Assembly: GCF_003363715.1 (NCBI RefSeq)
Contig: NZ_QREV01000005.1
Location: 1 to 64,000 of the forward strand
Source: Parabacteroides acidifaciens
GTDB lineage: Bacteria > Bacteroidota > Bacteroidia > Bacteroidales > Tannerellaceae
Direction of reading: 5' to 3'
Length of the DNA stretch: 64,000 nucleotides
Shown: positions 1 to 64,000 of the stretch, in pieces
How the letters are laid out: every line of letters starts with the position of its first letter
How positions within the stretch are numbered: position 1 is the first letter of the stretch
Translations under genes and position numbers: made by a program
The notes under the pieces: generated by a model
Databases searched by the model: none
Told to the model about the DNA's origin: nothing
What the model saw: only the letters and a program-made list of their open reading frames with translations

Positions 1-1
1 A

Positions 2-73
2 ACAAATGGCATTTACATTGTGAAATTAACCAATGCCGGCAATACGATTGTTACCAAGGTAAATGTATACTAA
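2..73 (+). CDS. C-terminal end of a T9SS-sorted secreted protein (partial)
   Basis: Only the last 23 residues are in the window. In the frame beginning at base 2 they read TNGIYIVKLTNAG...TKVNVY and end at a TAA at 71-73. The pattern G-x-Y-x-V-x(n)-K-V-x-V is typical of the type A C-terminal sorting domain that the type IX secretion system recognises and removes at the outer membrane. The gene therefore encodes an exported, probably surface-attached protein, but its function cannot be read from this fragment. A strong terminator follows at 110-135. Confidence 0.75.
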   Translation, partial: TNGIYIVKLTNAGNTIVTKVNVY

Positions 74-109
74 TCCAGATATAAGAGAGTTTTAGTATTG
101 AATGAGAAA

Positions 110-135
110 GGGCGTCCGAGAGGATGCCCTTTTTT
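110..135 (+). terminator. Rho-independent terminator of the left-edge gene
   Basis: The stem GGGCGTCC / GGATGCCC (one G-T pair) is closed by a GAGA tetraloop and followed by six T. It lies 37 bases after the stop codon of the T9SS cargo fragment and just before the 3' end of the convergent ComEA-like gene. Confidence 0.85.
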
Positions 136-147
136 AGTCTCAGTTTC

Positions 148-897
148 TCATTCGAACGACAGATATGGCCTGAGCCGTTTCCTGTCCATATCTGTAAATT
201 CTTCTATCAGTTGTAGGTTCTCCCATCCGGAGAGTCTGCTTTTTTGTTTGCGGAGCTGTTCGATGGCTTTTGCCTGCCGGTAGTCGAGGTAAGGATGACG
301 GCGGAGGTCTGCGGCGGGCAGGGCGTTGACATTCAGTTTGCGGATGTACAGTGTGTCGGTGAAGAACCAGGGGGCGAGGGCAGTATAGCGCTCTTCGTCG
401 ATGCCATACACTTCCGACAATTGGCCGACGGTGTAGAATCCGCCCAACAGTTCCCTGTATTTCACAATCCGGCGGGCGAAGGTGCTGCCGATGCCGGGAA
501 CTTTCTTCAGGGTGGTCGTGTCGGCTGCATTCAGTTCGACAAGCGTCCCTTCCGGGAACTTCTCTGTCCGGACGTATGGCTTGTATTCTTTTCGTGTTTT
601 CTTTGTTGGGAAAGGAGCGTTTTCTTTATGGGTATTTTTCTTCCCCTTCGGATGTAATTCGGATTCCTTTCGGATAGAATCTCTTTCCCTTTCGGATATG
701 TCTTTTCCAGTGATGATCTGTTTTTCGTCCGATGCCAGTCGCTTTCCCGTCCGATGGGCATCCGTTTCCAAAGCGACAGGCATCGCTTTTTTACCCGTCC
801 AAAGCAATAAAATCCAAGAGATTGTAATCAGGCAAAGCAGCAAGGTCAACGCCCGCCTTTCGCCTTTGGAGAAATAGAGAAGGTCTCGCCAGTTCAT
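148..897 (-). CDS. ComEA-like helix-hairpin-helix protein
   Basis: A 249-residue protein with one N-terminal membrane segment (about residues 17-36), a charged low-complexity linker (about 45-110) and helix-hairpin-helix (HhH) repeats. The first repeat is the clearest: LNAADTTTLKKVPGIG at 122-137, with PGIG at 134-137, followed by FARRIVKYRELLGGF. A second, weaker repeat begins at LNVNALPAADLRR (188-200). HhH motifs bind DNA non-specifically, and ComEA receives DNA at the membrane during uptake in competent bacteria. Bacteroidales commonly carry this membrane-anchored double-HhH form, but a role in DNA uptake is inferred from the family. It is a single-gene unit, convergent with the left-edge gene. 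Confidence 0.8.
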   Translation of the reverse strand: MNWRDLLYFSKGERRALTLLLCLITISWILLLWTGKKAMPVALETDAHRTGKRLASDEKQIITGKDISERERDSIRKESELHPKGKKNTHKENAPFPTKKTRKEYKPYVRTEKFPEGTLVELNAADTTTLKKVPGIGSTFARRIVKYRELLGGFYTVGQLSEVYGIDEERYTALAPWFFTDTLYIRKLNVNALPAADLRRHPYLDYRQAKAIEQLRKQKSRLSGWENLQLIEEFTDMDRKRLRPYLSFE

Positions 898-985
898 AGT
901 AAGAGGCTGTATTTGTTATAATTTTATTTGTCGTCTTTTCTGTATCTTTGAAATACTTTCCCGATAAGAAATTATATCGAGTACT

Positions 986-1147
986 TCAGTACTTTTGGGC
1001 TTTCCATTCCTGCATCTTTTGTTTGAACTCTTCCAATGTATAGAATGGTCCTTCCTCCGCTTTGCGGACGCGTGCCATTAATTCTTCCTGCGTCATGTCA
1101 AGACCGGGAAGTAGTTTTCTCTTTTTCTTGATGGTTTTGATTTCCAT
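986..1147 (-). CDS. Small charged protein, antitoxin-like, unknown function
   Basis: A 53-residue reading frame starting at an ATG (plus-strand cat at 1145-1147). It begins MEIKTIKKKRKLLPGLDMTQ and ends QEWKAQKY. The N-terminus is very basic and is followed by a helical segment with MTQEELMARVRKAEEGPFYTLEEFKQKM. The composition and the ALT/YTLEEF-type ending recall the short partners of RelE/ParE-type toxins, but no toxin gene adjoins it, so it would be an orphan. It lies alone between a convergent hairpin (1188-1219) and the start of the ComEA-like gene. That it is a coding gene is likely; the antitoxin assignment is a guess. Confidence 0.5.
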   Translation of the reverse strand: MEIKTIKKKRKLLPGLDMTQEELMARVRKAEEGPFYTLEEFKQKMQEWKAQKY

Positions 1148-1187
1148 AAGGCGATTGTTTATTAAATGAGTACTGTTTCACAAAGGT

Positions 1188-1219
1188 AGAAGTTCCCTGC
1201 AGATATGCAAGGAACTTCT
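1188..1219 (-). terminator. Hairpin after the sodium symporter gene
   Basis: Arms AGAAGTTCC (1188-1196) and GGAACTTCT (1211-1219) match perfectly, and an inner TGCA/TGCA extends the stem around a GATA loop. It begins 10 bases past the symporter stop codon on the minus strand. It lacks a clean T-run, so it may protect the mRNA 3' end rather than terminate. Confidence 0.6.
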
Positions 1220-1228
1220 CGGGGTATT

Positions 1229-2602
1229 TTAAAACAGTTTTATAATCCTGTTGATCAGCCCTAACTCGTTGAGGAAAATCAGGCCGATAGCGACCGGAGC
1301 AATGTACTTCATGAAGAAGGCGTAGGTGTTGAAGAAATGGAACGGGACGGTTCCTTCGTTCGTCAACTCGGCTTTCAGGATCTTGCGGTCGACACGTGTT
1401 CCGACAAAGATACAGATCAGCATACCGCCTAAGGGGAGCATTATTTTTGCTGTCAGGTAATCCAGCGCATCAAAGAAAATCAAGCCGCCGATCGTGAACT
1501 CTTTCAGCACGCTGAATGAGAGCGAACTGAGAATCCCTAATGTCAGCACGCCGCCTGAAACGAACCAGGCCGCCTTTTTTCGTGAAATATGATATTCTTC
1601 GTGTACATAGGCTGTCGCTACCTCATGAAGCGAGATTGTCGAAGTCAGAGCCGCCAAGGCGAGCAGCACGAAAAAGACAGTGGACCAGATCCAGCCGAAG
1701 GGCAATTGTTCGAAAACGTTCGGTAGTGTGATGAACACGAGTTCGGGACCTGCTGTCGGAGCAATGCCGAAACTGAATACTGCCGGGAATATCATCACTC
1801 CTGCCAATATAGCGACCAGCGTGTCCAGGACTGTGACCTGCAGGGCCGTTGTCTGGAGTTTTGTGTCTTTCTTGAAATAGGACGAGTAAGTAATCAGGCA
1901 TCCCATTCCGATACTAAGCGAGAAGAAAGCCTGCCCCATTGCGCTGAGCACAACCGACGAGGAGATTTTGCTGAAGTCCGGATTGAACAGGAATGCCAAC
2001 CCTTTCTCGGCATTCGGCAACGTGACCGAACGGATGCAGAGGGCAATCAGAATCAGGAATAACATGGGCATCATGATTTTGGATGCCCGTTCGATACCTT
2101 CTTTTACGCCGGAGATAATGATGATATGCGTCAGGGCGATGAAGGCAATTGTCCAGCCTATCGGCCGTACGATCCCGGATGAGAATTGTTCGAAGTCCAG
2201 TTTGAATTCGGCCGCTGTTTTGCCCGTTAGTGAACCGTCCAGTGCTTGCATGATATATTCGAGCGTCCAGCCTGCCACTACCGAGTAGAAGCCCAGGATC
2301 AGGAATGCCGCCAGTACGCCGTTGTAGCCGATAAGAGACCATTTTGTTCCCGGTGCCATAACCTTGAAGGCGCCGGCTGCGTTTTTGCGGGAATGACGTC
2401 CGATGAAAAACTCTGTGATCATCACCGGAAGCCCTAATAAGATAATGCAAATGATGTAGATAAGGAGGAATGCTGCTCCTCCGTTGGAACCGACCATATA
2501 AGGAAACCGCCAGATATTACCCAGTCCGACGGCACAGCCTACTGTTGCCAGGATTACACCTATTTTACTACCAAATGTTGCTCTGTTATGATGATGGGAC
2601 AT
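1229..2602 (-). CDS. Sodium-dependent amino acid symporter, NSS/SNF family
   Basis: This 457-residue polytopic inner-membrane protein of the neurotransmitter:sodium symporter family has the LeuT fold. The family couples inward Na+ movement to uptake of amino acids or related amines. The diagnostic unwound first helix is present: VGCAVGLGNIWRFPYMVGSNGG at about residues 21-42, where the G-N-I-W-R-F motif binds sodium and substrate. FxxxF-rich hydrophobic segments follow at regular spacing, giving 11-12 helices. The length is normal for bacterial MhsT-like members. The substrate cannot be deduced. A heptamer repeat array directly upstream (2609-2643) occupies the leader between lolD and this gene, so the two may be co-transcribed. 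Confidence 0.9.
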   Translation of the reverse strand: MSHHHNRATFGSKIGVILATVGCAVGLGNIWRFPYMVGSNGGAAFLLIYIICIILLGLPVMITEFFIGRHSRKNAAGAFKVMAPGTKWSLIGYNGVLAAFLILGFYSVVAGWTLEYIMQALDGSLTGKTAAEFKLDFEQFSSGIVRPIGWTIAFIALTHIIIISGVKEGIERASKIMMPMLFLILIALCIRSVTLPNAEKGLAFLFNPDFSKISSSVVLSAMGQAFFSLSIGMGCLITYSSYFKKDTKLQTTALQVTVLDTLVAILAGVMIFPAVFSFGIAPTAGPELVFITLPNVFEQLPFGWIWSTVFFVLLALAALTSTISLHEVATAYVHEEYHISRKKAAWFVSGGVLTLGILSSLSFSVLKEFTIGGLIFFDALDYLTAKIMLPLGGMLICIFVGTRVDRKILKAELTNEGTVPFHFFNTYAFFMKYIAPVAIGLIFLNELGLINRIIKLF

Positions 2603-2608
2603 ATAGTT

Positions 2609-2643
2609 GAATTATGAATTGTGAATTATGAATTATGAATTAC
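2609..2643. repeat. Heptanucleotide tandem repeat, GAATTAT x5
   Basis: Five contiguous 7-base units on the plus strand: GAATTAT, GAATTGT, GAATTAT, GAATTAT, GAATTAC. The array begins 6 bases before the symporter start codon and runs into the last codons of lolD, supplying its final residues (I-H-N-S) and its stop codon. Confidence 0.9.
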
Positions 2644-3282
2644 GCCGTCTTTGATGTGGATTACGCGGTCCGTGTCGTTTGCCAGTTGTTCGTCGTGCGT
2701 GACGATAACGAAGGTCTGGTGCATCTGGTCGCGCAGGTCGAAGAATAGCTTGTGCAATTCCTCTTTGTTGCGGGTGTCTAAGCTGCCCGAGGGTTCGTCG
2801 GCGAGGATGACGGACGGATTGTTGATCAGGGCGCGGGCTACGGCTACGCGCTGTTTCTCGCCGCCTGAAAGCTCGTTCGGTTTATGTGACATCCGGTCGG
2901 CCAGACTCATGAAGTCCAGTATCTCTTTAGCTCTTTTCTCTGCCACAGCCGGCTTTTCGCGGGCGATAAGGGCGGGGATCATCACGTTTTCTAAAGCCGT
3001 GAACTCCGGCAGAAGCTGGTGGAACTGGAAGACAAAGCCGATGTTCTTGTTCCGGAAAGCTGCCAGCTTTTCTTCCGAAAGACGTACGGTTTCCGTCCCG
3101 TTGATATATAGTTTGCCGCTATCGGGCGCATCCAATGTCCCGACAATCTGCAGCAAGGTTGTTTTGCCTGCTCCGCTCGGGCCGACAATGGCGACAACCT
3201 CGCCTTCGCCTATCGTCAGGTCGATGCCTTTCAGTACTTGCAGGGAGCCGAAGCTCTTGGTTATTCCTTCTGTCTTTATCAT
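2626..3282 (-). CDS. lolD: ABC transporter ATP-binding protein, LolD type
   Basis: This ATPase of the LolD/MacB class has Walker [10 protein letters not shown], a Q-loop ([12 protein letters not shown]), the signature [15 protein letters not shown], Walker [10 protein letters not shown] and the switch histidine VTHD. LolD powers release of lipoproteins from the inner membrane by LolC/E in Gram-negative bacteria. The permease gene is not adjacent, as is usual in Bacteroidales, so MacB-type export is an alternative. I chose the ATG at 3280-3282 ([12 protein letters not shown]). An ATG 18 bases upstream lies inside the end of tcdA and would add only MKVETD. The gene follows tcdA by a few bases, so the two probably form an operon. 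Confidence 0.85.
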
Positions 3283-3287
3283 ATCAG

Positions 3288-3308
3288 TTTCAACTTTCAA
3301 CTTTCAAC
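3288..3308. repeat. Heptanucleotide tandem repeat, TTTCAAC x3, at the tcdA/lolD junction
   Basis: Three perfect TTTCAAC units (GTTGAAA on the coding strand) span the last codons and stop of tcdA and the leader of lolD. The same GTTGAAA unit recurs at the pfkA/rnc junction near 30674. Confidence 0.9.
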
Positions 3309-4015
3309 TGGTTAATAACATACGATGCCAGATAGCAGCCGAATATCGCCGGCATATACGAGACAGTTCCGGTGGTCGTGCGTTTGCACTGTTCGCCTTC
3401 GATCTCTACGACAGCATCCGGATTCGCAATCTCTGTGGAGAAAACAACCGGAATCCCCTTGTTCAGGCCCAGTCCGCGTAGCCGTTTGCGTACGGCTTTT
3501 GCCAGGGCGCAGTTGCAGGTTTTAGATATGTCTGCAATCCGGACTTGCGACGGGTCTGTCTTGGCTCCCGCCCCCATGGAAGAGACGACCGGAATCCCTT
3601 TCCTGTGAGCATGATACAGGAGGAATACTTTCGGACTGAGGGAATCGATCGCGTCGACAATGAAATCGTATCGGGTGGCGGAAAGCACCTCTTCCGTCCT
3701 TTCGTCACGCAGGAATTCGTTGATAACGGTCAGCTTCAGACGCGGGTTGATATCCAATAAACGACGGGCCATGACTTCGGCTTTCGGCATCCCTAATGTG
3801 GAATGCAAGGCCGGAAGTTGCCGGTTGATGTTGCTCTCGTTCACGGTGTCGGCATCGACAATCGTCATGTGTCCGATTCCAGCCCGGCATATCTGTTCGG
3901 CAGCATAAGCGCCGACGCCCCCTAATCCGACGACTAATACATGGCTATGTGCAAGCTGTTCCATCCGGTCGGCGCCTAACAAAAGTTCCGTCCGCGTGTT
4001 CCAATTGTAACTCAT
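3290..4015 (-). CDS. tcdA: tRNA threonylcarbamoyladenosine dehydratase
   Basis: A 241-residue member of the ThiF/E1-like family. TcdA uses ATP to dehydrate the t6A base at position 37 of ANN-decoding tRNAs, forming the cyclic ct6A hydantoin. Visible features are the nucleotide-binding loop [21 protein letters not shown] (about 27-47), the acidic metal/ATP region [15 protein letters not shown], the DAIDS motif, and the [11 protein letters not shown] segment. TcdA lacks the sulphur-carrier partner used by ThiF and MoeB, and no such gene is nearby, which favours TcdA. The length is typical. It heads a unit with lolD. Confidence 0.88.
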
Positions 4016-4032
4016 TAGAAAGATTTTGGTTG

Positions 4033-4040
4033 CAAAAGTA
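4033..4040 (-). promoter_or_regulatory. -7 box for tcdA
   Basis: The minus strand reads TACTTTTG, an exact match to the Bacteroidetes -7 element TAnnTTTG, 17 bases before the tcdA start codon. No clear -33 TTTG is visible. Confidence 0.6.
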
Positions 4041-4072
4041 ATAAATCAATCAGAAACGTCCGTTCTTTTATA

Positions 4073-4080
4073 TATCTTTG
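4073..4080 (+). promoter_or_regulatory. -7 box for the GH20 gene
   Basis: TATCTTTG matches the Bacteroidetes -7 consensus exactly and ends 22 bases before the GH20 ATG at 4103. It forms a divergent promoter pair with the tcdA box at 4033-4040. Confidence 0.65.
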
Positions 4081-4102
4081 TCACATTTTAATTCAAATAC
4101 CT

Positions 4103-6076
4103 ATGAAGATACAACTTTATTGGCTGCTCTCTGCAGCCTTGTTATTATTGCCCGGAAAGGCAGACGCCGCTAACAACAAAAAACCGTTCGTCATCCCTGA
4201 ACTTCAGGAGTGGAGAGGGAGCCAGGGAATGTTTACCCCGGCGGCAACCTCCCGTATTGTCTACACCGGTAAAGACCCAGCTGTAGCCCGTGTTGCCACG
4301 CAGTTTGCCGAAGACTACGAGCTGATGTTCGGCCGGCAGATGAAGGTCGTGCAGGGCGGTGCATCGGCGGGTGACTTCGTCCTCACTCTCTCTTCCGACA
4401 GCCGCTTGGGTGAAGAAGGCTACAACCTGAAGATCACTGACCGTGTCACCGTGACCGCTCCCAAGAGTAAAGGGCTTTACTGGGCTACCCGCACCTTGCT
4501 CCAGATGTCCGAACAAGAGGCTGGCCAGGCGTTGCCCAAAGGCACGGCACGCGATTATCCCGACTATGCCATCCGTGGCTTTATGATGGATTGCGGCCGT
4601 AAGTTCATCCCGATGAGCATGCTGCGCGATTATGTGAAGATGATGGCTTATTACAAGATGAATACTTTCCAGATCCACCTGAACGACAATGCCTTCAAAC
4701 AATACTACAATCATGACTGGAACAAGACCTATTCCGCTTTCCGCCTGGAATGCGAAACCTTCCCCGGCCTGACCGCCCGCGATGGCTTCTATACGAAGAA
4801 GGAGTTTATCGCCCTTCAACAACTGGCTGACAGCTTAGGTGTGGAGATTATTCCGGAGATAGACGTTCCGGCTCATTCCCTTGCCCTGACGCAGTATAAG
4901 CCGGAGATTGGCAGTGAAGAGTACGGCATGGATCACCTCGACCTGTTCAAACCGGAAACATACGAGTTCGTCGACGCCCTCTTCCGCGAATACCTGGAAG
5001 GACGCAATCCCGTCTTTGCCGGTAAACGCGTGCATATCGGCACGGACGAATATTCGAATAAGAAGAAAGATGTGGTCGAGAAGTTCCGTGCCTTCACCGA
5101 CCATTATATCCGCTTTGTCGAAGGCTTCGGCAAGCAGGCCTGTGTCTGGGGAGCTTTGACACATGCAAAAGGCGATACGCCCGTCAAATCCCAAAACGTG
5201 CTGATGAGCGCCTGGTATAACGGCTATGCTAATCCGAAGGAGATGATCAAGCAAGGCTATGACCTGATCAGTATCCCCGACGGCTATCTGTATATCGTCC
5301 CGGCAGCCGGTTATTATTATGATTACCTGAACACCGAAATGCTGTATAAGGAATGGACGCCCGCGCACATCGGGAAAGAGGTGTTCCCCGAAAAACATAA
5401 GCAGATCAAAGGCGGCATGTTTGCCGTCTGGAACGACCATGCCGGCAACGGGATCAGCACGAAGGATATTCACTATCGCGTCTTTCCGGCCATGCAAACG
5501 TTAGCGGTAAAGATGTGGACCGGAAAAGATTGCACGACTCCTTATGAAGACTTCAACAGCGCCCGCCGGTCAATCAGTGAAGCTCCGGGTGTGAACGTAG
5601 CCGGCCGTATCGGTACCGAACCGCGTGCCGTCTATAACCTCGAAACACTGACGCCGGGAATGGCGACAGGGTTGAAGGAGATCGGTTACCATTACACCGT
5701 TTCTTTTGACATCAAAGCAGCCCCCGAGGAAAAGGGGACAGAGCTGTTCCGCTCGCCGGACGCAGTCTTTTATCTCTCCGATCCGGCTTCCGGCAAATTA
5801 GGCTTTGCCCGTGACGGCTATCTGAACACGTTCAATTACCAGTTCTATCCCGAAGAGACTGCAACCGTCACGATTACCGGTGACGAAAAGTCTACCCGCC
5901 TTTATATCGACGGCAAGCTAAAGGAAGATCTGAATATCCAAAAGCGTTACTTCAATGCCGGCAAGGACTCGATGAACTACGTCCGTACGCTGGTCTTCCC
6001 ATTGGAGAAAGCGGGAAGTTTCAAGAGTTCGATTCGCAATGTGGAAGTGCTGAACTATTGCAAGCCGGAGATGTAA
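4103..6076 (+). CDS. Exported beta-N-acetylhexosaminidase, GH20
   Basis: A 657-residue glycoside hydrolase with a signal peptide (MKIQLYWLLSAALLLLPGKADA). It has an N-terminal GH20b-like domain (about 30-150), then the GH20 barrel, which begins at YAIRGFMMDCGRKFIPM. The family's catalytic Asp-Glu pair is D315-E316 in HIGTDEYSN. GH20 enzymes remove terminal GlcNAc or GalNAc from glycans by substrate-assisted catalysis. About 130 C-terminal residues (YHYTVSFDIKA, FARDGYLNTFNYQF, RLYIDGKL) look like a concanavalin-type beta-sandwich that may bind sugar. No T9SS tail or lipobox is seen, so it is probably periplasmic. It is convergent with the FAD-oxidoreductase operon, and a palindromic repeat lies between them. 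Membership of that locus is inferred from position. Confidence 0.92.
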   Translation: MKIQLYWLLSAALLLLPGKADAANNKKPFVIPELQEWRGSQGMFTPAATSRIVYTGKDPAVARVATQFAEDYELMFGRQMKVVQGGASAGDFVLTLSSDSRLGEEGYNLKITDRVTVTAPKSKGLYWATRTLLQMSEQEAGQALPKGTARDYPDYAIRGFMMDCGRKFIPMSMLRDYVKMMAYYKMNTFQIHLNDNAFKQYYNHDWNKTYSAFRLECETFPGLTARDGFYTKKEFIALQQLADSLGVEIIPEIDVPAHSLALTQYKPEIGSEEYGMDHLDLFKPETYEFVDALFREYLEGRNPVFAGKRVHIGTDEYSNKKKDVVEKFRAFTDHYIRFVEGFGKQACVWGALTHAKGDTPVKSQNVLMSAWYNGYANPKEMIKQGYDLISIPDGYLYIVPAAGYYYDYLNTEMLYKEWTPAHIGKEVFPEKHKQIKGGMFAVWNDHAGNGISTKDIHYRVFPAMQTLAVKMWTGKDCTTPYEDFNSARRSISEAPGVNVAGRIGTEPRAVYNLETLTPGMATGLKEIGYHYTVSFDIKAAPEEKGTELFRSPDAVFYLSDPASGKLGFARDGYLNTFNYQFYPEETATVTITGDEKSTRLYIDGKLKEDLNIQKRYFNAGKDSMNYVRTLVFPLEKAGSFKSSIRNVEVLNYCKPEM

Positions 6077-6083
6077 ACAAACT

Positions 6084-6180
6084 TGTCCCCGCGCTTGACG
6101 CGGGGCCGCAAGAGAACAGGCCTTATCGATAATTTGATTATACGGTCGGTTCTGATGCGATCCCGCGTCAAGCGCGGGAA
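6084..6180. repeat. 97-bp palindromic element, copy A (intergenic)
   Basis: The element starts TGTCCCCGCGCTTGACGCGG and ends GATCCCGCGTCAAGCGCGGG + AA. The two ends are inverted copies, each itself partly palindromic. Right-flank sequence CAGTTTGACACATCC continues the symmetry beyond the core. It fills the space between convergent genes (GH20 ends 6076, FAD oxidoreductase ends 6203), where it can fold in transcripts from either side. Other copies lie at 27244-27340 and 35968-36064, all exactly 97 bp from TGTCCCC to GGGAA. Confidence 0.9.
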
Positions 6181-6202
6181 CCGGGCAGTTTGACACATCC
6201 TC

Positions 6203-8065
6203 TTATTTAATTTCCTGGTAAATGTTTTCCAGGACGGTGAGTCTTGTCGTCTTGCCGGCTTCGAAGCCTGTCAGGTCGAGACCGCTCAATCGCTTCCAGG
6301 CGGTTAGTGTGGCTGCATCGATCGGCTCCTGCAAGCGGGCGTTCCATTCGGGAAGGTAACCGCGGAGGCCCAGGTATTGAACCATGCGGAAGTGAGGATC
6401 GGTATAATCCACATCTTTGAAATACATCAGCGTCGCTTTCTGGTTGACCAGGTTGTCCTGGAGGGCGGAAAGATCGATGTTCTGCACCTTCACCTTCTCG
6501 TCTATCGACAGGGCGGAAGCGATGCCTGCAGCCTGTCCCATTGCCATCCAACAAGGCTCCATGCGCAGAGTGGAGAATCCGATATGTGAACCTGAAACGG
6601 GAACGGGCAACAGCAGGTTGTCCACCTCTTTAGGCACCATCACGCCATAAGGAACAGTATAAACGGCGGACGGGTAGCTGATGAAACCGTCCAGATGGAT
6701 ACGTCCCGTCTCTCTTTTCCGTACTGCGTGCGAATCGAGTGCATAGTGGCTGGCTGTTATGCTGCTTTCGTGTATGGGCGGACGGCTGCCAATCGTCACC
6801 GGGATGGCATCGTTGGCGGTAAAGAAATACATCCCTTCGAAGCGGCGGCCTTCACGCACGTAGACCTGACGCGGGAAATGCCCGTTGTCTGTATATTCAT
6901 CCTTTGAGAGTCCCCATTCTTTAGCGGCTTTGCGGAAGTGGGCGGGCAGTTCTGGATCGTTCTGGGCAAACCAGAAGAGCCCTTCCGTATATTCGCGCAG
7001 ACGCTGTGCAAACTTATCGCGCCATTCCCAGGAAGAGGTCGGCCAAGGCCAGTTTTCCTCCGGTAGGTCGGTGGAGACGAAGACGCCGTGCTGGTTGTTG
7101 GCGTCTGTCTTCATGTTCGGGACGTGGACAATATTGGTGATTTTGGCAATGCCCCATTTGTCGCCCGGAAGTTGGGACGGGTTACCGGCTTTGATGTGCC
7201 GGCGGTTCGCTTCCATCATCTCGTCGGTGACGCGCTGCATGGCGGCATCGGTGTTACGTCCGGTCCAGACGTCTTCCACGATGGAGGCATAGTCTTCCCG
7301 GTTGTAACGGGCAGGCTTTGCGAAGGCAATGCGATTCGACGGGTTGTTAGTCAGACAGAGGCGGTAGTTATAGGACTGGACGGCATTGTCCCGTTGGAAC
7401 GTGCTGCCATCGCCTTCCGGTCCGCCCCAGTATTTGTAGACGCGTCCGGCACCCGGTTCGCCAAATTCGTCTTGTCCTTCGCGGCCTGTACGGAAGGGCA
7501 CTCCGGCGGCAGCTCCGAGATCACCTTCGTAGGTGGCATCGAGGAAGACGTCTCCGCTGTATTCTTCCATCTTTCCGGTTTCGCGGTTCAGGATACGAAT
7601 CCGTTCGATGCGGTTGTCGTGCATGATGATGTTTTCATCTTCCGCATCGAACTGGCGCATGGTGAGGACGGTGATTTTGTCTTTCTGCCCGTCCAGCATC
7701 TTTTGGAAGATACGGGCGCCGACAGAGGGTTCGAAGTGGTATCCGTCGCTGCACATCTTCACCTGTTCGGAGTTCGGGCCGTAGGTGTCGACATAGTATT
7801 GCCGGACTCCGTCGACAAACTCCCGGAACAGTCCGGTCGTTGCATCGCGGGTTGCAATGTCTGTCGCCCCCAGTCCGTTGGCGGGAAGCCCTCCGACATA
7901 GCGGGTCCGTTCGAGGATCACAGACTTTTTACCCATACGGGCGGCCGAAATGGCAGCCATGATTCCCCCCGGATTCCCGCCTACGATGACGAGGTCGTAG
8001 GAGGATTGGGCAAACAGGCTCGTACAACCTAACAGGAAGGAGAGTAGGATCGCTTTCTTTTTCAT
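6203..8065 (-). CDS. Exported FAD-dependent oxidoreductase (FAD_oxidored family)
   Basis: A 620-residue protein with a signal peptide (MKKKAILLSFLLGCTSLFAQ), so it is exported. The Rossmann FAD motif is YDLVIVGGNPGGIMAAISAARMG (about 23-45), followed by the family's RYVGGLPANGLGATDI segment, the VFLDATYEGDLGAAAGV motif, and a C-terminal FAD-contacting stretch with GSHIGFSTLRMEPCWMAMGQAAG. Members of this family are frequent in Bacteroidetes carbohydrate loci. Their substrates are largely unknown; oxidation of a sugar or cyclic alcohol is my inference. It is the last gene of the SusCD operon, 7 bases after the 1001-residue paralogue, so it is certainly co-transcribed with it. Confidence 0.88.
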   Translation of the reverse strand: MKKKAILLSFLLGCTSLFAQSSYDLVIVGGNPGGIMAAISAARMGKKSVILERTRYVGGLPANGLGATDIATRDATTGLFREFVDGVRQYYVDTYGPNSEQVKMCSDGYHFEPSVGARIFQKMLDGQKDKITVLTMRQFDAEDENIIMHDNRIERIRILNRETGKMEEYSGDVFLDATYEGDLGAAAGVPFRTGREGQDEFGEPGAGRVYKYWGGPEGDGSTFQRDNAVQSYNYRLCLTNNPSNRIAFAKPARYNREDYASIVEDVWTGRNTDAAMQRVTDEMMEANRRHIKAGNPSQLPGDKWGIAKITNIVHVPNMKTDANNQHGVFVSTDLPEENWPWPTSSWEWRDKFAQRLREYTEGLFWFAQNDPELPAHFRKAAKEWGLSKDEYTDNGHFPRQVYVREGRRFEGMYFFTANDAIPVTIGSRPPIHESSITASHYALDSHAVRKRETGRIHLDGFISYPSAVYTVPYGVMVPKEVDNLLLPVPVSGSHIGFSTLRMEPCWMAMGQAAGIASALSIDEKVKVQNIDLSALQDNLVNQKATLMYFKDVDYTDPHFRMVQYLGLRGYLPEWNARLQEPIDAATLTAWKRLSGLDLTGFEAGKTTRLTVLENIYQEIK

Positions 8066-8072
8066 AAATCAT

Positions 8073-11000
8073 TTATTTACTGTTTAATACTTCGTATGCA
8101 TAACGGGCGTAATGACCTTGCAGGCCGTTGGCATATTGTTCCAATATCGTTTTACCGATATCGTTTTCGTCTCCGCATAAGTAAAGGGCTCTTGCCAGAT
8201 GCAGTTCCTTTAGTGCACGGTTACGGGTGGAGGTATCGATATCTCCCGGAACAACACTGCTTTGCGCCTCTTTATAAGACTGTATGGCATGGAAACGGAC
8301 GCCGGGAGTGGTCAGCATCTTTGCCAATACGGGAACGGCGTCCCGGTTACCGATAGACTCCGTGGCCATAGCAATGGCACGGAAGTGTGAGAAACAGTCT
8401 TCCGGGGTCAACTGCCCGGCTTTATTCAAGAGGGTTGGTAAAGCGGATGCCTCTCCTGTTTTTCCAAGTGCCGTGATCAGGGCGTCGAGATGGCTGAGGC
8501 TCATGCCGAACTGGTGCATACCCGTGTAATGCCAGCCTTGATCCCAGTTCTTGTACTGGCGGATCGCTTCTTCCAGGGCTGGTGCGGCTTTCTTGTCTCC
8601 CAGCATGCACAGGATGCTGGCGAGGATTGCTTTTTCGTCCGGCAGGCTTGTCTGGCTGAATTGCTTGTCAATTAGCTTCCGGCAACGTTCCGGGTCGGAG
8701 AAGAGAACTTCCAGCCCTTTGTAGTTGTCTGAAGCCGATTGGGCGGCCTTTTGCATGTCGGAGTTGCTGAAGCCCTTGAACTCCTTATCGGTCAGGACAC
8801 GTTCCGGCAGATTGCCGATCCGGACCAGGTGTTTTTGTATCTTCCTGATGTCTATTTTGCGGAGTGCTTTATTCTCTTTTACACATTGTGCGGACAGGTA
8901 ACCCACTGCATAGCCCTGGTTTTGCAGGCAGGGCTGCATCCGGATAACCGGCATCGCGTCACGGTGTGCACTGGCTCCCAGCCCTGTTGTCAGAATACCT
9001 TCCAGTCCTTTGGGCAGGAGGCTGCGGAGCGGGACATCGGCATCGTAGATCATGTGCCGCTTCATAGGTGGGGAGAGAAGGAAGTAAGGATCTACAATCA
9101 TTCCGTGTGTATCGAAAGAACTTTGGTGGAATGAGATGGTGTCCGGATAACGGCGGTGGTTCAGCACATCGTAGACCGAGATGATATGTTCGCCCACTAC
9201 TCGCCGGCGTTCGCGTGTTTGTGGAACCTTGACGATGTCGTAGTGGCCTTTCATCTTCACTTTGGCTTGGATGAAGGTGCGTGACACGTCCAAGATGTCT
9301 GTATCGTCGATAAACAACCAGTCGTTGTTATTGTAGGAGTCGCCCGGATCGCGTTTACCGGCTCCGGCTCCCTGGACGGCAAGTGTCTTTTTGCCGGTGT
9401 AGTCGAACGGCGCTCCGGCCGCAATGGCGATATCTGCACTTCCGGTACTGTCGATCAATACTTTTGACCGGATAACGCCCCGGCCGAAAGGAGTTGCCAC
9501 GACAAGCCCTTTTACCTGATTGTTCTCGACCAATGCACCGCATCCGAGTACGCCGAACCAGAGTTGCCCGTTTGCTTTCAGGAGCTCTTTCCGGTACCAT
9601 TCCATTTTCCAGTCGGACACCGCCCGATTCTTCCAGTCTTTTTGTTGGCGTGGATGGTTTTCCGGTGCCATTTCGTGTACACCGTTATCGATGGTTGCCG
9701 TGAAACCTTCCCTGAAGCCGTCCCAGTAACAGCCGATCAGCCCCATTGTCCCCATTCCGCCTAACCCATGCAGATATTCAAGTACCAGTGTACTGACCCC
9801 TTGCCGGGCAGCCGAGATACCTGCGGCAGCTCCTGCCGTTCCCCCTCCAAGGACGACAACGTCATATTCACCCAATACGGGTAATGCTCCGGCAGGCGAG
9901 TTGACGGTATTCTTATGAAGAAGGGGGCGGAGAGGCTGGAGGACTTCTCCGATTTGTCCATAGTCGGAGGCGTTTACTTTCTTTTGATATACGATTGCCT
10001 GGGCAGGCATGGAAAGAAGTTGGGTCCGGAATCCGATTTCTTCTCCCAAGAGTTCGCCTAAAAATACGGCATTGATAGGACGCATAACGATTTTCATGCT
10101 TTCTCTCGGAAGCTCGGCACAAGGACCTAATATCCAAAGGTTCGGATACTTTTCGGCTTGGAATGCCTCGATCGGGAGTTGCCTGATACTTCCCGATACT
10201 TCGTTACATGCTTTTTTGCTGGTAATGACCTGCTGGGGGATATACCATAGCAAATCTGAGCTGTCTACCTGGTCCGGGTCCCAAGTCTGGGTTCTCACCG
10301 TTTGTTCGATCTCCATTAAAGCGGCGTAGGAGTCGTTCTTCAATGGCATCAGGAAGGTGTATCGTGTCACCGGATATTCTTTCCCGCCGGACAGGACCGG
10401 CAACGGCAAGACTTCTGCATGAGTGATGTTTGCCGATTCTTTTTTTCCGTTACCTACGACTGTATAGTTAAATTCGACAGTCCCTTGTCCTGCGTTTTTA
10501 ACCTGGATATCCGACATTCGGGCAACGGAAGCATTATGGGTCGCGTCGATAATCCCTTTGCAACGGATTGCCTGTCTGCCGGAGCGATTGGCGATGACGA
10601 CGCCTGCCGGTTTCCCTTTTTCGTCTACCAGCAGGTTGGTAACGTAGCTGCTGTACAGGAAATCAACATTGTTATCGATGAGTTCGTTCTCCAGCACTGT
10701 CTTGTAATGCAAAGGCCTGAATGATTTGACTTCTTCAAAAAGTTTGCGGGCAAGAGCGGTCTGGGCTGTTTCGTCTTTTTGACGATCATAAAGGAATGCG
10801 CCGCATATATCATCGCCCAAATAAGGCATATAGCCGATCAGATAGACCTTGCAGCCGGTTTTAGCTGCTGCGACTGCTGCTGCGACTGCGCGGGAACTTC
10901 CTCCGGCCACGACCAAGTCGACATCGGCAATGACGGGAATCTCCCGTTGCGTTTCATGGCAGAATCCGTCATCCGGAACCACTGCCTGCATCGTCGCTTT

Positions 11001-11078
11001 CGCTTCTGTCACGCTACCTAACGAAGCTAATGCTCCTCCGGCTGCCGTTACTTTTAAAAAATCACGTCGTGTAATCAT
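8073..11078 (-). CDS. Tat-exported double FAD-oxidoreductase with C-terminal helical repeats
   Basis: This 1001-residue protein opens with a twin-arginine signal (MITRRDFLKVTAAGGALASL), meaning it is exported folded, probably with cofactor bound. Two Rossmann-type segments are visible. One is VDLVVAGGSSRAVAAAVAAAKTG near residue 53 and lacks the usual GxGxxG glycine. The other is a canonical YDVVVLGGGTAGAAAGISAARQG near 405, followed by LHGLGGMGTMGLIG and VLIDSTGSADIAIAAGAPFDYTG. The last ~250 residues form helical pairs resembling HEAT/PBS-lyase repeats (DKKAAPALEEAIRQ, EASALPTLLNKAG, RDAVPVLAKML), a likely protein-binding surface. It lies between two single-domain paralogues in the operon. 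The N-terminal half may be a degenerate, non-catalytic copy. Confidence 0.85.
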   Translation of the reverse strand: MITRRDFLKVTAAGGALASLGSVTEAKATMQAVVPDDGFCHETQREIPVIADVDLVVAGGSSRAVAAAVAAAKTGCKVYLIGYMPYLGDDICGAFLYDRQKDETAQTALARKLFEEVKSFRPLHYKTVLENELIDNNVDFLYSSYVTNLLVDEKGKPAGVVIANRSGRQAIRCKGIIDATHNASVARMSDIQVKNAGQGTVEFNYTVVGNGKKESANITHAEVLPLPVLSGGKEYPVTRYTFLMPLKNDSYAALMEIEQTVRTQTWDPDQVDSSDLLWYIPQQVITSKKACNEVSGSIRQLPIEAFQAEKYPNLWILGPCAELPRESMKIVMRPINAVFLGELLGEEIGFRTQLLSMPAQAIVYQKKVNASDYGQIGEVLQPLRPLLHKNTVNSPAGALPVLGEYDVVVLGGGTAGAAAGISAARQGVSTLVLEYLHGLGGMGTMGLIGCYWDGFREGFTATIDNGVHEMAPENHPRQQKDWKNRAVSDWKMEWYRKELLKANGQLWFGVLGCGALVENNQVKGLVVATPFGRGVIRSKVLIDSTGSADIAIAAGAPFDYTGKKTLAVQGAGAGKRDPGDSYNNNDWLFIDDTDILDVSRTFIQAKVKMKGHYDIVKVPQTRERRRVVGEHIISVYDVLNHRRYPDTISFHQSSFDTHGMIVDPYFLLSPPMKRHMIYDADVPLRSLLPKGLEGILTTGLGASAHRDAMPVIRMQPCLQNQGYAVGYLSAQCVKENKALRKIDIRKIQKHLVRIGNLPERVLTDKEFKGFSNSDMQKAAQSASDNYKGLEVLFSDPERCRKLIDKQFSQTSLPDEKAILASILCMLGDKKAAPALEEAIRQYKNWDQGWHYTGMHQFGMSLSHLDALITALGKTGEASALPTLLNKAGQLTPEDCFSHFRAIAMATESIGNRDAVPVLAKMLTTPGVRFHAIQSYKEAQSSVVPGDIDTSTRNRALKELHLARALYLCGDENDIGKTILEQYANGLQGHYARYAYEVLNSK

Positions 11079-11129
11079 GGTATTTTCTTTTTATAAAGGT
11101 CTTTATGAGAAGCCATAAAGATAAGGATT

Positions 11130-13130
11130 TTATTTTTTAGGAACTAATATAATTGCATCGGCAAATAATGCACCTTTTGAGCGATGGCCGTCGATTGTGA
11201 CAGAAGATAACCTGTCACCCTTGTCAAAAGCGTATGCACCTAAGCTCACCCATGAGCCTTTATAGGATTTGGGAGATATTTCCACCTGCTTGATCCCTTC
11301 TTTGCATGCTATATCGAAGGCCATGACCTCCGGCATTTGCTGGTCGGCAAGAGCCGTGCAGTAGAAGAAAACTTCGTATGTGCCTGCTTTTTTAATGATG
11401 GGCATAAAGGTAAAGGAGCAATTGTTCTTTGAGTTTGCGGACCAGAAGTAACTGTTTTTATAATGGGGGCCGAAGCTCTTTCGCCAACCGCCTGCGCTGC
11501 TTACTTTATCAATTTCGCTGTCATCGACCTGTATTTCCGGTGTGGAACCATCCAGATACGGATTTTCTTTCAATATCCGGCGCAATTTGGTTACATCGAC
11601 TGTTTGCACATCCGTATTGTCGTCGATGGCTAATGCGGATGCAACGGCTGCCGACTGCCCCAATACCATAAATACCGGCTCCATCCGGATTGAACCGAAA
11701 GCAATATGAGTGGAAGATACACATACGGGAACCAGTAGATTGGTGCATTCCTCACGTTTAGGCGTAATGCTTTTATACGAGATGGGATAAGGCGGAAAAC
11801 CGTGATATTCCACGTCTCCTTCGTTTTTCACCATGCCGTTTGTAACGATACGCTGACAGTTGTGCGAGTCCATTCCGTAGGCTGCCATCCCGATCGCATC
11901 GCCTACTGTTTCCTCTCCCTGGCAGTTCTTTTGCGTCATGATATATTCCCCGTTCAGACGGCGCGCTTCACGCACGTATAGTTGGGTAGGGAAATTATCA
12001 TTATCGACAAATTCATCTTTCGCCCATCCGAAGCGGGAGACTTGGTCGCGAAGTTCAAGCGGAACCCGCTCGTCATGTGTGAGGAAATAAAGAAGTCCTT
12101 TTGTATAGTCAACATGTTCTTGCCAGATCCTTTCCCGGGTTGCGTAATCACCGTCCGGATAATCATAATTCATTCCGATCATATCTGTTGACAAGGGTCC
12201 CCGGTTGTTTACATCGTATTTATTCTCCGGCATGACTCCCCAGTTAAATAACAGGTAGTTGTCTATATGCAGGTCCATTTTGCGGATAGCGCGTGCCAAT
12301 AACTCATATTTAGCAGGATCGTAATTTTCCGGCTTTTCAAACGGCCGTTGGTTCTCTTTGTTGTCAGTCAGGCATAAACGGAAGTTGTAAGCTTGTATAA
12401 GTTTATCTCCGCTGCCCCGTTCTTGCAATGTGTTAGGTTGGATTCCCCAACAGAGGCCACTGTTCGGATCTCCTTCTTTCAGGTAAGGATCCACCCCGTC
12501 CGGGAACTGGTGCCAGACAGACATTTGAACGCCATTGAGTGTTTCATCATATTCATCATTCCCTTCGCGTCCCGTAAAGTAAGAAACGCCGGCTTTTGCC
12601 ATGAGGTCACCTTCATATGAGCAATCGATAAATTGTTTGGCCCGGATTTTAATGAGTGTTTTCTCATCCGGTTGTTGTGAATCTTCCAGTGTAATAGCCT
12701 CTATTCTTTTGTTTTGTACGGATGCCTCTGTGATACGGCGATAATATAACACATCTAAATCCGCATCTTTCACAAAGCGCATCATAGTGGCAGTAGCTAC
12801 ACTGGGAGGGAATGTCCATTGTTCAAACTTGTTGTAATGTTCTCCGATGCGGCGATAGAACAGGCGTGCCAATCCCGTAACTGCATATTTGTTTCCAATA
12901 TCGGTAGCACCTAATCCACCAGTAGTCATTCCACCCAGATATTTGCCAGGTTCTATCAAGAGAACGGATTTTCCCATCTTTTTAGCGGAATAGGCGGCTA
13001 CAACGCCTGCCGAGGTTCCACCATAAATACAAATGTCAACTTCCTTGATAGAAGATATGTTTTCTTGTTTTTCCGAATGGCAGGAGAACAAGGATATGCA
13101 TAGAATAAGAGAAATAATAGTGTATTTCAT
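11130..13130 (-). CDS. FAD-dependent oxidoreductase lipoprotein with C-terminal golvesin-like domain
   Basis: A 666-residue protein whose signal ends in a lipobox (SLFSC at about 13-17), so it is membrane-anchored through Cys17. The FAD motif is VDICIYGGTSAGVVAAYSAKKMG, followed by GKYLGGMTTGGLGATDIGN and FIDCSYEGDLMAKAGVSYFTGRE. These are close matches to the 620-residue paralogue at the end of the operon. About 125 C-terminal residues (from SAGGWRKSFGPHYKN to GALFADAIILVPKK) resemble the golvesin/xanthan-lyase-type beta-sandwich found appended to secreted carbohydrate-active proteins. It is the first gene after susD, separated by 130 bases that contain a strong hairpin (13182-13239). The product is probably at the outer membrane. 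Confidence 0.87.
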   Translation of the reverse strand: MKYTIISLILCISLFSCHSEKQENISSIKEVDICIYGGTSAGVVAAYSAKKMGKSVLLIEPGKYLGGMTTGGLGATDIGNKYAVTGLARLFYRRIGEHYNKFEQWTFPPSVATATMMRFVKDADLDVLYYRRITEASVQNKRIEAITLEDSQQPDEKTLIKIRAKQFIDCSYEGDLMAKAGVSYFTGREGNDEYDETLNGVQMSVWHQFPDGVDPYLKEGDPNSGLCWGIQPNTLQERGSGDKLIQAYNFRLCLTDNKENQRPFEKPENYDPAKYELLARAIRKMDLHIDNYLLFNWGVMPENKYDVNNRGPLSTDMIGMNYDYPDGDYATRERIWQEHVDYTKGLLYFLTHDERVPLELRDQVSRFGWAKDEFVDNDNFPTQLYVREARRLNGEYIMTQKNCQGEETVGDAIGMAAYGMDSHNCQRIVTNGMVKNEGDVEYHGFPPYPISYKSITPKREECTNLLVPVCVSSTHIAFGSIRMEPVFMVLGQSAAVASALAIDDNTDVQTVDVTKLRRILKENPYLDGSTPEIQVDDSEIDKVSSAGGWRKSFGPHYKNSYFWSANSKNNCSFTFMPIIKKAGTYEVFFYCTALADQQMPEVMAFDIACKEGIKQVEISPKSYKGSWVSLGAYAFDKGDRLSSVTIDGHRSKGALFADAIILVPKK

Positions 13131-13181
13131 ATATAGTTAATTCTAAGTTAGAATAGGATAAATGATATAGATGAGGGATAA

Positions 13182-13239
13182 TTACCCCGGATGTAACTTG
13201 AAATGTATTCCGGTAAAACAGATGTTACATCCGGGGTAA
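13182..13239 (-). promoter_or_regulatory. Strong hairpin between susD and the oxidoreductase genes
   Basis: A perfect 16-base inverted repeat: TTACCCCGGATGTAAC at 13182-13197 pairs with GTTACATCCGGGGTAA at 13224-13239 across a 26-base loop. No T-run follows, so partial attenuation or mRNA end protection is likelier than full termination. Either would keep SusCD transcripts in excess over the enzymes. Confidence 0.7.
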
Positions 13240-13260
13240 ATATAGGAGAGAGATACGAGT

Positions 13261-14946
13261 TTATTCGTAATTCGGATTTTGTGTCAAACTCGGATTTGTT
13301 TGTCTTTCAATATATGGAATCGGCCACAGGTAATCCCTGTTTTTGTCGAATTTGCGAATATCAACGATACGCATCTTAAAGTCCGCCGATTCACCACTTT
13401 CGGCAATAGGTATGCCTTCATAGAAAGCGGTTCCCCATTCATCCATGCGCGGCGCTTTGTCCGGATATGACTTTTTCATTCGTCCTAAAAGAGGCTGATT
13501 CATTACAACTTCAGCAATTTTCCAGCGACGGATGTCGAACAATCGCAAGCCTTCACCGGCAAACTCATATTTGCGTTCGCGGGCAACAGCATAAAACAGT
13601 TCGTTGGGATCGGTTGTCGTAATAGGAGGCATGTTGACAGAAGGACGGCGGCGCACCTTATTGATGGCATCCAATACGGATGCATCGATTTCCCCGGCTT
13701 TGATTTTTGCTTCGGCATAGGTCAGCAATACTTCCGGATAGCGGATCAGGATCGTATTCATGTCACAATCGTTCAGTGCATCTTTGTCTTCAATGTTGGC
13801 ATATTTACGCCAGCAGATACCGGTAAATGTGGCATACGCATGAGTTGCCTCCAAGTTGTCTACCCGTTGGTTTGTCATATAATTCCAACAGAGCAGGCTA
13901 TCGCCGTGAGTCTCAAACTGGAATCCCAGGAATTCTGAACCGGAAACTGCTAATGTGAACTCTAAGCGCGGGTCTCTGTTTTTGTACGGGTGTTTCGGAT
14001 CGAACAGCGGAGACTTATCTATTTGCTTCCCGTCCGTGCATTCCCATGCGTCGGCCAATTGATACGCCGGTTTCTTGTTCGTATGAGCCAATGCGTTACG
14101 GGAACCGAACAGACGGTAGAGCGCATGAACCTGTGTTCCTAATAAATATTGAACGGAGAAAATCACCTCTTTGGATGTTTGTCCCTCATATTTGAATAGT
14201 TTGGAGTAATCGTCTTCGATGATATACTCCGTTCCTTCCATTGCCATAACGGCCTGTGATGCTGAAATAGCATCCTGCCAGCGTTCGTTGTATAGTGCGG
14301 TTCTTGCTTTTAAGGCTAAGGCAGCACCCTTTGTCGCATGGCCAGAGGTCGGGTTATTGGCCGAAGGGAGGTTTTCAGCAGCTTCCGTATATTCCTTTAA
14401 GATGAAATCGACGACTTCGCTTTTCGGATTTCTCGGCTGCTGCCCCGTTTCCAGTGTCAGCACTTCCGTAACCAAAGGTACGTCTCCGTATAGTTCGATT
14501 AAATAGGAATAATAAAGTGCGCGGAGGAATTGGGCCTCTGCCTTGATTTGGGCATAGGTCGCAGGAGCTACATTTTCTTCTCCTCTTGACATGTTTTCTA
14601 AAAGATAATTACATTTGGCAATACCGGCATAGAAGGATTTCCAATAGTCTCTGGCAAGATCGCTGTTCGCATCCGCAGCGCCTTGTGCGATCGTTTGCAT
14701 GGCATTAGTGTTACGGTCATATCCTATGTCGGATGCTGCATCCAAAGCCAAAAAGAATGTCATGGTTTCCCAGTTGGTCCATAAGGCGGAATAGCAGGAA
14801 GCCAGTGCCATTTGCATTTCAGTCTCAGTCGCCAGGAAAGTCTGGTCCGAAGGAGAGTTCAACGGATTCTTGTCCAGGTAGTCGCTACACGAATTCATGC
14901 ATAACGCAGAACATACGGCAGTTATATATAATATTACTTTTTTCAT
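13261..14946 (-). CDS. SusD/RagB-like nutrient-binding lipoprotein
   Basis: A SusD-family outer-membrane lipoprotein that caps a SusC channel and captures the ligand. The signal MKKVILYITAVCSALCMNSC ends in a lipobox and continues SDYLDKNPLNSPSDQTF, a typical SusD N-terminus. TPR-like helices follow (YWKSFYAGIAKCNYLLENM, AQFLRALYYSYLIELYGDVPLV), and the family's C-terminal signature is present (RKYEFAGEGLRLFDIRRWKI, LWPIPYIERQTNPSLTQNPNY). I use the ATG at 14944-14946. An ATG at 14973 overlaps the susC stop (TAATG) and would add nine residues, so translational coupling is possible. The ligand is unknown. Confidence 0.92.
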   Translation of the reverse strand: MKKVILYITAVCSALCMNSCSDYLDKNPLNSPSDQTFLATETEMQMALASCYSALWTNWETMTFFLALDAASDIGYDRNTNAMQTIAQGAADANSDLARDYWKSFYAGIAKCNYLLENMSRGEENVAPATYAQIKAEAQFLRALYYSYLIELYGDVPLVTEVLTLETGQQPRNPKSEVVDFILKEYTEAAENLPSANNPTSGHATKGAALALKARTALYNERWQDAISASQAVMAMEGTEYIIEDDYSKLFKYEGQTSKEVIFSVQYLLGTQVHALYRLFGSRNALAHTNKKPAYQLADAWECTDGKQIDKSPLFDPKHPYKNRDPRLEFTLAVSGSEFLGFQFETHGDSLLCWNYMTNQRVDNLEATHAYATFTGICWRKYANIEDKDALNDCDMNTILIRYPEVLLTYAEAKIKAGEIDASVLDAINKVRRRPSVNMPPITTTDPNELFYAVARERKYEFAGEGLRLFDIRRWKIAEVVMNQPLLGRMKKSYPDKAPRMDEWGTAFYEGIPIAESGESADFKMRIVDIRKFDKNRDYLWPIPYIERQTNPSLTQNPNYE

Positions 14947-14972
14947 TTTCCGAATTAATTTAAAGGTGAACA

Positions 14973-17900
14973 TTAAAACTTAAGATCTATACCGAAGCTG
15001 ATCGTCTTCAATTGCGGATAATAGCCTCCGTTTCCGACAGGAGCCTCAACATCGAATCCATCCCAGAAACTGTCGATCGTCAACAAGTTATCGCCACTGA
15101 CATAGAACCTCAGGTAAGAGATCGGTGTTTTTCTTAAGATATTCTTTGATAATGAGTAGCCCAATTGTATGTTTTTCATACGGACATATGCTGCATTCTT
15201 CATCCAGAAAGATGAGTTTTGCATATTGTTTGTTTCATTAAATGCCAAACGAGGGAACTTAGCATTCCTGTTTTCCGGAGTCCAATAGTCCTTGTGTTGT
15301 TCTTGAACGGTTCCTCCCTCAACAAAAGTCTGGATTCCCTGACCATTGATGTAGCCGTCTGCTTTGCCGACTCCTTGGAACAACATACTCAGGTCAAATC
15401 CCTTATATTCACCATAAAGAGATAAACCGAACGTGTAACGCGGAATTGTTCCGCCAATGATAACCCGGTCGCTTGTGTTGATCACGCCGTCACCATTCTG
15501 GTCTTTGTACTTGATATCGCCGGGGCCGAAGTTTCCGTATTGTGTCGCTCCCAGATAGTTCCCGTCTGCATCGTAGTCTTCCGGCTGGATATAGCCGATA
15601 GCTTCCAAACCATAAAGTGAATACATTTCATGTCCTTCGCGACTAACGGTCAGTCCGGTTTCGTTTACTCCTTTCATATCCAAAATCTTATTACGGACAT
15701 CAGAAATATTAAAAGATGCACGATAGTTAAAATCGCCGACGTTATCAGCATAGCTTAGAGAGAGTTCCCAACCTCTGTTCTCCATTTTACCGGCATTCTG
15801 TGAAGGTGCGTTCATACCGATGATAAGAGGCACGTTCAGTTTCATCAGGATATCGTCGGTTACTTTGTAGAAGTAATCGGCCGTGATATTTAGTTTGCCG
15901 AATAAGGTCGCGTCAATACCGATATCCGTGGAAGTTGTCGTTTCCCATGTGATCTTTCTGTTTGCCATATTCGTAATAGCAGCGCCGGATGCGATGGTTT
16001 TGTCGAATACATATTTTGTATCCAGGCTTACATTGGAAGAGAATGGATACGGATCGATTGCCGAGTTATTCGCATTCATTACATTCTGGTTTCCTAATTG
16101 TCCCCATGATCCTCTGAATTTAAGGTTATCTACGACCTCTTTTAGCGGTTCCCAGAAGGCTTCTTCCGATATACGCCATCCTACGGATACGGATGGGAAA
16201 ACACCCCATTTGTTTCCTTCTGCAAACCGGGAAGAACCGTCGTAACGTATATTGGCTTCGAATAGGTATTTACCTTGATAATCGTAGTTGATACGTCCGA
16301 AGATAGAGCGTAAAGACCATTCGAAAGAATTACCGTACGCTTTCTGGTTATCTTCACCACCGGCATCCAATACAGGATAGTCGGGGAATGCATAGTTCTC
16401 GCGATACCCTCTGTGCATATCATACCGATGGTCTTCCTGCTGATAACCGACCATTGCTTTGATACCGTGATCATTGAATTGCTTTTCAAATGTGGCAGAA
16501 GCCGTTAACAGATTCCTTAGGTTTCTCTGCGTTTCATCATTTAACGTACTTTTCTGTGGCGCACGGTAATAAGGAGAACCGTCATATTTGTAAGTCTGGA
16601 CCATCTTTGTGAAGTTGGTAATATGATTTTCCCAATAATTGGCAGCATAGTCGCCTTGGAGTGTCAACCATTCTACCGGTTTGTAAGTTAAGCCCAGATG
16701 GACGACAGCGGTCGGCTTTCTCTGTTTCTTCAAGCCTCCGTCATTTGTGAAGGCAATCGGGTTATCGCCATTCCAACCTTCACCCCATTGTCCGGTACTA
16801 AGGACACCTGCTTGAATAGCAGGAATACGACTCATCCAATGGAATGCATCATTTCTGGAAGGTTCTTTCTGGTCTACCATCGTAAGGTGTGCATCAATGC
16901 GGGCAGAAAGCGTTGAAGATACATCCATGTCCGTATTCATACGGAATGTGTAGCGTTTGTAGTTCGTGTTTTCAATAATACCTTCTTGATCCATGTAGCC
17001 AACACTGGCATTTGTACGGATACGTTTCGAACCGCCGCTTAATGTCACGAAATGGTTCTGCATCAATCCGCTGTTTGTCAAACATTCATCATACCAGTCA
17101 GTATCCGGATAGCGATCCGGATTTGTCAACATTCCCTGTCGGTATTCTTGGATATATTCATCAGAATACAAGGGGGATTTACCAATATTGGTATAAGCAG
17201 TATTTGTCATTAACATATGGTCGATCGCACCTACTTTGTTTGGTAGGTCGATTGCGCTCTGCCAACCAACGTAACCATTATATGAAACTGTAAATTTATC
17301 CGCTTCTGCACGTTTTGTGGTAATCAGGATTACACCGTTTGCAGCACGTGAACCGTAGATTGCAGAAGAGGCAGCATCTTTCAGCACGGATATCGATTCG
17401 ATCAGAGACGGGTCAATATCATTGATTCCCATTTCGACTCCGTCTACCAAAATTAATGCATCATTGTTGTTCAAAGTCGTTTTACCGCGGATACTGATAT
17501 TTCCACCGTCGGCACCTGGCTGTCCGCTTCGTTGCGTAATAGCAACACCCGGGATGAGTCCCTGCAGGGCCATTGAAGTCTGACCAACCTGACGTTTGGT
17601 CATATCTTTAATAGACACTGATGCGACGGAACCGGTCAGGTTTGCCTTTTTCTGTGTACCATAACCTACGACTACAACTTCTTCGATTCCCTGCAGGTCT
17701 TCTGCTAATTTGATATCAAATAAGTTTTTGTTGCCTACCTGAATTTCCTGCGTGAGATATCCTATGTAAGATATCTGGAGTACGGAAGATGCTGCAACGT
17801 TGAGACTGAAACTTCCTTCTGTATCGGTGATAATACCGTTGGTCGTTCCTTTCTCGATTACATTTGCCCCGATGATAGGTTCACCGTTCACATCCGTTAC

Positions 17901-18308
17901 TTTACCGCTAATATGCTTGGTCTGTCTTTGCTGGGCGGCATATACTTTCCGGGTGATGTTGATATTGCGGTCGCTGATTGTGTAAGTCAGATCAGTATTG
18001 GCTAATGCCTGTGAAAGGACTTCATCGATTTGTTTGTTTTTTGCCTGGATGCTGACTTGAACATTCTTAACTTCTTCGTCTACGTAGAAGAACAGAAATT
18101 CGCTCTGTTTTTCTATTTGGGAGAACAGATCGATAAGGGACATCCGCTCTGCTTTTACTGATACGGTTGTAGTTTGGGAATAAGATGATTCCACGGCTAC
18201 CACCTGGAACAGAGCTACGAATAATAAGATAATCGTGATTCTCATAATTGTGAAGAGTTTTTTTAAGCCTTTGGGTAAGAAAGACTTGTAATACGAAACA
18301 TTTTCCAT
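14973..18308 (-). CDS. SusC/RagA TonB-dependent receptor with STN domain
   Basis: An outer-membrane channel that imports the ligand held by the SusD partner, powered by TonB. In order: a long signal region, a secretin/TonB N-terminal (STN) domain (TTTVSVKAERMSLIDLFSQI to YTISDRNINIT), a carboxypeptidase-like beta-sandwich (HISGKVTDVNGEPIIGANV), a TonB box region (IEEVVVVGYGTQKK), the plug (LQGLIPGVAITQRSGQPGA, ILVDGVEMGINDIDPSLIESISVLKDAASSAIYGSRAANGV) and the barrel, ending in QLKTISFGIDLKF. The STN domain indicates signalling to the FecR anti-sigma factor encoded just upstream. I prefer the ATG at 18306-18308; a GTG 42 bases earlier is an alternative. Confidence 0.92.
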   Translation of the reverse strand: MENVSYYKSFLPKGLKKLFTIMRITIILLFVALFQVVAVESSYSQTTTVSVKAERMSLIDLFSQIEKQSEFLFFYVDEEVKNVQVSIQAKNKQIDEVLSQALANTDLTYTISDRNINITRKVYAAQQRQTKHISGKVTDVNGEPIIGANVIEKGTTNGIITDTEGSFSLNVAASSVLQISYIGYLTQEIQVGNKNLFDIKLAEDLQGIEEVVVVGYGTQKKANLTGSVASVSIKDMTKRQVGQTSMALQGLIPGVAITQRSGQPGADGGNISIRGKTTLNNNDALILVDGVEMGINDIDPSLIESISVLKDAASSAIYGSRAANGVILITTKRAEADKFTVSYNGYVGWQSAIDLPNKVGAIDHMLMTNTAYTNIGKSPLYSDEYIQEYRQGMLTNPDRYPDTDWYDECLTNSGLMQNHFVTLSGGSKRIRTNASVGYMDQEGIIENTNYKRYTFRMNTDMDVSSTLSARIDAHLTMVDQKEPSRNDAFHWMSRIPAIQAGVLSTGQWGEGWNGDNPIAFTNDGGLKKQRKPTAVVHLGLTYKPVEWLTLQGDYAANYWENHITNFTKMVQTYKYDGSPYYRAPQKSTLNDETQRNLRNLLTASATFEKQFNDHGIKAMVGYQQEDHRYDMHRGYRENYAFPDYPVLDAGGEDNQKAYGNSFEWSLRSIFGRINYDYQGKYLFEANIRYDGSSRFAEGNKWGVFPSVSVGWRISEEAFWEPLKEVVDNLKFRGSWGQLGNQNVMNANNSAIDPYPFSSNVSLDTKYVFDKTIASGAAITNMANRKITWETTTSTDIGIDATLFGKLNITADYFYKVTDDILMKLNVPLIIGMNAPSQNAGKMENRGWELSLSYADNVGDFNYRASFNISDVRNKILDMKGVNETGLTVSREGHEMYSLYGLEAIGYIQPEDYDADGNYLGATQYGNFGPGDIKYKDQNGDGVINTSDRVIIGGTIPRYTFGLSLYGEYKGFDLSMLFQGVGKADGYINGQGIQTFVEGGTVQEQHKDYWTPENRNAKFPRLAFNETNNMQNSSFWMKNAAYVRMKNIQLGYSLSKNILRKTPISYLRFYVSGDNLLTIDSFWDGFDVEAPVGNGGYYPQLKTISFGIDLKF

Positions 18309-18399
18309 ATTTTTGTACTGATTTAAAGATTGATAATTCGCTTCCTCCACAATGTTTGGTCGCGGAGCGGAAGAAGCGGGATATTAAATTTAAAGACTT

Positions 18400-18437
18400 A
18401 AAACCGGTTGTGCTTTCAAGTATGACCGGTTTTTTTT
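18400..18437. terminator. Bidirectional terminator-like hairpin between fecR and susC
   Basis: AAAACCGGT (18400-18408) pairs with ACCGGTTTT (18425-18433) and eight T follow on the plus strand. On the minus strand, which carries the genes, the stem is followed by TTTTAAG. It separates the regulatory genes from the susC operon, so susC probably has its own promoter. Confidence 0.7.
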
Positions 18438-18466
18438 AGGTTAACGCTGGTGTTATTCCATAGGCA

Positions 18467-19462
18467 TTATCTTTTTTTAAGTGTTACATATTGGATATAA
18501 TAGACTCCGTTGCTGTTGCTCCACCGAATAGGCAGACTGCGGGAAATTACTTTCAATATCTGTTCGATACTCTGTTCTTTGCTGAATGTGCCGGAAACTG
18601 TTACGGTCGGCTTCTTCAACTCTTCGTTGTCGATCTCGATATCTACCTTGTATGTGTTTTTCAGTTCTTCAATCAGCTCGATAAATGGGATCGATTTATA
18701 TTTTAGCAGCCCGTCTTTCCAAGAGGTAAAGGTATCTGTGTCAACATGCTTGATACCAACTTTGTTAGTCGATCGACTGAAAGTCAATTGTTGGTTCGGT
18801 GTCATGACGATGTTCTGTTTGGCTCCTTCGAAACGGATGGAACCTTCTACTAAAGTAGCCGTGATATCGTCAGAGTCCGAATCTGCTTTGACATTGAAAT
18901 GCGTGCCTAATACGATGATAGAGGCGCCGTTCATCTCTACTTGGAAAGGCTTCTCCGGATTTTTTGCAACCTCGAAATAAGCTTCCCCTTCCAATTTGAC
19001 ATCACGTTTGTTTTTCCCATATTTATCGGAATAGCTCAAGCGGCTGTTTTTGTTCAAAGTGATGACTGTACCGTCTTCTAATGTGAAGTTGGATTTATGT
19101 TCGTCTGTCAGCAGTGTGTAATATTCCGACACATGATTATTAGTATAATAAAAGAGGAATGCGGTGGAGAAAATGAACAGTAAGGTGACGGCTGCAATAA
19201 GAGGGGCATAACTTCGCCATGACTGTCTTTTTCTGTTGTGCCTGTCCTGAACCTTGATTTGTTGGAGCAGCTTTTCAGCTGAGAAAGCAGGGGTCACGGA
19301 TTGCTTGAATGCGACATCCGCATCCCAATAATTTTTGAGCCGACGAAATTCTTCCCGATTATTTTCGTTATCGTTCAGCCATTCGCTTAACGAAAGGATG
19401 TCCTCCGAAGTGCTTTCTCCGCTCAGGACACGTGCAATTATATGGTTTATTTTGTTTTCCAT
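18467..19462 (-). CDS. FecR-type anti-sigma factor
   Basis: A 331-residue transmembrane anti-sigma protein. The cytoplasmic N-terminal part (about 1-80) includes WLNDNENNREEFRRLKNYWD. One membrane helix is at about 84-107 (SYAPLIAAVTLLFIFSTAFLFYY). A periplasmic FecR domain follows (LEDGTVITLNKNSRLSYSDKYG, KLEGEAYFEVAKNPEKPFQVEM, GTHFNVKA), then a C-terminal DUF4974/STN-like domain (IPFIELIEELKNTYKVDIEI). In Bacteroidetes these proteins hold an ECF sigma factor until a SusC with an STN domain binds its ligand. Its partner sigma gene is immediately upstream and the SusC downstream has the STN domain, giving a complete signalling set. Confidence 0.92.
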   Translation of the reverse strand: MENKINHIIARVLSGESTSEDILSLSEWLNDNENNREEFRRLKNYWDADVAFKQSVTPAFSAEKLLQQIKVQDRHNRKRQSWRSYAPLIAAVTLLFIFSTAFLFYYTNNHVSEYYTLLTDEHKSNFTLEDGTVITLNKNSRLSYSDKYGKNKRDVKLEGEAYFEVAKNPEKPFQVEMNGASIIVLGTHFNVKADSDSDDITATLVEGSIRFEGAKQNIVMTPNQQLTFSRSTNKVGIKHVDTDTFTSWKDGLLKYKSIPFIELIEELKNTYKVDIEIDNEELKKPTVTVSGTFSKEQSIEQILKVISRSLPIRWSNSNGVYYIQYVTLKKR

Positions 19463-19663
19463 TTTATGTGTTTCTATAAATATAGTCGCATCAACAAAAA
19501 AAAACCCTTAGTCGTCTTGGAAAAAATATGTAGGGATGCCGGAGGTATAAGCCGGTTCGGGTTGCTGTTTATGTCCATGTAGGAATGGATGGACTGGCAT
19601 GTAGAGGTTGTCCCGCGCCATCTGCTATTCATGTTACAGCCGTGAAACAAAAGAAAGATAACT

Positions 19664-19714
19664 GTAACATAGAAGGAAGACAGTTGTGACATGAAAAGAA
19701 TACAGTTGTAACAT
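19664..19714. repeat. Three TGTAACAT repeats at 22-bp period
   Basis: GTAACAT at 19664-19670, GTGACAT at 19686-19692 and GTAACAT at 19708-19714 are spaced exactly 22 bp, with ACAGT before the last two. An inverted copy (ATGTTAC) lies at 19631-19637. They sit between the sigma gene and fecR and could be a regulator binding array; no gene was found in 19463-19738. Confidence 0.6.
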
Positions 19715-19738
19715 GCAATAGGGGACGGATCAGAAATG

Positions 19739-20278
19739 TTAAATTGAAGTATCTTCAGCCAATGCTTCCCGCAGTTTCCGGACAGCGTTGGCCAGGTGTG
19801 CTTCCAGGGTTTTGACGGAGATGTCGAGGATGTCGGCGGCTTCCTTGTATTTGAGCTTGTCTTCGCGGATGAGCTTGAATGCGACCTTGCATTTTGCGGG
19901 CAGGGATTCGATTGCCATATTCAGGCGTTTAATCCCTTCCTGGCTGATGAGGTCTTCTTCGGGAGTCGTTTCGGTAGAGGTGAACAAGTCGATGGATACT
20001 TCATCAAGAGATATCTTTTCCATGTTCTGTTTGCGATAGTAGCTGATCGCTTTGTGGCGGGCAATGGTATAAATATAGGAATCGAAGTTAGCCACGCCGG
20101 GGAGTTGCTGGCGGCTGTTCCAAAGGGCCAGGAATGTATCGGAGACGATCTCTTCGGATTCTGTTGGCGATGAGACATACAGGCTTACGAACCGCATTAA
20201 CCGTCCGAAATAGGACATGTAAAGCGATTTAAGAGCCGTTTGCGAGTCAGACAGAGCCATTTCGCAAACCCATTGCAT
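19739..20278 (-). CDS. ECF RNA polymerase sigma factor
   Basis: An extracytoplasmic-function sigma-70 factor of the Bacteroidetes SusC/FecR class. The sigma-2 region contains FVSLYVSSPTESEEIVSDTFLALW and FDSYIYTIARHKAISYYRKQ. The sigma-4 helix-turn-helix is KLKYKEAADILDISVKTLEAHLANAVRKLRE. It would direct RNA polymerase to the susC promoter when released by FecR. The start is the ATG at 20276-20278 (MQWVCEMALSDSQ, 179 residues); a TTG 24 bases upstream is less likely, and a further in-frame ATG (MALSDSQ) lies slightly downstream. It is divergent from the Pit transporter gene. Confidence 0.92.
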   Translation of the reverse strand: MQWVCEMALSDSQTALKSLYMSYFGRLMRFVSLYVSSPTESEEIVSDTFLALWNSRQQLPGVANFDSYIYTIARHKAISYYRKQNMEKISLDEVSIDLFTSTETTPEEDLISQEGIKRLNMAIESLPAKCKVAFKLIREDKLKYKEAADILDISVKTLEAHLANAVRKLREALAEDTSI

Positions 20279-20415
20279 GATATTGTCTCGATTCTCTCCC
20301 AAATATGAGTAAGATTAACAATGTTCTATATAAGTAGTCGCGAATGTAGAGAAAAACCCTTAGCCTGGATAACATTATTTTCGGATTAACTGTTTTCAAA
20401 TGCAAGTAGTCATGA

Positions 20416-20434
20416 TTGTAACAAGTTTGTAACA
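20416..20434 (+). promoter_or_regulatory. Pho-box-like direct repeat upstream of the Pit transporter
   Basis: TTGTAACA at 20416-20423 and 20427-20434, an exact 8-base repeat with an 11-bp period. PhoB-type OmpR regulators bind pairs of ~7-base repeats spaced 11 bp. It lies 65 bases before a phosphate transporter start codon. The regulator is inferred. Confidence 0.5.
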
Positions 20435-20498
20435 TCTATGTCATTTGTGCGTAATATTTGTTTCAGACCTTTGCAACCAAATAAGATAACAAGCAATT

Positions 20499-22754
20499 AT
20501 GGAGACATTCTATCTCTTTCTGATTATTTTCCTCTTTATACTGGCAATATTCGATTTGTCTGTCGGAGTTAGTAATGATGCGGTGAATTTTTTGAATTCA
20601 GCAATAGGATCGAAGGCTGCATCGTTTAAAGTTATTATGGTGATTGCTGCTGTCGGCGTATTCGTCGGCGCTTCACTTTCCAACGGCATGATGGATATTG
20701 CCAGGCACGGGATTTACCAGCCGCAACATTTCTTTTTCTCGGAGATTATGTGCATTTTGCTGGCTGTCATGTTGACCGATGTGGTGTTATTGGATATTTT
20801 TAATTCCTTAGGGATGCCTACGTCGACAACCGTCTCATTGGTTTTCGAGCTATTAGGCGGTACGGTTGCGATTTCATTAGTCAAGATAGCCAATTCGAAC
20901 GGTATGCTGCAACTGGGCGATTTATTGAATACGGATAAGGCGTTTACCGTGATATTGGGTATTTTCCTTTCCGTTGCAATCGCTTTCTTCTTCGGGACAG
21001 TTGTGCAATATATTTCGCGTCTGATTTTTACGTTTAACTATAAGAAGCACGCTAAATATTTCGTGGGCCTGTTTGCCGGTCTGGCTGCCACGTCCATTCT
21101 TTATTTTATGCTGATAAAGGGATTGAAGTCGAGCTCTTTTATGGAAGTCGACCTGAAGGAGCTGATTTATGGAAATACGGATAAAGTGGTGTGGGGGGCT
21201 TTCATCTTCTTTACGATTCTGATGCAGGTGTTGTATTGGCTGAAAGTAAATGTATTCAAGGTTGTGATCCTGATGGGTACGTTTGCGCTCGCACTTGCTT
21301 TTGCCGGGAATGACCTGGTGAACTTCATCGGTGTTCCCCTGGCCGGTTATTCTTCTTATATGGATCTGATGGCACAGGGTGGGACGACCACGACGAATAC
21401 ATTCCTGATGGAATCTTTGCTCGAACCGGCTAAGACGCCCTGGTATTTCCTGTTTGGTTCCGGTATTGTGATGGTCATCGCGCTTGCAACCTCAAAGAAG
21501 GCGCATAATGTGGTGAAAACATCCCTCGATCTTTCCCGCCAGTCGGAGGGAAACGAAAACTTCGGGACATCTCCGGTTGCACGTACGCTGGTCCGTACCT
21601 GCAACAATATATCCAATACGATTCTGAGCGTTGTCCCTCCGCGCATGAAGGACTGGATAGACAGTCGTTTTGATAACAGCGAAATGATTCTTGAGGATAA
21701 GGCCAGCTTCGACCTGGTCCGTGCTTCCGTCAATGTGGTGCTTTCCGGTTTGCTGATTGCTGTGGGTACTTCGTTGAAGTTGCCGCTGTCTACGACTTAT
21801 GTGGCTTTCATGGTGGCAATGGGTAGTTCGTTAGCTGACCGTGCCTGGGGACGTGAGAGTGCTGTTTACCGTATTACCGGTGTGTTATCCGTGATCGGCG
21901 GTTGGTTCATTACGGCGGGAGCGGCTTTCACAATCTGTTTTATCGTTGCTTTGCTGATCCATGTCGGAGGTATTGCGGCTATGGCGGCAATGGTCGGGTT
22001 GGCTGTTTATATGCTGATTCGCAGTCATCTTACCTATCGCAAAAAGATGAAGAAAGAAGCGATGCAGCAAGAGGTCGATTCTACGATTTCCAAACTGCGT
22101 GAGACAACGGATAAGCGCGAGGCTCTTTCCCTGTTCCGCGAACATAGCCGCGAAGAACTCTGCAATGTCCTGAACTTTGCATCGGATGCTTTCAACCGTT
22201 CCGTTCATGGCTTTATGGATGAGAACCTGCGTGAACTTCGTAAGGTGATGAGTGCGGTCGAGGAGAAGAAGAGCTACCTGAAGCAGGTGAAACGTGTCGG
22301 AACGCTGGGCGTGACTCAGTTGGAACATGATATTGCGATCGATAAAGGATTGTACTATTACCAGGGAAATGACTTTGCGAGCGAGATCATATTCAGTATC
22401 CGCCGTCTGACGGAACCAGGCAAAGAGCATGTCGATAACCATTTCAGTCCGTTGAGTGAGGTTCAGAAAGAGGATTTTGGAAAGATGACCGACAATATTG
22501 TGTCTTTCCTCAAACGTGGCGCCGCTATGATTGAAAGCAACGATTACCACCGTCTGGATGACCTCGTTGCCGAATCGACTGAACTGAATGCAGGGCTCAC
22601 GCTCCTGAAGAAAGAGGAACTGAAGCGTATCCAGGGACAGAGTGGAAGCACGAAAGTGAGCATGGTGTACCTGAATATGGTGCAGGAGGCGCAGAATGTG
22701 GTTGCATTTACGACGAATCTGTTGAAGGTTAGCCGCAAGTTCCAGAAAGAATAA
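20499..22754 (+). CDS. Inorganic phosphate transporter, Pit family, with PhoU-like tail
   Basis: A 751-residue inner-membrane transporter. The Pit family moves inorganic phosphate, usually as metal-phosphate with protons or sodium. The two inverted half-repeats each keep the family signature: GVSNDAVNFLNSAIGS near the N-terminus and FAGNDLVNFIGVPLAG near residue 270. Conserved STTVSLVFELLGG and STTYVAFMVAMGSSLADRAWG stretches are also present. The last ~230 residues are soluble and helical (SLFREHSREELCNVLNFASD, KSYLKQVKRVGTLGVTQLEHD) and resemble the PhoU/DUF47 proteins that accompany Pit transporters. Here that domain is fused. It stands alone on the plus strand, with a Pho-box-like repeat upstream. 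Confidence 0.9.
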   Translation: METFYLFLIIFLFILAIFDLSVGVSNDAVNFLNSAIGSKAASFKVIMVIAAVGVFVGASLSNGMMDIARHGIYQPQHFFFSEIMCILLAVMLTDVVLLDIFNSLGMPTSTTVSLVFELLGGTVAISLVKIANSNGMLQLGDLLNTDKAFTVILGIFLSVAIAFFFGTVVQYISRLIFTFNYKKHAKYFVGLFAGLAATSILYFMLIKGLKSSSFMEVDLKELIYGNTDKVVWGAFIFFTILMQVLYWLKVNVFKVVILMGTFALALAFAGNDLVNFIGVPLAGYSSYMDLMAQGGTTTTNTFLMESLLEPAKTPWYFLFGSGIVMVIALATSKKAHNVVKTSLDLSRQSEGNENFGTSPVARTLVRTCNNISNTILSVVPPRMKDWIDSRFDNSEMILEDKASFDLVRASVNVVLSGLLIAVGTSLKLPLSTTYVAFMVAMGSSLADRAWGRESAVYRITGVLSVIGGWFITAGAAFTICFIVALLIHVGGIAAMAAMVGLAVYMLIRSHLTYRKKMKKEAMQQEVDSTISKLRETTDKREALSLFREHSREELCNVLNFASDAFNRSVHGFMDENLRELRKVMSAVEEKKSYLKQVKRVGTLGVTQLEHDIAIDKGLYYYQGNDFASEIIFSIRRLTEPGKEHVDNHFSPLSEVQKEDFGKMTDNIVSFLKRGAAMIESNDYHRLDDLVAESTELNAGLTLLKKEELKRIQGQSGSTKVSMVYLNMVQEAQNVVAFTTNLLKVSRKFQKE

Positions 22755-22760
22755 TGGATG

Positions 22761-23639
22761 TTATAATGATAACATTTTCTTCTCTTTAATCAAATCGGTT
22801 TCGTTCATTTGGAGGGACGGTACGGTACACATTTTGATGTAATCGCCCGTCTGGCAGGTGTAGTCGTAATAGGCTTGCTGTTCGGGCGTGAAGTCCTCCT
22901 TTTGAACCAGACCGCTTTCCATAGTTAGGAATTCTTCTGTATTCGTGCTGTCGGACTCCTTGATTAGCAGGATGCGGCGGGCAACCGGGTTTCGGTTGTA
23001 GTCAAGGCCGATATACAGGCCGCGCAGTTGCCGGGGATTCCGGAAGAAGGGGATCTGCAGGTAGACTGTAACTAATGTAAATTGCGGGGACGGGTTTTCG
23101 CTGAACATGCAATAGAAATTCTGCGGGTCGCCGATGACGCCCATTCCCCATTGTGCTTCCCCATAAGCGTTCAGCCGCCCGATACGGATATGCTCTTTGT
23201 TCTCCGACAGGTTGATGATGAAAGGTTCTACTTTCAGGCAGTCCGACGAGGATGAAAGGCTGTAACTGGTGTAAAGCCCGCATATATTGTCGACCCGGTG
23301 AATCGACAGTTGCACTTCTTCCTGTAAATGTTCAAGGAAAGGATTTGCTTTCCGGGTGTCGTTTACGGCAGGTTCCAGTTTATCTAACCGCTCCAATAAA
23401 TCCGGGAGGATGGAAAGCAATCTGCGTTTGGAAATATTGTTGACCAGAACGAGCGCACGTTCCAATGCTTCTTCCTGCGGACAATTTTTCAGCCCCTCAA
23501 AATAGGCCGGGAGCACTGTCGTATATAAAGAAGACAGGATACTGGGAGCCATTTCGGCGCAGTCGGCTATTTCTTTCATTTTTACCCCGTTGTTTCGCAA
23601 ATATTCTATTCGTTGATAGAGTTCCCGGAAGTCGTCCAT
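22761..23639 (-). CDS. Uncharacterised Bacteroidales protein with HTH-like N-terminus
   Basis: A 292-residue soluble protein that I cannot assign to a characterised family. The N-terminus (MDDFRELYQRIEYLRNNGVK, then EIADCAEMAPSILSSLYTTV) looks like a helix-turn-helix. A helical segment and a beta-rich C-terminal half (IRIGRLNAYGEAQWGMGVIG, FTLVTVYLQIPFFR, LRGLYIGLDYNRNPVARRIL) follow; the latter could bind a ligand. It is divergent from the phosphonate genes, and both promoters share an unusual motif, so a local regulator of 2-aminoethylphosphonate use is a reasonable hypothesis. There is no signal peptide or membrane helix. The gene is convergent with the Pit transporter, 6 bases apart. Confidence 0.7.
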   Translation of the reverse strand: MDDFRELYQRIEYLRNNGVKMKEIADCAEMAPSILSSLYTTVLPAYFEGLKNCPQEEALERALVLVNNISKRRLLSILPDLLERLDKLEPAVNDTRKANPFLEHLQEEVQLSIHRVDNICGLYTSYSLSSSSDCLKVEPFIINLSENKEHIRIGRLNAYGEAQWGMGVIGDPQNFYCMFSENPSPQFTLVTVYLQIPFFRNPRQLRGLYIGLDYNRNPVARRILLIKESDSTNTEEFLTMESGLVQKEDFTPEQQAYYDYTCQTGDYIKMCTVPSLQMNETDLIKEKKMLSL

Positions 23640-23674
23640 ATTGTTTTTTGTTTACTGTTTTTGTATTGCAAAAT

Positions 23675-23714
23675 AAGTACAGGCATATTGCATTTGTGTT
23701 ACATGAATATTACA
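23675..23714 (-). promoter_or_regulatory. Promoter region of the HTH-like gene: paired repeat and shared motif
   Basis: On the minus strand, TGTAATA and TGTAACA (plus strand 23708-23714 and 23697-23703) stand 11 bp apart, like the pair upstream of the Pit gene. AATATGCCTGTACTT (23675-23689) follows and recurs in the divergent promoter at 23791-23808 with a GCC insertion. Confidence 0.5.
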
Positions 23715-23780
23715 TAAATATTGCTTTATAAATCATTGATTTATAGCAGGTATTAATAATAAACATTCATGTTTTCAGTA

Positions 23781-23811
23781 ATATTGTTGTAATATGCCGC
23801 CTGTACTTTTG
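23781..23811 (+). promoter_or_regulatory. Promoter and operator-like palindrome for the phosphonate genes
   Basis: TACTTTTG at 23804-23811 matches the -7 consensus, 27 bases before the ATG. TTG at 23784-23786 could be the -33 element. An inverted repeat, ATATT-GTTGT-AATAT (23781-23795), overlaps the -33 position and could be an operator. Confidence 0.5.
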
Positions 23812-23838
23812 CTGCCGTAAACAAAATGACAGCATGTT

Positions 23839-25149
23839 ATGAACAGACGGTTTTCCGATTTTCTTTTTATCCTTTGGGCCGGCGGTGCCGCTCTTCTTTC
23901 TTACTCATTGGTCTATGCCTTGCGCAAACCGTACACGGCGGCAGCTTTTGCGGATGTCGATTTCTTCGGAATGGATTATAAGGTAGTCGTGACGATTTCC
24001 CAGATATTGGGGTATGTGATTTCCAAGTTTATGGGGATTAAGCTCATCTCCGAGTTGAAACGGGAAGAACGTCTGAAATTTATCTTGATGTCTATTGTCA
24101 TGGCGGAACTTTCGTTAGTGTTTTTCGGGTTGCTTTCCGCTCCTTATAATATTGCGGCGATGTTCCTGAACGGCCTGTCGTTAGGTTGTATGTGGGGAGT
24201 TATTTTTAGCTTTATCGAGGGACGGCGGATGACGGATATCCTGGCCAGCCTCTTAGGCGTCAGCATGGTGATCAGCTCGGGTACGGCCAAGTCGGCGGGG
24301 CTTTTCGTGATGAATAACCTGCATGTGAATGAGTTCTGGATGCCTGCATTGATCGGTGCGGTGGCATTACCGGTTTTGGCACTGTTAGGATATGTGCTGA
24401 ACCGTTTGCCGCAGCCTACCGAAGAAGACATAGCGATGAAGTCGGAGCGGGCTACGCTGAACGGGAAACAACGCTGGGAACTGTTTCGGAACTTCATGCC
24501 CTTTCTTCTGATGTTGTTTGTTGCCAATATCGCCATTGTGGTGTTGCGCGATATAAAAGAGGATTTTCTTGTGAATATCATAGATGTCTCCAACTATTCT
24601 CCCTGGCTTTTTGCCCAGATCGACAGTGTGGTGACGCTTATTATCCTGGGGATATTCGGGCTGATGGTCTTTGTAAAGGACAATCTGAAAGCTCTTTCCA
24701 TTCTTTTTTGTCTGATTATTACGGGGATGATTGTGATGTCTGTCGTCTCTTTCGGGCAGGAGCGGTTCCGGCTGTCTCCCGTTGTCTGGCTCTTTGTCCA
24801 GAGCCTTTGCCTGTATATTGCTTATCTTACTTTCCAGACGATTTTCTTCGACCGGTTCATTGCCTGTTTCAAGATTCACGGGAATGTGGGATTTTTTATT
24901 GTGACGACAGACTTCTTAGGATACACCGGGACGGTGCTTGTGCTCGTACTGAAGGAGTTTTGTAATCCCCATATCGATTGGGCTGTGTTTTACAACCAGT
25001 TTGCGGGGTATGTCGGTATTTTCTGCTGCATCACCTTCATCTGTTCCTTTGTATATTTGCACCAGCGTTTCCGGAGGGAAAACGGCTTGACAGCCAAAAG
25101 CGACGAGGTGTTTGATGCAACTCCACAGAATGCCATCACGATGGCTTGA
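23839..25149 (+). CDS. DUF5690 MFS-like transporter of the phosphonate locus
   Basis: A 436-residue integral membrane protein with about 12 helices, resembling the DUF5690/major-facilitator group. It starts MNRRFSDFLFILWAGGAALL followed by YALRKPYTAAAFADVDFFG, a segment reminiscent of the organophosphate:phosphate antiporter subgroup (RKPF-type motif after helix 1). It is the first gene of a unit with phnX (35 bases downstream) and phnW. Uptake of 2-aminoethylphosphonate or a relative is inferred from that context; the domain family itself is uncharacterised as far as I know. Confidence 0.82.
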   Translation: MNRRFSDFLFILWAGGAALLSYSLVYALRKPYTAAAFADVDFFGMDYKVVVTISQILGYVISKFMGIKLISELKREERLKFILMSIVMAELSLVFFGLLSAPYNIAAMFLNGLSLGCMWGVIFSFIEGRRMTDILASLLGVSMVISSGTAKSAGLFVMNNLHVNEFWMPALIGAVALPVLALLGYVLNRLPQPTEEDIAMKSERATLNGKQRWELFRNFMPFLLMLFVANIAIVVLRDIKEDFLVNIIDVSNYSPWLFAQIDSVVTLIILGIFGLMVFVKDNLKALSILFCLIITGMIVMSVVSFGQERFRLSPVVWLFVQSLCLYIAYLTFQTIFFDRFIACFKIHGNVGFFIVTTDFLGYTGTVLVLVLKEFCNPHIDWAVFYNQFAGYVGIFCCITFICSFVYLHQRFRRENGLTAKSDEVFDATPQNAITMA

Positions 25150-25184
25150 TGAATGAATAAGTATAATATTGAAATAAGAAAGTT

Positions 25185-25967
25185 ATGAAAAAGATTTCGT
25201 GTGTGATTATGGACTGGGCCGGAACGGCTGTCGATTTCGGCTGTTTTGCCCCTCTGAATGCTTTCCTGAAGGTTTTCTCCGAAGAAAAAGGAGTAGATAT
25301 AACCTACCGCCAGGCGCGTGAGCCGATGGGGCTGTTGAAAATAGACCATATCAAGGCGATCCTGAATATGCCTGAAGTGACAGACAAATTCCGGGCGCGT
25401 TATAACCGCGACTGGAACATGGATGACGTGAACGAGATGTACCGGAGTTTTGAAAAGCACCTGTTTGCTTCGCTCCGCAACTTTACGGATCCGATCCCCG
25501 GCGTACTGGAAACGATGGAAGTGTTGCGCGGACAGGGCATCCGGATCGGTTCGACCACCGGCTATACGCAGGCGATGATGGATGTGGTTCGTCCCGACGC
25601 TGCCGCCAAAGGATATGTGGTGGATAATCTGGTTACTCCGGATGATGTTCCCGCCGGGCGTCCTGCTCCGTATATGATTTATAAGAATATGATCGACCTG
25701 GCTATCCCTTCTGTCGATAATGTGGTGAAAGTGGGCGATACGATTGCCGATATCAAGGAAGGGCTGAATGCGAAAGTCTGGAGTATAGGCATCGTCACCG
25801 GCAGTAACGAGATGGGCTTGACAGAAAAGGAATACAATCATCGCTCTGCCGACGAACTGGCAGAACTGAAACGGGAAGTTCGCCAACGTATGTTGAACGC
25901 CGGTGCCCATTTCGTCCTCGACAACATCACGGAACTTCCGGCCTGCATCGAAAGAATTAATCGGTAA
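25185..25967 (+). CDS. phnX: Phosphonoacetaldehyde hydrolase (phosphonatase)
   Basis: A 260-residue haloacid-dehalogenase enzyme that cleaves the carbon-phosphorus bond of phosphonoacetaldehyde to acetaldehyde and phosphate. The nucleophile is Asp10 in IMDWAGTAVDFG. The lysine that forms the Schiff base with the substrate is Lys52 in EPMGLLKIDHIK. Motif 2 is GSTTGYT and motif 3/4 is KVGDTIADIKEGLNA. All expected catalytic residues are present and the length is typical. It is encoded between the DUF5690 transporter and phnW; together the two enzymes convert 2-aminoethylphosphonate to acetaldehyde and phosphate. Confidence 0.95.
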   Translation: MKKISCVIMDWAGTAVDFGCFAPLNAFLKVFSEEKGVDITYRQAREPMGLLKIDHIKAILNMPEVTDKFRARYNRDWNMDDVNEMYRSFEKHLFASLRNFTDPIPGVLETMEVLRGQGIRIGSTTGYTQAMMDVVRPDAAAKGYVVDNLVTPDDVPAGRPAPYMIYKNMIDLAIPSVDNVVKVGDTIADIKEGLNAKVWSIGIVTGSNEMGLTEKEYNHRSADELAELKREVRQRMLNAGAHFVLDNITELPACIERINR

Positions 25968-26006
25968 AACATCATTTAGATATCACAAAAACATCATAAA
26001 AACATC

Positions 26007-27104
26007 ATGAATACAAAACGAAACTATCTATTACTTACCCCCGGCCCTTTGAGTACGTCCGAAACGGTTCGTGAAGCCATGTTGCAGGACTGGTGCACGT
26101 GGGATAAAGATTATAACGAAGGAATTGTCACTCCGATCCGTAAAGGTCTGTTGGCTATTGCCGGTCTGAATGAGGATAAATATACAAACGTCTTGTTGCA
26201 AGGAAGCGGCACATATTGCGTGGAAGCGACTATCGGTGCTGCCGTAAAACCGACCGATAAACTGTTGATCCTGGCAAACGGCGCTTACGGCAAGCGGATG
26301 GCTCAGATTGCCGGATATTATCATATCGACCACGTACTGGTTTCTTTGCACGAAACCGAACTGATCACCGGTGAAGTGGCCCGCCAGGCACTCGAAGCCA
26401 ATCCGGGCGTCACTCATCTGTCAATGGTGCATAGCGAAACAACCACCGGCTTGCTGAATCCGATCGAGGAGGTGGCAGAGGTGCTGAAAGGCCGTGACAT
26501 TACCTTTATTGTCGATGCGATGAGCAGCTTCGGCGGTGTGCCTATCGATATGAAAGGGCTGGGCATCGACTTCCTGGTCAGCAGCGCCAACAAATGTATC
26601 CAGGGCGTTCCCGGTTTCGGCTTTATCATCGCAAAGAAGGATAAATTGGTCGCAACGAAAGGCAATGCCCGTTCCCTCTCGCTCGATATCTATGCACAAT
26701 GGGAAGCGATGGAGAAAGGCGGCGGCAAATGGCGCTTCACTTCTCCCACGCATGTGGTACACGCGTTCTATCAGGCCATGAAGGAACTGAACGAAGAAGG
26801 CGGCATCGCAGCCCGCTCGGGACGTTATAAGAAGAACCACCGCACACTGGTCGACGGCATGCGCGCCTTGGGCTTCGAGACATTATTGCCCGATGCCTCG
26901 CAAGGCCCGATCATCACCTCTTTCCGTTATCCTTCGACCGACTTTGATTTCGCCTCTTTCTACGAACAGCTGAAAGCAAAAGGGTTCGTCATTTATCCGG
27001 GTAAGATATCCGATGCCGACACCTTCCGTATCGGAAACATCGGCGATGTATTCCCTGACGATATGAAAGCGCTTTTACAGGCGATTCAATCGATAAGATA
27101 TTAA
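26007..27104 (+). CDS. phnW: 2-aminoethylphosphonate:pyruvate transaminase
   Basis: A 365-residue class V aminotransferase that moves the amino group of 2-aminoethylphosphonate to pyruvate, giving phosphonoacetaldehyde and alanine. The N-terminus is the family's LLLTPGPLSTSETVREAML. The pyridoxal-phosphate lysine is Lys196 in DFLVSSANKCIQGVPGFGF, and the cofactor aspartate is in FIVDAMSSFGG. The C-terminal FVIYPGKISDADTFRIGNIG segment is also characteristic. It lies 39 bases after phnX in the same direction. The aldehyde product is passed to PhnX. Confidence 0.95.
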   Translation: MNTKRNYLLLTPGPLSTSETVREAMLQDWCTWDKDYNEGIVTPIRKGLLAIAGLNEDKYTNVLLQGSGTYCVEATIGAAVKPTDKLLILANGAYGKRMAQIAGYYHIDHVLVSLHETELITGEVARQALEANPGVTHLSMVHSETTTGLLNPIEEVAEVLKGRDITFIVDAMSSFGGVPIDMKGLGIDFLVSSANKCIQGVPGFGFIIAKKDKLVATKGNARSLSLDIYAQWEAMEKGGGKWRFTSPTHVVHAFYQAMKELNEEGGIAARSGRYKKNHRTLVDGMRALGFETLLPDASQGPIITSFRYPSTDFDFASFYEQLKAKGFVIYPGKISDADTFRIGNIGDVFPDDMKALLQAIQSIRY

Positions 27105-27175
27105 AATAGCAAGTGTATGGTTGTGAGCTAAGGAGAATTTCGTTTCTTTGCAACCGAAAATCAATACACAGTTTC

Positions 27176-28033
27176 GTGAAATATTTCGTTTGCATTTTAC
27201 TGTTCTTATTTCAGTTCACAATAGAAAAGGCAGCCGCTGTCTCTGTCCCCGCGCTTGACGCGGGGCCGCAAGATGAGCGGCTTTATCAATTAAAGCCCGA
27301 TACGGCAGGCTTTGATGCGATCCCGCGTCAGGCGCGGGAACAGGTTGCGGCTTCCGATACGCTTCGGGAGCGCATGCCGGTTGTGCCGTATAAGTTCAAT
27401 CCGAAAAGCCTGATTCTTCCGGCATCCCTGATTACAGTCGGAGCTGTCGGCACGGCGATAGACGGGATGAACGATTTCCATCTTTTCTCGCGCAAAGATT
27501 CCGTGAAGCAAATCCGCATAGATGATTATATGGAATGGGGAATGTTAGGTTGGGTGTTTGTTTGCGACCTGATGGGGAAGGAGAAGCACAATTGGGTGGA
27601 CCAGCTTTGCCTGGTTGTCATCGCCGAAGGATTTAATGCAGCCATGACGCGAACAGTTAAATATGCGGTCAACGAAATCCGTCCCGATGGCGGTCCGCAT
27701 TCTTTTCCCTCCGGGCATACAGCAAATGTCTTTTTAGGTGCGCACGTCGCCTGGAAGGAGTTTAAGGACAGCAGTCCGGTGCTGGCCTATTCAGGTTATG
27801 GCTTGGCCACGCTTGTCGCCTGTTCCCGCCTGTATAACAACCGTCACTGGGTGGCGGATGTGGTGGCCGGAGCCGGTTTCGGCATCCTTTCCGTCGAGCT
27901 TGCCTATCTGACCTATTTCCCGATTCGTAATGCGATTGCCCGCCGGATTAACCTGAAAGCCAGCGACCGCCTGGTTATAGCCCCGACGCTGTCTCCCGAA
28001 GGCGGCGGGCTTTATCTCTCCTGGAAGTTTTAG
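27176..28033 (+). CDS. Exported PAP2-family phosphatase carrying a translated repeat element
   Basis: A membrane-associated type 2 phosphatidic acid phosphatase family protein. All three family motifs are present: KYAVNEIRP, then PSGHTANVFLGA, then SRLYNNRHWVADVVAG. The family removes phosphate from lipid or other phosphomonoesters outside the cytoplasm. I place the start at the GTG at 27176, which opens a signal peptide (VKYFVCILLFLFQFTIEKAA); an in-frame ATG at 27113 would put charged residues ahead of it. A 97-bp palindromic element (27244-27340) directly follows the signal and is read through as VPALDAG...AIPRQARE. It is encoded after phnW and may share its transcript. The exact substrate is unknown. 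Confidence 0.85.
   Translation: MKYFVCILLFLFQFTIEKAAAVSVPALDAGPQDERLYQLKPDTAGFDAIPRQAREQVAASDTLRERMPVVPYKFNPKSLILPASLITVGAVGTAIDGMNDFHLFSRKDSVKQIRIDDYMEWGMLGWVFVCDLMGKEKHNWVDQLCLVVIAEGFNAAMTRTVKYAVNEIRPDGGPHSFPSGHTANVFLGAHVAWKEFKDSSPVLAYSGYGLATLVACSRLYNNRHWVADVVAGAGFGILSVELAYLTYFPIRNAIARRINLKASDRLVIAPTLSPEGGGLYLSWKF
27244..27340. repeat. 97-bp palindromic element, copy B (inside the PAP2 gene)
   Basis: It shares its first 30 bases (TGTCCCC to CGCAAGA) with copy A and its last ~25 bases (TGATGCGATCCCGCGTCA to GGGAA) with one change in the right stem. The middle has diverged, but the length is still exactly 97. The outer flanks of copies A and C are missing. It is translated between the signal peptide and the phosphatase domain and contains no stop in that frame. 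Confidence 0.9.
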
Positions 28034-28039
28034 AAATCC

Positions 28040-29557
28040 TTACTTCGTTTCGTTGATGCGGATCAGTTCTTCGATGAATGTCCGCTCGTTGCTAAGGCGG
28101 GGAATCTTGTGCTGGCCGCCTAATTTCCCTTTCATGCGGAGCCACTCGTAGAACGTGCCCTCGCGTGCAACTATAATTTCCAATGGCTGAAGCGAAATCT
28201 CCTTATAGCGTTTGGCCTCATAGTCGGAGTTGAGCTGTTGCAGCGTCTTGTCCAACAAGGCGGCAAAATCATCTAACGAAGGCGGCATCTTCTCGAATTC
28301 GACCATCCATTGATGGCGGCCTTTTGCCTTGTCGAGCATAAAGAGGGGAGCGGCGGTGTATTCTTTCACTTTCGCTCCGGTCAGGCGCGAGACGGCACTG
28401 ATCGCCTTGTCGGCATTGTCCACCATCAGCTCTTCCCCAAAGGCATTGATATAGTTCTTGGTACGTCCCGAGATCACGAACTTGTGCGGATGAAGGGAGG
28501 TGAAACGGACGGTATCGCCGATCTGGTATCGCCAAAGGCCGCCGGATGTGGTAATCACCATCGCATAATTCTTGCCGACTTCGACGGCTTCCAACGGAAG
28601 AACAGTCGGGTTGTCGCTGCCCACCTCATTGATCGGAATAAATTCATAGAACACGCCGTAGTCGATCATCATCAACAGGCTGTGCTCATCCGGATCGTCC
28701 TGCAGGCCGAAGAATCCCTCCGAAGCGTTGTAGGTTTCCATGTAATGCATTCGGTCTGAAGGAATCAGCGCCTTGTATTGGTCGCGATAGGGCTCGAAAC
28801 TGATGCCGCCGTGGAAGAATACCTCCATATTCGGCCAGACATCGGTCAGGTATTCCCGTCCGGTCTTTTTCAGCATCGCCTTGATCAGGACCAGCATCCA
28901 GGAAGGGACGCCGGAAAGGCTGTTCACATCGGCCCGGCAGGTGCTTTCGACAATCGCCTTGATCTTGCTTTCCCATTCGTCCATAAGGATGATTTTCTTG
29001 GCAGGGACGCGAATCAGGTTCACCAACGGATTCAGGTTCTGCAACAGGACGGCCGAAAGGTCCCCGCAGTGCGCATTCCGGTTCAGGGGCGACGGACTGT
29101 GGCTGCCGCCTAAGATCAGGCCTTTGCTGGCGAAGAAATGACTGTCGGGAGTGTTTCGTAGATAGACGGAGACGGTGTCGAAGCCGCCTTTATAATGGCA
29201 CCCTCTCAGGATTTCAGGGGTGACGGGGAGGAATTTGCTTTTGTCGTTCGTGGTGCCGCTGCTTTTCGCGTACCACCGGACGACCGAAGGCCAGAGTATA
29301 TTCCTTTCTCCGTTTATCATACGGGTGACGTATGGTTTTATATCGTCGTAAGTCTGCAAGGGGATACGCCGGCAAAAGTCGGCATATCCCTGAATGCTTT
29401 TGTAGTCGTATTTCAAGCCCCACTCAGTGTTGCGGGCGGTAGATAGAAGGGATTGCAACTGGTTACGCTGGATAACGTCGGTTTCCTGCGCGAATCTTGC
29501 GATCTCTTTTTGCCGGGGGCGGAAGAGTAGTGATATCGTATTCGTTAGAATATCCAT
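28040..29557 (-). CDS. GH3-like adenylate-forming ligase
   Basis: A bacterial member of the GH3 family, named after plant enzymes that adenylate carboxylic acids and conjugate them to amino acids. The ATP-binding motifs are recognisable: SSGTTNDKSKFLPVTPEIL, YMETYNASEGFFGLQ, and ISGRTKNYINAFGEELMVDN. The length (505 residues) is normal. Bacterial substrates are unknown; acyl-amine conjugation is a family inference. The ATG at 29555-29557 follows an AAGGAGC ribosome site. An upstream ATG at 29593 is excluded because a -7 box (29581-29588) lies downstream of it. Convergent with the PAP2 gene. Confidence 0.85.
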   Translation of the reverse strand: MDILTNTISLLFRPRQKEIARFAQETDVIQRNQLQSLLSTARNTEWGLKYDYKSIQGYADFCRRIPLQTYDDIKPYVTRMINGERNILWPSVVRWYAKSSGTTNDKSKFLPVTPEILRGCHYKGGFDTVSVYLRNTPDSHFFASKGLILGGSHSPSPLNRNAHCGDLSAVLLQNLNPLVNLIRVPAKKIILMDEWESKIKAIVESTCRADVNSLSGVPSWMLVLIKAMLKKTGREYLTDVWPNMEVFFHGGISFEPYRDQYKALIPSDRMHYMETYNASEGFFGLQDDPDEHSLLMMIDYGVFYEFIPINEVGSDNPTVLPLEAVEVGKNYAMVITTSGGLWRYQIGDTVRFTSLHPHKFVISGRTKNYINAFGEELMVDNADKAISAVSRLTGAKVKEYTAAPLFMLDKAKGRHQWMVEFEKMPPSLDDFAALLDKTLQQLNSDYEAKRYKEISLQPLEIIVAREGTFYEWLRMKGKLGGQHKIPRLSNERTFIEELIRINETK

Positions 29558-29580
29558 GCTCCTTTTATTTGTATTGCGTA

Positions 29581-29588
29581 CAAATGTA
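29581..29588 (-). promoter_or_regulatory. -7 box for the GH3-like gene
   Basis: The minus strand reads TACATTTG, an exact TAnnTTTG match 23 bases before the chosen ATG. It decides the start codon, because the longer frame would begin upstream of transcription. Confidence 0.6.
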
Positions 29589-29631
29589 GGCATTCTCTTT
29601 CTATTAATATCTTAAGATATGCATATTTTCC

Positions 29632-29639
29632 TATCTTTG
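29632..29639 (+). promoter_or_regulatory. -7 box for pfkA
   Basis: TATCTTTG, exact consensus, 26 bases before the pfkA ATG and back to back with the GH3-like promoter. Confidence 0.65.
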
Positions 29640-29665
29640 TGCTACATACTTAATCCTGTATAACG

Positions 29666-30679
29666 ATGAGAATAGGAATCCTTTCTTCCGGAGGCGATTG
29701 TCCCGGTATAAACGCAACGATTCGCGGTGTCGGCAAGACGGCCATCATGCATTACGGCATGGAAGTGGTCGGCATCCACAGCGGTTTCGTGGGCTTATTG
29801 AATAAAGATGTACAGACGTTCGACGAACGCAGCCTCTCCGGTATCCTGAATCTGGGTGGAACTATTTTGGGTACTTCCCGCGAAAAACCTTTCCGTAAAC
29901 TGTTGGCTTCCGGCGAGAGCGAGAAGCCGCAGGTCATTATGCAGAATTATGAAGAGTTAGGCCTGGATTGCCTGGTCTGCATCGGCGGCAACGGGACACA
30001 GAAGACTGCCGGCATGCTTTCGGCCTTGGGGCTGAATGTGATCGGCGTACCGAAAACAATCGATAACGATGTCTGGGGAACGGATATTACGTTCGGCTTC
30101 GACACGGCCGTGAATATTGCAACCGAAGCGATCGACCGTCTGCATTCGACCGCCAGTTCCCACAAACGTGTGATGGTGGTTGAAGTGATGGGCCATCATG
30201 CCGGATGGATCGCCCTTTATGCCGGAATGGCGGGAGGCGCCGATGTGATCCTGATTCCCGAATTAGGCTATGACCTGGAGAAGGTAAACGAAACGATCCT
30301 GGAACGTGCCCGCAAAGGTAAACCCTATTCGATCGTTGTCGTGGCCGAAGGCGTCGAGACGCCGAACAAAGAGCGTCCTTCCGTTTATGTGACGCGTGCC
30401 ATCGAGGAGGCAACCGGCATCGAATGTCGTGATACGGTGTTGGGATATATCCAGCGCGGAGGCAATCCTTCGCCGTTCGACCGCAATCTGGCAACCCGCT
30501 TGGGCGGACATGCTACGGAATTGATTGCCGAGAGACGCTTCGGGCGCATGGTTTGTATGAAAGGAGATTGTGTCGAGTCTGTCCCGCTGTCGGAAGTGGC
30601 CGGTAAACTGAAGCTGGTGACTCCGGACCATGATCTGATTGTACAGGGGCAACGGATGGGAATCTCCTTTGGGAGTTGA
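29666..30679 (+). CDS. pfkA: 6-phosphofructokinase with mixed ATP/PPi-type active site
   Basis: A 337-residue phosphofructokinase that phosphorylates fructose 6-phosphate in glycolysis. The N-terminal ILSSGGDCPGINATIRG and the catalytic PKTIDND (Asp133, equivalent to E. coli Asp127) identify it. Two positions deserve attention. Gly110 in GGNGT equals E. coli Gly104, an ATP-type residue, while Lys130 equals position 124, where lysine is usual in pyrophosphate-using enzymes. Asn109 replaces the metal-binding Asp103. This pattern fits the group III, mixed-substrate PFK branch, so the phosphoryl donor is not certain. Substrate-side motifs MGHHAGW and GYIQRGGNPSPFDR are intact. Confidence 0.88.
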   Translation: MRIGILSSGGDCPGINATIRGVGKTAIMHYGMEVVGIHSGFVGLLNKDVQTFDERSLSGILNLGGTILGTSREKPFRKLLASGESEKPQVIMQNYEELGLDCLVCIGGNGTQKTAGMLSALGLNVIGVPKTIDNDVWGTDITFGFDTAVNIATEAIDRLHSTASSHKRVMVVEVMGHHAGWIALYAGMAGGADVILIPELGYDLEKVNETILERARKGKPYSIVVVAEGVETPNKERPSVYVTRAIEEATGIECRDTVLGYIQRGGNPSPFDRNLATRLGGHATELIAERRFGRMVCMKGDCVESVPLSEVAGKLKLVTPDHDLIVQGQRMGISFGS

Positions 30680-30687
30680 AAGTTGAA
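30674..30687. repeat. Heptanucleotide repeat at the pfkA/rnc junction
   Basis: Two AGTTGAA units in tandem contain the pfkA stop codon (TGA at 30677-30679) and end just before the rnc stop codon. It is the same unit as at 3288-3308. Confidence 0.8.
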
Positions 30688-30689
30688 AA

Positions 30690-31625
30690 TTAGTTTTCGG
30701 CGGGGACGGCTTCTTGGGCGGTTTCCGCTTTTGTTTCTTCTGCACTTGCTGTCTTTGCACTTGCTGTCTCTGCGGATATTTCTTCCTGTCCGTTGTTTTC
30801 CATTGCCTCTTCGGGGAGTTCCTCAAATTCGTGCTCGGCCGTGTTCTCGCCGGTCTTCTTTTTCTTCAGTTCCGAGATGAATTGCTGGAAAGTCTTATCC
30901 GTACGCAGTTTCTTGATCGCCATCTTGGCGGCCGATTGCTGGGATTCTTTTTTCGAGTATCCGATGCCTACGCCGATCTGTGTGTCGGAAAGGGTTACAC
31001 CCGTCTGAAATACCGGATTCCCGTCGTTGTCGGTAAACGATTCGATTAGGTCGAACGATATTTCCAATTTGTTCTTCTGGCTCCATTCGATCAGGCTCGA
31101 TTTGAAGTTCACCTCTTTGCGGGCGATTGTATCGATGTCGATATATTTCTTGATCATCACATCCTGGATGAAATGATAGCACACCTTGTAACCCTGATCC
31201 AGATAGATGGCTCCGATCAATGCTTCAAGCGCGTTTCCATACATGTGATTGTTGTGGGAGCTTAGTTTGGCTGAGTAAACAACCATTTTGTCGAGTCCCA
31301 ATTCGACGGCAATGCGGTTCAGTGTCTCGCGTTGTACGATTTTGGAGCGGGTATTGGTCAGGAATCCTTCCCGTTTGTTTTGGAAATGTTTATAAACGAT
31401 ATCAGCTACGATTGCATCCAATACGGCATCACCCAAAAACTCCAACCGTTCGTTATTCAGCCATCTGCCGTCACCGCTCTCAACCGAAGATGACTTGTGG
31501 AGGAAGGCCTGTTCATACAAGTGGATGTTTTCAGGGCAAAACCCAAGTATTTTGTATAAAGAAGAATAAGGCTCCTTACCGATATTCTTGAGGAGCCTTA
31601 TTCTTTTGTATAGCTTTGTAAACAC
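30690..31625 (-). CDS. rnc: Ribonuclease III with acidic C-terminal tail
   Basis: A double-strand-specific endoribonuclease that processes rRNA precursors and structured mRNAs. The RNase III signature NERLEFLGDAVLDAIVADIVY is near residue 58, and a second acidic site occurs in NALEALIGAIYLDQGY. The double-stranded-RNA-binding domain covers about 165-235 (KSSLIEWSQKNKLEISFDLI, GVGIGYSKKESQQSAAKMAIKKL). The last ~65 residues are an unusual Ala/Glu/Thr-rich low-complexity tail (ETASAKTASAEETKAETAQE) not needed in the standard enzyme. One base separates it from the upstream fabF stop, so acpP-fabF-rnc form an operon. Convergent with pfkA, 10 bases apart. Confidence 0.93.
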   Translation of the reverse strand: MFTKLYKRIRLLKNIGKEPYSSLYKILGFCPENIHLYEQAFLHKSSSVESGDGRWLNNERLEFLGDAVLDAIVADIVYKHFQNKREGFLTNTRSKIVQRETLNRIAVELGLDKMVVYSAKLSSHNNHMYGNALEALIGAIYLDQGYKVCYHFIQDVMIKKYIDIDTIARKEVNFKSSLIEWSQKNKLEISFDLIESFTDNDGNPVFQTGVTLSDTQIGVGIGYSKKESQQSAAKMAIKKLRTDKTFQQFISELKKKKTGENTAEHEFEELPEEAMENNGQEEISAETASAKTASAEETKAETAQEAVPAEN

Positions 31626-31626
31626 G

Positions 31627-32892
31627 TTACTTCACAAATTTTTTAACAATCGCGCAGGCATTGTGACCGCCGAACCCGAAGGTATTTGACAGTGCAGCCC
31701 GTACTTCTCTTTTTTGAGCTTTATTGAATGTGAAATTCAGTTTATAATCTATTTCCGGATCATCATCGCCATCTGCATGGTTAATCGTAGGAGGAACGAT
31801 ACCGTCTTTTATAGCCATAATACAAAGGATTGCTTCCAATGCTCCGGTTGCACCTAAGAGATGACCGGTCATTGACTTCGTTGAGCTGATATTCAGATTG
31901 TAAGCATGATCTCCGAAAATTTCTTTGATCGCTTTTACTTCTGAGATATCTCCTACCGGAGTCGATGTCCCGTGAACATTGATATAATCGATGTTTTCCG
32001 GAGCCATTTCTGCATCTTCCAATGCGTTACGCATAACCAACTTAGCTCCTAATCCTTCAGGATGGGAAGCGGTCAGATGGTAAGCATCGGCAGACATTCC
32101 TGTTCCGGCAATCTCGCAATATATTTTGGCACCACGAGCCAAAGCATGTTCCATTTCTTCCAAAACCAGACAAGCACCGCCTTCTCCCATTACGAATCCG
32201 TCGCGGCTTGCGCTGAACGGACGAGAGGCTGTTTCAGGCGAATCGTTGCGTGTAGACAGTGCATTCATTGAATTGAATCCGCCGACACCTGATTCCGAAA
32301 TAGCAGCTTCCGCACCACCGGTTATAATCACGTTCGCTTTTCCTAAACGGATATAGTTGAATGCGTCACCAATCGCGTTGGTAGAAGAGGCACAAGCCGA
32401 GACTGTCGCAAAGTTCGGGCCATGAAATCCATAAAGCATGGAGATATGTCCGGCTGCGATATCCGAAATCATCTTCGGAATGAAGAACGGATTGAACTTC
32501 GGACCGATCGTGTCTTTGGTCTTCGCATATCCTAATACTTCTTCGTCGAATGTCTTGATACCACCGATACCAGAGGCGAAAATAACGCCGATACGGTTCT
32601 TGTCTTCCTTGTCCAAGTCCATTGCTGCGTCTTCGATCGCCTGCTTTGCTGCCTGTATTGCAAACAAGCTGTAGCGGTCGCACTTGCGGGCTTCCTTACG
32701 ATCCATCACTGTCAACGGATCGAAGCCTTTTACTTCGCATGCAAATTGTGTCTTGAATTTGGATGCATCAAACTGAGTAATAGGCCCGGCTCCACTCTTC
32801 CCGTTGATAATACCTTCCCATGTTTCCGGGAGGGTATTACCAAGTGGAGTAATAGCTCCAAGACCTGTTACCACAACTCTTTTTAATTCCAT
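31627..32892 (-). CDS. fabF: 3-oxoacyl-ACP synthase II
   Basis: A 421-residue beta-ketoacyl-ACP synthase that elongates fatty acids by condensing malonyl-ACP with acyl-ACP. The Cys-His-His triad is complete: Cys167 in TVSACASSTNAIGD, a histidine in NVHGTSTPVGD, and a histidine in SMTGHLLGATGALEA. The glycine-rich end FGFGGHNACAIVKKF is typical. It lies 21 bases after acpP and one base before rnc, the arrangement usual in Bacteroidales. Confidence 0.96.
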   Translation of the reverse strand: MELKRVVVTGLGAITPLGNTLPETWEGIINGKSGAGPITQFDASKFKTQFACEVKGFDPLTVMDRKEARKCDRYSLFAIQAAKQAIEDAAMDLDKEDKNRIGVIFASGIGGIKTFDEEVLGYAKTKDTIGPKFNPFFIPKMISDIAAGHISMLYGFHGPNFATVSACASSTNAIGDAFNYIRLGKANVIITGGAEAAISESGVGGFNSMNALSTRNDSPETASRPFSASRDGFVMGEGGACLVLEEMEHALARGAKIYCEIAGTGMSADAYHLTASHPEGLGAKLVMRNALEDAEMAPENIDYINVHGTSTPVGDISEVKAIKEIFGDHAYNLNISSTKSMTGHLLGATGALEAILCIMAIKDGIVPPTINHADGDDDPEIDYKLNFTFNKAQKREVRAALSNTFGFGGHNACAIVKKFVK

Positions 32893-32913
32893 ACCTTTAA
32901 TTAAAAGGATTGA

Positions 32914-33150
32914 TTACTTCGCATTAGCTTCGATGTAAGCAATGGCGTCGCCTACAGTTGTAATCTTTTCTGCTTGATCATCGGGAATAGAAATACCGAA
33001 TTCTTTTTCGAATTCCATAATCAGTTCTACAGTGTCAAGAGAGTCTGCTCCTAAATCGTTAGTAAAGCTTGCTTCGTTTGTAACTTCTGTTTCTTCAACA
33101 CTTAATTTGTCAACGATGATAGCTTTTACTCTTTCAGCAACTTCAGACAT
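32914..33150 (-). CDS. acpP: Acyl carrier protein
   Basis: A 78-residue acidic four-helix protein that carries acyl intermediates of fatty-acid synthesis on a 4'-phosphopantetheine arm. The attachment serine is Ser37 in the canonical [16 protein letters not shown]. Its partner condensing enzyme gene, fabF, follows immediately. Divergent from purN. Confidence 0.97.
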
Positions 33151-33177
33151 AACTTTTTCAATTTAGATTAATAAATA

Positions 33178-33207
33178 CGAATATACTTTTTAAATTTGCA
33201 GTGCAAA
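33178..33207 (-). promoter_or_regulatory. Promoter for acpP-fabF-rnc
   Basis: The minus strand reads TTTG (33204-33207), an 18-base spacer, then TATATTCG (33178-33185), close to the consensus TTTG-N(19-21)-TAnnTTTG. It lies 28 bases before the acpP ATG. Confidence 0.5.
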
Positions 33208-33304
33208 GAAAAGAATTTTTTATGTTACAAAACAAATTTAATGAGCTAAAAATGCGGAAAACTGCACATTTTTTCTTTTCTTGTGCACTAAAACAGGTAA
33301 AAAC

Positions 33305-33868
33305 ATGAAGAACATAGCCATTTTTGCTTCCGGTTCGGGTACAAACGCGGAAAATATAGCCCGATATTTCTCTAAAAGTGAAACTATTAAAGTGGCGGTT
33401 GTTTTGTCTAACAACCGGAATGTCGGCGTCCATGGACGCGTAAACAAATTGGGAATTCCCTCTTTTGTCTTTTCGCGCGACGAGTTTGCCGAGGGAAGCG
33501 CTGTTTTGGCTAAACTGGCGGAGTACGATACGGACCTGATTGTTCTTGCCGGCTTTATGAATAAAATCTCCGACACCCTGTTGAATGCCTATCCGGGCAA
33601 GATTATCAACATCCATCCGGCCCTCCTGCCCAAATACGGCGGAAAAGGGATGTACGGGATGCATGTGCACGAGGCGGTAGTCGCCGCCGGCGAAAAGGAA
33701 ACAGGCATCACTATACATTATATAGACGAGCATTACGACGAAGGGACGACCATCTTCCAGGCAAAATGCCCCGTCCTTCCTTCCGACACCCCGGAAGAGG
33801 TCGCAACGAAGGTGCATGCCCTCGAATATGCCCATTATCCGCACGTCATAGAAGATCTGTTGAGATAG
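33305..33868 (+). CDS. purN: Phosphoribosylglycinamide formyltransferase
   Basis: This enzyme transfers a formyl group from 10-formyltetrahydrofolate to GAR in purine synthesis. Motifs: FASGSGTNAENIARYF binds the phosphate, the catalytic Asn and His are in INIHPALLPKYGGKGMYG, and the catalytic Asp is in YIDEHYDEGTTIF. The ATG at 33305 (MKNIAIFASGSG, 187 residues) fits the family start; an ATG 24 bases earlier adds an unneeded extension. Its last 23 bases overlap the 3' end of queH on the other strand. Confidence 0.94.
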   Translation: MKNIAIFASGSGTNAENIARYFSKSETIKVAVVLSNNRNVGVHGRVNKLGIPSFVFSRDEFAEGSAVLAKLAEYDTDLIVLAGFMNKISDTLLNAYPGKIINIHPALLPKYGGKGMYGMHVHEAVVAAGEKETGITIHYIDEHYDEGTTIFQAKCPVLPSDTPEEVATKVHALEYAHYPHVIEDLLR

Positions 33869-34403
33869 AGGGGCGCATGGAAAATTCGCATCCGCAATAT
33901 TGCTGGTTGTAGAAGCCGTTTTCGGCTAAGAGGATGCGTCGGCGTTCGCTTAGCCCGCCTTTGCGCCAGTTCTTTTCCCAAAATTCGACATCGGTAAATT
34001 CGGCCGCTGCTGCATGGCCGGCCTCTGCGATCTGTTCGAGGCTTTTCCAGCGCGAAGAGGCTAAGGTGGTGGCAAAGGTGTCGAAACCTCTTTCGTGCGC
34101 CATGCGTGCCGTCGCCCGTAGCCGCATCCTGAAGCACTGCCGGCAGCGTCCTCCCCGTTCCGGCTCATTCTCCAGGCCGCGGATTTCCTGCAACCAGCTC
34201 TCGTGATCGTAATCTCCGTCGATGATTTCCAGCCCTAAGGATCGGGCGTAGCGGGTACATTCGGATTTCCGGATATTATATTCTTCCAGCGGGTAAATGT
34301 TCGGATTGAAATAGAACAACACCGGACGTATCCCGTTTTCCAACAACCACTCTATAATGGCCGCCGAACAGGGCGCACAGCAGGTATGAAGTAATAAATG
34401 CAT
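33846..34403 (-). CDS. queH: Epoxyqueuosine reductase QueH
   Basis: A 185-residue QueH (formerly DUF208) enzyme that reduces epoxyqueuosine to queuosine in tRNA, the non-cobalamin alternative to QueG. Cysteine motifs for the iron-sulphur cluster and metal are clear: LLLHTCCAPCSAAIIEWL at the N-terminus, GGRCRQCFRMRL in the middle, and FYNQQYCGCEFS near the end. The ATG at 34401-34403 places the first motif as in other family members; the longer frame adds 23 unrelated residues. Convergent with, and overlapping, purN. Confidence 0.93.
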   Translation of the reverse strand: MHLLLHTCCAPCSAAIIEWLLENGIRPVLFYFNPNIYPLEEYNIRKSECTRYARSLGLEIIDGDYDHESWLQEIRGLENEPERGGRCRQCFRMRLRATARMAHERGFDTFATTLASSRWKSLEQIAEAGHAAAAEFTDVEFWEKNWRKGGLSERRRILLAENGFYNQQYCGCEFSMRPSISTDLL

Positions 34404-34829
34404 ATCGGGACTGGGTTTGTTACGGGGTACGAATATAAGCAATTTTATCGGATTTTGGGAGTTGGGTCGCAAAATCGCCTGATGTATCCTGAACCGTAAA
34501 TCATCATTTACCGATTCAAATTTTGAACCTTCTGCAAACAGGAATTATACAATAACCCCTTTTTCTGGCGTTTTTCTATTTCATCTGAAATCTTGATCGA
34601 TTTTGAACTGACTTTTTTCACTGTTTTAGCCTGTTCAACTGACAACAGATAAAACGAGGTGCGCAGTCCGTCTCGGAAGGCATACAATTTGATTGCCGGA
34701 AAGCAGAAACAGTGACAATGTGATAAACCTTAACTCCCGGAGAATCGAATATTTGAAAACAAAACGGACGGCGTTCCAAATATCTCAAGGAAATTTAGGG
34801 GCTTTTTTGCCATGAAAACGGTCCTCTTT

Positions 34830-34938
34830 TCAATTACGACCGTCCAAATCGCCATTACGACCGTGCTAATCTTTGCGAGGTGCCGAGTGCACTACACATT
34901 AGCACGGTCGTAATGGCAAAGAAGACGGTCGTAATTGA
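34830..34938. repeat. Large two-tier inverted repeat built from ATTACGACCGT units
   Basis: The left arm (34830-34870) and right arm (34898-34938) pair almost completely, with an internal mismatch of about 7 bases and a ~27-base loop. Each arm has two copies of ATTACGACCGT, so the motif occurs four times, two in each direction. The inner paired segment, CCATTACGACCGTGCTAAT with its complement, is a perfect 19 bp. Confidence 0.85.
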
Positions 34939-35178
34939 TGGAAACGCTCAAAAAAAGCGGAAAAGTCCCTTTTTGAGGCCGAAAAAGCAGATTAACATTT
35001 GTTTGGTTTCGGATATATTTTGAGTCTAAAAAATGCGTTTTATACAATAAGCCCCCCCCCTCGGTGGAAATACACAGGCATGAAAACGGAGGCGAATGGT
35101 TTGTGCGGAAGAAGGGACGGACAGTGTTTAAAGGTCAAAAGAAAATGACGCTGATAATGACAAATTTATAGCTATTCG

Positions 35179-35210
35179 TTTGGATGTGAGCCTGTAAATT
35201 CATAGCTTTA
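35179..35210 (+). promoter_or_regulatory. Promoter of the beta-barrel gene
   Basis: TTTG (35179-35182), a 20-base spacer and TAGCTTTA (35203-35210), one base off the TAnnTTTG consensus, 20 bases before the ATG at 35231. Confidence 0.5.
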
Positions 35211-35230
35211 CGATTCTAAACAATATCGCC

Positions 35231-35872
35231 ATGAGAAGAACAATTTATCTATTTGTATTTACGTGCCTGCTGTTGCTTCCTTTAGTATCCAATGCACAGC
35301 TTAAATCGGGTATTGTAGTTGGTGGAGGTGATAGCTGGATGCACAAGTCGAAAATTAATTCACCTTTATTATCCGGAGAAAGAGATTTGAATTGGGATCA
35401 CCGTTTCAGTTTTAATGCTGGATATCAGTTCCAATATGAATTTAAAAATCATTTTTTGCTTGATGCAGCCTTGTTGTATCAAGCGAGAAGAGTGAATATC
35501 GCTTACCAGGAACAAGGAATGGACCCTAATATAGATTACGGCAAACAGCAACCTGGTGGAGCTATTTACGATAAAACAAAATTATTTAACGGATTATCGC
35601 TAAATGCTGTCGTAGGTTATAAGCTATGGAAAGGGCTAAAAGCCGGAATCGGGGTAGAACCGACGATCTATTTCAATACGACAAGCGAAAATAATATGAC
35701 AGATGATAAATTTGATATTCCTCTTGTTGTAAAAGTAGGCTATGATTTCAACTGGTTTCAAGTCGATCTGTCTTATAAGAACGGATTCAAACGGCTTTAC
35801 TGGAATCCTGTAGTTGGCAATACAGAGACAAGAGACTTGCAGGTGTCGATCTTTGTTCCGATTTTCAAATGA
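35231..35872 (+). CDS. Small outer-membrane beta-barrel protein
   Basis: A 213-residue protein with a signal peptide (MRRTIYLFVFTCLLLLPLVSNAQ) and alternating amphipathic strands (FSFNAGYQFQYEFKNHFLLDAALLYQARR, LNAVVGYKLWKGLKAGIGVEP, VKVGYDFNWFQVDLSYKNGF). It ends in an aromatic-hydrophobic strand (LQVSIFVPIFK), as outer-membrane barrels do. It fits the outer-membrane-protein beta-barrel group common in Bacteroidetes, with about eight strands. No function can be inferred. It is transcribed alone, towards a palindromic repeat (copy C). Confidence 0.8.
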   Translation: MRRTIYLFVFTCLLLLPLVSNAQLKSGIVVGGGDSWMHKSKINSPLLSGERDLNWDHRFSFNAGYQFQYEFKNHFLLDAALLYQARRVNIAYQEQGMDPNIDYGKQQPGGAIYDKTKLFNGLSLNAVVGYKLWKGLKAGIGVEPTIYFNTTSENNMTDDKFDIPLVVKVGYDFNWFQVDLSYKNGFKRLYWNPVVGNTETRDLQVSIFVPIFK

Positions 35873-35967
35873 TCATTGATACAACTTGCTTTGGTTTTGA
35901 AACAAAACTATATATTTAATCCTGATAATCACTGTTTTAAAAACAATGGGGTGTATCAAAAGTCCTT

Positions 35968-36064
35968 TGTCCCCGCGCTTGACGCGGGGTCGCAATAGAA
36001 CAGGCCTTGTCAATCAGTTGTTTATACGGTCGGTTTTAATGCGATCCCGCGTCAAGCGCGGGAA
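35968..36064. repeat. 97-bp palindromic element, copy C (intergenic)
   Basis: The copy with the best-preserved surroundings. Beyond the 97-bp core the symmetry continues: GGGTGTATCAAAA on the left (from about 35949) mirrors TTTTGACACATTCCC on the right (to about 36087), giving a near-palindrome of roughly 140 bp. It lies between the convergent barrel gene (ends 35872) and TonB-receptor gene (ends 36095). Confidence 0.9.
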
Positions 36065-36094
36065 CAGGGCAGTTTTGACACATTCCCATTTGGT

Positions 36095-38914
36095 TTAGAA
36101 GTTCACATTCAACTGCATCACGAACGTCCGGGGAGGTGAGACCAGCATCGGGCGGGTGGTGTATTCTTTGTTGAACAGGTTGTTGACCATGAACTGGACG
36201 GAGGTCTCTTTTGTGATCTTCACGCCGGCACGGAGGTCAACCACGCAGTAAGGCGTGTTGTGATCCATCCAATAGGAGGTGAGCGTTTCTCCGCCCGAGT
36301 TGCCATACAAGACGTAGCGTATGTAATCCATCAGTTCCGGCTGCGATTTTTCGCGTTCGTCCACCATCAGGTAGTCGACGGCCAGCGTCTTGCTCTTCCA
36401 GGCGATGTTGGTGCCTAAGCTCAGGCGCTTCCACTGGAAGTCGAGGACGGCTTTTACGGTGTGTTTCTGGCGGTACTTCAGGTATTTGGACGTGTTGGAT
36501 TTCTCTTTCATGCGCATCGGGTCGTCGAGGAGCGCTTCTTCTGCGTTCTTGCGCTTGTAGTCGACGTCTTCCGGTTCGATAAAGACATATCCTAAATTGT
36601 AGGTCAGCGTGGTGTTCGGGTTGAACGTGTAGACGCCGTTCGTGCTGATCTCCGCTCCGTAGATACGGGCTTTCGAGACGTTGTAGAACTGGGCGCCGAA
36701 TCCCGGCATCTGGCCTTGGGAGACCATGTTGAGGAAGTCACGCGTGCCGTTGACATATTCGAAGGTCGAGTTGTTGAAGATACCGAAACGGAACTCGATC
36801 ATGTCGGTGTACTGGGTGTAGAAGCCCGCCACGTCGAAGAAACCCATCAGGTTGCCGAACTTATAACCCTGCTTGAATCCTAACTCGGCGTTAACCCCTT
36901 TTTCCGCTTTTACCTGGTTGTTCGGGTAGACGCCGACACCGCCGATGTCTTTGCGGGCGTATTTCTCTGTCAGAGAGGGATAGCGGTAGCCTTGTCCGAA
37001 GCTGGCGCGGATAAAGCTGTAGTCGGCAAGCTGGTAGTTCAGCCCGGCGCGGAAGATCGGCTTGACCGGGATGTGGGTGCCGAAGAGTTTCGTGTCGGCT
37101 TCGCGCAGGTAGTCGTCCACACGGTAATATTCCGCACGCATACCGGCCGAAACGCCCAGGCGGTCGAAGAAGCGTTGGTCGTACTGGACGAACAGGGCGG
37201 CGTTGTCGCTGTCGTGCGTGCCGGTCATGTTGGAGACGCTTTTCATGTGCTCGTAGGTGGCGCCTGCCGTCAGCTGTATGCCGCTGTCCCATTTCTTGTT
37301 GAACTGGTAGTCGACATAATAGGTGTAGTTCTTATCGATATCGGTCTGTTTGTCTGTTTTGTTTCCGAGAGCGCCCGAGAGCCAGGGGATCAGATCCGAC
37401 TGGTCCGTGGGAAGGCCGTTTTTCATCACCCACGCTAACAGATCGCAATAGTCGCCGGTCGTCGCGGTCGGGAAAATGCCGTTCAGGATATTGGTCGCCC
37501 CGTTGACGATCCCGCCTAAGTCTCCTTGCAGGATCGGCTGGATGACCGGGAAGAAGGTGCTGTAGTCGCCGTTCTGGATGTTCTGCACCAGGCCGGTGAT
37601 CGAGTTGACATCGGTGCCCATATTGCCGAGGATGTCGAGGATGGACTTCTGGTTGCTGGTTCCCTGTCCGATATTGTCGCCCCGGTAATAGAAGCGGGCT
37701 TTGATCTTGTGAGACGTGTTGTTGTTCGGATTCGTAAAGTTGAAGAACGGGTCGAGATAGAAGGTGTTCGCTTCGCGTCCCATATTGGCGATGGCGGAGG
37801 GCTGGTAAGCCTCTTTCGGCGAACGCCAGAGGAAGAAGTCGGCATAGTTGTCGGCCATATAGTTGGTGTTGAAACCGTAGTTCAGCAGTTTGCCGTCCGG
37901 CATCGGCTGGTGGTACGTCAGGTTGCCGCCTACACGGAAGCGTTTGTTATAGCCCTGTTCGCGGAATCCTTCGTCGGTAAACAGGTTCAAGCCTGCCGAG
38001 ACGTCGAAATCGCCGATGCGTCGTGCGTGCGACACGTCGAAGCCTTCATACAGCGGGTTGCGGATGCCGGAAAGTACGCTTTTGCGCAGGAACGGCTCGA
38101 CGTCGTATTTCCCGTCCCGCCAGAAAGCCTTGTCGCTCCACTGATAGTCTTCATTCGCCGGGTCGCCATACACGCCGACGTAGGCGCGGAGGCTGGTAGT
38201 CGGTGTCAGATTGGGCCGTTTGGTCCGGATGTTGATCACGCCGTTCAGCGCCGACGAACCGTACAAGACGGAGGAAGCGCCTTTCATCACTTCCACCTGC
38301 TCGATGTTTTCCAGCGGGACGATGTTCCAGTTGATCACGCCGCTTCCCGGCATCAGGGCGTTCATTCCGTCTATCAGGACGAGGCTTCGCGAGCCGACGC
38401 CGTAGGTCCAGCCGTTACCGCCGCGGATGGAGGGCTGCCGGTCGTTGATGTCCACGCCCGGCATCGTGTTGAGTGTCGAGCTCAGGTCGGTCGGCGCCTG
38501 CCGGGCGATGTCGCCTGCTTTCAGGAGGTCCATCGAGACGGTGACGTCGCTCAGTTTCTGTTCGAAACGTCCGGCGCTGACCACCACGTCGCCTAACAGG
38601 TTCGACTGGATGTGCATGCGGATGTCCTTTACTTTCACGTCGCCGCGGTTGAGTACTAACGGCACCAGTTCGTTTTCGTATCCGATATAACTGAACAGCA
38701 GGTCCACGCCTCCTTCCGGAAGCGCGATCTCATAGGCGCCGTCGGGGTCCGAGATCGTGCCGTTCGTGTCTCCGTTAATCTTCTTGTATGTGATGTTGAC
38801 GCCGGCCAGCGGTTCGTTGTTGTCGGCGTCATAGACATGTCCTTTCAATGTCTGTCCGAAGGCCGCTCCGGTGAAGAGCAGCAATGAAAAAATCAGGCTA
38901 TATAGCTTTCTCAT
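36095..38914 (-). CDS. TonB-dependent outer-membrane receptor
   Basis: A 939-residue receptor. In order: signal peptide (MRKLYSLIFSLLLFTGAAFGQ), carboxypeptidase-like regulatory sandwich (LKGHVYDADNNEPLAGVNITY), plug (VTVSMDLLKAGDIARQAPTD, RSLVLIDGMNALMPGSGVIN, IEQVEVMKGASSVLYGSSALNGVINIRTKRP) and a barrel ending VSPPRTFVMQLNVNF. The absence of an STN domain and SusD partner makes it the metal/cofactor class (CirA/FepA/BtuB-like) rather than a glycan receptor. It is co-transcribed with the upstream lipoprotein gene (14 bases apart). The ligand is unknown. Confidence 0.9.
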   Translation of the reverse strand: MRKLYSLIFSLLLFTGAAFGQTLKGHVYDADNNEPLAGVNITYKKINGDTNGTISDPDGAYEIALPEGGVDLLFSYIGYENELVPLVLNRGDVKVKDIRMHIQSNLLGDVVVSAGRFEQKLSDVTVSMDLLKAGDIARQAPTDLSSTLNTMPGVDINDRQPSIRGGNGWTYGVGSRSLVLIDGMNALMPGSGVINWNIVPLENIEQVEVMKGASSVLYGSSALNGVINIRTKRPNLTPTTSLRAYVGVYGDPANEDYQWSDKAFWRDGKYDVEPFLRKSVLSGIRNPLYEGFDVSHARRIGDFDVSAGLNLFTDEGFREQGYNKRFRVGGNLTYHQPMPDGKLLNYGFNTNYMADNYADFFLWRSPKEAYQPSAIANMGREANTFYLDPFFNFTNPNNNTSHKIKARFYYRGDNIGQGTSNQKSILDILGNMGTDVNSITGLVQNIQNGDYSTFFPVIQPILQGDLGGIVNGATNILNGIFPTATTGDYCDLLAWVMKNGLPTDQSDLIPWLSGALGNKTDKQTDIDKNYTYYVDYQFNKKWDSGIQLTAGATYEHMKSVSNMTGTHDSDNAALFVQYDQRFFDRLGVSAGMRAEYYRVDDYLREADTKLFGTHIPVKPIFRAGLNYQLADYSFIRASFGQGYRYPSLTEKYARKDIGGVGVYPNNQVKAEKGVNAELGFKQGYKFGNLMGFFDVAGFYTQYTDMIEFRFGIFNNSTFEYVNGTRDFLNMVSQGQMPGFGAQFYNVSKARIYGAEISTNGVYTFNPNTTLTYNLGYVFIEPEDVDYKRKNAEEALLDDPMRMKEKSNTSKYLKYRQKHTVKAVLDFQWKRLSLGTNIAWKSKTLAVDYLMVDEREKSQPELMDYIRYVLYGNSGGETLTSYWMDHNTPYCVVDLRAGVKITKETSVQFMVNNLFNKEYTTRPMLVSPPRTFVMQLNVNF

Positions 38915-38928
38915 GATGAATTGCTTTT

Positions 38929-40116
38929 TTAATAATTAGGTTTGTCCTTATATAAGTAAATACCGATTTCGATAGGAATTGTGTTCAGTTCCTGGATCAG
39001 CTGGTCCAGTATCGCGCCGACGGTTTTGCCTTGTAGGAGCAGGCCGGCGAGACCGGCAAACTGGGGCGGTATCATGTCGCCGATCAGATCCATGACAGGC
39101 GCATCTAACGTCTCGGCAGGGATAAGCATTTTGACAATGGGCAGCAGGGTGAGCAGCTCCTGCAGTTCCGTTTTGTTGAGTAACAGGATGATATCGCCTT
39201 GTGCCGGGTTGGCGCTCGGACGAATCTCCATTTTGATACCGGTTGTCGACCAGCCGATGATCTTTTGGTAAGCCGCCATGATGGCGTTTTCCATTGCGCT
39301 CTGGTCGGAGTCGGCTTTCGTCTGTTTGTTCATCATCACCTGGCGGATGATCATGTCGATTTGCAAAGTGACATAAAGGGAATTGTTTTCCGCGTAACAG
39401 GTCGCCAAGTTAGCGGGCGAGGCGGTCCAGTCGCTTGCGGGATGCTTGACATACGTGCCGATCAGGTCTCCTATCGCGACGGAATCGGGCAGGGGCGCGT
39501 AGTTAGCGATGATGTTGCCGTCCGGGCGGAAGGTGATATCGTCGAGGACGGAACTGATCAGGTTGCCGACGAGTTGGCCGCCGATCATATTGTAGAGCAT
39601 TCCGAGCATCGTTTGCATGCCGCCGTTGTCCACATTATAATAGGAGGCATTGTTGTGGGCGATATACCAGGTCCCGTTTGCCGTCAGCTGGTTGGCGGGA
39701 ATGGTGATGTCCGACAGTTCGAGTGTCATCTTTCTTTTCTGTACGCTTCCCTGATAATGAAAGGCGGTGCCGGTTGCGGCGGTTGTGCTTCCGCTGAATG
39801 TATAGCCGTCTGCGGCGGGTGAAAGAGGTACGTTTTCGAGTTTCGTCTCTCCGTCGTGCGGTAGTACATATTTAAGAATGAGATCCGCTGTTTTTCCGTC
39901 TCCCGTCTTGAATTCGACGTCTTTCCCGATGAAAATATTCTCGTTGTAGCTTAAAACTAATGAGTCGCCGTTTGCCGGAGCACTTAGTTTATTGGAATAA
40001 ATCCCGCTCAGGCCTGCCGGGGAGAGGCTTTTGTCGTTGTCGTCATCATCGCAGGATATCAACAGGATAGCCATCGCTATGGCACAAATAAAACGTAGTG
40101 ATAATTTTCTGTTCAT
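38929..40116 (-). CDS. DUF4925-like lipoprotein paired with the TonB receptor
   Basis: A 395-residue lipoprotein. The signal ends in the lipobox LLISC, followed by an acidic DDDDND stretch resembling the lipoprotein export signal for surface display in Bacteroidetes. The body has a beta-rich N-terminal part (LSGIYSNKLSAPANGDSLVL) and two similar halves that repeat a membrane-insertion-like helical segment (MQTMLGMLYNMIGGQLVGNL and MIPPQFAGLAGLLLQGKTVG). I place it in the DUF4925 group from overall pattern, with moderate certainty. It precedes the receptor gene by 14 bases and may bind the ligand for it. Confidence 0.7.
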   Translation of the reverse strand: MNRKLSLRFICAIAMAILLISCDDDDNDKSLSPAGLSGIYSNKLSAPANGDSLVLSYNENIFIGKDVEFKTGDGKTADLILKYVLPHDGETKLENVPLSPAADGYTFSGSTTAATGTAFHYQGSVQKRKMTLELSDITIPANQLTANGTWYIAHNNASYYNVDNGGMQTMLGMLYNMIGGQLVGNLISSVLDDITFRPDGNIIANYAPLPDSVAIGDLIGTYVKHPASDWTASPANLATCYAENNSLYVTLQIDMIIRQVMMNKQTKADSDQSAMENAIMAAYQKIIGWSTTGIKMEIRPSANPAQGDIILLLNKTELQELLTLLPIVKMLIPAETLDAPVMDLIGDMIPPQFAGLAGLLLQGKTVGAILDQLIQELNTIPIEIGIYLYKDKPNY

Positions 40117-40243
40117 AGAGTATTCTTTTTATCGAATTATAGGATGGTACAAAGAACAGGCTTATGTTCGAACCAAACAATCTCCATATTTGGGAATGTA
40201 TATTCTATTTTTAAGAATGTTGGGTGAGGTAAGTATATTTTGT

Positions 40244-40251
40244 TACTTTTG
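40244..40251 (+). promoter_or_regulatory. -7 box for the AraC-family gene
   Basis: TACTTTTG, exact consensus, with TTG 21 bases upstream (40220-40222) and the ATG 20 bases downstream. In the same divergent region the minus-strand promoter has a perfect GTTCGAAC palindrome (40166-40173), a possible operator. Confidence 0.55.
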
Positions 40252-40271
40252 GTACGACAAAAAGATGTGAT

Positions 40272-41123
40272 ATGAAGATAGACGTTGACTTGCCTAAATT
40301 TGACATTCCGAAGGATTATATTGTGGGTGATGGTATCACGGGTGAAATCCTGAATATGTACGGGCTTTTCCCTTGTAAGATAAAGGCTGGGGTGTTTGCT
40401 TTTTGTACGCAGGGGACGATCCGGCTGACGATTAACCTGAGCGAATATACAGTCCGTGCCAATGATTTTGTCACATTGCTTCCGAATACTTTTATCCAGA
40501 TCCACGAGGTGTCGGACGATGCCCGGGTCTGTTTCGTCGCCTTTTCCTCCCGCTTTCTGGAGGGGATCAATTTTATCCGGACGATCTCCAATCTGATCGT
40601 GACGATTATCGAGAATCCGGCGGTGCCGTTGTCTGAGAATGCGGCGGCTATCTATAAAGACTTTTTCGCCCTGTTAGTGCGTGCCGATAATGATCCGGAT
40701 TCGATCTTGTTTGCCGATAGCCTGAAGCCGATCCTCGATCTTATCTTCCAGGGAATCATTAATATGTATAAGAAGATCAGTACCTGGCGCGAACCGGTAT
40801 TGAGCCGCGACAAGGAGATTGCCCGTGAATTCGTGCAGCTTGTTTGGCAATATTATACGAAGGAACGCAGCGCCTCTTTTTACGCCAGTAAGCTGCGGAT
40901 CACACTGCCTCATTTCTGTTCCGTGATCAAGAAAACAACCGGGATGACGGCTTTGGACATCATCGCCAGTGTCGTGATCCTGGATGCCAAAGCCCAGCTG
41001 AAATCCACCAACCAGCCGATCAAGGAAATATCGATCGGACTGGGCTACAGCAATGTAGCGTTCTTCGATAAATATTTCCGCCGCTATGTCGGCATGTCTC
41101 CGTTAGAATACCGGAACAGCTAA
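40272..41123 (+). CDS. AraC-family transcriptional regulator
   Basis: A 283-residue regulator. The N-terminal ~170 residues are a cupin-like sensor domain (AGVFAFCTQGTIRLTINLSEYTVRANDFVTLLPNTFIQI). The C-terminal ~100 residues carry the two AraC helix-turn-helices (SFYASKLRITLPHFCSVIKKTTGMTALDII and KEISIGLGYSNVAFFDKYFRRYVGMSPLEYR). It is divergent from the lipoprotein/TonB-receptor operon, which it probably controls. Confidence 0.9.
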   Translation: MKIDVDLPKFDIPKDYIVGDGITGEILNMYGLFPCKIKAGVFAFCTQGTIRLTINLSEYTVRANDFVTLLPNTFIQIHEVSDDARVCFVAFSSRFLEGINFIRTISNLIVTIIENPAVPLSENAAAIYKDFFALLVRADNDPDSILFADSLKPILDLIFQGIINMYKKISTWREPVLSRDKEIAREFVQLVWQYYTKERSASFYASKLRITLPHFCSVIKKTTGMTALDIIASVVILDAKAQLKSTNQPIKEISIGLGYSNVAFFDKYFRRYVGMSPLEYRNS

Positions 41124-41214
41124 AAGGGCGGTATCGGCAAATATTAAAATCTGAATGACGAATCGTAAAGATGGATGTTGATTGGTAATGAGATAAATAC
41201 GTTCTTTGTCCATT

Positions 41215-41340
41215 ATGTTAATGAGTATGTTATTAGGCTTCCTTGCCTTTTTAGTCCGTTGGCTGTTTAAACGGAAGGCAGGAGCTAAAAAAGAACAGCG
41301 CGATGAAAATACTACTGGTTACAAGGGGGTCGCAAGGTGA
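41215..41340 (+). CDS. Possible small membrane peptide ahead of the glycosyltransferase
   Basis: A 41-codon frame, MLMSMLLGFLAFLVRWLFKR followed by a basic, polar tail. It has one hydrophobic helix with positive residues after it. It overlaps the first 38 bases of the glycosyltransferase gene in another frame, which would allow translational coupling. Whether it is translated cannot be decided from sequence. Confidence 0.35.
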   Translation: MLMSMLLGFLAFLVRWLFKRKAGAKKEQRDENTTGYKGVAR

Positions 41341-42547
41341 TGTGCTTCCCTATTTAGGTGTTGCCCGTGAATTGGCGAACCGGGGTCATGAAGTGACAGT
41401 TAACCTGCCCCGCCTTTTTGAGAATATAATCAAGGGATATGGTCTGAATTATGTCTTGCATCCGTTTGACGACATAACCGGAATGATGGCCGGTGTCGAA
41501 CAGCAGTCGCAGAGTGTGAAGACCGTCTTGAAGTGGACTCGCGATACGATCGGCGCCCAGTTCGAGCAGCTGATCCCTCTGTTGCAGGAACACGATATAA
41601 TGGTGGCGACGAACTCCGAATTTTCGGCGACCAGTGTGGCCGAATACTGCCATAAACCGCTTATCCGTACGGCATACGGGCCGTTCCTGCCGGGCAATAA
41701 GATTCCGCCCGCCGTCTTTCCTTTTCCTAAGCCGCATCCGATTTTCCAGCCGCGCCTGTTGTGGTTCCTGATGAACCGGATGTCGAACTTTACCGCGCGC
41801 GATACGGTTAACCTGAACCGCGAAAAATACGGGCTTCCTCCGATCCGGAACTTCGGCCATAACGCGGCGTTGGCAGCGGACAATTATATGATATACAGCC
41901 AGTACCTCGGCCAGTCGGATCCGGAATGGAGCAAACGGTTCCGTTGGAAGGTCGGCGGATACTGCTTCAACGATACGTTTGAATATGACGAGGCGGCCTA
42001 TCAGGAAATGATGTCTTTTGTGAAAGCGAAAGATACGCCCGTCCTGTTTTTCACCTTGGGCAGTTGCAGTGCGAAAGACCGGAACCGTTTCTGCGAGATG
42101 TTGCTGAAGGTTTGCAAACGGCATGATTTCCGGCTTATCGTCGGTTCGGGCTGGGCGAAGACCGGGGCTTCGATGCAGACGGACGAGCATCTTTACCTGA
42201 TGCAGCATCCTGTGCCTCACTATCTGATTTTCCCGCATTGCGACGGCGTGATCCATCATGGCGGCTGCGGGACGACACACAGTGTTGCGCGTGCAGGCCG
42301 TCCGCAATTGGTAACTCCGCTGATTGTCGACCAGCATTACTGGGCTTATCGCACCCTTCAGCTCGGCCTCGGCCCGGAACGGGTCAAGATTGCCAAAGTG
42401 TCGGAAAAGGAGCTGGACCGCAAGATATGCGATTTGGTCTCCAACCCGGACTATAAGAAGAACGCCGCCGCTTTAGGCGAACAGATCCGGAGCGAGCGGG
42501 GCATAGAGAATATGTGCGACTATATAGAACGTTTTGGTCATGAGTAA
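41303..42547 (+). CDS. UGT-type (GT1-like) glycosyltransferase
   Basis: A 414-residue GT-B fold enzyme. The N-terminal acceptor domain starts MKILLVTRGSQGDVLPYLGVARELANRGHEV. The C-terminal donor-sugar signature is FPHCDGVIHHGGCGTTHSVARAGRPQLVTPLIVDQHYWAYR. This pattern is shared by sterol/lipid glucosyltransferases and macrolide glycosyltransferases, which attach a sugar from a nucleotide donor to a lipophilic acceptor. The SDR gene overlaps its stop by 8 bases, so the two are translationally coupled. A glycolipid or polyketide-like acceptor is an inference. Confidence 0.88.
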   Translation: MKILLVTRGSQGDVLPYLGVARELANRGHEVTVNLPRLFENIIKGYGLNYVLHPFDDITGMMAGVEQQSQSVKTVLKWTRDTIGAQFEQLIPLLQEHDIMVATNSEFSATSVAEYCHKPLIRTAYGPFLPGNKIPPAVFPFPKPHPIFQPRLLWFLMNRMSNFTARDTVNLNREKYGLPPIRNFGHNAALAADNYMIYSQYLGQSDPEWSKRFRWKVGGYCFNDTFEYDEAAYQEMMSFVKAKDTPVLFFTLGSCSAKDRNRFCEMLLKVCKRHDFRLIVGSGWAKTGASMQTDEHLYLMQHPVPHYLIFPHCDGVIHHGGCGTTHSVARAGRPQLVTPLIVDQHYWAYRTLQLGLGPERVKIAKVSEKELDRKICDLVSNPDYKKNAAALGEQIRSERGIENMCDYIERFGHE

Positions 42548-43271
42548 GAATGCAATCGTAATCGGGGCGACATCCGGCATCGGACGCAGCGTGGCCGAAT
42601 GCTTAGCTGCCCACGGCTACCGGGTCGGGATCACGGGCCGCAGAATCGAACTGCTGCAAGAGATGGAACAGGCTGCACCCGACAGTTTCGTCGCCATGCA
42701 GATGGATGTGATGCAGTTGGAGCAGTCTGTCGGACAGCTAAAGGAACTGATAGCCCGCTTGGGCGACTTGGACTTGTTGATGATCAATTCAGGCATCGGC
42801 GATCTGGACCGGGAACTTGATTTCGCCATCGAGCGGAGGACAATCGAAACGAATGTCCTGGGAATGACTAATCTTGCCGTGTATGGAACCCACTATTTTA
42901 TTAACAGGAAAGCAGGCCATCTGGTCCTGATGTCTTCCGTCGCCAGTATCCGGGGAAGTAAGATCGCTCCTGCTTATAATGCCTCCAAAGCCTTTATCTC
43001 CAATTATGCGGAAGGGCTGCGGCAGAAGGTGAACGGGTTGCCGATCACCGTCACCGATATCCGTCCGGGTTTTGTCGATACGGCACTCGGACAAACCTAT
43101 CCGATTCATTTCTGGCTGTCGACTCCCGATGAGGCTGCCGCCGATATCTATAAAGCAATCTGTAAAAAGAAGAAAATCGCCTATATCTCCGGGCGTTGGA
43201 AATGGGCGGCCTACATGATGCGCCTGATTCCTGTCGGCGTCTATTGCCGGATGGGAAAGAGATTACAATAG
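42540..43271 (+). CDS. Short-chain dehydrogenase/reductase
   Basis: A 243-residue SDR. The cofactor motif GATSGIGRSVAECL, the INSGIGD variant of NAG, and the catalytic Ser-Tyr-Lys set (LMSSVASIRGSKIAPAYNASKAFI) are all present, so it should be an active NAD(P)-dependent oxidoreductase. The ATG at 42540 overlaps the glycosyltransferase stop (8-base overlap), which favours it over a TTG six bases upstream. Its C-terminal hydrophobic stretch (WKWAAYMMRLIPVGVY) suggests membrane association. The substrate is unknown. Confidence 0.88.
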   Translation: MSKNAIVIGATSGIGRSVAECLAAHGYRVGITGRRIELLQEMEQAAPDSFVAMQMDVMQLEQSVGQLKELIARLGDLDLLMINSGIGDLDRELDFAIERRTIETNVLGMTNLAVYGTHYFINRKAGHLVLMSSVASIRGSKIAPAYNASKAFISNYAEGLRQKVNGLPITVTDIRPGFVDTALGQTYPIHFWLSTPDEAAADIYKAICKKKKIAYISGRWKWAAYMMRLIPVGVYCRMGKRLQ

Positions 43272-43274
43272 AAC

Positions 43275-44474
43275 TTATCTTAGTTTATTCCGGTTGAAAT
43301 GCGGACCCGCCTTGAACAGGAAGAATAGCGTGGACAGGATTGTCAGGCATGCTCCGAACAGGTAAGCATGGTTGAACCCCCCGAAGGCCTGCGCAATGCT
43401 TCCGCCTGCCATCAGACCGATACCGATGCCGACATCCCAGCTGGTCAGGTAAGTCGAGGTCGCCGTCCCGCGCTGGCTGTTGGGCGCCAGGTTCACAAAC
43501 AGCGTGTTGAAAGCCGGGAACATAGTCCCGAAAGCAACCCCTTGTGAGAGCGCGATCCCGATATACAGATAAGAGGTGAAGCCCGGATTCCACCGCATCA
43601 GCCTTTCCAACGCCGCCAGTCCGAAGAAGCTCGCCGCCGCCAGATACATCCCTAATGAAATGACTAACGTGATCCTTCCTTTGTCCACCTGCCGTCCGGA
43701 GAATAGCCGGGAGACGGCCAAGCCGATCGCCATAAAGGTAAAATAGAGTCCCGAATTGACGGAAATCCCGATTTCATCGGCATACATAGCGACATATGTG
43801 GTCGTCATGCCGTATGGAATGGAAAGCAATAGCAGGGAGATTCCCGCCCAGGTCCCTTTCACTAAGAAGAAGCGGTCTAAGGAGATCGGCTCCTTCTTGA
43901 TCGTTTGTTTCAGGGGCGTTTTAACTAAATAGGCCATGATGAACCCGAGGAAACAGGAGACGAGCGAGCAGGCAAAAATCGTTTCGTACGAGAAACTGGT
44001 GTGCATGAAAAGCCCGGTCATCGGCCCGAAACTCATGGCGATGTTGTTTGCCAGCCCGTAATAACCGATCCCTTCGCCGCGGCGCGAGGAGGGCAGGATG
44101 TCGATCACGATCGTATTACCCGACACCGTCACCATCCCGAAGGCGAAGCCGTGCAGGATGCGGAATACGATAAACAGGCTCAGCAGGCTGGCAATCATAT
44201 AACCGGCAAAAATAACCATGAAGACGGCGTAGGCGATCAGATACAGCGGCCGCCGGGCAAACGTGTCCAACAGATAGCCGGAGAACGGGCGGATACACAG
44301 TGCGGCAATGGTGTAGCACGAGAGGATAAACCCGATCATCGACTTATCCGCGTTGAACTGGTCTTGCAGGTAAAACGGCAGGATCGGCAGGATCAGATAG
44401 AATGCAAAGAACAGCAGGAAGTTGGCTGCCAGAATGTAGCAGAAGCTGGGTGAAACGAGTTTGTCTTGTGCCAT
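43275..44474 (-). CDS. Major facilitator superfamily transporter
   Basis: A 399-residue protein with 12 predicted helices. The loop 2-3 motif PFSGYLLDTFARRPLYLIAY and the related GRQVDKGRITLVISLG in the second half mark the MFS fold. RILHGFAFGMVTVSGNTIVIDILPSSRRGEGIGYY resembles drug/sugar efflux-type members. It follows pdxB by 22 bases in the same direction. The substrate cannot be predicted; export of a small molecule is likely. Convergent with the SDR gene, 3 bases apart. Confidence 0.87.
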   Translation of the reverse strand: MAQDKLVSPSFCYILAANFLLFFAFYLILPILPFYLQDQFNADKSMIGFILSCYTIAALCIRPFSGYLLDTFARRPLYLIAYAVFMVIFAGYMIASLLSLFIVFRILHGFAFGMVTVSGNTIVIDILPSSRRGEGIGYYGLANNIAMSFGPMTGLFMHTSFSYETIFACSLVSCFLGFIMAYLVKTPLKQTIKKEPISLDRFFLVKGTWAGISLLLLSIPYGMTTTYVAMYADEIGISVNSGLYFTFMAIGLAVSRLFSGRQVDKGRITLVISLGMYLAAASFFGLAALERLMRWNPGFTSYLYIGIALSQGVAFGTMFPAFNTLFVNLAPNSQRGTATSTYLTSWDVGIGIGLMAGGSIAQAFGGFNHAYLFGACLTILSTLFFLFKAGPHFNRNKLR

Positions 44475-44496
44475 TGTTACGTCTTGTTACGCGTTA

Positions 44497-45606
44497 TTAT
44501 TGAATCCTGAATCCTAAATTCCGAAACAGTGCGGCTTCGTCCGGAGTCGCATGCGCGATTGTGTATGCTCGGTATTCCCGTGGATGGCGGTAGTTCGCCC
44601 GGAACCATTCGAACTTGTCCGGCTCTTCGCGCAAAGCCTTGTCCACGACGAGCGGGTCGAAAGTGGCAAGGATTGCCTGCTCGATCCGGTTTCCGGTGAA
44701 TACATCCAGGTCGATTACTGGGTTTGCGGGTGCGGGCGGCACGACTTCGCCTATCTTTTCCACTTTCACGCCGAAGAAGGCTTCGATGTTTTCGAGGCAC
44801 ATACGCGTCCCGTTTGCTTTTCCGTCGGCCGAGAAACCGGCAATATGCGGAGTGGCTATCGCTGCCGCCACCAGCAGTTCGCGGTCGATGCGGGGTTCGT
44901 TTTCCCAACAGTCGATGATCAGTTCGCCAACCTTTCCTTCCTTCCGGGCCTGCAAGAGGGCTTGCGTGTCGTGGACGGCCCCGCGTGAGGCATTGATGAA
45001 CCAGGGTTTGCGCCGGAGCTTCCCGAAGAATGCAGCGTCCGCCAGGTGGCGGGTGACAAAGCGGCCCTCTTTGGTCAGAGGCGTATGGAACGTGATGATA
45101 TCAGCCTGTGCGGCAATGGTATCTAACGGTACGAAGCCGCTTTCCCCTTCCGCCTCTGCGCGTGGCGGGTCATTGCGGAGCACTTTCATTCCGTAGGCTG
45201 TGCACACTTTCTCCACCTCTTTCCCAACATGGCCGACACCGACGATCCCGATTGTCTTTCCCTGAAGTGTTTCCCCTTTGCGAAGTGCTGTCGTAATCAA
45301 TCCGGCGAGCACGTACTGGGCGACTGAGACGGCGTTGCATCCCGGCGAGTTCTTCCAGGTGATGCCTGCTTCGTCGCAATAGCGGGTGTCGATATGGTCG
45401 AAGCCTATCGTCGCGCTGGTGATCAGCCTGACGCGGCTTCCTTCGAGCAGTTCGCGGGTACATTTATCGATGCTGCGTACGATCAGGGCGTCTGCATCGT
45501 GAATCCGGTCCGGTGTAAATTCGTTGGATGTGAGGTATGTTACATCAGCGATAGGCTCTGCGACCCCTTTCAGATAGGGAACGGTATTGTCGGCAACTAT
45601 TTTCAT
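44497..45606 (-). CDS. pdxB: Erythronate-4-phosphate dehydrogenase
   Basis: A D-2-hydroxyacid dehydrogenase that oxidises 4-phosphoerythronate in the DXP-dependent route to pyridoxal phosphate. The start MKIVADNTVPYLKGVAEP is characteristic of PdxB. The NAD loop is GIVGVGHVGKEVEKVCTAYG, and the catalytic Arg, Glu and His lie in NASRGAVHD, DCWENEPRID and TPHIAGFSADGKANGT. The ATG at 45604-45606 is chosen because the 18 upstream codons are not part of the family. It lies 34 bases after the ExoX-C-like gene. A GAATCCT repeat forms its last codons. Confidence 0.92.
   Translation of the reverse strand: MKIVADNTVPYLKGVAEPIADVTYLTSNEFTPDRIHDADALIVRSIDKCTRELLEGSRVRLITSATIGFDHIDTRYCDEAGITWKNSPGCNAVSVAQYVLAGLITTALRKGETLQGKTIGIVGVGHVGKEVEKVCTAYGMKVLRNDPPRAEAEGESGFVPLDTIAAQADIITFHTPLTKEGRFVTRHLADAAFFGKLRRKPWFINASRGAVHDTQALLQARKEGKVGELIIDCWENEPRIDRELLVAAAIATPHIAGFSADGKANGTRMCLENIEAFFGVKVEKIGEVVPPAPANPVIDLDVFTGNRIEQAILATFDPLVVDKALREEPDKFEWFRANYRHPREYRAYTIAHATPDEAALFRNLGFRIQ
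44502..44515. repeat. Heptanucleotide repeat at the end of pdxB
   Basis: Two tandem GAATCCT units form the last codons of pdxB (G-F-R-I-Q). TTGTTACG is also duplicated just after it, at the MFS start. Confidence 0.75.
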
Positions 45607-45640
45607 CTTTTTGTCCTTTTGTCGGGGACAAAGATAGACA

Positions 45641-46495
45641 TTATTTGTTGAACTTGACATAATTCAGGCGTGTGTACCTGACGCCATAACTCTCGTAAAT
45701 CGCCGCTATCCGGGCCGAGGCGATACGGAGAAATTCTCCCGGTTCGTAGGCATGTTCCAGCGAAGGCAACTGTCCGGACACACGGCTCGGATGTTTGGAC
45801 GGGAGCGTGAGACAGACCAGATTCCCGTCCCGGTCGATTGTCGTCAGGCGCTGGCGGACGTAAAAGAGCGGGATCGTGCCGTCGAGACCGGTCTTGTACG
45901 GATCGTCTTCTAACCTGACTTTGGTCACTTTCAGGGTCAGGCCGGTCAGCTTGTCGCCCGGCTTTCCTAAATACTGGCTTGGCGGACGCGTCTGCTGTTT
46001 CTTTTTCAGCATCTTGTCGAGCTGTACCATATTATAGGCTTGTGCCATCTTGACGAACCGTTCCTGTTTCGGGATGCGCGCCGTGAACTTGCAGGCGATC
46101 CAGTTGATATATCCCGGATCGATCTTCGAGACTTCATACAGGAAATGTCCGCGGTATTTGCCGAACGGAACCAAGTCGTCGCCATGCGTGGACATCCTCT
46201 TTTCATTATAGTTGGTGATCAGGATGCACCGGTTGGAATACCACAGTTCCGACGTCACGAGCCGGAGCGATGCGACGATGCCGGGTTTCAGGTCTTCGAT
46301 GTACAGAAAGGAACGCCTGTCGAGCAGCGGCGTGTAAAACCAAAGGCTGTAGTTGGGATGTCCCTCGGTCGGAAGAACAACAAGATAGCATCCCGCCTCT
46401 TTGTAAGAAGCTTTTCCCTGATTGTAAGTATTCAACTTCTCGTACAGAAGAATCTGTTCCTGCTCGGATATATCGGGTAACCTGGGATTTGCCAT
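45641..46495 (-). CDS. Protein with ExoX C-terminal-like domain
   Basis: A 284-residue soluble protein. The segment DLVPFGKYRGHFLYEVSKIDPGYINWIACKF (about 125-155) matches the small domain found at the C-terminus of exodeoxyribonuclease X and in stand-alone proteins, usually with F-G-K-Y-x-G and D-x-x-Y-I-N/x-W. No exonuclease DnaQ domain is present. The remaining parts (IEDLKPGIVASLRLVTSELWYSN; the C-terminal LRIASARIAAIYESYGVRYTRLNYV) are unassigned. It heads the unit with pdxB and the MFS gene. A nucleic-acid role is inferred only from the domain. Confidence 0.7.
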   Translation of the reverse strand: MANPRLPDISEQEQILLYEKLNTYNQGKASYKEAGCYLVVLPTEGHPNYSLWFYTPLLDRRSFLYIEDLKPGIVASLRLVTSELWYSNRCILITNYNEKRMSTHGDDLVPFGKYRGHFLYEVSKIDPGYINWIACKFTARIPKQERFVKMAQAYNMVQLDKMLKKKQQTRPPSQYLGKPGDKLTGLTLKVTKVRLEDDPYKTGLDGTIPLFYVRQRLTTIDRDGNLVCLTLPSKHPSRVSGQLPSLEHAYEPGEFLRIASARIAAIYESYGVRYTRLNYVKFNK

Positions 46496-46531
46496 ATTAT
46501 TACCTCCTTGTTGTCAATTTTTTTGGTTTTC

Positions 46532-46643
46532 GGGTACATGACAAACTGATCATGTGCCTGTTTTTAACTTTTCGGGTACATGATCGGTTTCTCATGTACC
46601 TGTTTTTAGTTTTTCGGGTACATGAGAAACCGATCATGTACCC
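46532..46643. repeat. Array of three GGGTACATGA / TCATGTACC palindromes, 42-bp period
   Basis: Units at 46532-46558, 46574-46600 and 46616-46643, each with arms GGGTACATGA and TCATGT(A/G)CC, separated by TGTTTTTA..TTTTTC. The loop regions of units 2 and 3 (GATCGGTTTCTC and GAGAAACCGATC) are reverse complements, so the two units can also pair with each other. The array lies between the Fic gene stop and the ExoX-C-like gene start. Confidence 0.9.
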
Positions 46644-46654
46644 ATTCTGCTGTA

Positions 46655-47800
46655 TTATTGTGCACTATGGACAGATTCTATTGTCTCTGCCTTTTGTTCC
46701 GGTTCAATTCGCCTGTTGACAAACAAATCCATCAGTGCTGTATTGATATAATAATTTGTTTTCCATATTTTTATTTTCTCTAACAAGCCCACTTCAACGA
46801 TCATATCAAGATACTTTGTTGCGGTCTTTCTTTGCACCATCATATCTTTTTCTACAAATTCAATCTTGGTGTATGGATGGAAAAACAGATTATTCAATAA
46901 TTCGTGTTTATATTGTTTGCCGAACAAAGGACGTAATATTTGTTTATACTGCGACATTAGTGTGTTTATGCCTTTTACTAATTGGATAGTGTCATCGGCT
47001 GTCTCCTCAACGCCTTTGAGTATAAATAATATCCATTGTACCCATTCTTCGGCATTATTTTCTCCGGCATCTCTGATATCCTGTATTAACTTATAATAGG
47101 TTCCTTTATTATGTGTGATATATCTACTCAAATAAAGAATAGGCAAATCTAACAAGTTATTGATAACCAAATATAAGATGGAAATTATCCGGCCGGTACG
47201 GCCATTACCGTCATAAAACGGATGTATACTCTCGAACTGATGATGAATAATGGCCATCTTTATGAGCGGGTCGATATCTTGCAAAGAATTGTCATTAATG
47301 TACTGCTCTAAATTAGCCATCAATTTTTCCACTTCTTGCTTATCCTGTGGCGGAGTATACACTGTATCCCCGAATTGATTTTTCAATTTTGTCCCCGGCA
47401 CAGATCTGAACCCCGCATTGTTACACTCCAATTCTTGCTGAATCCGTTTAATATCGTTCAAGGTTAATAATTTGGTTTTTCTGGCCGATGTAAAACCTGA
47501 ACGTATAGCTTGCCTGTAGTTTAAAACCTCTTTGGCAGAAGCGTTTATCAGATTGCTTGTCAAATCAAGTTCGGCCCTGTATAACTCGTCATTGGTCGTG
47601 ACGATATTTTCTACCTCCGAACTGTCTTTGGCTTCCTGTAATGTTAAGCTATTGATAAGTATATCTTCATTCGGAATAGTCAAGGCGACCCCTTTTAACT
47701 CCGCTAATTTTTTATTGGACAGATTCAACTGTTTCAATATAGCTTTTGTCTCTAAGTCATATTTTAAAGGCAATTCGGGGATGATATATTTATGGTCCAT
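46655..47800 (-). CDS. Fic-domain protein AMP-transferase with N-terminal inhibitory motif
   Basis: A 381-residue Fic protein. The active-site loop is HPFYDGNGRTGR (about 193-204), complete with catalytic His and the phosphate-binding NGR. The inhibitory helix motif S-x-x-x-E-N is present at residues 60-65 (SSEVEN), so this is a class II enzyme, autoinhibited until the glutamate moves. The N-terminal Fic_N region precedes it, and a C-terminal winged helix (MMVQRKTATKYLDMIVEVGLLEKI) follows. Fic enzymes usually transfer AMP to a hydroxyl on a target protein. Its AT-rich codon use contrasts with its neighbours and suggests horizontal acquisition. No antitoxin partner is visible. Confidence 0.92.
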   Translation of the reverse strand: MDHKYIIPELPLKYDLETKAILKQLNLSNKKLAELKGVALTIPNEDILINSLTLQEAKDSSEVENIVTTNDELYRAELDLTSNLINASAKEVLNYRQAIRSGFTSARKTKLLTLNDIKRIQQELECNNAGFRSVPGTKLKNQFGDTVYTPPQDKQEVEKLMANLEQYINDNSLQDIDPLIKMAIIHHQFESIHPFYDGNGRTGRIISILYLVINNLLDLPILYLSRYITHNKGTYYKLIQDIRDAGENNAEEWVQWILFILKGVEETADDTIQLVKGINTLMSQYKQILRPLFGKQYKHELLNNLFFHPYTKIEFVEKDMMVQRKTATKYLDMIVEVGLLEKIKIWKTNYYINTALMDLFVNRRIEPEQKAETIESVHSAQ

Positions 47801-47925
47801 ATTAAACTCTATTTCTGTTATTTATATTAATAAACATGAGCAATGAACGAAGATAGCAATAAAATTAATAATAAGCGAACCTGTCTTTGTTTTTTTAGCA
47901 TAGATGTTTTGCTTGTCTACGGCTG

Positions 47926-49512
47926 TTAGGCTTGCATACCCTCTATCGTCCGGTACGCATCCTGAATGATTGCGGGTGGGAAGCCGTTTATCTCCAACAG
48001 GCGGATAGCATTGCGGCGGTAAAGGGGGCCGCTTTTCAGTTTGTAATCGAATGAGAAGGAATTGCCGTGTATCACTTCGCTGAAATGATAGAGGTCGTAT
48101 TCGGAATCAAGCAGTGTGGCTAACTCCGTGTCGTGCGTGGAGGCGACGATGATGTTGTCCGGCGTGTTCAGGTAGGATAAGACAGATTTGGCTGCGGCGA
48201 TCCGCTCTGTCGTGTTCGTCCCTTTGAATATCTCGTCGAAGAGGAACAGGTGGGTGTTTCCGTCCTGGCTCCGGTCGATCATGTCCTTGATCGTATCGAC
48301 TTCTTTCATATAGAAGCTTTTTCCTTCCGAAAGATTGTCGGCAAGCATCAGGGCGGAATAAATGTTTATGGGGGCGGAGAGGCGGAATGCCCGGGCAAAA
48401 GCGGTGTGCAATGTCTGGGCCGTTAGGACATTGATCCCGGCTATGCGGATGAAAGTGGTTTTGCCGGACATATTCGAACCGTTCAGCAGCACCGACTTCC
48501 CTTCTATCGTAATGGAGTTTGCAATGCAGTCCTCGATCAACGGGTGATACATCTCTTCACTGGCTAACCTTTGCTTCCCTTCGGTTTTTCCCGGCAGGCA
48601 ATAATAAGGTAGCTCTTCCCGCAGGAAATAAACAGACAGCAAGCTGTCCACCAGACCGACAAACCGGTATACCGTCTCGATTTCCCGGTTCTTGTTCTTC
48701 AGGATGGAGACGGATTGCAGGAAAGAGAGCGGTTCCGTCAGGAAGAATATATGGATCAGTTCGGTGAAAAACCAGACAAACGCTGCTATATCACTTTGCA
48801 TCTTGTTCTCCATGCGGAGGAATAAGGCAGTCCGCCGGATGGGTTTGAGTGTGGCCAAAGCCTTGGGGATATCTTTTGTCAGTTTGCTTAGTTCCGGATA
48901 TTTGCACAGCTTGCCGGCGATACTCATAAGCTTGATCAACTGGGGAACGGAATAGATATAATCGATGCTTTTCATTTTAAATGTGTAATGAATGACAACA
49001 TTTGCAATGATAGCGGTTAGGAACAGTATTCCGTACGCAGAAACTTGTGTTAACAGATAGAGAAGCAGGAACAGCGTTGGCAGGAATTTCAGGACTGTAA
49101 AGGCAATTTTCGCCTTTCCGGAAACGGTGGGAAGCTCATCTGTCAGCAACCGCACGATCATATAAGCCTCCGTGTCCCGCAAGCCGGACAACACTTTCGT
49201 CAGCCTCTCCCGCAGACCGTCGTCGGTTTGCAGGTGGGCGATGAAGTCTTCATTCTGCTCGATCTCCCCTGTCGTTCGGGGAACGGTGCATAATGTATGG
49301 TACAGGTATTGTTGCCCGACCCCCGATTGTGTCCTGTCCACAAACGTAAACAGCTCTTCAGTCCCCAGGTCCGAACAGGTCTGTTCGGACAAAGCATGAC
49401 TCCCTTCCTCCTGCTTCTTATAAAGGAAGTAAGCCGCGATATCCGTAAGGTTGAACTCCTCTGTCTTGATTTTGCCGGGGTGGTTGTTTGCTGTTTGTTT
49501 CATTTGTTGCAC
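47926..49512 (-). CDS. Membrane-anchored MutS-like ATPase
   Basis: A 528-residue protein with a C-terminal MutS ATPase: Walker A LLNGSNMSGKTTFIR (about 342-356), Walker B HLFLFDEIFKGTNTTER, and the conserved IIVASTHDTELATLL. Unlike true MutS it has no mismatch-binding N-terminal domain. Instead it has a hydrophobic region at about 134-184 (FLPTLFLLLYLLTQVSAYGILFLTAIIANVVIHY), suggesting a membrane hairpin, and another near 265. Bacteroidetes carry such MutS-family proteins of unknown role; mismatch repair is unlikely. It is transcribed alone. Confidence 0.85.
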   Translation of the reverse strand: MQQMKQTANNHPGKIKTEEFNLTDIAAYFLYKKQEEGSHALSEQTCSDLGTEELFTFVDRTQSGVGQQYLYHTLCTVPRTTGEIEQNEDFIAHLQTDDGLRERLTKVLSGLRDTEAYMIVRLLTDELPTVSGKAKIAFTVLKFLPTLFLLLYLLTQVSAYGILFLTAIIANVVIHYTFKMKSIDYIYSVPQLIKLMSIAGKLCKYPELSKLTKDIPKALATLKPIRRTALFLRMENKMQSDIAAFVWFFTELIHIFFLTEPLSFLQSVSILKNKNREIETVYRFVGLVDSLLSVYFLREELPYYCLPGKTEGKQRLASEEMYHPLIEDCIANSITIEGKSVLLNGSNMSGKTTFIRIAGINVLTAQTLHTAFARAFRLSAPINIYSALMLADNLSEGKSFYMKEVDTIKDMIDRSQDGNTHLFLFDEIFKGTNTTERIAAAKSVLSYLNTPDNIIVASTHDTELATLLDSEYDLYHFSEVIHGNSFSFDYKLKSGPLYRRNAIRLLEINGFPPAIIQDAYRTIEGMQA

Positions 49513-49547
49513 TTGCCTCTGTTATAGTTACAAAGGTAATAAAATAT

Positions 49548-52040
49548 TCAGAACCTATACCGTGCCGAAACCATAAACTCGCGCGGGCGGATGTTGATCC
49601 AGGAGGTGTAGCTTTCGGTGGCGGAGTACTGCGTGTAGCTGTATTGCCGCTTGTTGAACAGGTTGGTGGCTTCGGCGGTGAACTGCCAGCTCCCCGTTTT
49701 CCAGCGGAAGGAGAGGTCGGCGAAGAAAGCGTTGACGGCTTTGTCGCGGCTGACGTCGTTGTGGTAGTGATCCACGGCGAGATTGATCTCCACCGGGAAA
49801 AGCTCGTAAGAGAGTTGCAACTTCTGTACGACATTCAGCAGCGGGGTGAGGTCCGTATCACTGCCGATCTTCGATCTTCCCAAGTTGATGGTGGCCTGGT
49901 AGCTGGCGGCGAAGCTGCGGACGGGTGTCCAGATGACCTTCGGTTCGTATTGCATGAAGTCGTATCGGTAAGGCAAGCGTTCGCCGGCACTCAACTGTTC
50001 CGCCTGGTTGCGCCCTAAAAGGTAGTTGAGCGAGGTCTTCAGGCCGTAGTCGTAGAAGCCTTTGGAAAACGTCCCTTTCAGCGTCCAGCCGGAAGAGTGG
50101 TTCGAGAGGCGGTGGGAGACGAGGGCGATCTGTGCGTCGCGGACCTGTTGTTCGAAGATGCGGTCGGACCAGCCTCGGTTGTGCCCGAGCGAGAGGGTGG
50201 CGAAGAACTCGCGTATCGTGTTCTTATATTCCCCGTACAGCGAATAGCTCTGCGTGCGGTTGACCGGCATGATGGCGTTGTTTATCCGCATGTTGCGGTA
50301 GTCCGTGCGGTAGGCGTCCGGGTAGAAATCGGTGATGTCGCCGTACTTCTCCCTGTAGTTGGCATGGAAGGAGAAGCGCCAGGCATAATTCAACTTATAA
50401 TTAATGTAGAAGAACGGATTGACGGCCAACCGCGAAAAGTCCGCCTCCGGAAAGGTGGTCCATACGAGCGGAAGATTAAAGGAGAGGTTCCATTTATGCC
50501 GGTTCAACTGATAGTTCGGGGTGAAATAGAGGCTTGTCCCGTTGCGGAGCGAGTTGAGGTCGCCTGTCACGCCGGCTGTATATTGCCGCGTCAGGTTTCC
50601 TTTCTTGCGGAGGAAGGACAGGGAATGGTCCATGTAGAGCTGTTGCAAGTCCAACGATTGCCTGTCCCCGTCGATGGTGATCCGTGCCGGCTGGTTGTGA
50701 TAGCGCAGCAGGGAACGGACTTCCAGTGTGTATTTATCCCGTGCCCAGATGTTTTGCAGATAGTTCTGTGCGCCCATGTCCGGTGTCCGGATGCGCTGGT
50801 TGGCGGCCGAACTGCCGGTGATGTAAGAGGTGCCGCTCTCCCAGTTGCCGGACAGGCTGAAGTTGTTTGTCAGGTAATGGCTTTCGGCATTGTTCTCAAG
50901 GTTCACGGCCACTTCCGCGCGGTCGGTGCGGACGTGCGTATCGCTTTGCTCCGTCAGGGTGGCGGTGTCGCCCGTCTGGTAAAAGTTCGTGATGCTGCCT
51001 CTCTCCTGCCGCTTGAAGTCGTGCAGATAGTTGGCGTTAAGGCGCAGTTGCATCGTCTCGTTCAGCTTGTACACCCGGTTGCCGGAGAGGGAATGCACGT
51101 CGTTGAAGAGCAACCGCTCCTTCTTCAGCGGGGCGGAGAAAGATGGCTGGGAGAGGAAGGCGGGCAGAGCCGGCCCCGATTGCCTTTCCAGGCTGTTTTG
51201 TGTGAGGACATTCTGCTCGTCCGTCACATCTTTTCCCCGGTTGTTTCCTTTATAGATATAGGCCGACTGGCTTTTCCGGCTAAGCTGTAGCGCGTTGCCC
51301 ATGCCTTGCCACAAGAGTGGAGAGGCGCCCATGCCGCCTTCGACCGTCGTCATCCAGCGGTCGCGGAAGTTGTCTTTCAGCTTGAGGTTGATGGCGATGT
51401 CTTCGGTCGTCAGCTTCTTTTGCAGGGCGCGGATGGGCTGGTGGTTCTCCATCACCTGCACGCTCTTGACGGCGTCGGCCTGCAGGTTGTTAGTCAGTTG
51501 GTTATACCGCCCGCCCGTCAGGTCCATGCCTTCGACGTAAAACTTGCTGATGCTTTTCCCGTTGTAGGAAATCGTTCCCTCGTCGTCCACATCCACGCCG
51601 GGCAGCTTCTTCAACACATCCTTGATTGCCTCGTCACGCGGGCTGATGAACTGCGCGACGTCGTAATTGATCGTGTCCTGCCGCCCGTAGACGCGTCCCG
51701 GACGTATCTCGACCTCTTTCAAGGTGAATATCTCCGTTTCGAGGCGTATGTGGACTGTCGAACCGGCAGTGACTCTCTGCTGGACGGGCTTGTATCCCAA
51801 TAGCGAGACATGGATCAGGAGCGAGTCGCCGGCCTGTCGGAGCGGCAGGTTGAACTGTCCGTTTGCGTCCGTCAGGGTGTACGTCAGCGGAACCGGCTGC
51901 CCGGCTTTCCGTATCTGCACGGTTGCGGCGTCTACGGGCTGCCCGCTTTCGGCATCGGTCACGATCCCTTTTATGGATTGCTGGGCAGACAGGTTGCAGG
52001 CGATAAAGAGGAGAATGAATATGTATAGGAAGCTTTTCAT
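49548..52040 (-). CDS. Outer-membrane barrel protein, TonB-receptor-like
   Basis: An 830-residue protein with a signal peptide (MKSFLYIFILLFIACNLSAQ), an N-terminal carboxypeptidase-like sandwich (SIKGIVTDAESGQPVDAATVQI), a plug-like segment (DEAIKDVLKKLPGVDVDDEGTISYNGKSISKFYVEGMDLTGGRYN) and a large barrel ending SWINIRPREFMVSARYRF. It fits the outer-membrane beta-barrel family that resembles TonB receptors. The upstream GLPGLI gene is its usual companion in Bacteroidetes. The ligand is unknown. Confidence 0.87.
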   Translation of the reverse strand: MKSFLYIFILLFIACNLSAQQSIKGIVTDAESGQPVDAATVQIRKAGQPVPLTYTLTDANGQFNLPLRQAGDSLLIHVSLLGYKPVQQRVTAGSTVHIRLETEIFTLKEVEIRPGRVYGRQDTINYDVAQFISPRDEAIKDVLKKLPGVDVDDEGTISYNGKSISKFYVEGMDLTGGRYNQLTNNLQADAVKSVQVMENHQPIRALQKKLTTEDIAINLKLKDNFRDRWMTTVEGGMGASPLLWQGMGNALQLSRKSQSAYIYKGNNRGKDVTDEQNVLTQNSLERQSGPALPAFLSQPSFSAPLKKERLLFNDVHSLSGNRVYKLNETMQLRLNANYLHDFKRQERGSITNFYQTGDTATLTEQSDTHVRTDRAEVAVNLENNAESHYLTNNFSLSGNWESGTSYITGSSAANQRIRTPDMGAQNYLQNIWARDKYTLEVRSLLRYHNQPARITIDGDRQSLDLQQLYMDHSLSFLRKKGNLTRQYTAGVTGDLNSLRNGTSLYFTPNYQLNRHKWNLSFNLPLVWTTFPEADFSRLAVNPFFYINYKLNYAWRFSFHANYREKYGDITDFYPDAYRTDYRNMRINNAIMPVNRTQSYSLYGEYKNTIREFFATLSLGHNRGWSDRIFEQQVRDAQIALVSHRLSNHSSGWTLKGTFSKGFYDYGLKTSLNYLLGRNQAEQLSAGERLPYRYDFMQYEPKVIWTPVRSFAASYQATINLGRSKIGSDTDLTPLLNVVQKLQLSYELFPVEINLAVDHYHNDVSRDKAVNAFFADLSFRWKTGSWQFTAEATNLFNKRQYSYTQYSATESYTSWINIRPREFMVSARYRF

Positions 52041-52129
52041 CGTTTTATACTTGCTTATAATTTGAATGACTTAGGAGTAAATTAGCATAGACCCTTATCT
52101 TTGTTTGAATGGAGTCCCATCCAATCCTT

Positions 52130-52213
52130 GTTCGACCCGGGTCGAACGGTTGTTTGACCTCCGTCGAACAGCTGTCCCACCCTCGTCGAACAGCTGTCCG
52201 ACCCGGGTCGGAC
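52130..52213. repeat. Array of four 18-bp palindromes, 22-bp period
   Basis: Units start at 52130, 52152, 52174 and 52196. The outer two are perfect palindromes (GTTCGACCCGGGTCGAAC and GTCCGACCCGGGTCGGAC); the inner two are imperfect. Spacers are 4 bases, AGCT twice. CCTT and AAGG flank the array symmetrically. It lies between the GLPGLI gene and the barrel gene, both on the minus strand. Confidence 0.92.
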
Positions 52214-52296
52214 AAGGTTTTTGCGGGAGCCGGATGGAAATGGGATGGGAGCTGAGGAAAAATAGAAGGGAGCTGAGGGAAACTAAGTCCCTTGTG

Positions 52297-53154
52297 TTAC
52301 TCTCTTTCTATGGGGTTGTAGGGCGTATTCTTCGGGTGATAGGGTTGCCCGTTCTCGTCTGTGACTGTGATCTGGACATGGGGCGCCGTATCTTTCAGGT
52401 AGCCGATCGGGTCGGCGGCGAAGCGTTCGTGCACCTTGCGGAGGTCTTTGCGGGAGATGGGCTCGTATTCGGTGCCGGTGAACTGGATCGTTTCTTCTTC
52501 GCGCACCTTCTCGATGCCGGTACAGACGAAGGTGTAGTGCTGTTGGCTGTCGGAGGCTTTCAGGATCAGTCCGGGAAGGCCTTGCAGCTTCCAGGGGCCT
52601 TCGCTCCGGGGAATCTCCGGCGTGTACCAGGCCTCGTAATCCCGTCCGCGGAAACGGCAGGTCGCTTTGTAGCAGGTGTACGTGAGGATGGTCGCCGTGT
52701 CGGGCAGTAATTCCCAAGCGGGCAGTTCGGTCTTTTCCTCGCAGCGGAAGTTGCTGGCGGCGATCGGTTCGAGCATGGTCAGCTTCCCTTCGGGATAATT
52801 CTTGAAGATCTGGTAGTTCACATTCGCACTGCCTTGCTTCAGGTGTTCCTGGATGATTTCCTGTGATGCGCCGGATGCTTTGTCCGCCTCGATAAGCGAG
52901 TCCATGCGGAAGCGGGCGTAGCTGTAGAAGACGGAACTTTTGGGACCGACCTTCAGCATCATTGTTTCGTCGATCGGTTTGTCCGGATGGAGCGTATCGC
53001 CGATAAAGGAGGTGTTATACTGCGCGGTAAAGAGCACCTTGTCCACCGGCTTTGACTTAAGCACGTCATTGATATTGTACACATTGATATTAAATTGAGC
53101 CTGTGCGCCGAAGCAGCCCAACAAGAGAACTGTAGATAATACGAATCGTTTCAT
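52297..53154 (-). CDS. GLPGLI-family exported protein
   Basis: A 285-residue protein with a signal peptide (MKRFVLSTVLLLGCFGAQA) and the family-defining motif GPWKLQGLPGLILKASD. The family is restricted to Bacteroidetes, is exported, and is often encoded with TonB-receptor-like barrels, as here (the barrel gene follows, 256 bases downstream). Its function is not known. Two conserved cysteines occur in ILTYTCYKATCRFRGRDYEAWYTPEIP. Confidence 0.9.
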   Translation of the reverse strand: MKRFVLSTVLLLGCFGAQAQFNINVYNINDVLKSKPVDKVLFTAQYNTSFIGDTLHPDKPIDETMMLKVGPKSSVFYSYARFRMDSLIEADKASGASQEIIQEHLKQGSANVNYQIFKNYPEGKLTMLEPIAASNFRCEEKTELPAWELLPDTATILTYTCYKATCRFRGRDYEAWYTPEIPRSEGPWKLQGLPGLILKASDSQQHYTFVCTGIEKVREEETIQFTGTEYEPISRKDLRKVHERFAADPIGYLKDTAPHVQITVTDENGQPYHPKNTPYNPIERE

Positions 53155-53185
53155 AACTTTATCGTTTTAGAGTGTTTGTCTGCTG

Positions 53186-53193
53186 CAAAAGTA
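53186..53193 (-). promoter_or_regulatory. -7 box for the GLPGLI gene
   Basis: The minus strand reads TACTTTTG, an exact consensus match 31 bases before the start codon. Confidence 0.55.
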
Positions 53194-53248
53194 GCGGGCA
53201 GCAGGCGTCCGGGACGAGTAAAGTTATTACTGAAATATTACGGGAGGA

Positions 53249-53638
53249 TTATTCCAGACTTCTGGGATTACTTTCCAGATCTTTTATAATGAGTAAGACC
53301 GTACTTTTTAGAGGAGGGAGATGTTTCTTGATCGTGATGAATATCTTTTCTTCGTCTACTGTTGAATATTCATGCGAGATTATATTCCGTTGCCCGATAA
53401 TTTTTATCCAGGGTACTTGAGGATATTTTGGTAACAGTTGCTTATTGGTCTTATCGTCCACTTTCTTTACGTATTCACCTATTGTCTGTAATCTCATGAC
53501 GCATGAATCGAAAATAGTCATTCCCCAAGGGGTTGTAAGAAAGTCGTCCGGAGTTTGTATTTCCGTACATCGGTCTGTTATTACGTCGATTGCTTCGACG
53601 ATTAGAGACAGTCTGTCGATGATTTCATCTTTATGCAT
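53249..53638 (-). CDS. hepT: HepT-like ribonuclease toxin
   Basis: A 129-residue all-helical protein of the HepT (formerly DUF86) family. The catalytic R-X4-H-X-Y motif is complete: Arg84, His89 and Tyr91 in GQRNIISHEYSTVD. HepT is an RNase neutralised when its MntA partner adds AMP to the motif tyrosine. Its start overlaps the mntA stop by 8 bases (ATGCATAA), the usual order of antitoxin first, giving coupled translation. Confidence 0.93.
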   Translation of the reverse strand: MHKDEIIDRLSLIVEAIDVITDRCTEIQTPDDFLTTPWGMTIFDSCVMRLQTIGEYVKKVDDKTNKQLLPKYPQVPWIKIIGQRNIISHEYSTVDEEKIFITIKKHLPPLKSTVLLIIKDLESNPRSLE

Positions 53639-53924
53639 AGATACCTTCTTCCTTTATTTTGTTAAGCAATAACGGTCTTAGGCTTTTACGCAGGCGGATT
53701 AAGTCGATTGAACAGTTGCAAAGCTTTTCCAGGTCGCTTTGGAGGTCAAACATCAGATAAGGGTCTGCTTCCTTTAATTCGACAAATATGTCAAGGTCGC
53801 TGCCTTCTTTTTGTTCTCCACGAGCCACTGACCCAAAGATGCCAATTTTGAGAATACCATATTTCCCGGCAAATTTGGATTTGAATTGCTTCAACAAGGC
53901 AATATAGTAATTGTAATCTTTCAT
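53631..53924 (-). CDS. mntA: MntA-like nucleotidyltransferase antitoxin
   Basis: A 97-residue minimal nucleotidyltransferase. The motif GS-X10-DXD is present as Gly31-Ser32 ... Asp43-Leu-Asp45 (FGSVARGEQKEGSDLDIFVEL). In characterised MntA-HepT pairs it AMPylates the toxin. The ATG at 53922-53924 (MKDYNYYIALLK) is preferred; the longer frame begins upstream of the promoter box at 53946-53953. Confidence 0.92.
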   Translation of the reverse strand: MKDYNYYIALLKQFKSKFAGKYGILKIGIFGSVARGEQKEGSDLDIFVELKEADPYLMFDLQSDLEKLCNCSIDLIRLRKSLRPLLLNKIKEEGIYA

Positions 53925-53945
53925 AAAGAATCCTGCGTATGGGTT

Positions 53946-53953
53946 CAAAGATA
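53946..53953 (-). promoter_or_regulatory. -7 box for mntA-hepT
   Basis: The minus strand reads TATCTTTG, an exact consensus match 21 bases upstream of the mntA ATG. It supports the short mntA start. Confidence 0.6.
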
Positions 53954-54068
53954 CATAAAAAACCGTGATTCCTATGCAAGTCACCGTTTTTTCCGTAAGT
54001 TTGTGCAAACTTCTTCGCAGGAGGGAGTTAGGCGTTTGGGTAGTATGAAATCAAACAAACATTCATAT

Positions 54069-57000
54069 ATGAAGACTTTTAATGAACAGAAAAAGAGTGT
54101 CCGTGTTCTCACCCTTTGCGGGGCGGCGATGGCGTCGTTAATCCTCTGGGGATGTGGCGGAGCAGGCACGACGGCCGAATCGTTCGAGCGGTCGGACTAT
54201 TACACGCGTGGCATCGGGCAGTATCCCGGCGATCCGAAGGAAGATTTCTCTCCTTCCTTAGCTCCGGATTATTCGACTTACAGGAACATTGCTCTCCTGC
54301 GGTCGGCCTATTCCTCTTCCAGCCACGACTATAACCTGGTAGCACAGTTGGCGACAGACGGGATCGTGACGGACAAACAGCCGCAGTATCTGAACCTCTC
54401 GACTCCGGACGGCGACGTGCCGAGACGTGAACGCGAATGGATGATCGACGAAGGTCCGTATTCCCGCAACACGTTTCCCGGCGCCGATACCTATTTCCGT
54501 TTTACGCTGGCCAACTATAGCAAGGCGGTCGACAAACTGTCGCTCGTGGGAACAGTCGTTTATGACGATGCCGTGTCGAAAGGTGGTTACGAAATCGTCT
54601 GCGAAGGCTCCAACGACGGAGAGAGCTGGACGGAGATCGGCAAATTGAGCGGAAGCGGCTTGCCCGGTCAGGGACAGTCCGGACGGGTGAAGGTGACCGA
54701 TCCGAACAAACAGACCGGAGAAACAACAATGCCGGTCCGCAAGCTAAATGAAACGATTACATTCGATACCGAAGCAAACTACTCGAACTATCGCGTCCGC
54801 CTGAAGATGGCAGGTGCGCACGACTGGGTGTTTACGGAGGCTAACTTCTACGATAAAGGGGAATTGGTGGAAATGAAACCGTCCCAGTTCTTCAACAGCG
54901 CCTGGATGAGCGCCACTACGGGAGAAGAATGGCTGTATGTGGATCTCGGCAGCACGTCCGAGTTCGACAAGGTAATCCTGCACTGGATAAATAAAGCCGT
55001 AAAAGGTAAGATACAGGTGTCGGATGATGCCAAGCAATGGAAAGATGTTGCCGAACTGCCGGGTGGCGACGGGCTTAACGATGAAATTGCCCTCGGCGGT
55101 AAGCAGAAAGCCCGCTACGTGCGTGTTCTCATGCAGCAGCCGGTTAATGGCAGCCGTTATATCCTGAGTGAAGTGGAAGTGATGGGTAAAGGCGGACTGG
55201 TGGCACAGCCTGTTGCGACTCCTGCCGCGTCGAAAGGCGAGATCAACCTCTCCGGCGGTAACTGGAAGCTTCAGCGCGCTTCGGAAGTGAGCGCTTCCGG
55301 CGAAGAGATATCGACTCCCGCCTTCCAGCCTGCGAACTGGATTGTGGCGACTGTTCCGGGAACTGTCCTGAGCAGCTACAAGAATATCGGGGCGATCGGC
55401 GATCCGAACTATGCGGATAACCAGTTGCAGGTCTCCGAATCGTTCTTCTGGTCCGACTTCTGGTACAGGGATGAGTTTGAAGTGCCCGAAGGATTCAAGC
55501 AAGACCGCCTGTTCCTGAACTTCGACGGTATCAACTGGAAAGCGAATGTATATGTGAACGGTAAGAAGGTCGGACGCATCGAAGGCGCCTTTATGCGCGG
55601 CAAGTTCGACGTGACGGATGCCGTCGTTCCGGGAAAGAACGTGGTGGCCGTCGAGATCATCAAGAATACGCATATCGGAGCAATCAAGGAAAAGAATAAA
55701 CAGAGCACGGACTTCAATGGCGGTATCTTAGGTGCTGATAACCCGACGTTCCATGCGACGATCGGTTGGGACTGGATCCCGACGGTTCGCGGACGTAACA
55801 TCGGTATCTGGAACGATGTCAGCTTGACGACTACGGGTAAGGTGACGGTTGCCGATCCGCTCGTACAGTCTGTCTTGCCGTTGCCCGACACGACATCGGC
55901 TACCCTGACGGCTGAAGTGATCGTGAAGAACCACGATGCCAATGCCGTTAAAGGTACGTTGGAAGGCAAGGTCGGAGAGATCACGTTCCGGCAGCCGGTA
56001 GAACTGGCGGCCGGAGAAGAAAAGACGGTGGTCTTCGACGCCAAGGACTTCCCGCAGTTGAAGGTCGAGAACCCGCGCCTGTGGTGGCCGAACGGTTACG
56101 GGGCGCCGAACCTGTATGATGCGAACTTTACGTTCAGGATCGACGATAAGGTTTCGGATGCTAAAGACTTCAAAGTCGGTATCCGGCAGATGACGTTCAA
56201 CGAGGACAATCATATCCTGACCCTCTTTGTCAACGGACGCCGTTTTATCGGTCGTGGCGGTAACTGGGGATTCGGCGAATCGAACCTGAACTACCGTGGC
56301 CGTGAATATGACATTGCGGTGGCTTATCATGCGGATATGAACTTCACGATGATGCGTAACTGGGTCGGCATGATCGGAGACAAGGAATTGTATGAAGCTT
56401 GCGACCGCCATGGTATCATGATCTGGCAGGACTTCTGGCTGGCAAACCCGGCCGACGGACCTGATCCTTATTACCCGGAATTGTTTATCGCCAACGCGGA
56501 AGACTACGTGAAACGCATCCGCAGCCATGCCTCTATCGGACTGTATTGCGGTCGTAACGAAGGTTTCCCGCCGGAACAGATCGAAAAGGCGCTCCGCCGT
56601 ATCATCAAAGCTGAACATCCCGACATCCATTATATCCCGAGCTCGGCAGACGATGTAGTGAGTGGCCACGGCCCGTACCGCATGCTCCCGGCAAAAGAAT
56701 ACTTTACGTTGAAGACCGGTAACGATAAGTTCCACAGCGAACGCGGTATGCCGAACGTGATGACCTACGAAAGTATGCTCCGCACCTTCTCGCCGGAAGG
56801 AATCTGGCCGCAGGGTGACCAATGGGGTATGCACGATTATACACGCGAAGGGGCGCAGGGTTGTACAACCTTCAACTCGATTATCGCAATGGGATATGGC
56901 GAACCGCAGAATGCAAAAGAGTTTGCTGAACTGGCGCAGTGGGTGAACTATGACGGTCATCGCAGTATGTTCGAATCCAGAAGCCAGAATCGCAAAGGCT

Positions 57001-57698
57001 TGCTGATGTGGATGAGTCATCCTTGCTGGCCTTCTATGGTATGGCAGACCTATGACTACTATTTCGAGCCGACAGCGGCCTACTTTGCTATCAAGAAGGC
57101 TTCCGAACCGTTGCACATCCAGTGGAATCCGGTAACCGACGAGGTGGAAGTTGTCAACTACAATGCCGGTGCGCATAAAGGCTTGACGGCAAAAGTCCAG
57201 ATCCTGAATATGGATGCATCCGTAGTCTGGGAGAAAGAAACGACACTCGACAGTAACGAAGACACAACCGATAAATGTATCAAGCTGGAATTCCCGGCCG
57301 ACATCTCGAAGGTCCATTTCATCAAGATGACGCTGACCGAGAACGGCAAAGTTATTTCCGATAACTTCTACCACCGCAGCCTTGAAGAGAACAACTATCA
57401 GGATCTGGCCAAGTTGCCGAAAGTCGCTTTGCAATCCGACATCACAATGGATAAAGCTCCCGACGGAACCTGGAGTGCAACAGCCGTTATCGAGAATACG
57501 ACTTCCACCCCGGCCCTGATGATCCGCCTCAATGTGGTAGGCGAACAGGACGGACAGCAGTTCCTCCCGATGTTCTATTCGGACAACTACTTCTCTTTGC
57601 TCCCGGGCGAAAAGAAAGAAGTCCGCATCCACTGGAAGGACGAGGACACGCGCGGCAATGCACCGAAGGTGGTTGTTTCAGGATATAATGTAGAATAA
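54069..57698 (+). CDS. Large GH2-family glycoside hydrolase lipoprotein with two discoidin domains
   Basis: A 1209-residue lipoprotein (lipobox LILWGC at about 24-29). Two F5/8C-type discoidin modules come first (NIALLRSAYSSSSHDYNLVA; then EEWLYVDLGSTSEFDKVILHW), then the GH2 sandwich (RDEFEVPEGFKQDRLFLNFDGINWKANVYVNG) and the GH2 barrel (RFIGRGGNWGFGESNLNYRG). The acid/base is Glu831 in YCGRNEGF and the nucleophile Glu891 in FHSERGMPN. The arrangement resembles exo-beta-glucosaminidases and beta-mannosidases more than beta-galactosidases, but the substrate is undetermined. I use the ATG at 54069; an in-frame ATG at 54045 is possible. A -7-like TAAGTTTG lies at 53996-54003. Confidence 0.9.
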   Translation: MKTFNEQKKSVRVLTLCGAAMASLILWGCGGAGTTAESFERSDYYTRGIGQYPGDPKEDFSPSLAPDYSTYRNIALLRSAYSSSSHDYNLVAQLATDGIVTDKQPQYLNLSTPDGDVPRREREWMIDEGPYSRNTFPGADTYFRFTLANYSKAVDKLSLVGTVVYDDAVSKGGYEIVCEGSNDGESWTEIGKLSGSGLPGQGQSGRVKVTDPNKQTGETTMPVRKLNETITFDTEANYSNYRVRLKMAGAHDWVFTEANFYDKGELVEMKPSQFFNSAWMSATTGEEWLYVDLGSTSEFDKVILHWINKAVKGKIQVSDDAKQWKDVAELPGGDGLNDEIALGGKQKARYVRVLMQQPVNGSRYILSEVEVMGKGGLVAQPVATPAASKGEINLSGGNWKLQRASEVSASGEEISTPAFQPANWIVATVPGTVLSSYKNIGAIGDPNYADNQLQVSESFFWSDFWYRDEFEVPEGFKQDRLFLNFDGINWKANVYVNGKKVGRIEGAFMRGKFDVTDAVVPGKNVVAVEIIKNTHIGAIKEKNKQSTDFNGGILGADNPTFHATIGWDWIPTVRGRNIGIWNDVSLTTTGKVTVADPLVQSVLPLPDTTSATLTAEVIVKNHDANAVKGTLEGKVGEITFRQPVELAAGEEKTVVFDAKDFPQLKVENPRLWWPNGYGAPNLYDANFTFRIDDKVSDAKDFKVGIRQMTFNEDNHILTLFVNGRRFIGRGGNWGFGESNLNYRGREYDIAVAYHADMNFTMMRNWVGMIGDKELYEACDRHGIMIWQDFWLANPADGPDPYYPELFIANAEDYVKRIRSHASIGLYCGRNEGFPPEQIEKALRRIIKAEHPDIHYIPSSADDVVSGHGPYRMLPAKEYFTLKTGNDKFHSERGMPNVMTYESMLRTFSPEGIWPQGDQWGMHDYTREGAQGCTTFNSIIAMGYGEPQNAKEFAELAQWVNYDGHRSMFESRSQNRKGLLMWMSHPCWPSMVWQTYDYYFEPTAAYFAIKKASEPLHIQWNPVTDEVEVVNYNAGAHKGLTAKVQILNMDASVVWEKETTLDSNEDTTDKCIKLEFPADISKVHFIKMTLTENGKVISDNFYHRSLEENNYQDLAKLPKVALQSDITMDKAPDGTWSATAVIENTTSTPALMIRLNVVGEQDGQQFLPMFYSDNYFSLLPGEKKEVRIHWKDEDTRGNAPKVVVSGYNVE

Positions 57699-57726
57699 CA
57701 AAAGGATTACATTGTTTCTCATATAT

Positions 57727-57759
57727 GGGGCAGGCTTCAAACCTGCCCCTGTTTGTTTT
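57727..57759 (+). terminator. Terminator of the GH2 gene
   Basis: GGGGCAGG (57727-57734) pairs with CCTGCCCC (57742-57749) over a 7-base loop, followed by TGTTTGTTTT. The hairpin overlaps the stop codon of the convergent response-regulator gene. Confidence 0.85.
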
Positions 57760-58453
57760 CGGTTATAATCATCAGCCCGATCCCTTTTACCGTCTTGATG
57801 CAGATTGTTTCGTCTTTTGACAACAGCTTGCGTAGTTTGGTTACGAATACATCGAGGCTGCGGGAGGCGAAATAATCGTCTTCTGTGTTCCAGAACTTGT
57901 CTAAGATGACTTCGCGGCGGACCACTTCGCCCGGCTTGCGGAACAGGAGTTCCAGGATGCCGGTTTCGCGTGGGGTGAGTAGTTGGGTGCTGCCGGAGGT
58001 GTGGAGCAGTGTAGCCTGGATAGGATTCAAGGTATAATTGCCGACTGTAAAGGTTTGCTGTGCGGCGCTTTTCTCCGCCATCCCTTGCTTCATGCGGAGC
58101 AGGGCGTGGACGTGGGCATCCAGCTCTTCGGGGAGAAAAGGCTTCTTTACGTAATTGTTGACTCCTAACTCGTAACCTTTCACCACATCTTTGGGTGAGA
58201 CGCGGGCGGAGGAAAACAGGATCGGAATCTCCTGGTCCGTTTCCCGGATGCGGCGTACCATCTCGTAGCCGTCCATGACCGGCATTTCGATGTCGGCAAC
58301 AATCACATCCGGCTTGTCCCGGCGGTAAGCTTCCAGCCCTTCTTTTCCGTTGTGGGCGATCGATACTTCATAATCACCGATCATATCTTCCAAGGCACTC
58401 TGAATAATATAACTCAGGTTCGCATCGTCTTCTACCAATAGTAACTTAATCAT
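57737..58453 (-). CDS. OmpR-family response regulator
   Basis: A 238-residue two-component regulator. The receiver domain has LLLVEDDANLSYI, phospho-acceptor Asp54 in VIVADIEMPVMDGYEM, and Lys in NYVKKPFLPEEL. The C-terminal winged helix includes LTPRETGILELLFRKPGEVVRREVILDKFWNTEDDYFASRSLDVFVTKLRKLL. It overlaps its cognate kinase gene by 4 bases. Related in architecture to RprY of Bacteroides; targets are unknown, though the neighbouring membrane-protein cluster and GH2 gene are candidates. Confidence 0.92.
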   Translation of the reverse strand: MIKLLLVEDDANLSYIIQSALEDMIGDYEVSIAHNGKEGLEAYRRDKPDVIVADIEMPVMDGYEMVRRIRETDQEIPILFSSARVSPKDVVKGYELGVNNYVKKPFLPEELDAHVHALLRMKQGMAEKSAAQQTFTVGNYTLNPIQATLLHTSGSTQLLTPRETGILELLFRKPGEVVRREVILDKFWNTEDDYFASRSLDVFVTKLRKLLSKDETICIKTVKGIGLMIITENKQGQV

Positions 58454-59658
58454 ACTGTTATTTCGTGTTCTGTGGGTAAAGGTAATGAGATCGTAAATTC
58501 GCTGTATTTCCCTTCCTGGCTCTCGACGCTGACGTAGCCGCCATGCGAGCGGGTGACGTTCATCACGTAGTTCAACCCCAAGCCGAACCCGGTGACGTTG
58601 TTTGCCGCACTGCGACGGCTGGCGGAAGCGCGTTCGAACTTGTCAAAGATATGATTTTGTGCGGAGAGGGAGATACCGATTCCGTTGTCTTTTACCTTGA
58701 TCTGTATAAATTTATTGTAGGTGCAGGAGCTGATTTGTATTTCGATTGTCTCTTTCGAGTACTTGATGGCGTTGTCTATCAGGTTGCTGACCGCTTCTTT
58801 CAGGTATTCTTCGTCTGCAAATATCTCTTCTGCTTCAATATTCAGGTTGAAAGTAACGGGTTTGCTTGTCTTGGCGGCAAACATCTGTGTCAGTTCCTCT
58901 ATCATCGGGCGGATGGGAATCCAACTTTTCTCCAGCAAGAGTTGCCCGTGTTCCAGTTTGGAAATGGTCAGAACCTTGTTGGTTAGCGCCAACAGGTGTT
59001 CCGTCTCTTTTTCCAGGATATCGAAGAACTTCTCTTTCTTCTCCGGCTTGTCGTCCAACTTCCCGCTCCGGAGGATGCGGGCTCCCATCAGGATGGAGCT
59101 GAGCGGTGTTTTCATATCGTGGATCATGGCATAGGAGAAGTCTTCACGCATCCGGGCTACTTCATCCTGCCGTTTGATGATGTTGATTTGTTTCTGGATA
59201 CCGATCAGCAGTATAATCAGTGCGATGGCTGTACCGAAAAAGTAATACAGCAACCGGCCGATGGAGCCTGCGCGCGGATTGATGATATGGGCTTGTACGC
59301 CTTGCGTGTCGTTGATCGGATAGACAAATGTATGCCGTTCGTTGAACAACTGTTCGTAGTCGGAGAAATACCGGATGTCTTTCCTTAAAACGGTTTCCGG
59401 ATCGCTGAGGGAGACGGTATCTATGCGGAACACAAGTTTGTCCAGCTCTCTTTTATTGAGTTCTTCCCTGAACAGAGCCGGAAATTCTTTTGTCTTATCT
59501 GCATCGTATTGTTCCGTTGTGTGGCAGAAGGCCTCGTACACTTGTCGTGCCAACAGCCCTTTTGTCAATGAATAGCTCCTGCCTATCCATTGCCCCATCA
59601 GGAAAAGGACGACAAAGACAGCGACAGCCGTTAATATAATATAGAATGATTTCGTCAT
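58450..59658 (-). CDS. Sensor histidine kinase
   Basis: A 402-residue inner-membrane kinase. Two membrane helices (about 5-24 and 134-155) flank a ~110-residue periplasmic sensor. The phospho-histidine is His180 in YAMIHDMKTPLSSILM. The ATPase boxes are present: YLKEAVSNLIDNAIKYS (N box), VKDNGIGISLSAQNHIFDKFERA (G1/F), and VTGFGLGLNYVMNV (G2). It is translated with the downstream response regulator (4-base overlap). Divergent from the three paralogous membrane-protein genes. Confidence 0.93.
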   Translation of the reverse strand: MTKSFYIILTAVAVFVVLFLMGQWIGRSYSLTKGLLARQVYEAFCHTTEQYDADKTKEFPALFREELNKRELDKLVFRIDTVSLSDPETVLRKDIRYFSDYEQLFNERHTFVYPINDTQGVQAHIINPRAGSIGRLLYYFFGTAIALIILLIGIQKQINIIKRQDEVARMREDFSYAMIHDMKTPLSSILMGARILRSGKLDDKPEKKEKFFDILEKETEHLLALTNKVLTISKLEHGQLLLEKSWIPIRPMIEELTQMFAAKTSKPVTFNLNIEAEEIFADEEYLKEAVSNLIDNAIKYSKETIEIQISSCTYNKFIQIKVKDNGIGISLSAQNHIFDKFERASASRRSAANNVTGFGLGLNYVMNVTRSHGGYVSVESQEGKYSEFTISLPLPTEHEITV

Positions 59659-59771
59659 AACTTCTTGATTTCACCGGCAAATATAGGTATTTCACCATTC
59701 CCTGCACCCTTTGTTTTCCATCTTAACGTAAAGATAACGTTGAGATAACTTTCTATCTCTTTCCTCTCCCG

Positions 59772-59779
59772 TATCTTTG
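59772..59779 (+). promoter_or_regulatory. -7 box for the membrane-protein cluster
   Basis: TATCTTTG, exact consensus, 29 bases before the first paralogue's ATG. The tandem repeat AACGTTGAGATAACTTTC just upstream (AGATAACGTT and AGATAACTTT, 10-11 bp apart) may bind a regulator. Confidence 0.6.
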
Positions 59780-59808
59780 CAGTGTAGAAATCAAAAAACA
59801 AATACGAT

Positions 59809-60378
59809 ATGGAAACGCAGGATAAAAGGATGGAAGAATATATGCCTTCGGGAGGTGTGGAAGTTAAGGCTCCTATGGGTAAGAGAAGGCTATGGATAGT
59901 TTTTTGTTTTGTACTTCTTATCATGAGTTTGATGTTATTCGACTATATATGGGGGCATTCGAAATATATGACTGGAGGTGTTGGCGGACTTTTCCTTATG
60001 TGTGTAACTTATATTTCTTTTCAGTTTCTTCTACTATATTTTTTTACTGGAAGAGATATTAGGGCTCTTCGTTTTCGTATACATTGGAGGATAACAGGAG
60101 TTTTTTTGAAAAAGCCTATACTATTAAAATACTATCGTGTGATGTTGGTGCTGCCGGCTACAGTATTGGGCGTATTACCTTCCATACATGGATTGTGTAC
60201 CGGGAATCCAACGTGCTATGCAGTAGGGCTGGTTCTATTTTATACGGGTGCGATGGGTGATTTTGTCTATTTGTGGAAACTCCTCCATTTTAGCGGAGAA
60301 GATATGATCGTTGATGGTGAAGAACCTTATTCCGCAATAGTTTTTAAAGGCACATATATTAATTCAGATAAAATGTAA
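59809..60378 (+). CDS. DUF3267-like membrane protein, paralogue 1
   Basis: A 189-residue protein with four likely membrane helices (about 29-47, 58-78, 105-122, 132-152). The C-terminal MGDFVYLWKLLHFSGEDMIVDGEEPYSAIVF resembles the end of DUF3267 proteins (a G-D-x(n)-D-G pattern), which are putative zinc metallopeptidases. The region that should hold HExxH instead reads QFLLLYFFTGRDIRAL, so it is probably not a peptidase. It shares its N-terminal (METQDKRMEEY), LKYYRV and SGRD-type features with the next two genes. The genes are AT-rich relative to their neighbours. Function unknown. Confidence 0.75.
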   Translation: METQDKRMEEYMPSGGVEVKAPMGKRRLWIVFCFVLLIMSLMLFDYIWGHSKYMTGGVGGLFLMCVTYISFQFLLLYFFTGRDIRALRFRIHWRITGVFLKKPILLKYYRVMLVLPATVLGVLPSIHGLCTGNPTCYAVGLVLFYTGAMGDFVYLWKLLHFSGEDMIVDGEEPYSAIVFKGTYINSDKM

Positions 60379-60385
60379 CAGCGAT

Positions 60386-60973
60386 ATGGAAACACAAGAT
60401 AAAAGAATGGGAGAGTATATTTACCCGGAAGGGAGAATTGTGAAAGCGGATATGGATAAGATAACTATATATGGGCTTTATTTTGTATCCTTTATAATCT
60501 TGACCCTCTTGTTTTGTTATATTTGGGGCTTTAATGAAAGCCATAATAGTCACTATGAATTGGGTGACACAAAGAATTATGAAGTTTGGACTCCCTTGTG
60601 GTTTTCTTCTCTTTTTATTACTCCTATTGTTTGTTTTTTTATTCAATTTATTCTGTTGTATCTGTTTTCCGGAAGAAACATTCATTGTTTAGGCATGAGT
60701 TGGTCATCTTGGAGAGTATTGGTGAGAAAAAAATTGCCTTTGAAGTATTATCGCATAGCGTTGCTGTTCCCTTATTTTTTTATAGGATTGTTGTTAATCA
60801 TTCATGGTTTCGGCATTGGAGACGGCCTGACTTATCAAATTGGGACGTACTGTATTCTCATAGGACTTCCTGACTTGGATTATTACTGGACGCTCCGCTC
60901 TTTTAAGGCAGAAGACAAAATCGTAGATGGCAAGAAGCCTTATTCTGGAATGATTATTAAAAGTTCGTATTAA
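60386..60973 (+). CDS. DUF3267-like membrane protein, paralogue 2
   Basis: A 195-residue paralogue starting METQDKRMGEYIYPEGRIVK, nearly the same first dozen residues as paralogue 1. Key shared segments are FIQFILLYLFSGRNIHCL (where HExxH would be), LPLKYYRIALLFP, and RSFKAEDKIVDGKKPYSGMII. It begins 7 bases after paralogue 1. This copy has D-L-D in place of the G-D of the first copy, so the G-D pattern is not kept either. Confidence 0.75.
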   Translation: METQDKRMGEYIYPEGRIVKADMDKITIYGLYFVSFIILTLLFCYIWGFNESHNSHYELGDTKNYEVWTPLWFSSLFITPIVCFFIQFILLYLFSGRNIHCLGMSWSSWRVLVRKKLPLKYYRIALLFPYFFIGLLLIIHGFGIGDGLTYQIGTYCILIGLPDLDYYWTLRSFKAEDKIVDGKKPYSGMIIKSSY

Positions 60974-60996
60974 CTCTGATAAAAAATAATAACGAT

Positions 60997-61581
60997 ATGG
61001 ACACGAAAGATAAAAGATTAGAAGAATATATACATCCGGAGGGGATGGAGGTGAAAATGAAAGCTGGCTGGATAAATGGAAGAGGCGTGGTATTAATACT
61101 AATGGTTGTCATAATAGGTAGCTGGTTATTTAATTATATCTGGGGGAAAGGTTCTGCTTTTGATTCTGGCCATCAGTTGGGGTATGCAATCAAGTATATA
61201 GGGATTGTCTGTATATTGTTTGGTTTTGCAGGATATATTTTGATTCAGTATGCCGTGCTGTATTATTTTTCCGGCCGAGACCGTCATGCTTTACAATGGA
61301 AGATGGATCAGGGGACGTGGCGATTTCTACTGGTTAAGCCAATGGCATTGAAGTATTATCGCGTGGCGTTATTATTGCCTTTCCTTGTGATGGGGTTACT
61401 GCCTATGTTACACGGATTTTGTATGGGAAACCCCTTAGTCTACTATTTCGGCGGTTATTGCCTTATTTGTAGCAGCAATGACTTTTGGTATTTCCTAAAA
61501 CTTCGGTCTTTTAAAGACGAGGATAAGATTGTTGATGGAAAACGGTCGTTTAATGCTACTATTATCAAAGAAACTTATTAA
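60997..61581 (+). CDS. DUF3267-like membrane protein, paralogue 3
   Basis: A 194-residue paralogue starting MDTKDKRLEEYIHPEGMEVK. It shares LIQYAVLYYFSGRDRHALQW, MALKYYRVALLLPFLVMGLLPMLHGFCMGNP, and LRSFKDEDKIVDGKRSFNATII. It begins 23 bases after paralogue 2. The three copies probably arose by tandem duplication. As with the others, no HExxH or other zinc site is visible, so any enzyme activity is doubtful. Confidence 0.75.
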   Translation: MDTKDKRLEEYIHPEGMEVKMKAGWINGRGVVLILMVVIIGSWLFNYIWGKGSAFDSGHQLGYAIKYIGIVCILFGFAGYILIQYAVLYYFSGRDRHALQWKMDQGTWRFLLVKPMALKYYRVALLLPFLVMGLLPMLHGFCMGNPLVYYFGGYCLICSSNDFWYFLKLRSFKDEDKIVDGKRSFNATIIKETY

Positions 61582-61595
61582 TACATATATATATT

Positions 61596-61760
61596 ATGGA
61601 ATCAAAATTACACCAACTGATTGTGCGTTATTACGAGGACAAGAGATACCGAAATGGCATAAATATACTGTTATGCTTAGTCTCTTTGGCAATGATCTAT
61701 CGTTTAGGTTATGTCGTAGGGAGATTTTTCTATTATGTGCAACAAAATTTCTTTTCCTGA
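61596..61760 (+). CDS. Small single-helix membrane protein
   Basis: A 54-residue frame, ATG at 61596-61598, stop at 61758-61760. It begins MESKLHQLIVRYYEDKRYRN, has one membrane helix (about 21-42, including NILLCLVSLAMIYRLGYVVG) and ends QQNFFS. It follows paralogue 3 by 14 bases on the same strand and is probably in the same operon. Its start is amphipathic and charged, consistent with a cytoplasmic N-terminus. The function is unknown. Confidence 0.65.
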   Translation: MESKLHQLIVRYYEDKRYRNGINILLCLVSLAMIYRLGYVVGRFFYYVQQNFFS

Positions 61761-61779
61761 TTTATTACTAAAATATTAC

Positions 61780-61829
61780 GCTGCCCGAAAAAGAGCCGTC
61801 TCCATACGGGACTTATCGGGCAGCCTTTC
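61780..61829 (+). terminator. Hairpin between the small membrane gene and the second kinase
   Basis: GCTGCCCGA (61780-61788) pairs perfectly with TCGGGCAGC (61816-61824), with an inner CCGT/ACGG stem. The downstream CCTTTCT run partly serves as a T-tract and leads directly into the -7 box of the kinase gene. Confidence 0.55.
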
Positions 61830-61837
61830 TATCTTTG
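61830..61837 (+). promoter_or_regulatory. -7 box for the second two-component operon
   Basis: TATCTTTG, exact consensus, 23 bases before the kinase ATG at 61861. Confidence 0.6.
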
Positions 61838-61860
61838 CCGGAAAGAAATAAGACGGGCAG

Positions 61861-63294
61861 ATGGAAAAGCGGATCAAACTGATTTATATATTATCCTTGC
61901 TTTCGGCATTGGTAGCAATCGGCGTACAGGGATATTGGCTGTATAACCAATATTACTATGAGGCTGAACGGTATGCGGACGAGGTAGCTGCCGATGTATT
62001 GCGTGTCGGAGATGAAGAATTTGCCGGGCGTAAGAAGGTGGCGTTAGGGGATGATACTTCGTTTATTCTCGGCCGGAACTCGCAAACCAAATCAAAGCAA
62101 GATACTGTTTCACGGAATGTCCTGACACAGCTTAGCTTGAACTTCGACAGGAAGGGGATGCCCGATACAGCAAACGAAGACCAGGTGAATATAACAAAGC
62201 TTCGTATCTCTTTTGACCCATATCTTCCAGAGGACAGTATTATTCATGGCGTGGAGCGTAGTGTGGTCAATCACCATATACCTTTTCGGACGGAACGGCT
62301 CGACAGTCTACTTAGGGAACGTTTGCCGCAGTATGATTTCCGGGTATCATTTTTGCCGGAGGGAGATACGTTAAGCCGGTTCGCTTCTTGGGAAATCTTG
62401 CCGGGGCATCTATTCCCGCCTTGCTTAGGTGTCAAATACCGCTATGCGCCGTTAGAAAGAAAAGGAGTGATGATCGAGGTTGGCTTCACTGCTAATTCTT
62501 TATTGAAGAAGATGGCTTGGCAATTGGTATTCAGTCTTTTCCTGATTGTCTTATTATTGGGCTGTTTAGTTTTCCTGATCAAAACGATCCTTACACAGAA
62601 GAAGTTAGGCGAATTGCGCGAAAGCTTCGTCCACACAATGATTCATGAGTTGCGCCGTCCGGTGCAGACTATCAAGATGTGCATCGCTTTTCTGAATGAC
62701 AAGCAGATGCGGACGGATGAGGCGGCGAGCGATGAGGCTGTGCAGGATGCGATGTTCGAGTTGGATAATCTTTCTGCTTATTTAGGGAAACTGAAGAATA
62801 TGGTGAGTGCCGACGGTAGTGCGACGCTATTGCATCCTGTCGCGTTTAATCTACAGGAGTTGGTGGAAAAGGTCATTCGCCTGATCCATATCCCTTCCGG
62901 AAAACAGGTTACGTTCTCCACGGCTTTCCCTCCGGAACTTCCGCCTGTTACGGCTGATCCGGTACATATCGCCAATATCCTCAGTAACCTGATCGAGAAT
63001 GCGATTAAGTACTCCGGTCCGGAAGTGAATATCCGGGTGGTTATTATCCGCAATGAACAGTCGGTCGTGTTGACGGTTGCCGATAATGGCGTGGGCATTG
63101 CTCCGGATGAACAAAGAAAAGTGTTTGATAAATTCTACCGTTCTGCCCGTCTGCCGGATAAACAGATTCCGGGATTAGGACTGGGGCTGAGCTATGTGCG
63201 CCAGGTTGTCGAGGCGCATCACGGGCATGTATCGCTCCGCAGTGAAGTCGGGAAGGGAACGGAAGTAACAGTGGAAATCCCTAATATAAGATGA
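61861..63294 (+). CDS. Sensor histidine kinase (second system)
   Basis: A 477-residue kinase with membrane helices at about 7-27 and 219-240 around a large (~190-residue) periplasmic sensor domain. The phospho-histidine is near residue 262 in FVHTMIHELRRPVQTIKM; an Arg-Arg replaces the usual K-T/N pair. ATPase boxes: NILSNLIENAIKYSGPEVNI (N), VADNGVGIAPDEQRKVFDKFYRS (G1/F), and IPGLGLGLSYVRQVV (G2). The next gene, its response regulator, overlaps it by 4 bases. Similar in layout to RprX of Bacteroides. The signal is unknown. Confidence 0.92.
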   Translation: MEKRIKLIYILSLLSALVAIGVQGYWLYNQYYYEAERYADEVAADVLRVGDEEFAGRKKVALGDDTSFILGRNSQTKSKQDTVSRNVLTQLSLNFDRKGMPDTANEDQVNITKLRISFDPYLPEDSIIHGVERSVVNHHIPFRTERLDSLLRERLPQYDFRVSFLPEGDTLSRFASWEILPGHLFPPCLGVKYRYAPLERKGVMIEVGFTANSLLKKMAWQLVFSLFLIVLLLGCLVFLIKTILTQKKLGELRESFVHTMIHELRRPVQTIKMCIAFLNDKQMRTDEAASDEAVQDAMFELDNLSAYLGKLKNMVSADGSATLLHPVAFNLQELVEKVIRLIHIPSGKQVTFSTAFPPELPPVTADPVHIANILSNLIENAIKYSGPEVNIRVVIIRNEQSVVLTVADNGVGIAPDEQRKVFDKFYRSARLPDKQIPGLGLGLSYVRQVVEAHHGHVSLRSEVGKGTEVTVEIPNIR

Positions 63295-63980
63295 GTATGG
63301 CAGCACCTTTGAAAATACTTTTTGCGGACGATGACCTGAAATATTCCCTTCTTCTGAAGCGTTTTCTGGAGAAGGAAGGATATGATGTGACCTATACCGG
63401 CAACGGGACGATGGCGCTTGAGCAGTTTCCGGTCGTTAAGCCCGACCTGGTCCTGCTGGATATCAATATGCCGGGACTGAACGGTTTTGAAGTGGCGGAA
63501 AAGATACGCGAAGCCGATCGCCATGTCCTCATCTTCTTCCTTTCCGACCGCTCGGATAAGAGTGACCGTCTGAAGGGCTTTAGCCTGAAAGGAAACGACT
63601 ATCTTGCCAAACCGTTCTATCCGGAAGAGCTATTGGCGCGTATCAAAGAACGTCTGGAAACGAACCCCGAAGTGGAGGTCGAAGAAGAAACCTACCATTT
63701 CGGCAATACCGTATTCGATTACTCCACGAACGAGATACGGACCGGCAACAGCAAGACATTGATCACTTCCCGCCAGGCGGAAATCCTCCGTATCCTGGCC
63801 CGCAACCCGAATGTGGCGATCGACCGCGAAATCCTCCTTTCCACCGTATGGGGAAATGCCTCTTATGCCAATTCCCTCGCTTTGAATGTCCAAATCACTT
63901 ATCTCCGCAAAGCTCTCCGCAACGACCCCTCCACCGGCATCGTTTCTTTGACAAAAAAAGGCTATATGCTGAAAGGATAA
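63291..63980 (+). CDS. OmpR-family response regulator (second system)
   Basis: A 229-residue regulator. The receiver has ILFADDDLKYSLLLKRFL, phospho-acceptor Asp57 in DLVLLDINMPGLNGFEV, and Lys in YLAKPFYPEELL. The C-terminal winged helix contains LITSRQAEILRILARNPNVAIDREILLSTVWGNASYANSLALNVQITYLRKAL. The ATG at 63291 overlaps the kinase stop (ATGA); a second ATG six bases on is possible. Confidence 0.93.
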   Translation: MSMAAPLKILFADDDLKYSLLLKRFLEKEGYDVTYTGNGTMALEQFPVVKPDLVLLDINMPGLNGFEVAEKIREADRHVLIFFLSDRSDKSDRLKGFSLKGNDYLAKPFYPEELLARIKERLETNPEVEVEEETYHFGNTVFDYSTNEIRTGNSKTLITSRQAEILRILARNPNVAIDREILLSTVWGNASYANSLALNVQITYLRKALRNDPSTGIVSLTKKGYMLKG

Positions 63981-63990
63981 AAAAACTTGT

Positions 63991-63998
63991 TATCTTTG
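63991..63998 (+). promoter_or_regulatory. -7 box for a gene beyond the right edge
   Basis: TATCTTTG, exact consensus, 11 bases after the response-regulator stop. The gene it would serve lies outside the window. Confidence 0.4.
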
Positions 63999-64000
63999 TA

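Follow-up and report, generated by a model that had tools for sequence, protein, structure and literature searches.

We have identified a dispersed palindromic repeat that lies in frame within a PAP2 phosphatase gene of Parabacteroides acidifaciens. The genome carries about 50 copies of this ~99-bp palindrome. The copy at positions 27244-27342 of the window (the whole 64-kb stretch of DNA that was analysed) most likely lengthens the PAP2 protein, which is presumably expressed, by 33 amino acids. Very probably, the insert derives from a mobile palindrome that is non-autonomous and specific to this lineage, with two REP-like hairpins arranged head to head, one copy of which landed in frame in PAP2. 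The gene and the parts of the element (copy B) are as follows.

27176..28033, + strand: PAP2 phosphatase gene, from a putative GTG start through the stop codon (ORF and Pfam PF01569)
27176..27241, + strand: PAP2 signal-peptide region, codons 1-22 (hydrophobic N-terminus, by eye)
27244..27342, + strand: palindromic element copy B, 99 nt = 33 residues (repeat search, alignment and fold)
27248..27264, + strand: left REP-like hairpin unit CCCGCG-CTTGA-CGCGGG (pattern match, 0 mismatches)
27272..27315, + strand: diverged copy B spacer between both hairpin units (18 of 44 positions unlike the intergenic consensus)
27322..27338, - strand: right REP-like hairpin unit, inverted, loop CCTGA (pattern match, 0 mismatches)

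Copy B runs from TGTCCCC (27244) to GGAACA (27342), and its 33 codons in the PAP2 frame read VPALDAGPQDERLYQLKPDTAGFDAIPRQAREQ with no stop. A first-pass annotation of this DNA had correctly described the element as in frame and stop-free, although its length of 97 bp, or about 32 residues, was slightly short. The same annotation had placed the insert behind the signal peptide of a PAP2 phosphatase, which agrees with the Pfam assignment (PF01569, E = 8.1e-16) and with the intact motifs K-x6-RP, PSGH and SR-x5-H-x3-D, which we take to be those of the PAP2 family. The GTG start is also present in three sister genomes (G013, G014 and G021). An AlphaFold2 model built from 24 sequences has a mean pLDDT of only 59 and is poor as a whole. 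Residues 19-63, with pLDDT values below 50, are rendered mostly as coil apart from a helix called at 51-59; in this numbering the insert occupies residues 24-56.

The element folds strongly (z = -7.4; 0 of 200 shuffles folded equally well). Compared with a hand-typed intergenic consensus, copy B has 2 changes in the 57 stem positions and 18 in the 44 middle positions, in line with the near-identical end stems and diverged middle reported at first pass. The corresponding counts are 1 of 57 and 7 of 44 for copy A, and 1 of 57 and 2 of 44 for copy C, the two intergenic copies of the window. By codon, 12 of 33 differ in copy B, and nine of these are replacements. The copy B spacer changes fast and, taken alone, gives no sign of constraint.

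The PAP2 protein has some match in 52 of the 59 genomes searched. N-termini were read for 23 orthologues found elsewhere in the genus (L033-L055, 61-91% identity); none contains the insert residues, nor does one partial orthologue (L100). A six-frame search of 49 PAP2 loci (L033-L055, L100 and L275-L299, partly from the same genomes) for VPA[LP]DAG and PRQARE found neither string anywhere. For ten named loci (L288-L297), seven sequences were shown, all without the insert, and two were identical to regions already seen. An alignment of 23 of 25 named PAP2 loci says little on the insert because most of its rows begin near residue 50. The first refuting condition set at first pass, orthologues carrying the same residues, did not come true.

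Codons 2-18 of PAP2, compared between P. acidifaciens and each of the three sisters over only about 11 silent sites, gave pS values of 0.62-0.75 and pN values of 0.18-0.21. This pattern shows purifying selection on the signal-peptide codons upstream of the insert, so translation starts upstream of it; the second refuting condition, a start downstream of the element, did not come true either. A start at the methionine that follows the insert (RMPVV; frequent, though not universal, there in orthologues), which would leave the element as a hairpin in an untranslated leader, is very improbable given this constraint and the start codons that several relatives have about as far away.

The window holds three copies of the repeat (6083-6191, 27243-27351 and 35967-36075), with fold z-scores of -7.4 to -10.2 relative to shuffled sequence. 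Two are intergenic, and copy A sits between two convergent genes.

6083..6183, + strand: intergenic copy A core; outer complementary arms reach to about 6067 and 6200, set by eye
35967..36067, + strand: intergenic copy C core; outer arms 35952-36082

A full copy consists of two inverted CCCGCG-CTTGA-CGCGGG hairpin units flanking a spacer of ~50 nt, and many intergenic copies have further complementary arms outside this core. In some of them, for example L017, L022 and L092, arms are followed by T-runs and look like bidirectional terminators. Solitary single-hairpin versions occur in G014 and G021, and a short single-hairpin relative, TTGTCCCCGCGTCAAACGTGGGAA, lies directly upstream of the PAP2 gene in G021 (L035, reverse strand). 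The window also contains other palindromic features: at 46519-46642, a 42-nt unit that occurs three times in tandem and has an inverted repeat each time (GGTACATGA...TCATGTACC), and large inverted repeats at 34830-34938 (41-nt arms, 88% complementary) and 52123-52220 (49-nt arms, 76% complementary).

Allowing up to one mismatch, the P. acidifaciens genome has 46 forward and 50 reverse matches to the 17-mer stem unit, compared with 0 for the reversed control; with these counts and folding beyond that of shuffles, the repeat is not a product of chance. In G014, the stem unit occurs 34 times forward and 21 times reverse. The search of the P. acidifaciens genome (5.10 Mb, 144 contigs) returned 79 repeat hits, most copies being matched on both strands because they are palindromic. 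From these, 51 places were listed by hand, several of which are half copies or single hairpins; two are cut off by the end of a contig and may together make up one copy, and the list omits one weak copy (L018, near base 101). The first-pass annotation had proposed counting the repeat across the genome, and the count came to about 50 copies, with 41 of the 51 listed places outside genes and 10 inside ORFs with known domains. The ends of contigs C133 and C52 (L097, L098) both stop mid-element after the same 20-nt flank, and the assembly may have broken inside one copy there.

DNA matches were found in five of the 59 genomes searched, all of the same genus and including P. acidifaciens itself, and there was no match in the 24 genomes of other genera. 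At gathering scores, an Rfam scan of the window matched nothing. Two of the six frames of the intergenic consensus, both on the same strand, are free of stops. Both neighbours were called at 30 of the 41 non-gene places, where a hand count gave 11 convergent, 18 tandem and 1 divergent pairs. These become 10, 19 and 1 when L158 (C81) is corrected; there, the gene calls missed a PGA_cap gene that has a half copy at its 5' end, with a possible ATG ATG start inside or adjoining that half copy. Clean empty sites were sought for copies A and C and none was found, the relatives differing there by other changes. A tree of the copies had support too low to tell whether those in genes form one subfamily.

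A frame scan placed copies within ORFs at ten places, each with a Pfam domain, representing PAP2 and about nine other genes.

In-frame copy: PAP2
In-frame copy: glutamate synthase large subunit
In-frame half copy: M1 peptidase
In-frame copy: M56 peptidase
In-frame copy: RND-ABC ORF, with ACR_tran and ABC_tran domains
In-frame copies: two OMP-barrel proteins, L094 and L154
In-frame copy: FGE-sulfatase/HZS-alpha protein
In-frame copy: HU-like protein
In-frame copy: TatD-family protein

That all ten are in frame is partly built in, since they were chosen for an open frame spanning them. Broken genes were sought at the 41 other places by simple codon-score gene calls, which small or odd genes could escape, and none was found. 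Seven of the ten copies are read in the VPALDAG frame; p is 0.02 if one in three is expected but 0.17 against the two open frames, and because of the latter value no frame bias is claimed. Three of six gene spacers (PAP2, glutamate synthase and RND-ABC) are clearly more hydrophilic than the consensus spacer, and the other three are about equal or less so. The RND-ABC gene (L152, L220-L222, L227) is one long ORF that fuses an RND-type (ACR_tran) segment to an ABC ATPase, with orthologous ORFs in four relatives. Sixty repeat loci of the relatives were examined (12 in G013, 39 in G014, 6 in G021 and 3 in G019). Coding-like ORFs of at least 150 codons span copies at TatD of G014, at two G013 ORFs (363 and 168 aa) and, weakly or partially, at three G019 loci; of these, TatD alone was compared with orthologues.

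The gene inserts range from species-specific to common to several species. On a five-genome tree (3942 aligned positions from seven proteins), P. acidifaciens (G000) stands beside ((G013, G021), G014), with G019 outside, and among these genomes the PAP2 and glutamate synthase inserts occur in P. acidifaciens only; the glutamate synthase insert is absent from all four relatives compared. The TatD insert is common to G014, shorter in G021, further reduced in G013 and absent from G019. The RND-ABC insert is common to G013 and absent from G021 and G019, with a short, different stretch in G014. The insert of the L154 OMP-barrel protein is partly common to G014 and G021, the sole two orthologues compared. 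In the M1, M56, FGE-sulfatase, HU-like and L094 proteins, the linker is too variable for a clean insertion to show.

The shared inserts remain open and in frame. Their pN/pS ratios are 0.34 for RND-ABC, 0.65 (against G014) and 0.49 (against G021) for the L154 OMP-barrel protein, and 0.74 (against G014) and 0.85 (against G021, poorly aligned) for TatD, compared with 0.10-0.29 for the remainder of these three genes. Single ratios are weak, but pooling RND-ABC against G013 with the L154 protein and TatD against G014 gave 42 silent changes over 95 sites and 71 replacements over 283 (Fisher p = 7e-4). Given this deficit of replacement changes, the old inserts are under weak protein-level constraint.

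We infer that the repeat family is mobile. It would spread by copying, with an enzyme supplied from elsewhere; gene-breaking copies would be lost by selection, and copies in genes would persist wherever the linker that they add, read in one of the two stop-free frames and probably flexible, is tolerated. The spacer of a landed copy would then change and shrink in frame, with the hairpin arms staying similar.

A different origin, which we think unlikely, is that the repeat is a MITE, with the outer complementary arms (about GGGGATGTGTCAAAA) serving as the terminal inverted repeats of a lost insertion sequence. The recurrence of these arms in many intergenic copies agrees with a MITE, as does a strict search for coreless arms, of the kind expected of host terminators: paired arms 6-36 bases apart, too close for a full core, gave 0 matches in five genomes under an exact pattern and limited spacing. 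However, the arms vary between copies yet pair within each copy, as terminators do. Copy B has no arms and the other gene copies have at most partial ones (by eye), and neither an insertion sequence nor a target duplication was identified. Less probable still is an old family, now immobile, that was spread and homogenised by recombination or gene conversion, the PAP2 insert being a conversion product. Such a history would suit the nearly identical hairpin arms with differing spacers, but the PAP2 and glutamate synthase inserts are confined to the P. acidifaciens lineage among orthologues without them.

REPINs mobilised by RAYTs consist of two inverted REP units with a spacer, bear a GTAG tag and have a cognate Y1 gene. 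That the repeat is a REPIN, with a RAYT-type Y1 transposase moving both hairpins together as single-stranded DNA, is suggested by its inverted hairpin doublet around a spacer and by the solitary single hairpins of G014 and G021, but this origin is not supported and seems decidedly improbable. No mobilising enzyme was found among the Y1 transposase genes examined: there are no Y1 matches in G013 or in G014, despite the abundant stem units of the latter, four in G021 (three with an internal stop) and one in G019. With up to two mismatches allowed, the stem unit occurs within about 1.5 kb of 0 of 6 Y1 loci in P. acidifaciens, G021 and G019. The sole Y1 transposase of P. acidifaciens (L031, C61:12211-15546) is found among different repeats, many of CCCTGTAAGGGCG and GCCCAGGGTGTAAACCCTGGG type, and is perhaps a RAYT with its own REPs. 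The repeat also lacks the GTAG tag of REPIN-type REPs (PMC3733652).

A lineage-specific mobile palindrome, as we propose, resembles several described repeats. Its likeness to the Rickettsia palindromic elements (RPEs), put forward at first pass, holds for behaviour: it is a strongly folding palindrome present in frame in several genes across the genome, with a PAP2 insert absent from orthologues. According to PMC2229807 and PMC10969869, RPEs are likewise palindromic, measure about 100-150 bp and occur both between genes and, in frame, within unrelated genes, but are reported in reading frames unusually often, whereas about four in five copies here lie outside genes. The host also differs, being Parabacteroides, and the likeness is judged by behaviour and not by RPE sequence. 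In anatomy the repeat is nearer the CGTC-type REP dimer, a group to which RPE-4 and RPE-6 are assigned in PMC3733652. As described there, CGTC REPs have no transposase, form head-to-head dimers, lie mostly at gene ends and include Bacteroidetes among their host phyla.

Judged by these published rules, the CGTC-type REP dimer is the closest described kind by anatomy, with the stem and tail departing from the rules. The repeat shares inverted dimers with a spacer, positions at gene 3' ends and intragenic units with the CGTC REPs (PMC3733652), together with a 5-nt loop (CTTGA; the rule is 4-5 nt) and the lack of an associated transposase, Y1 genes alone having been checked here. For the tag, where the rule is an unpaired CGTC, TGTC or CCTC at one end, the left unit has TGTC and the right unit mostly TGTT or CGTT. 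The stem is about 7 bp (7 in PAP2) instead of 8-9, there are no A-T pairs at the first two stem positions (one T-A pair at most in the right unit), and the tail is CCGCA or TCGCA instead of a short one, mostly CCA. The repeat is best called a REP-dimer family behaving like RPEs.

ERIC, Correia and YPAL elements are also small repeats fused in frame to genes, according to PMC2229807, but belong to other hosts, and the repeat here has no proven terminal repeats or target duplication. The 188-bp PINSR repeat of Prevotella intermedia is likewise lineage-specific, high-copy and from the Bacteroidales, but PMC4755523 reports that it lies between genes, lacks terminal inverted repeats and probably does not code for protein. 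In-frame palindromes are described from Rickettsia and, as REP units, from several other bacteria (PMC3733652, PMC2229807 and PMC10969869). No report of them in Parabacteroides or Bacteroides was found in a literature represented mainly by titles and abstracts, with few subscription journals covered.

The PAP2 genes of G013, G014 and G021 (L105, L118 and L110) have a match to a second palindrome, GGCGGTTNGNGAACCGCC, at the same boundary and in frame, with 0, 1 and 1 mismatches, respectively. This motif is dispersed, occurring 20 times forward and 21 times reverse in P. acidifaciens, 15 and 14 times in G019 and 2-3 times each way in the three sisters, with 0 matches in G007 and G030; the reversed control gave 0 in all seven genomes. 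Of 22 sites in P. acidifaciens, 21 were read, 20 without a coding-like ORF across them and one with a weak ORF call. G013 and G014 have in common an ORF with a further copy close to its end, and there are three other weak ORF calls. The PAP2 linkers folded with z-scores, from 60 plain shuffles, of -5.8 in P. acidifaciens (a longer stretch), -5.7 in G021, -2.4 in G013 and -1.7 in G014. Linker folding fails as proof of the second palindrome, as these values overlap with those of L052, L295 and L291 (-3.1, -2.5 and -2.3), which have no known repeat; the case is made by the match to a dispersed motif, not by folding.

On the five-genome tree, the two palindromes may reflect either two captures at nearly the same codon or the replacement of one by the other. 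Replacement would agree with the length of the PAP2 linker from TI to RM, which is 20 residues in P. acidifaciens once the insert is subtracted but 30, 30 and 35 among the three sisters. It is a real possibility, if short of probable, that the PAP2 signal-peptide boundary is a recurrent landing site for unrelated palindromes, the REP-dimer here and a GGGGCGGTTCGCGAACCGCCCC-type palindrome in G013, G014 and G021, each in frame. If so, such boundaries would attract or favour palindromes, and mobile hairpins would repeatedly supply new linker peptides.

Rickettsia, an obligately intracellular bacterium whose genome is reduced, is the best-known source of protein-coding palindromes. A family whose in-frame copies are variously recent, old and shrinking, in gut bacteria that live freely and have genomes of 4-5 Mb, would make it testable how mobile DNA becomes protein, and the use of one site twice in sister lineages opens to direct test whether such sites are permissive or attractive.
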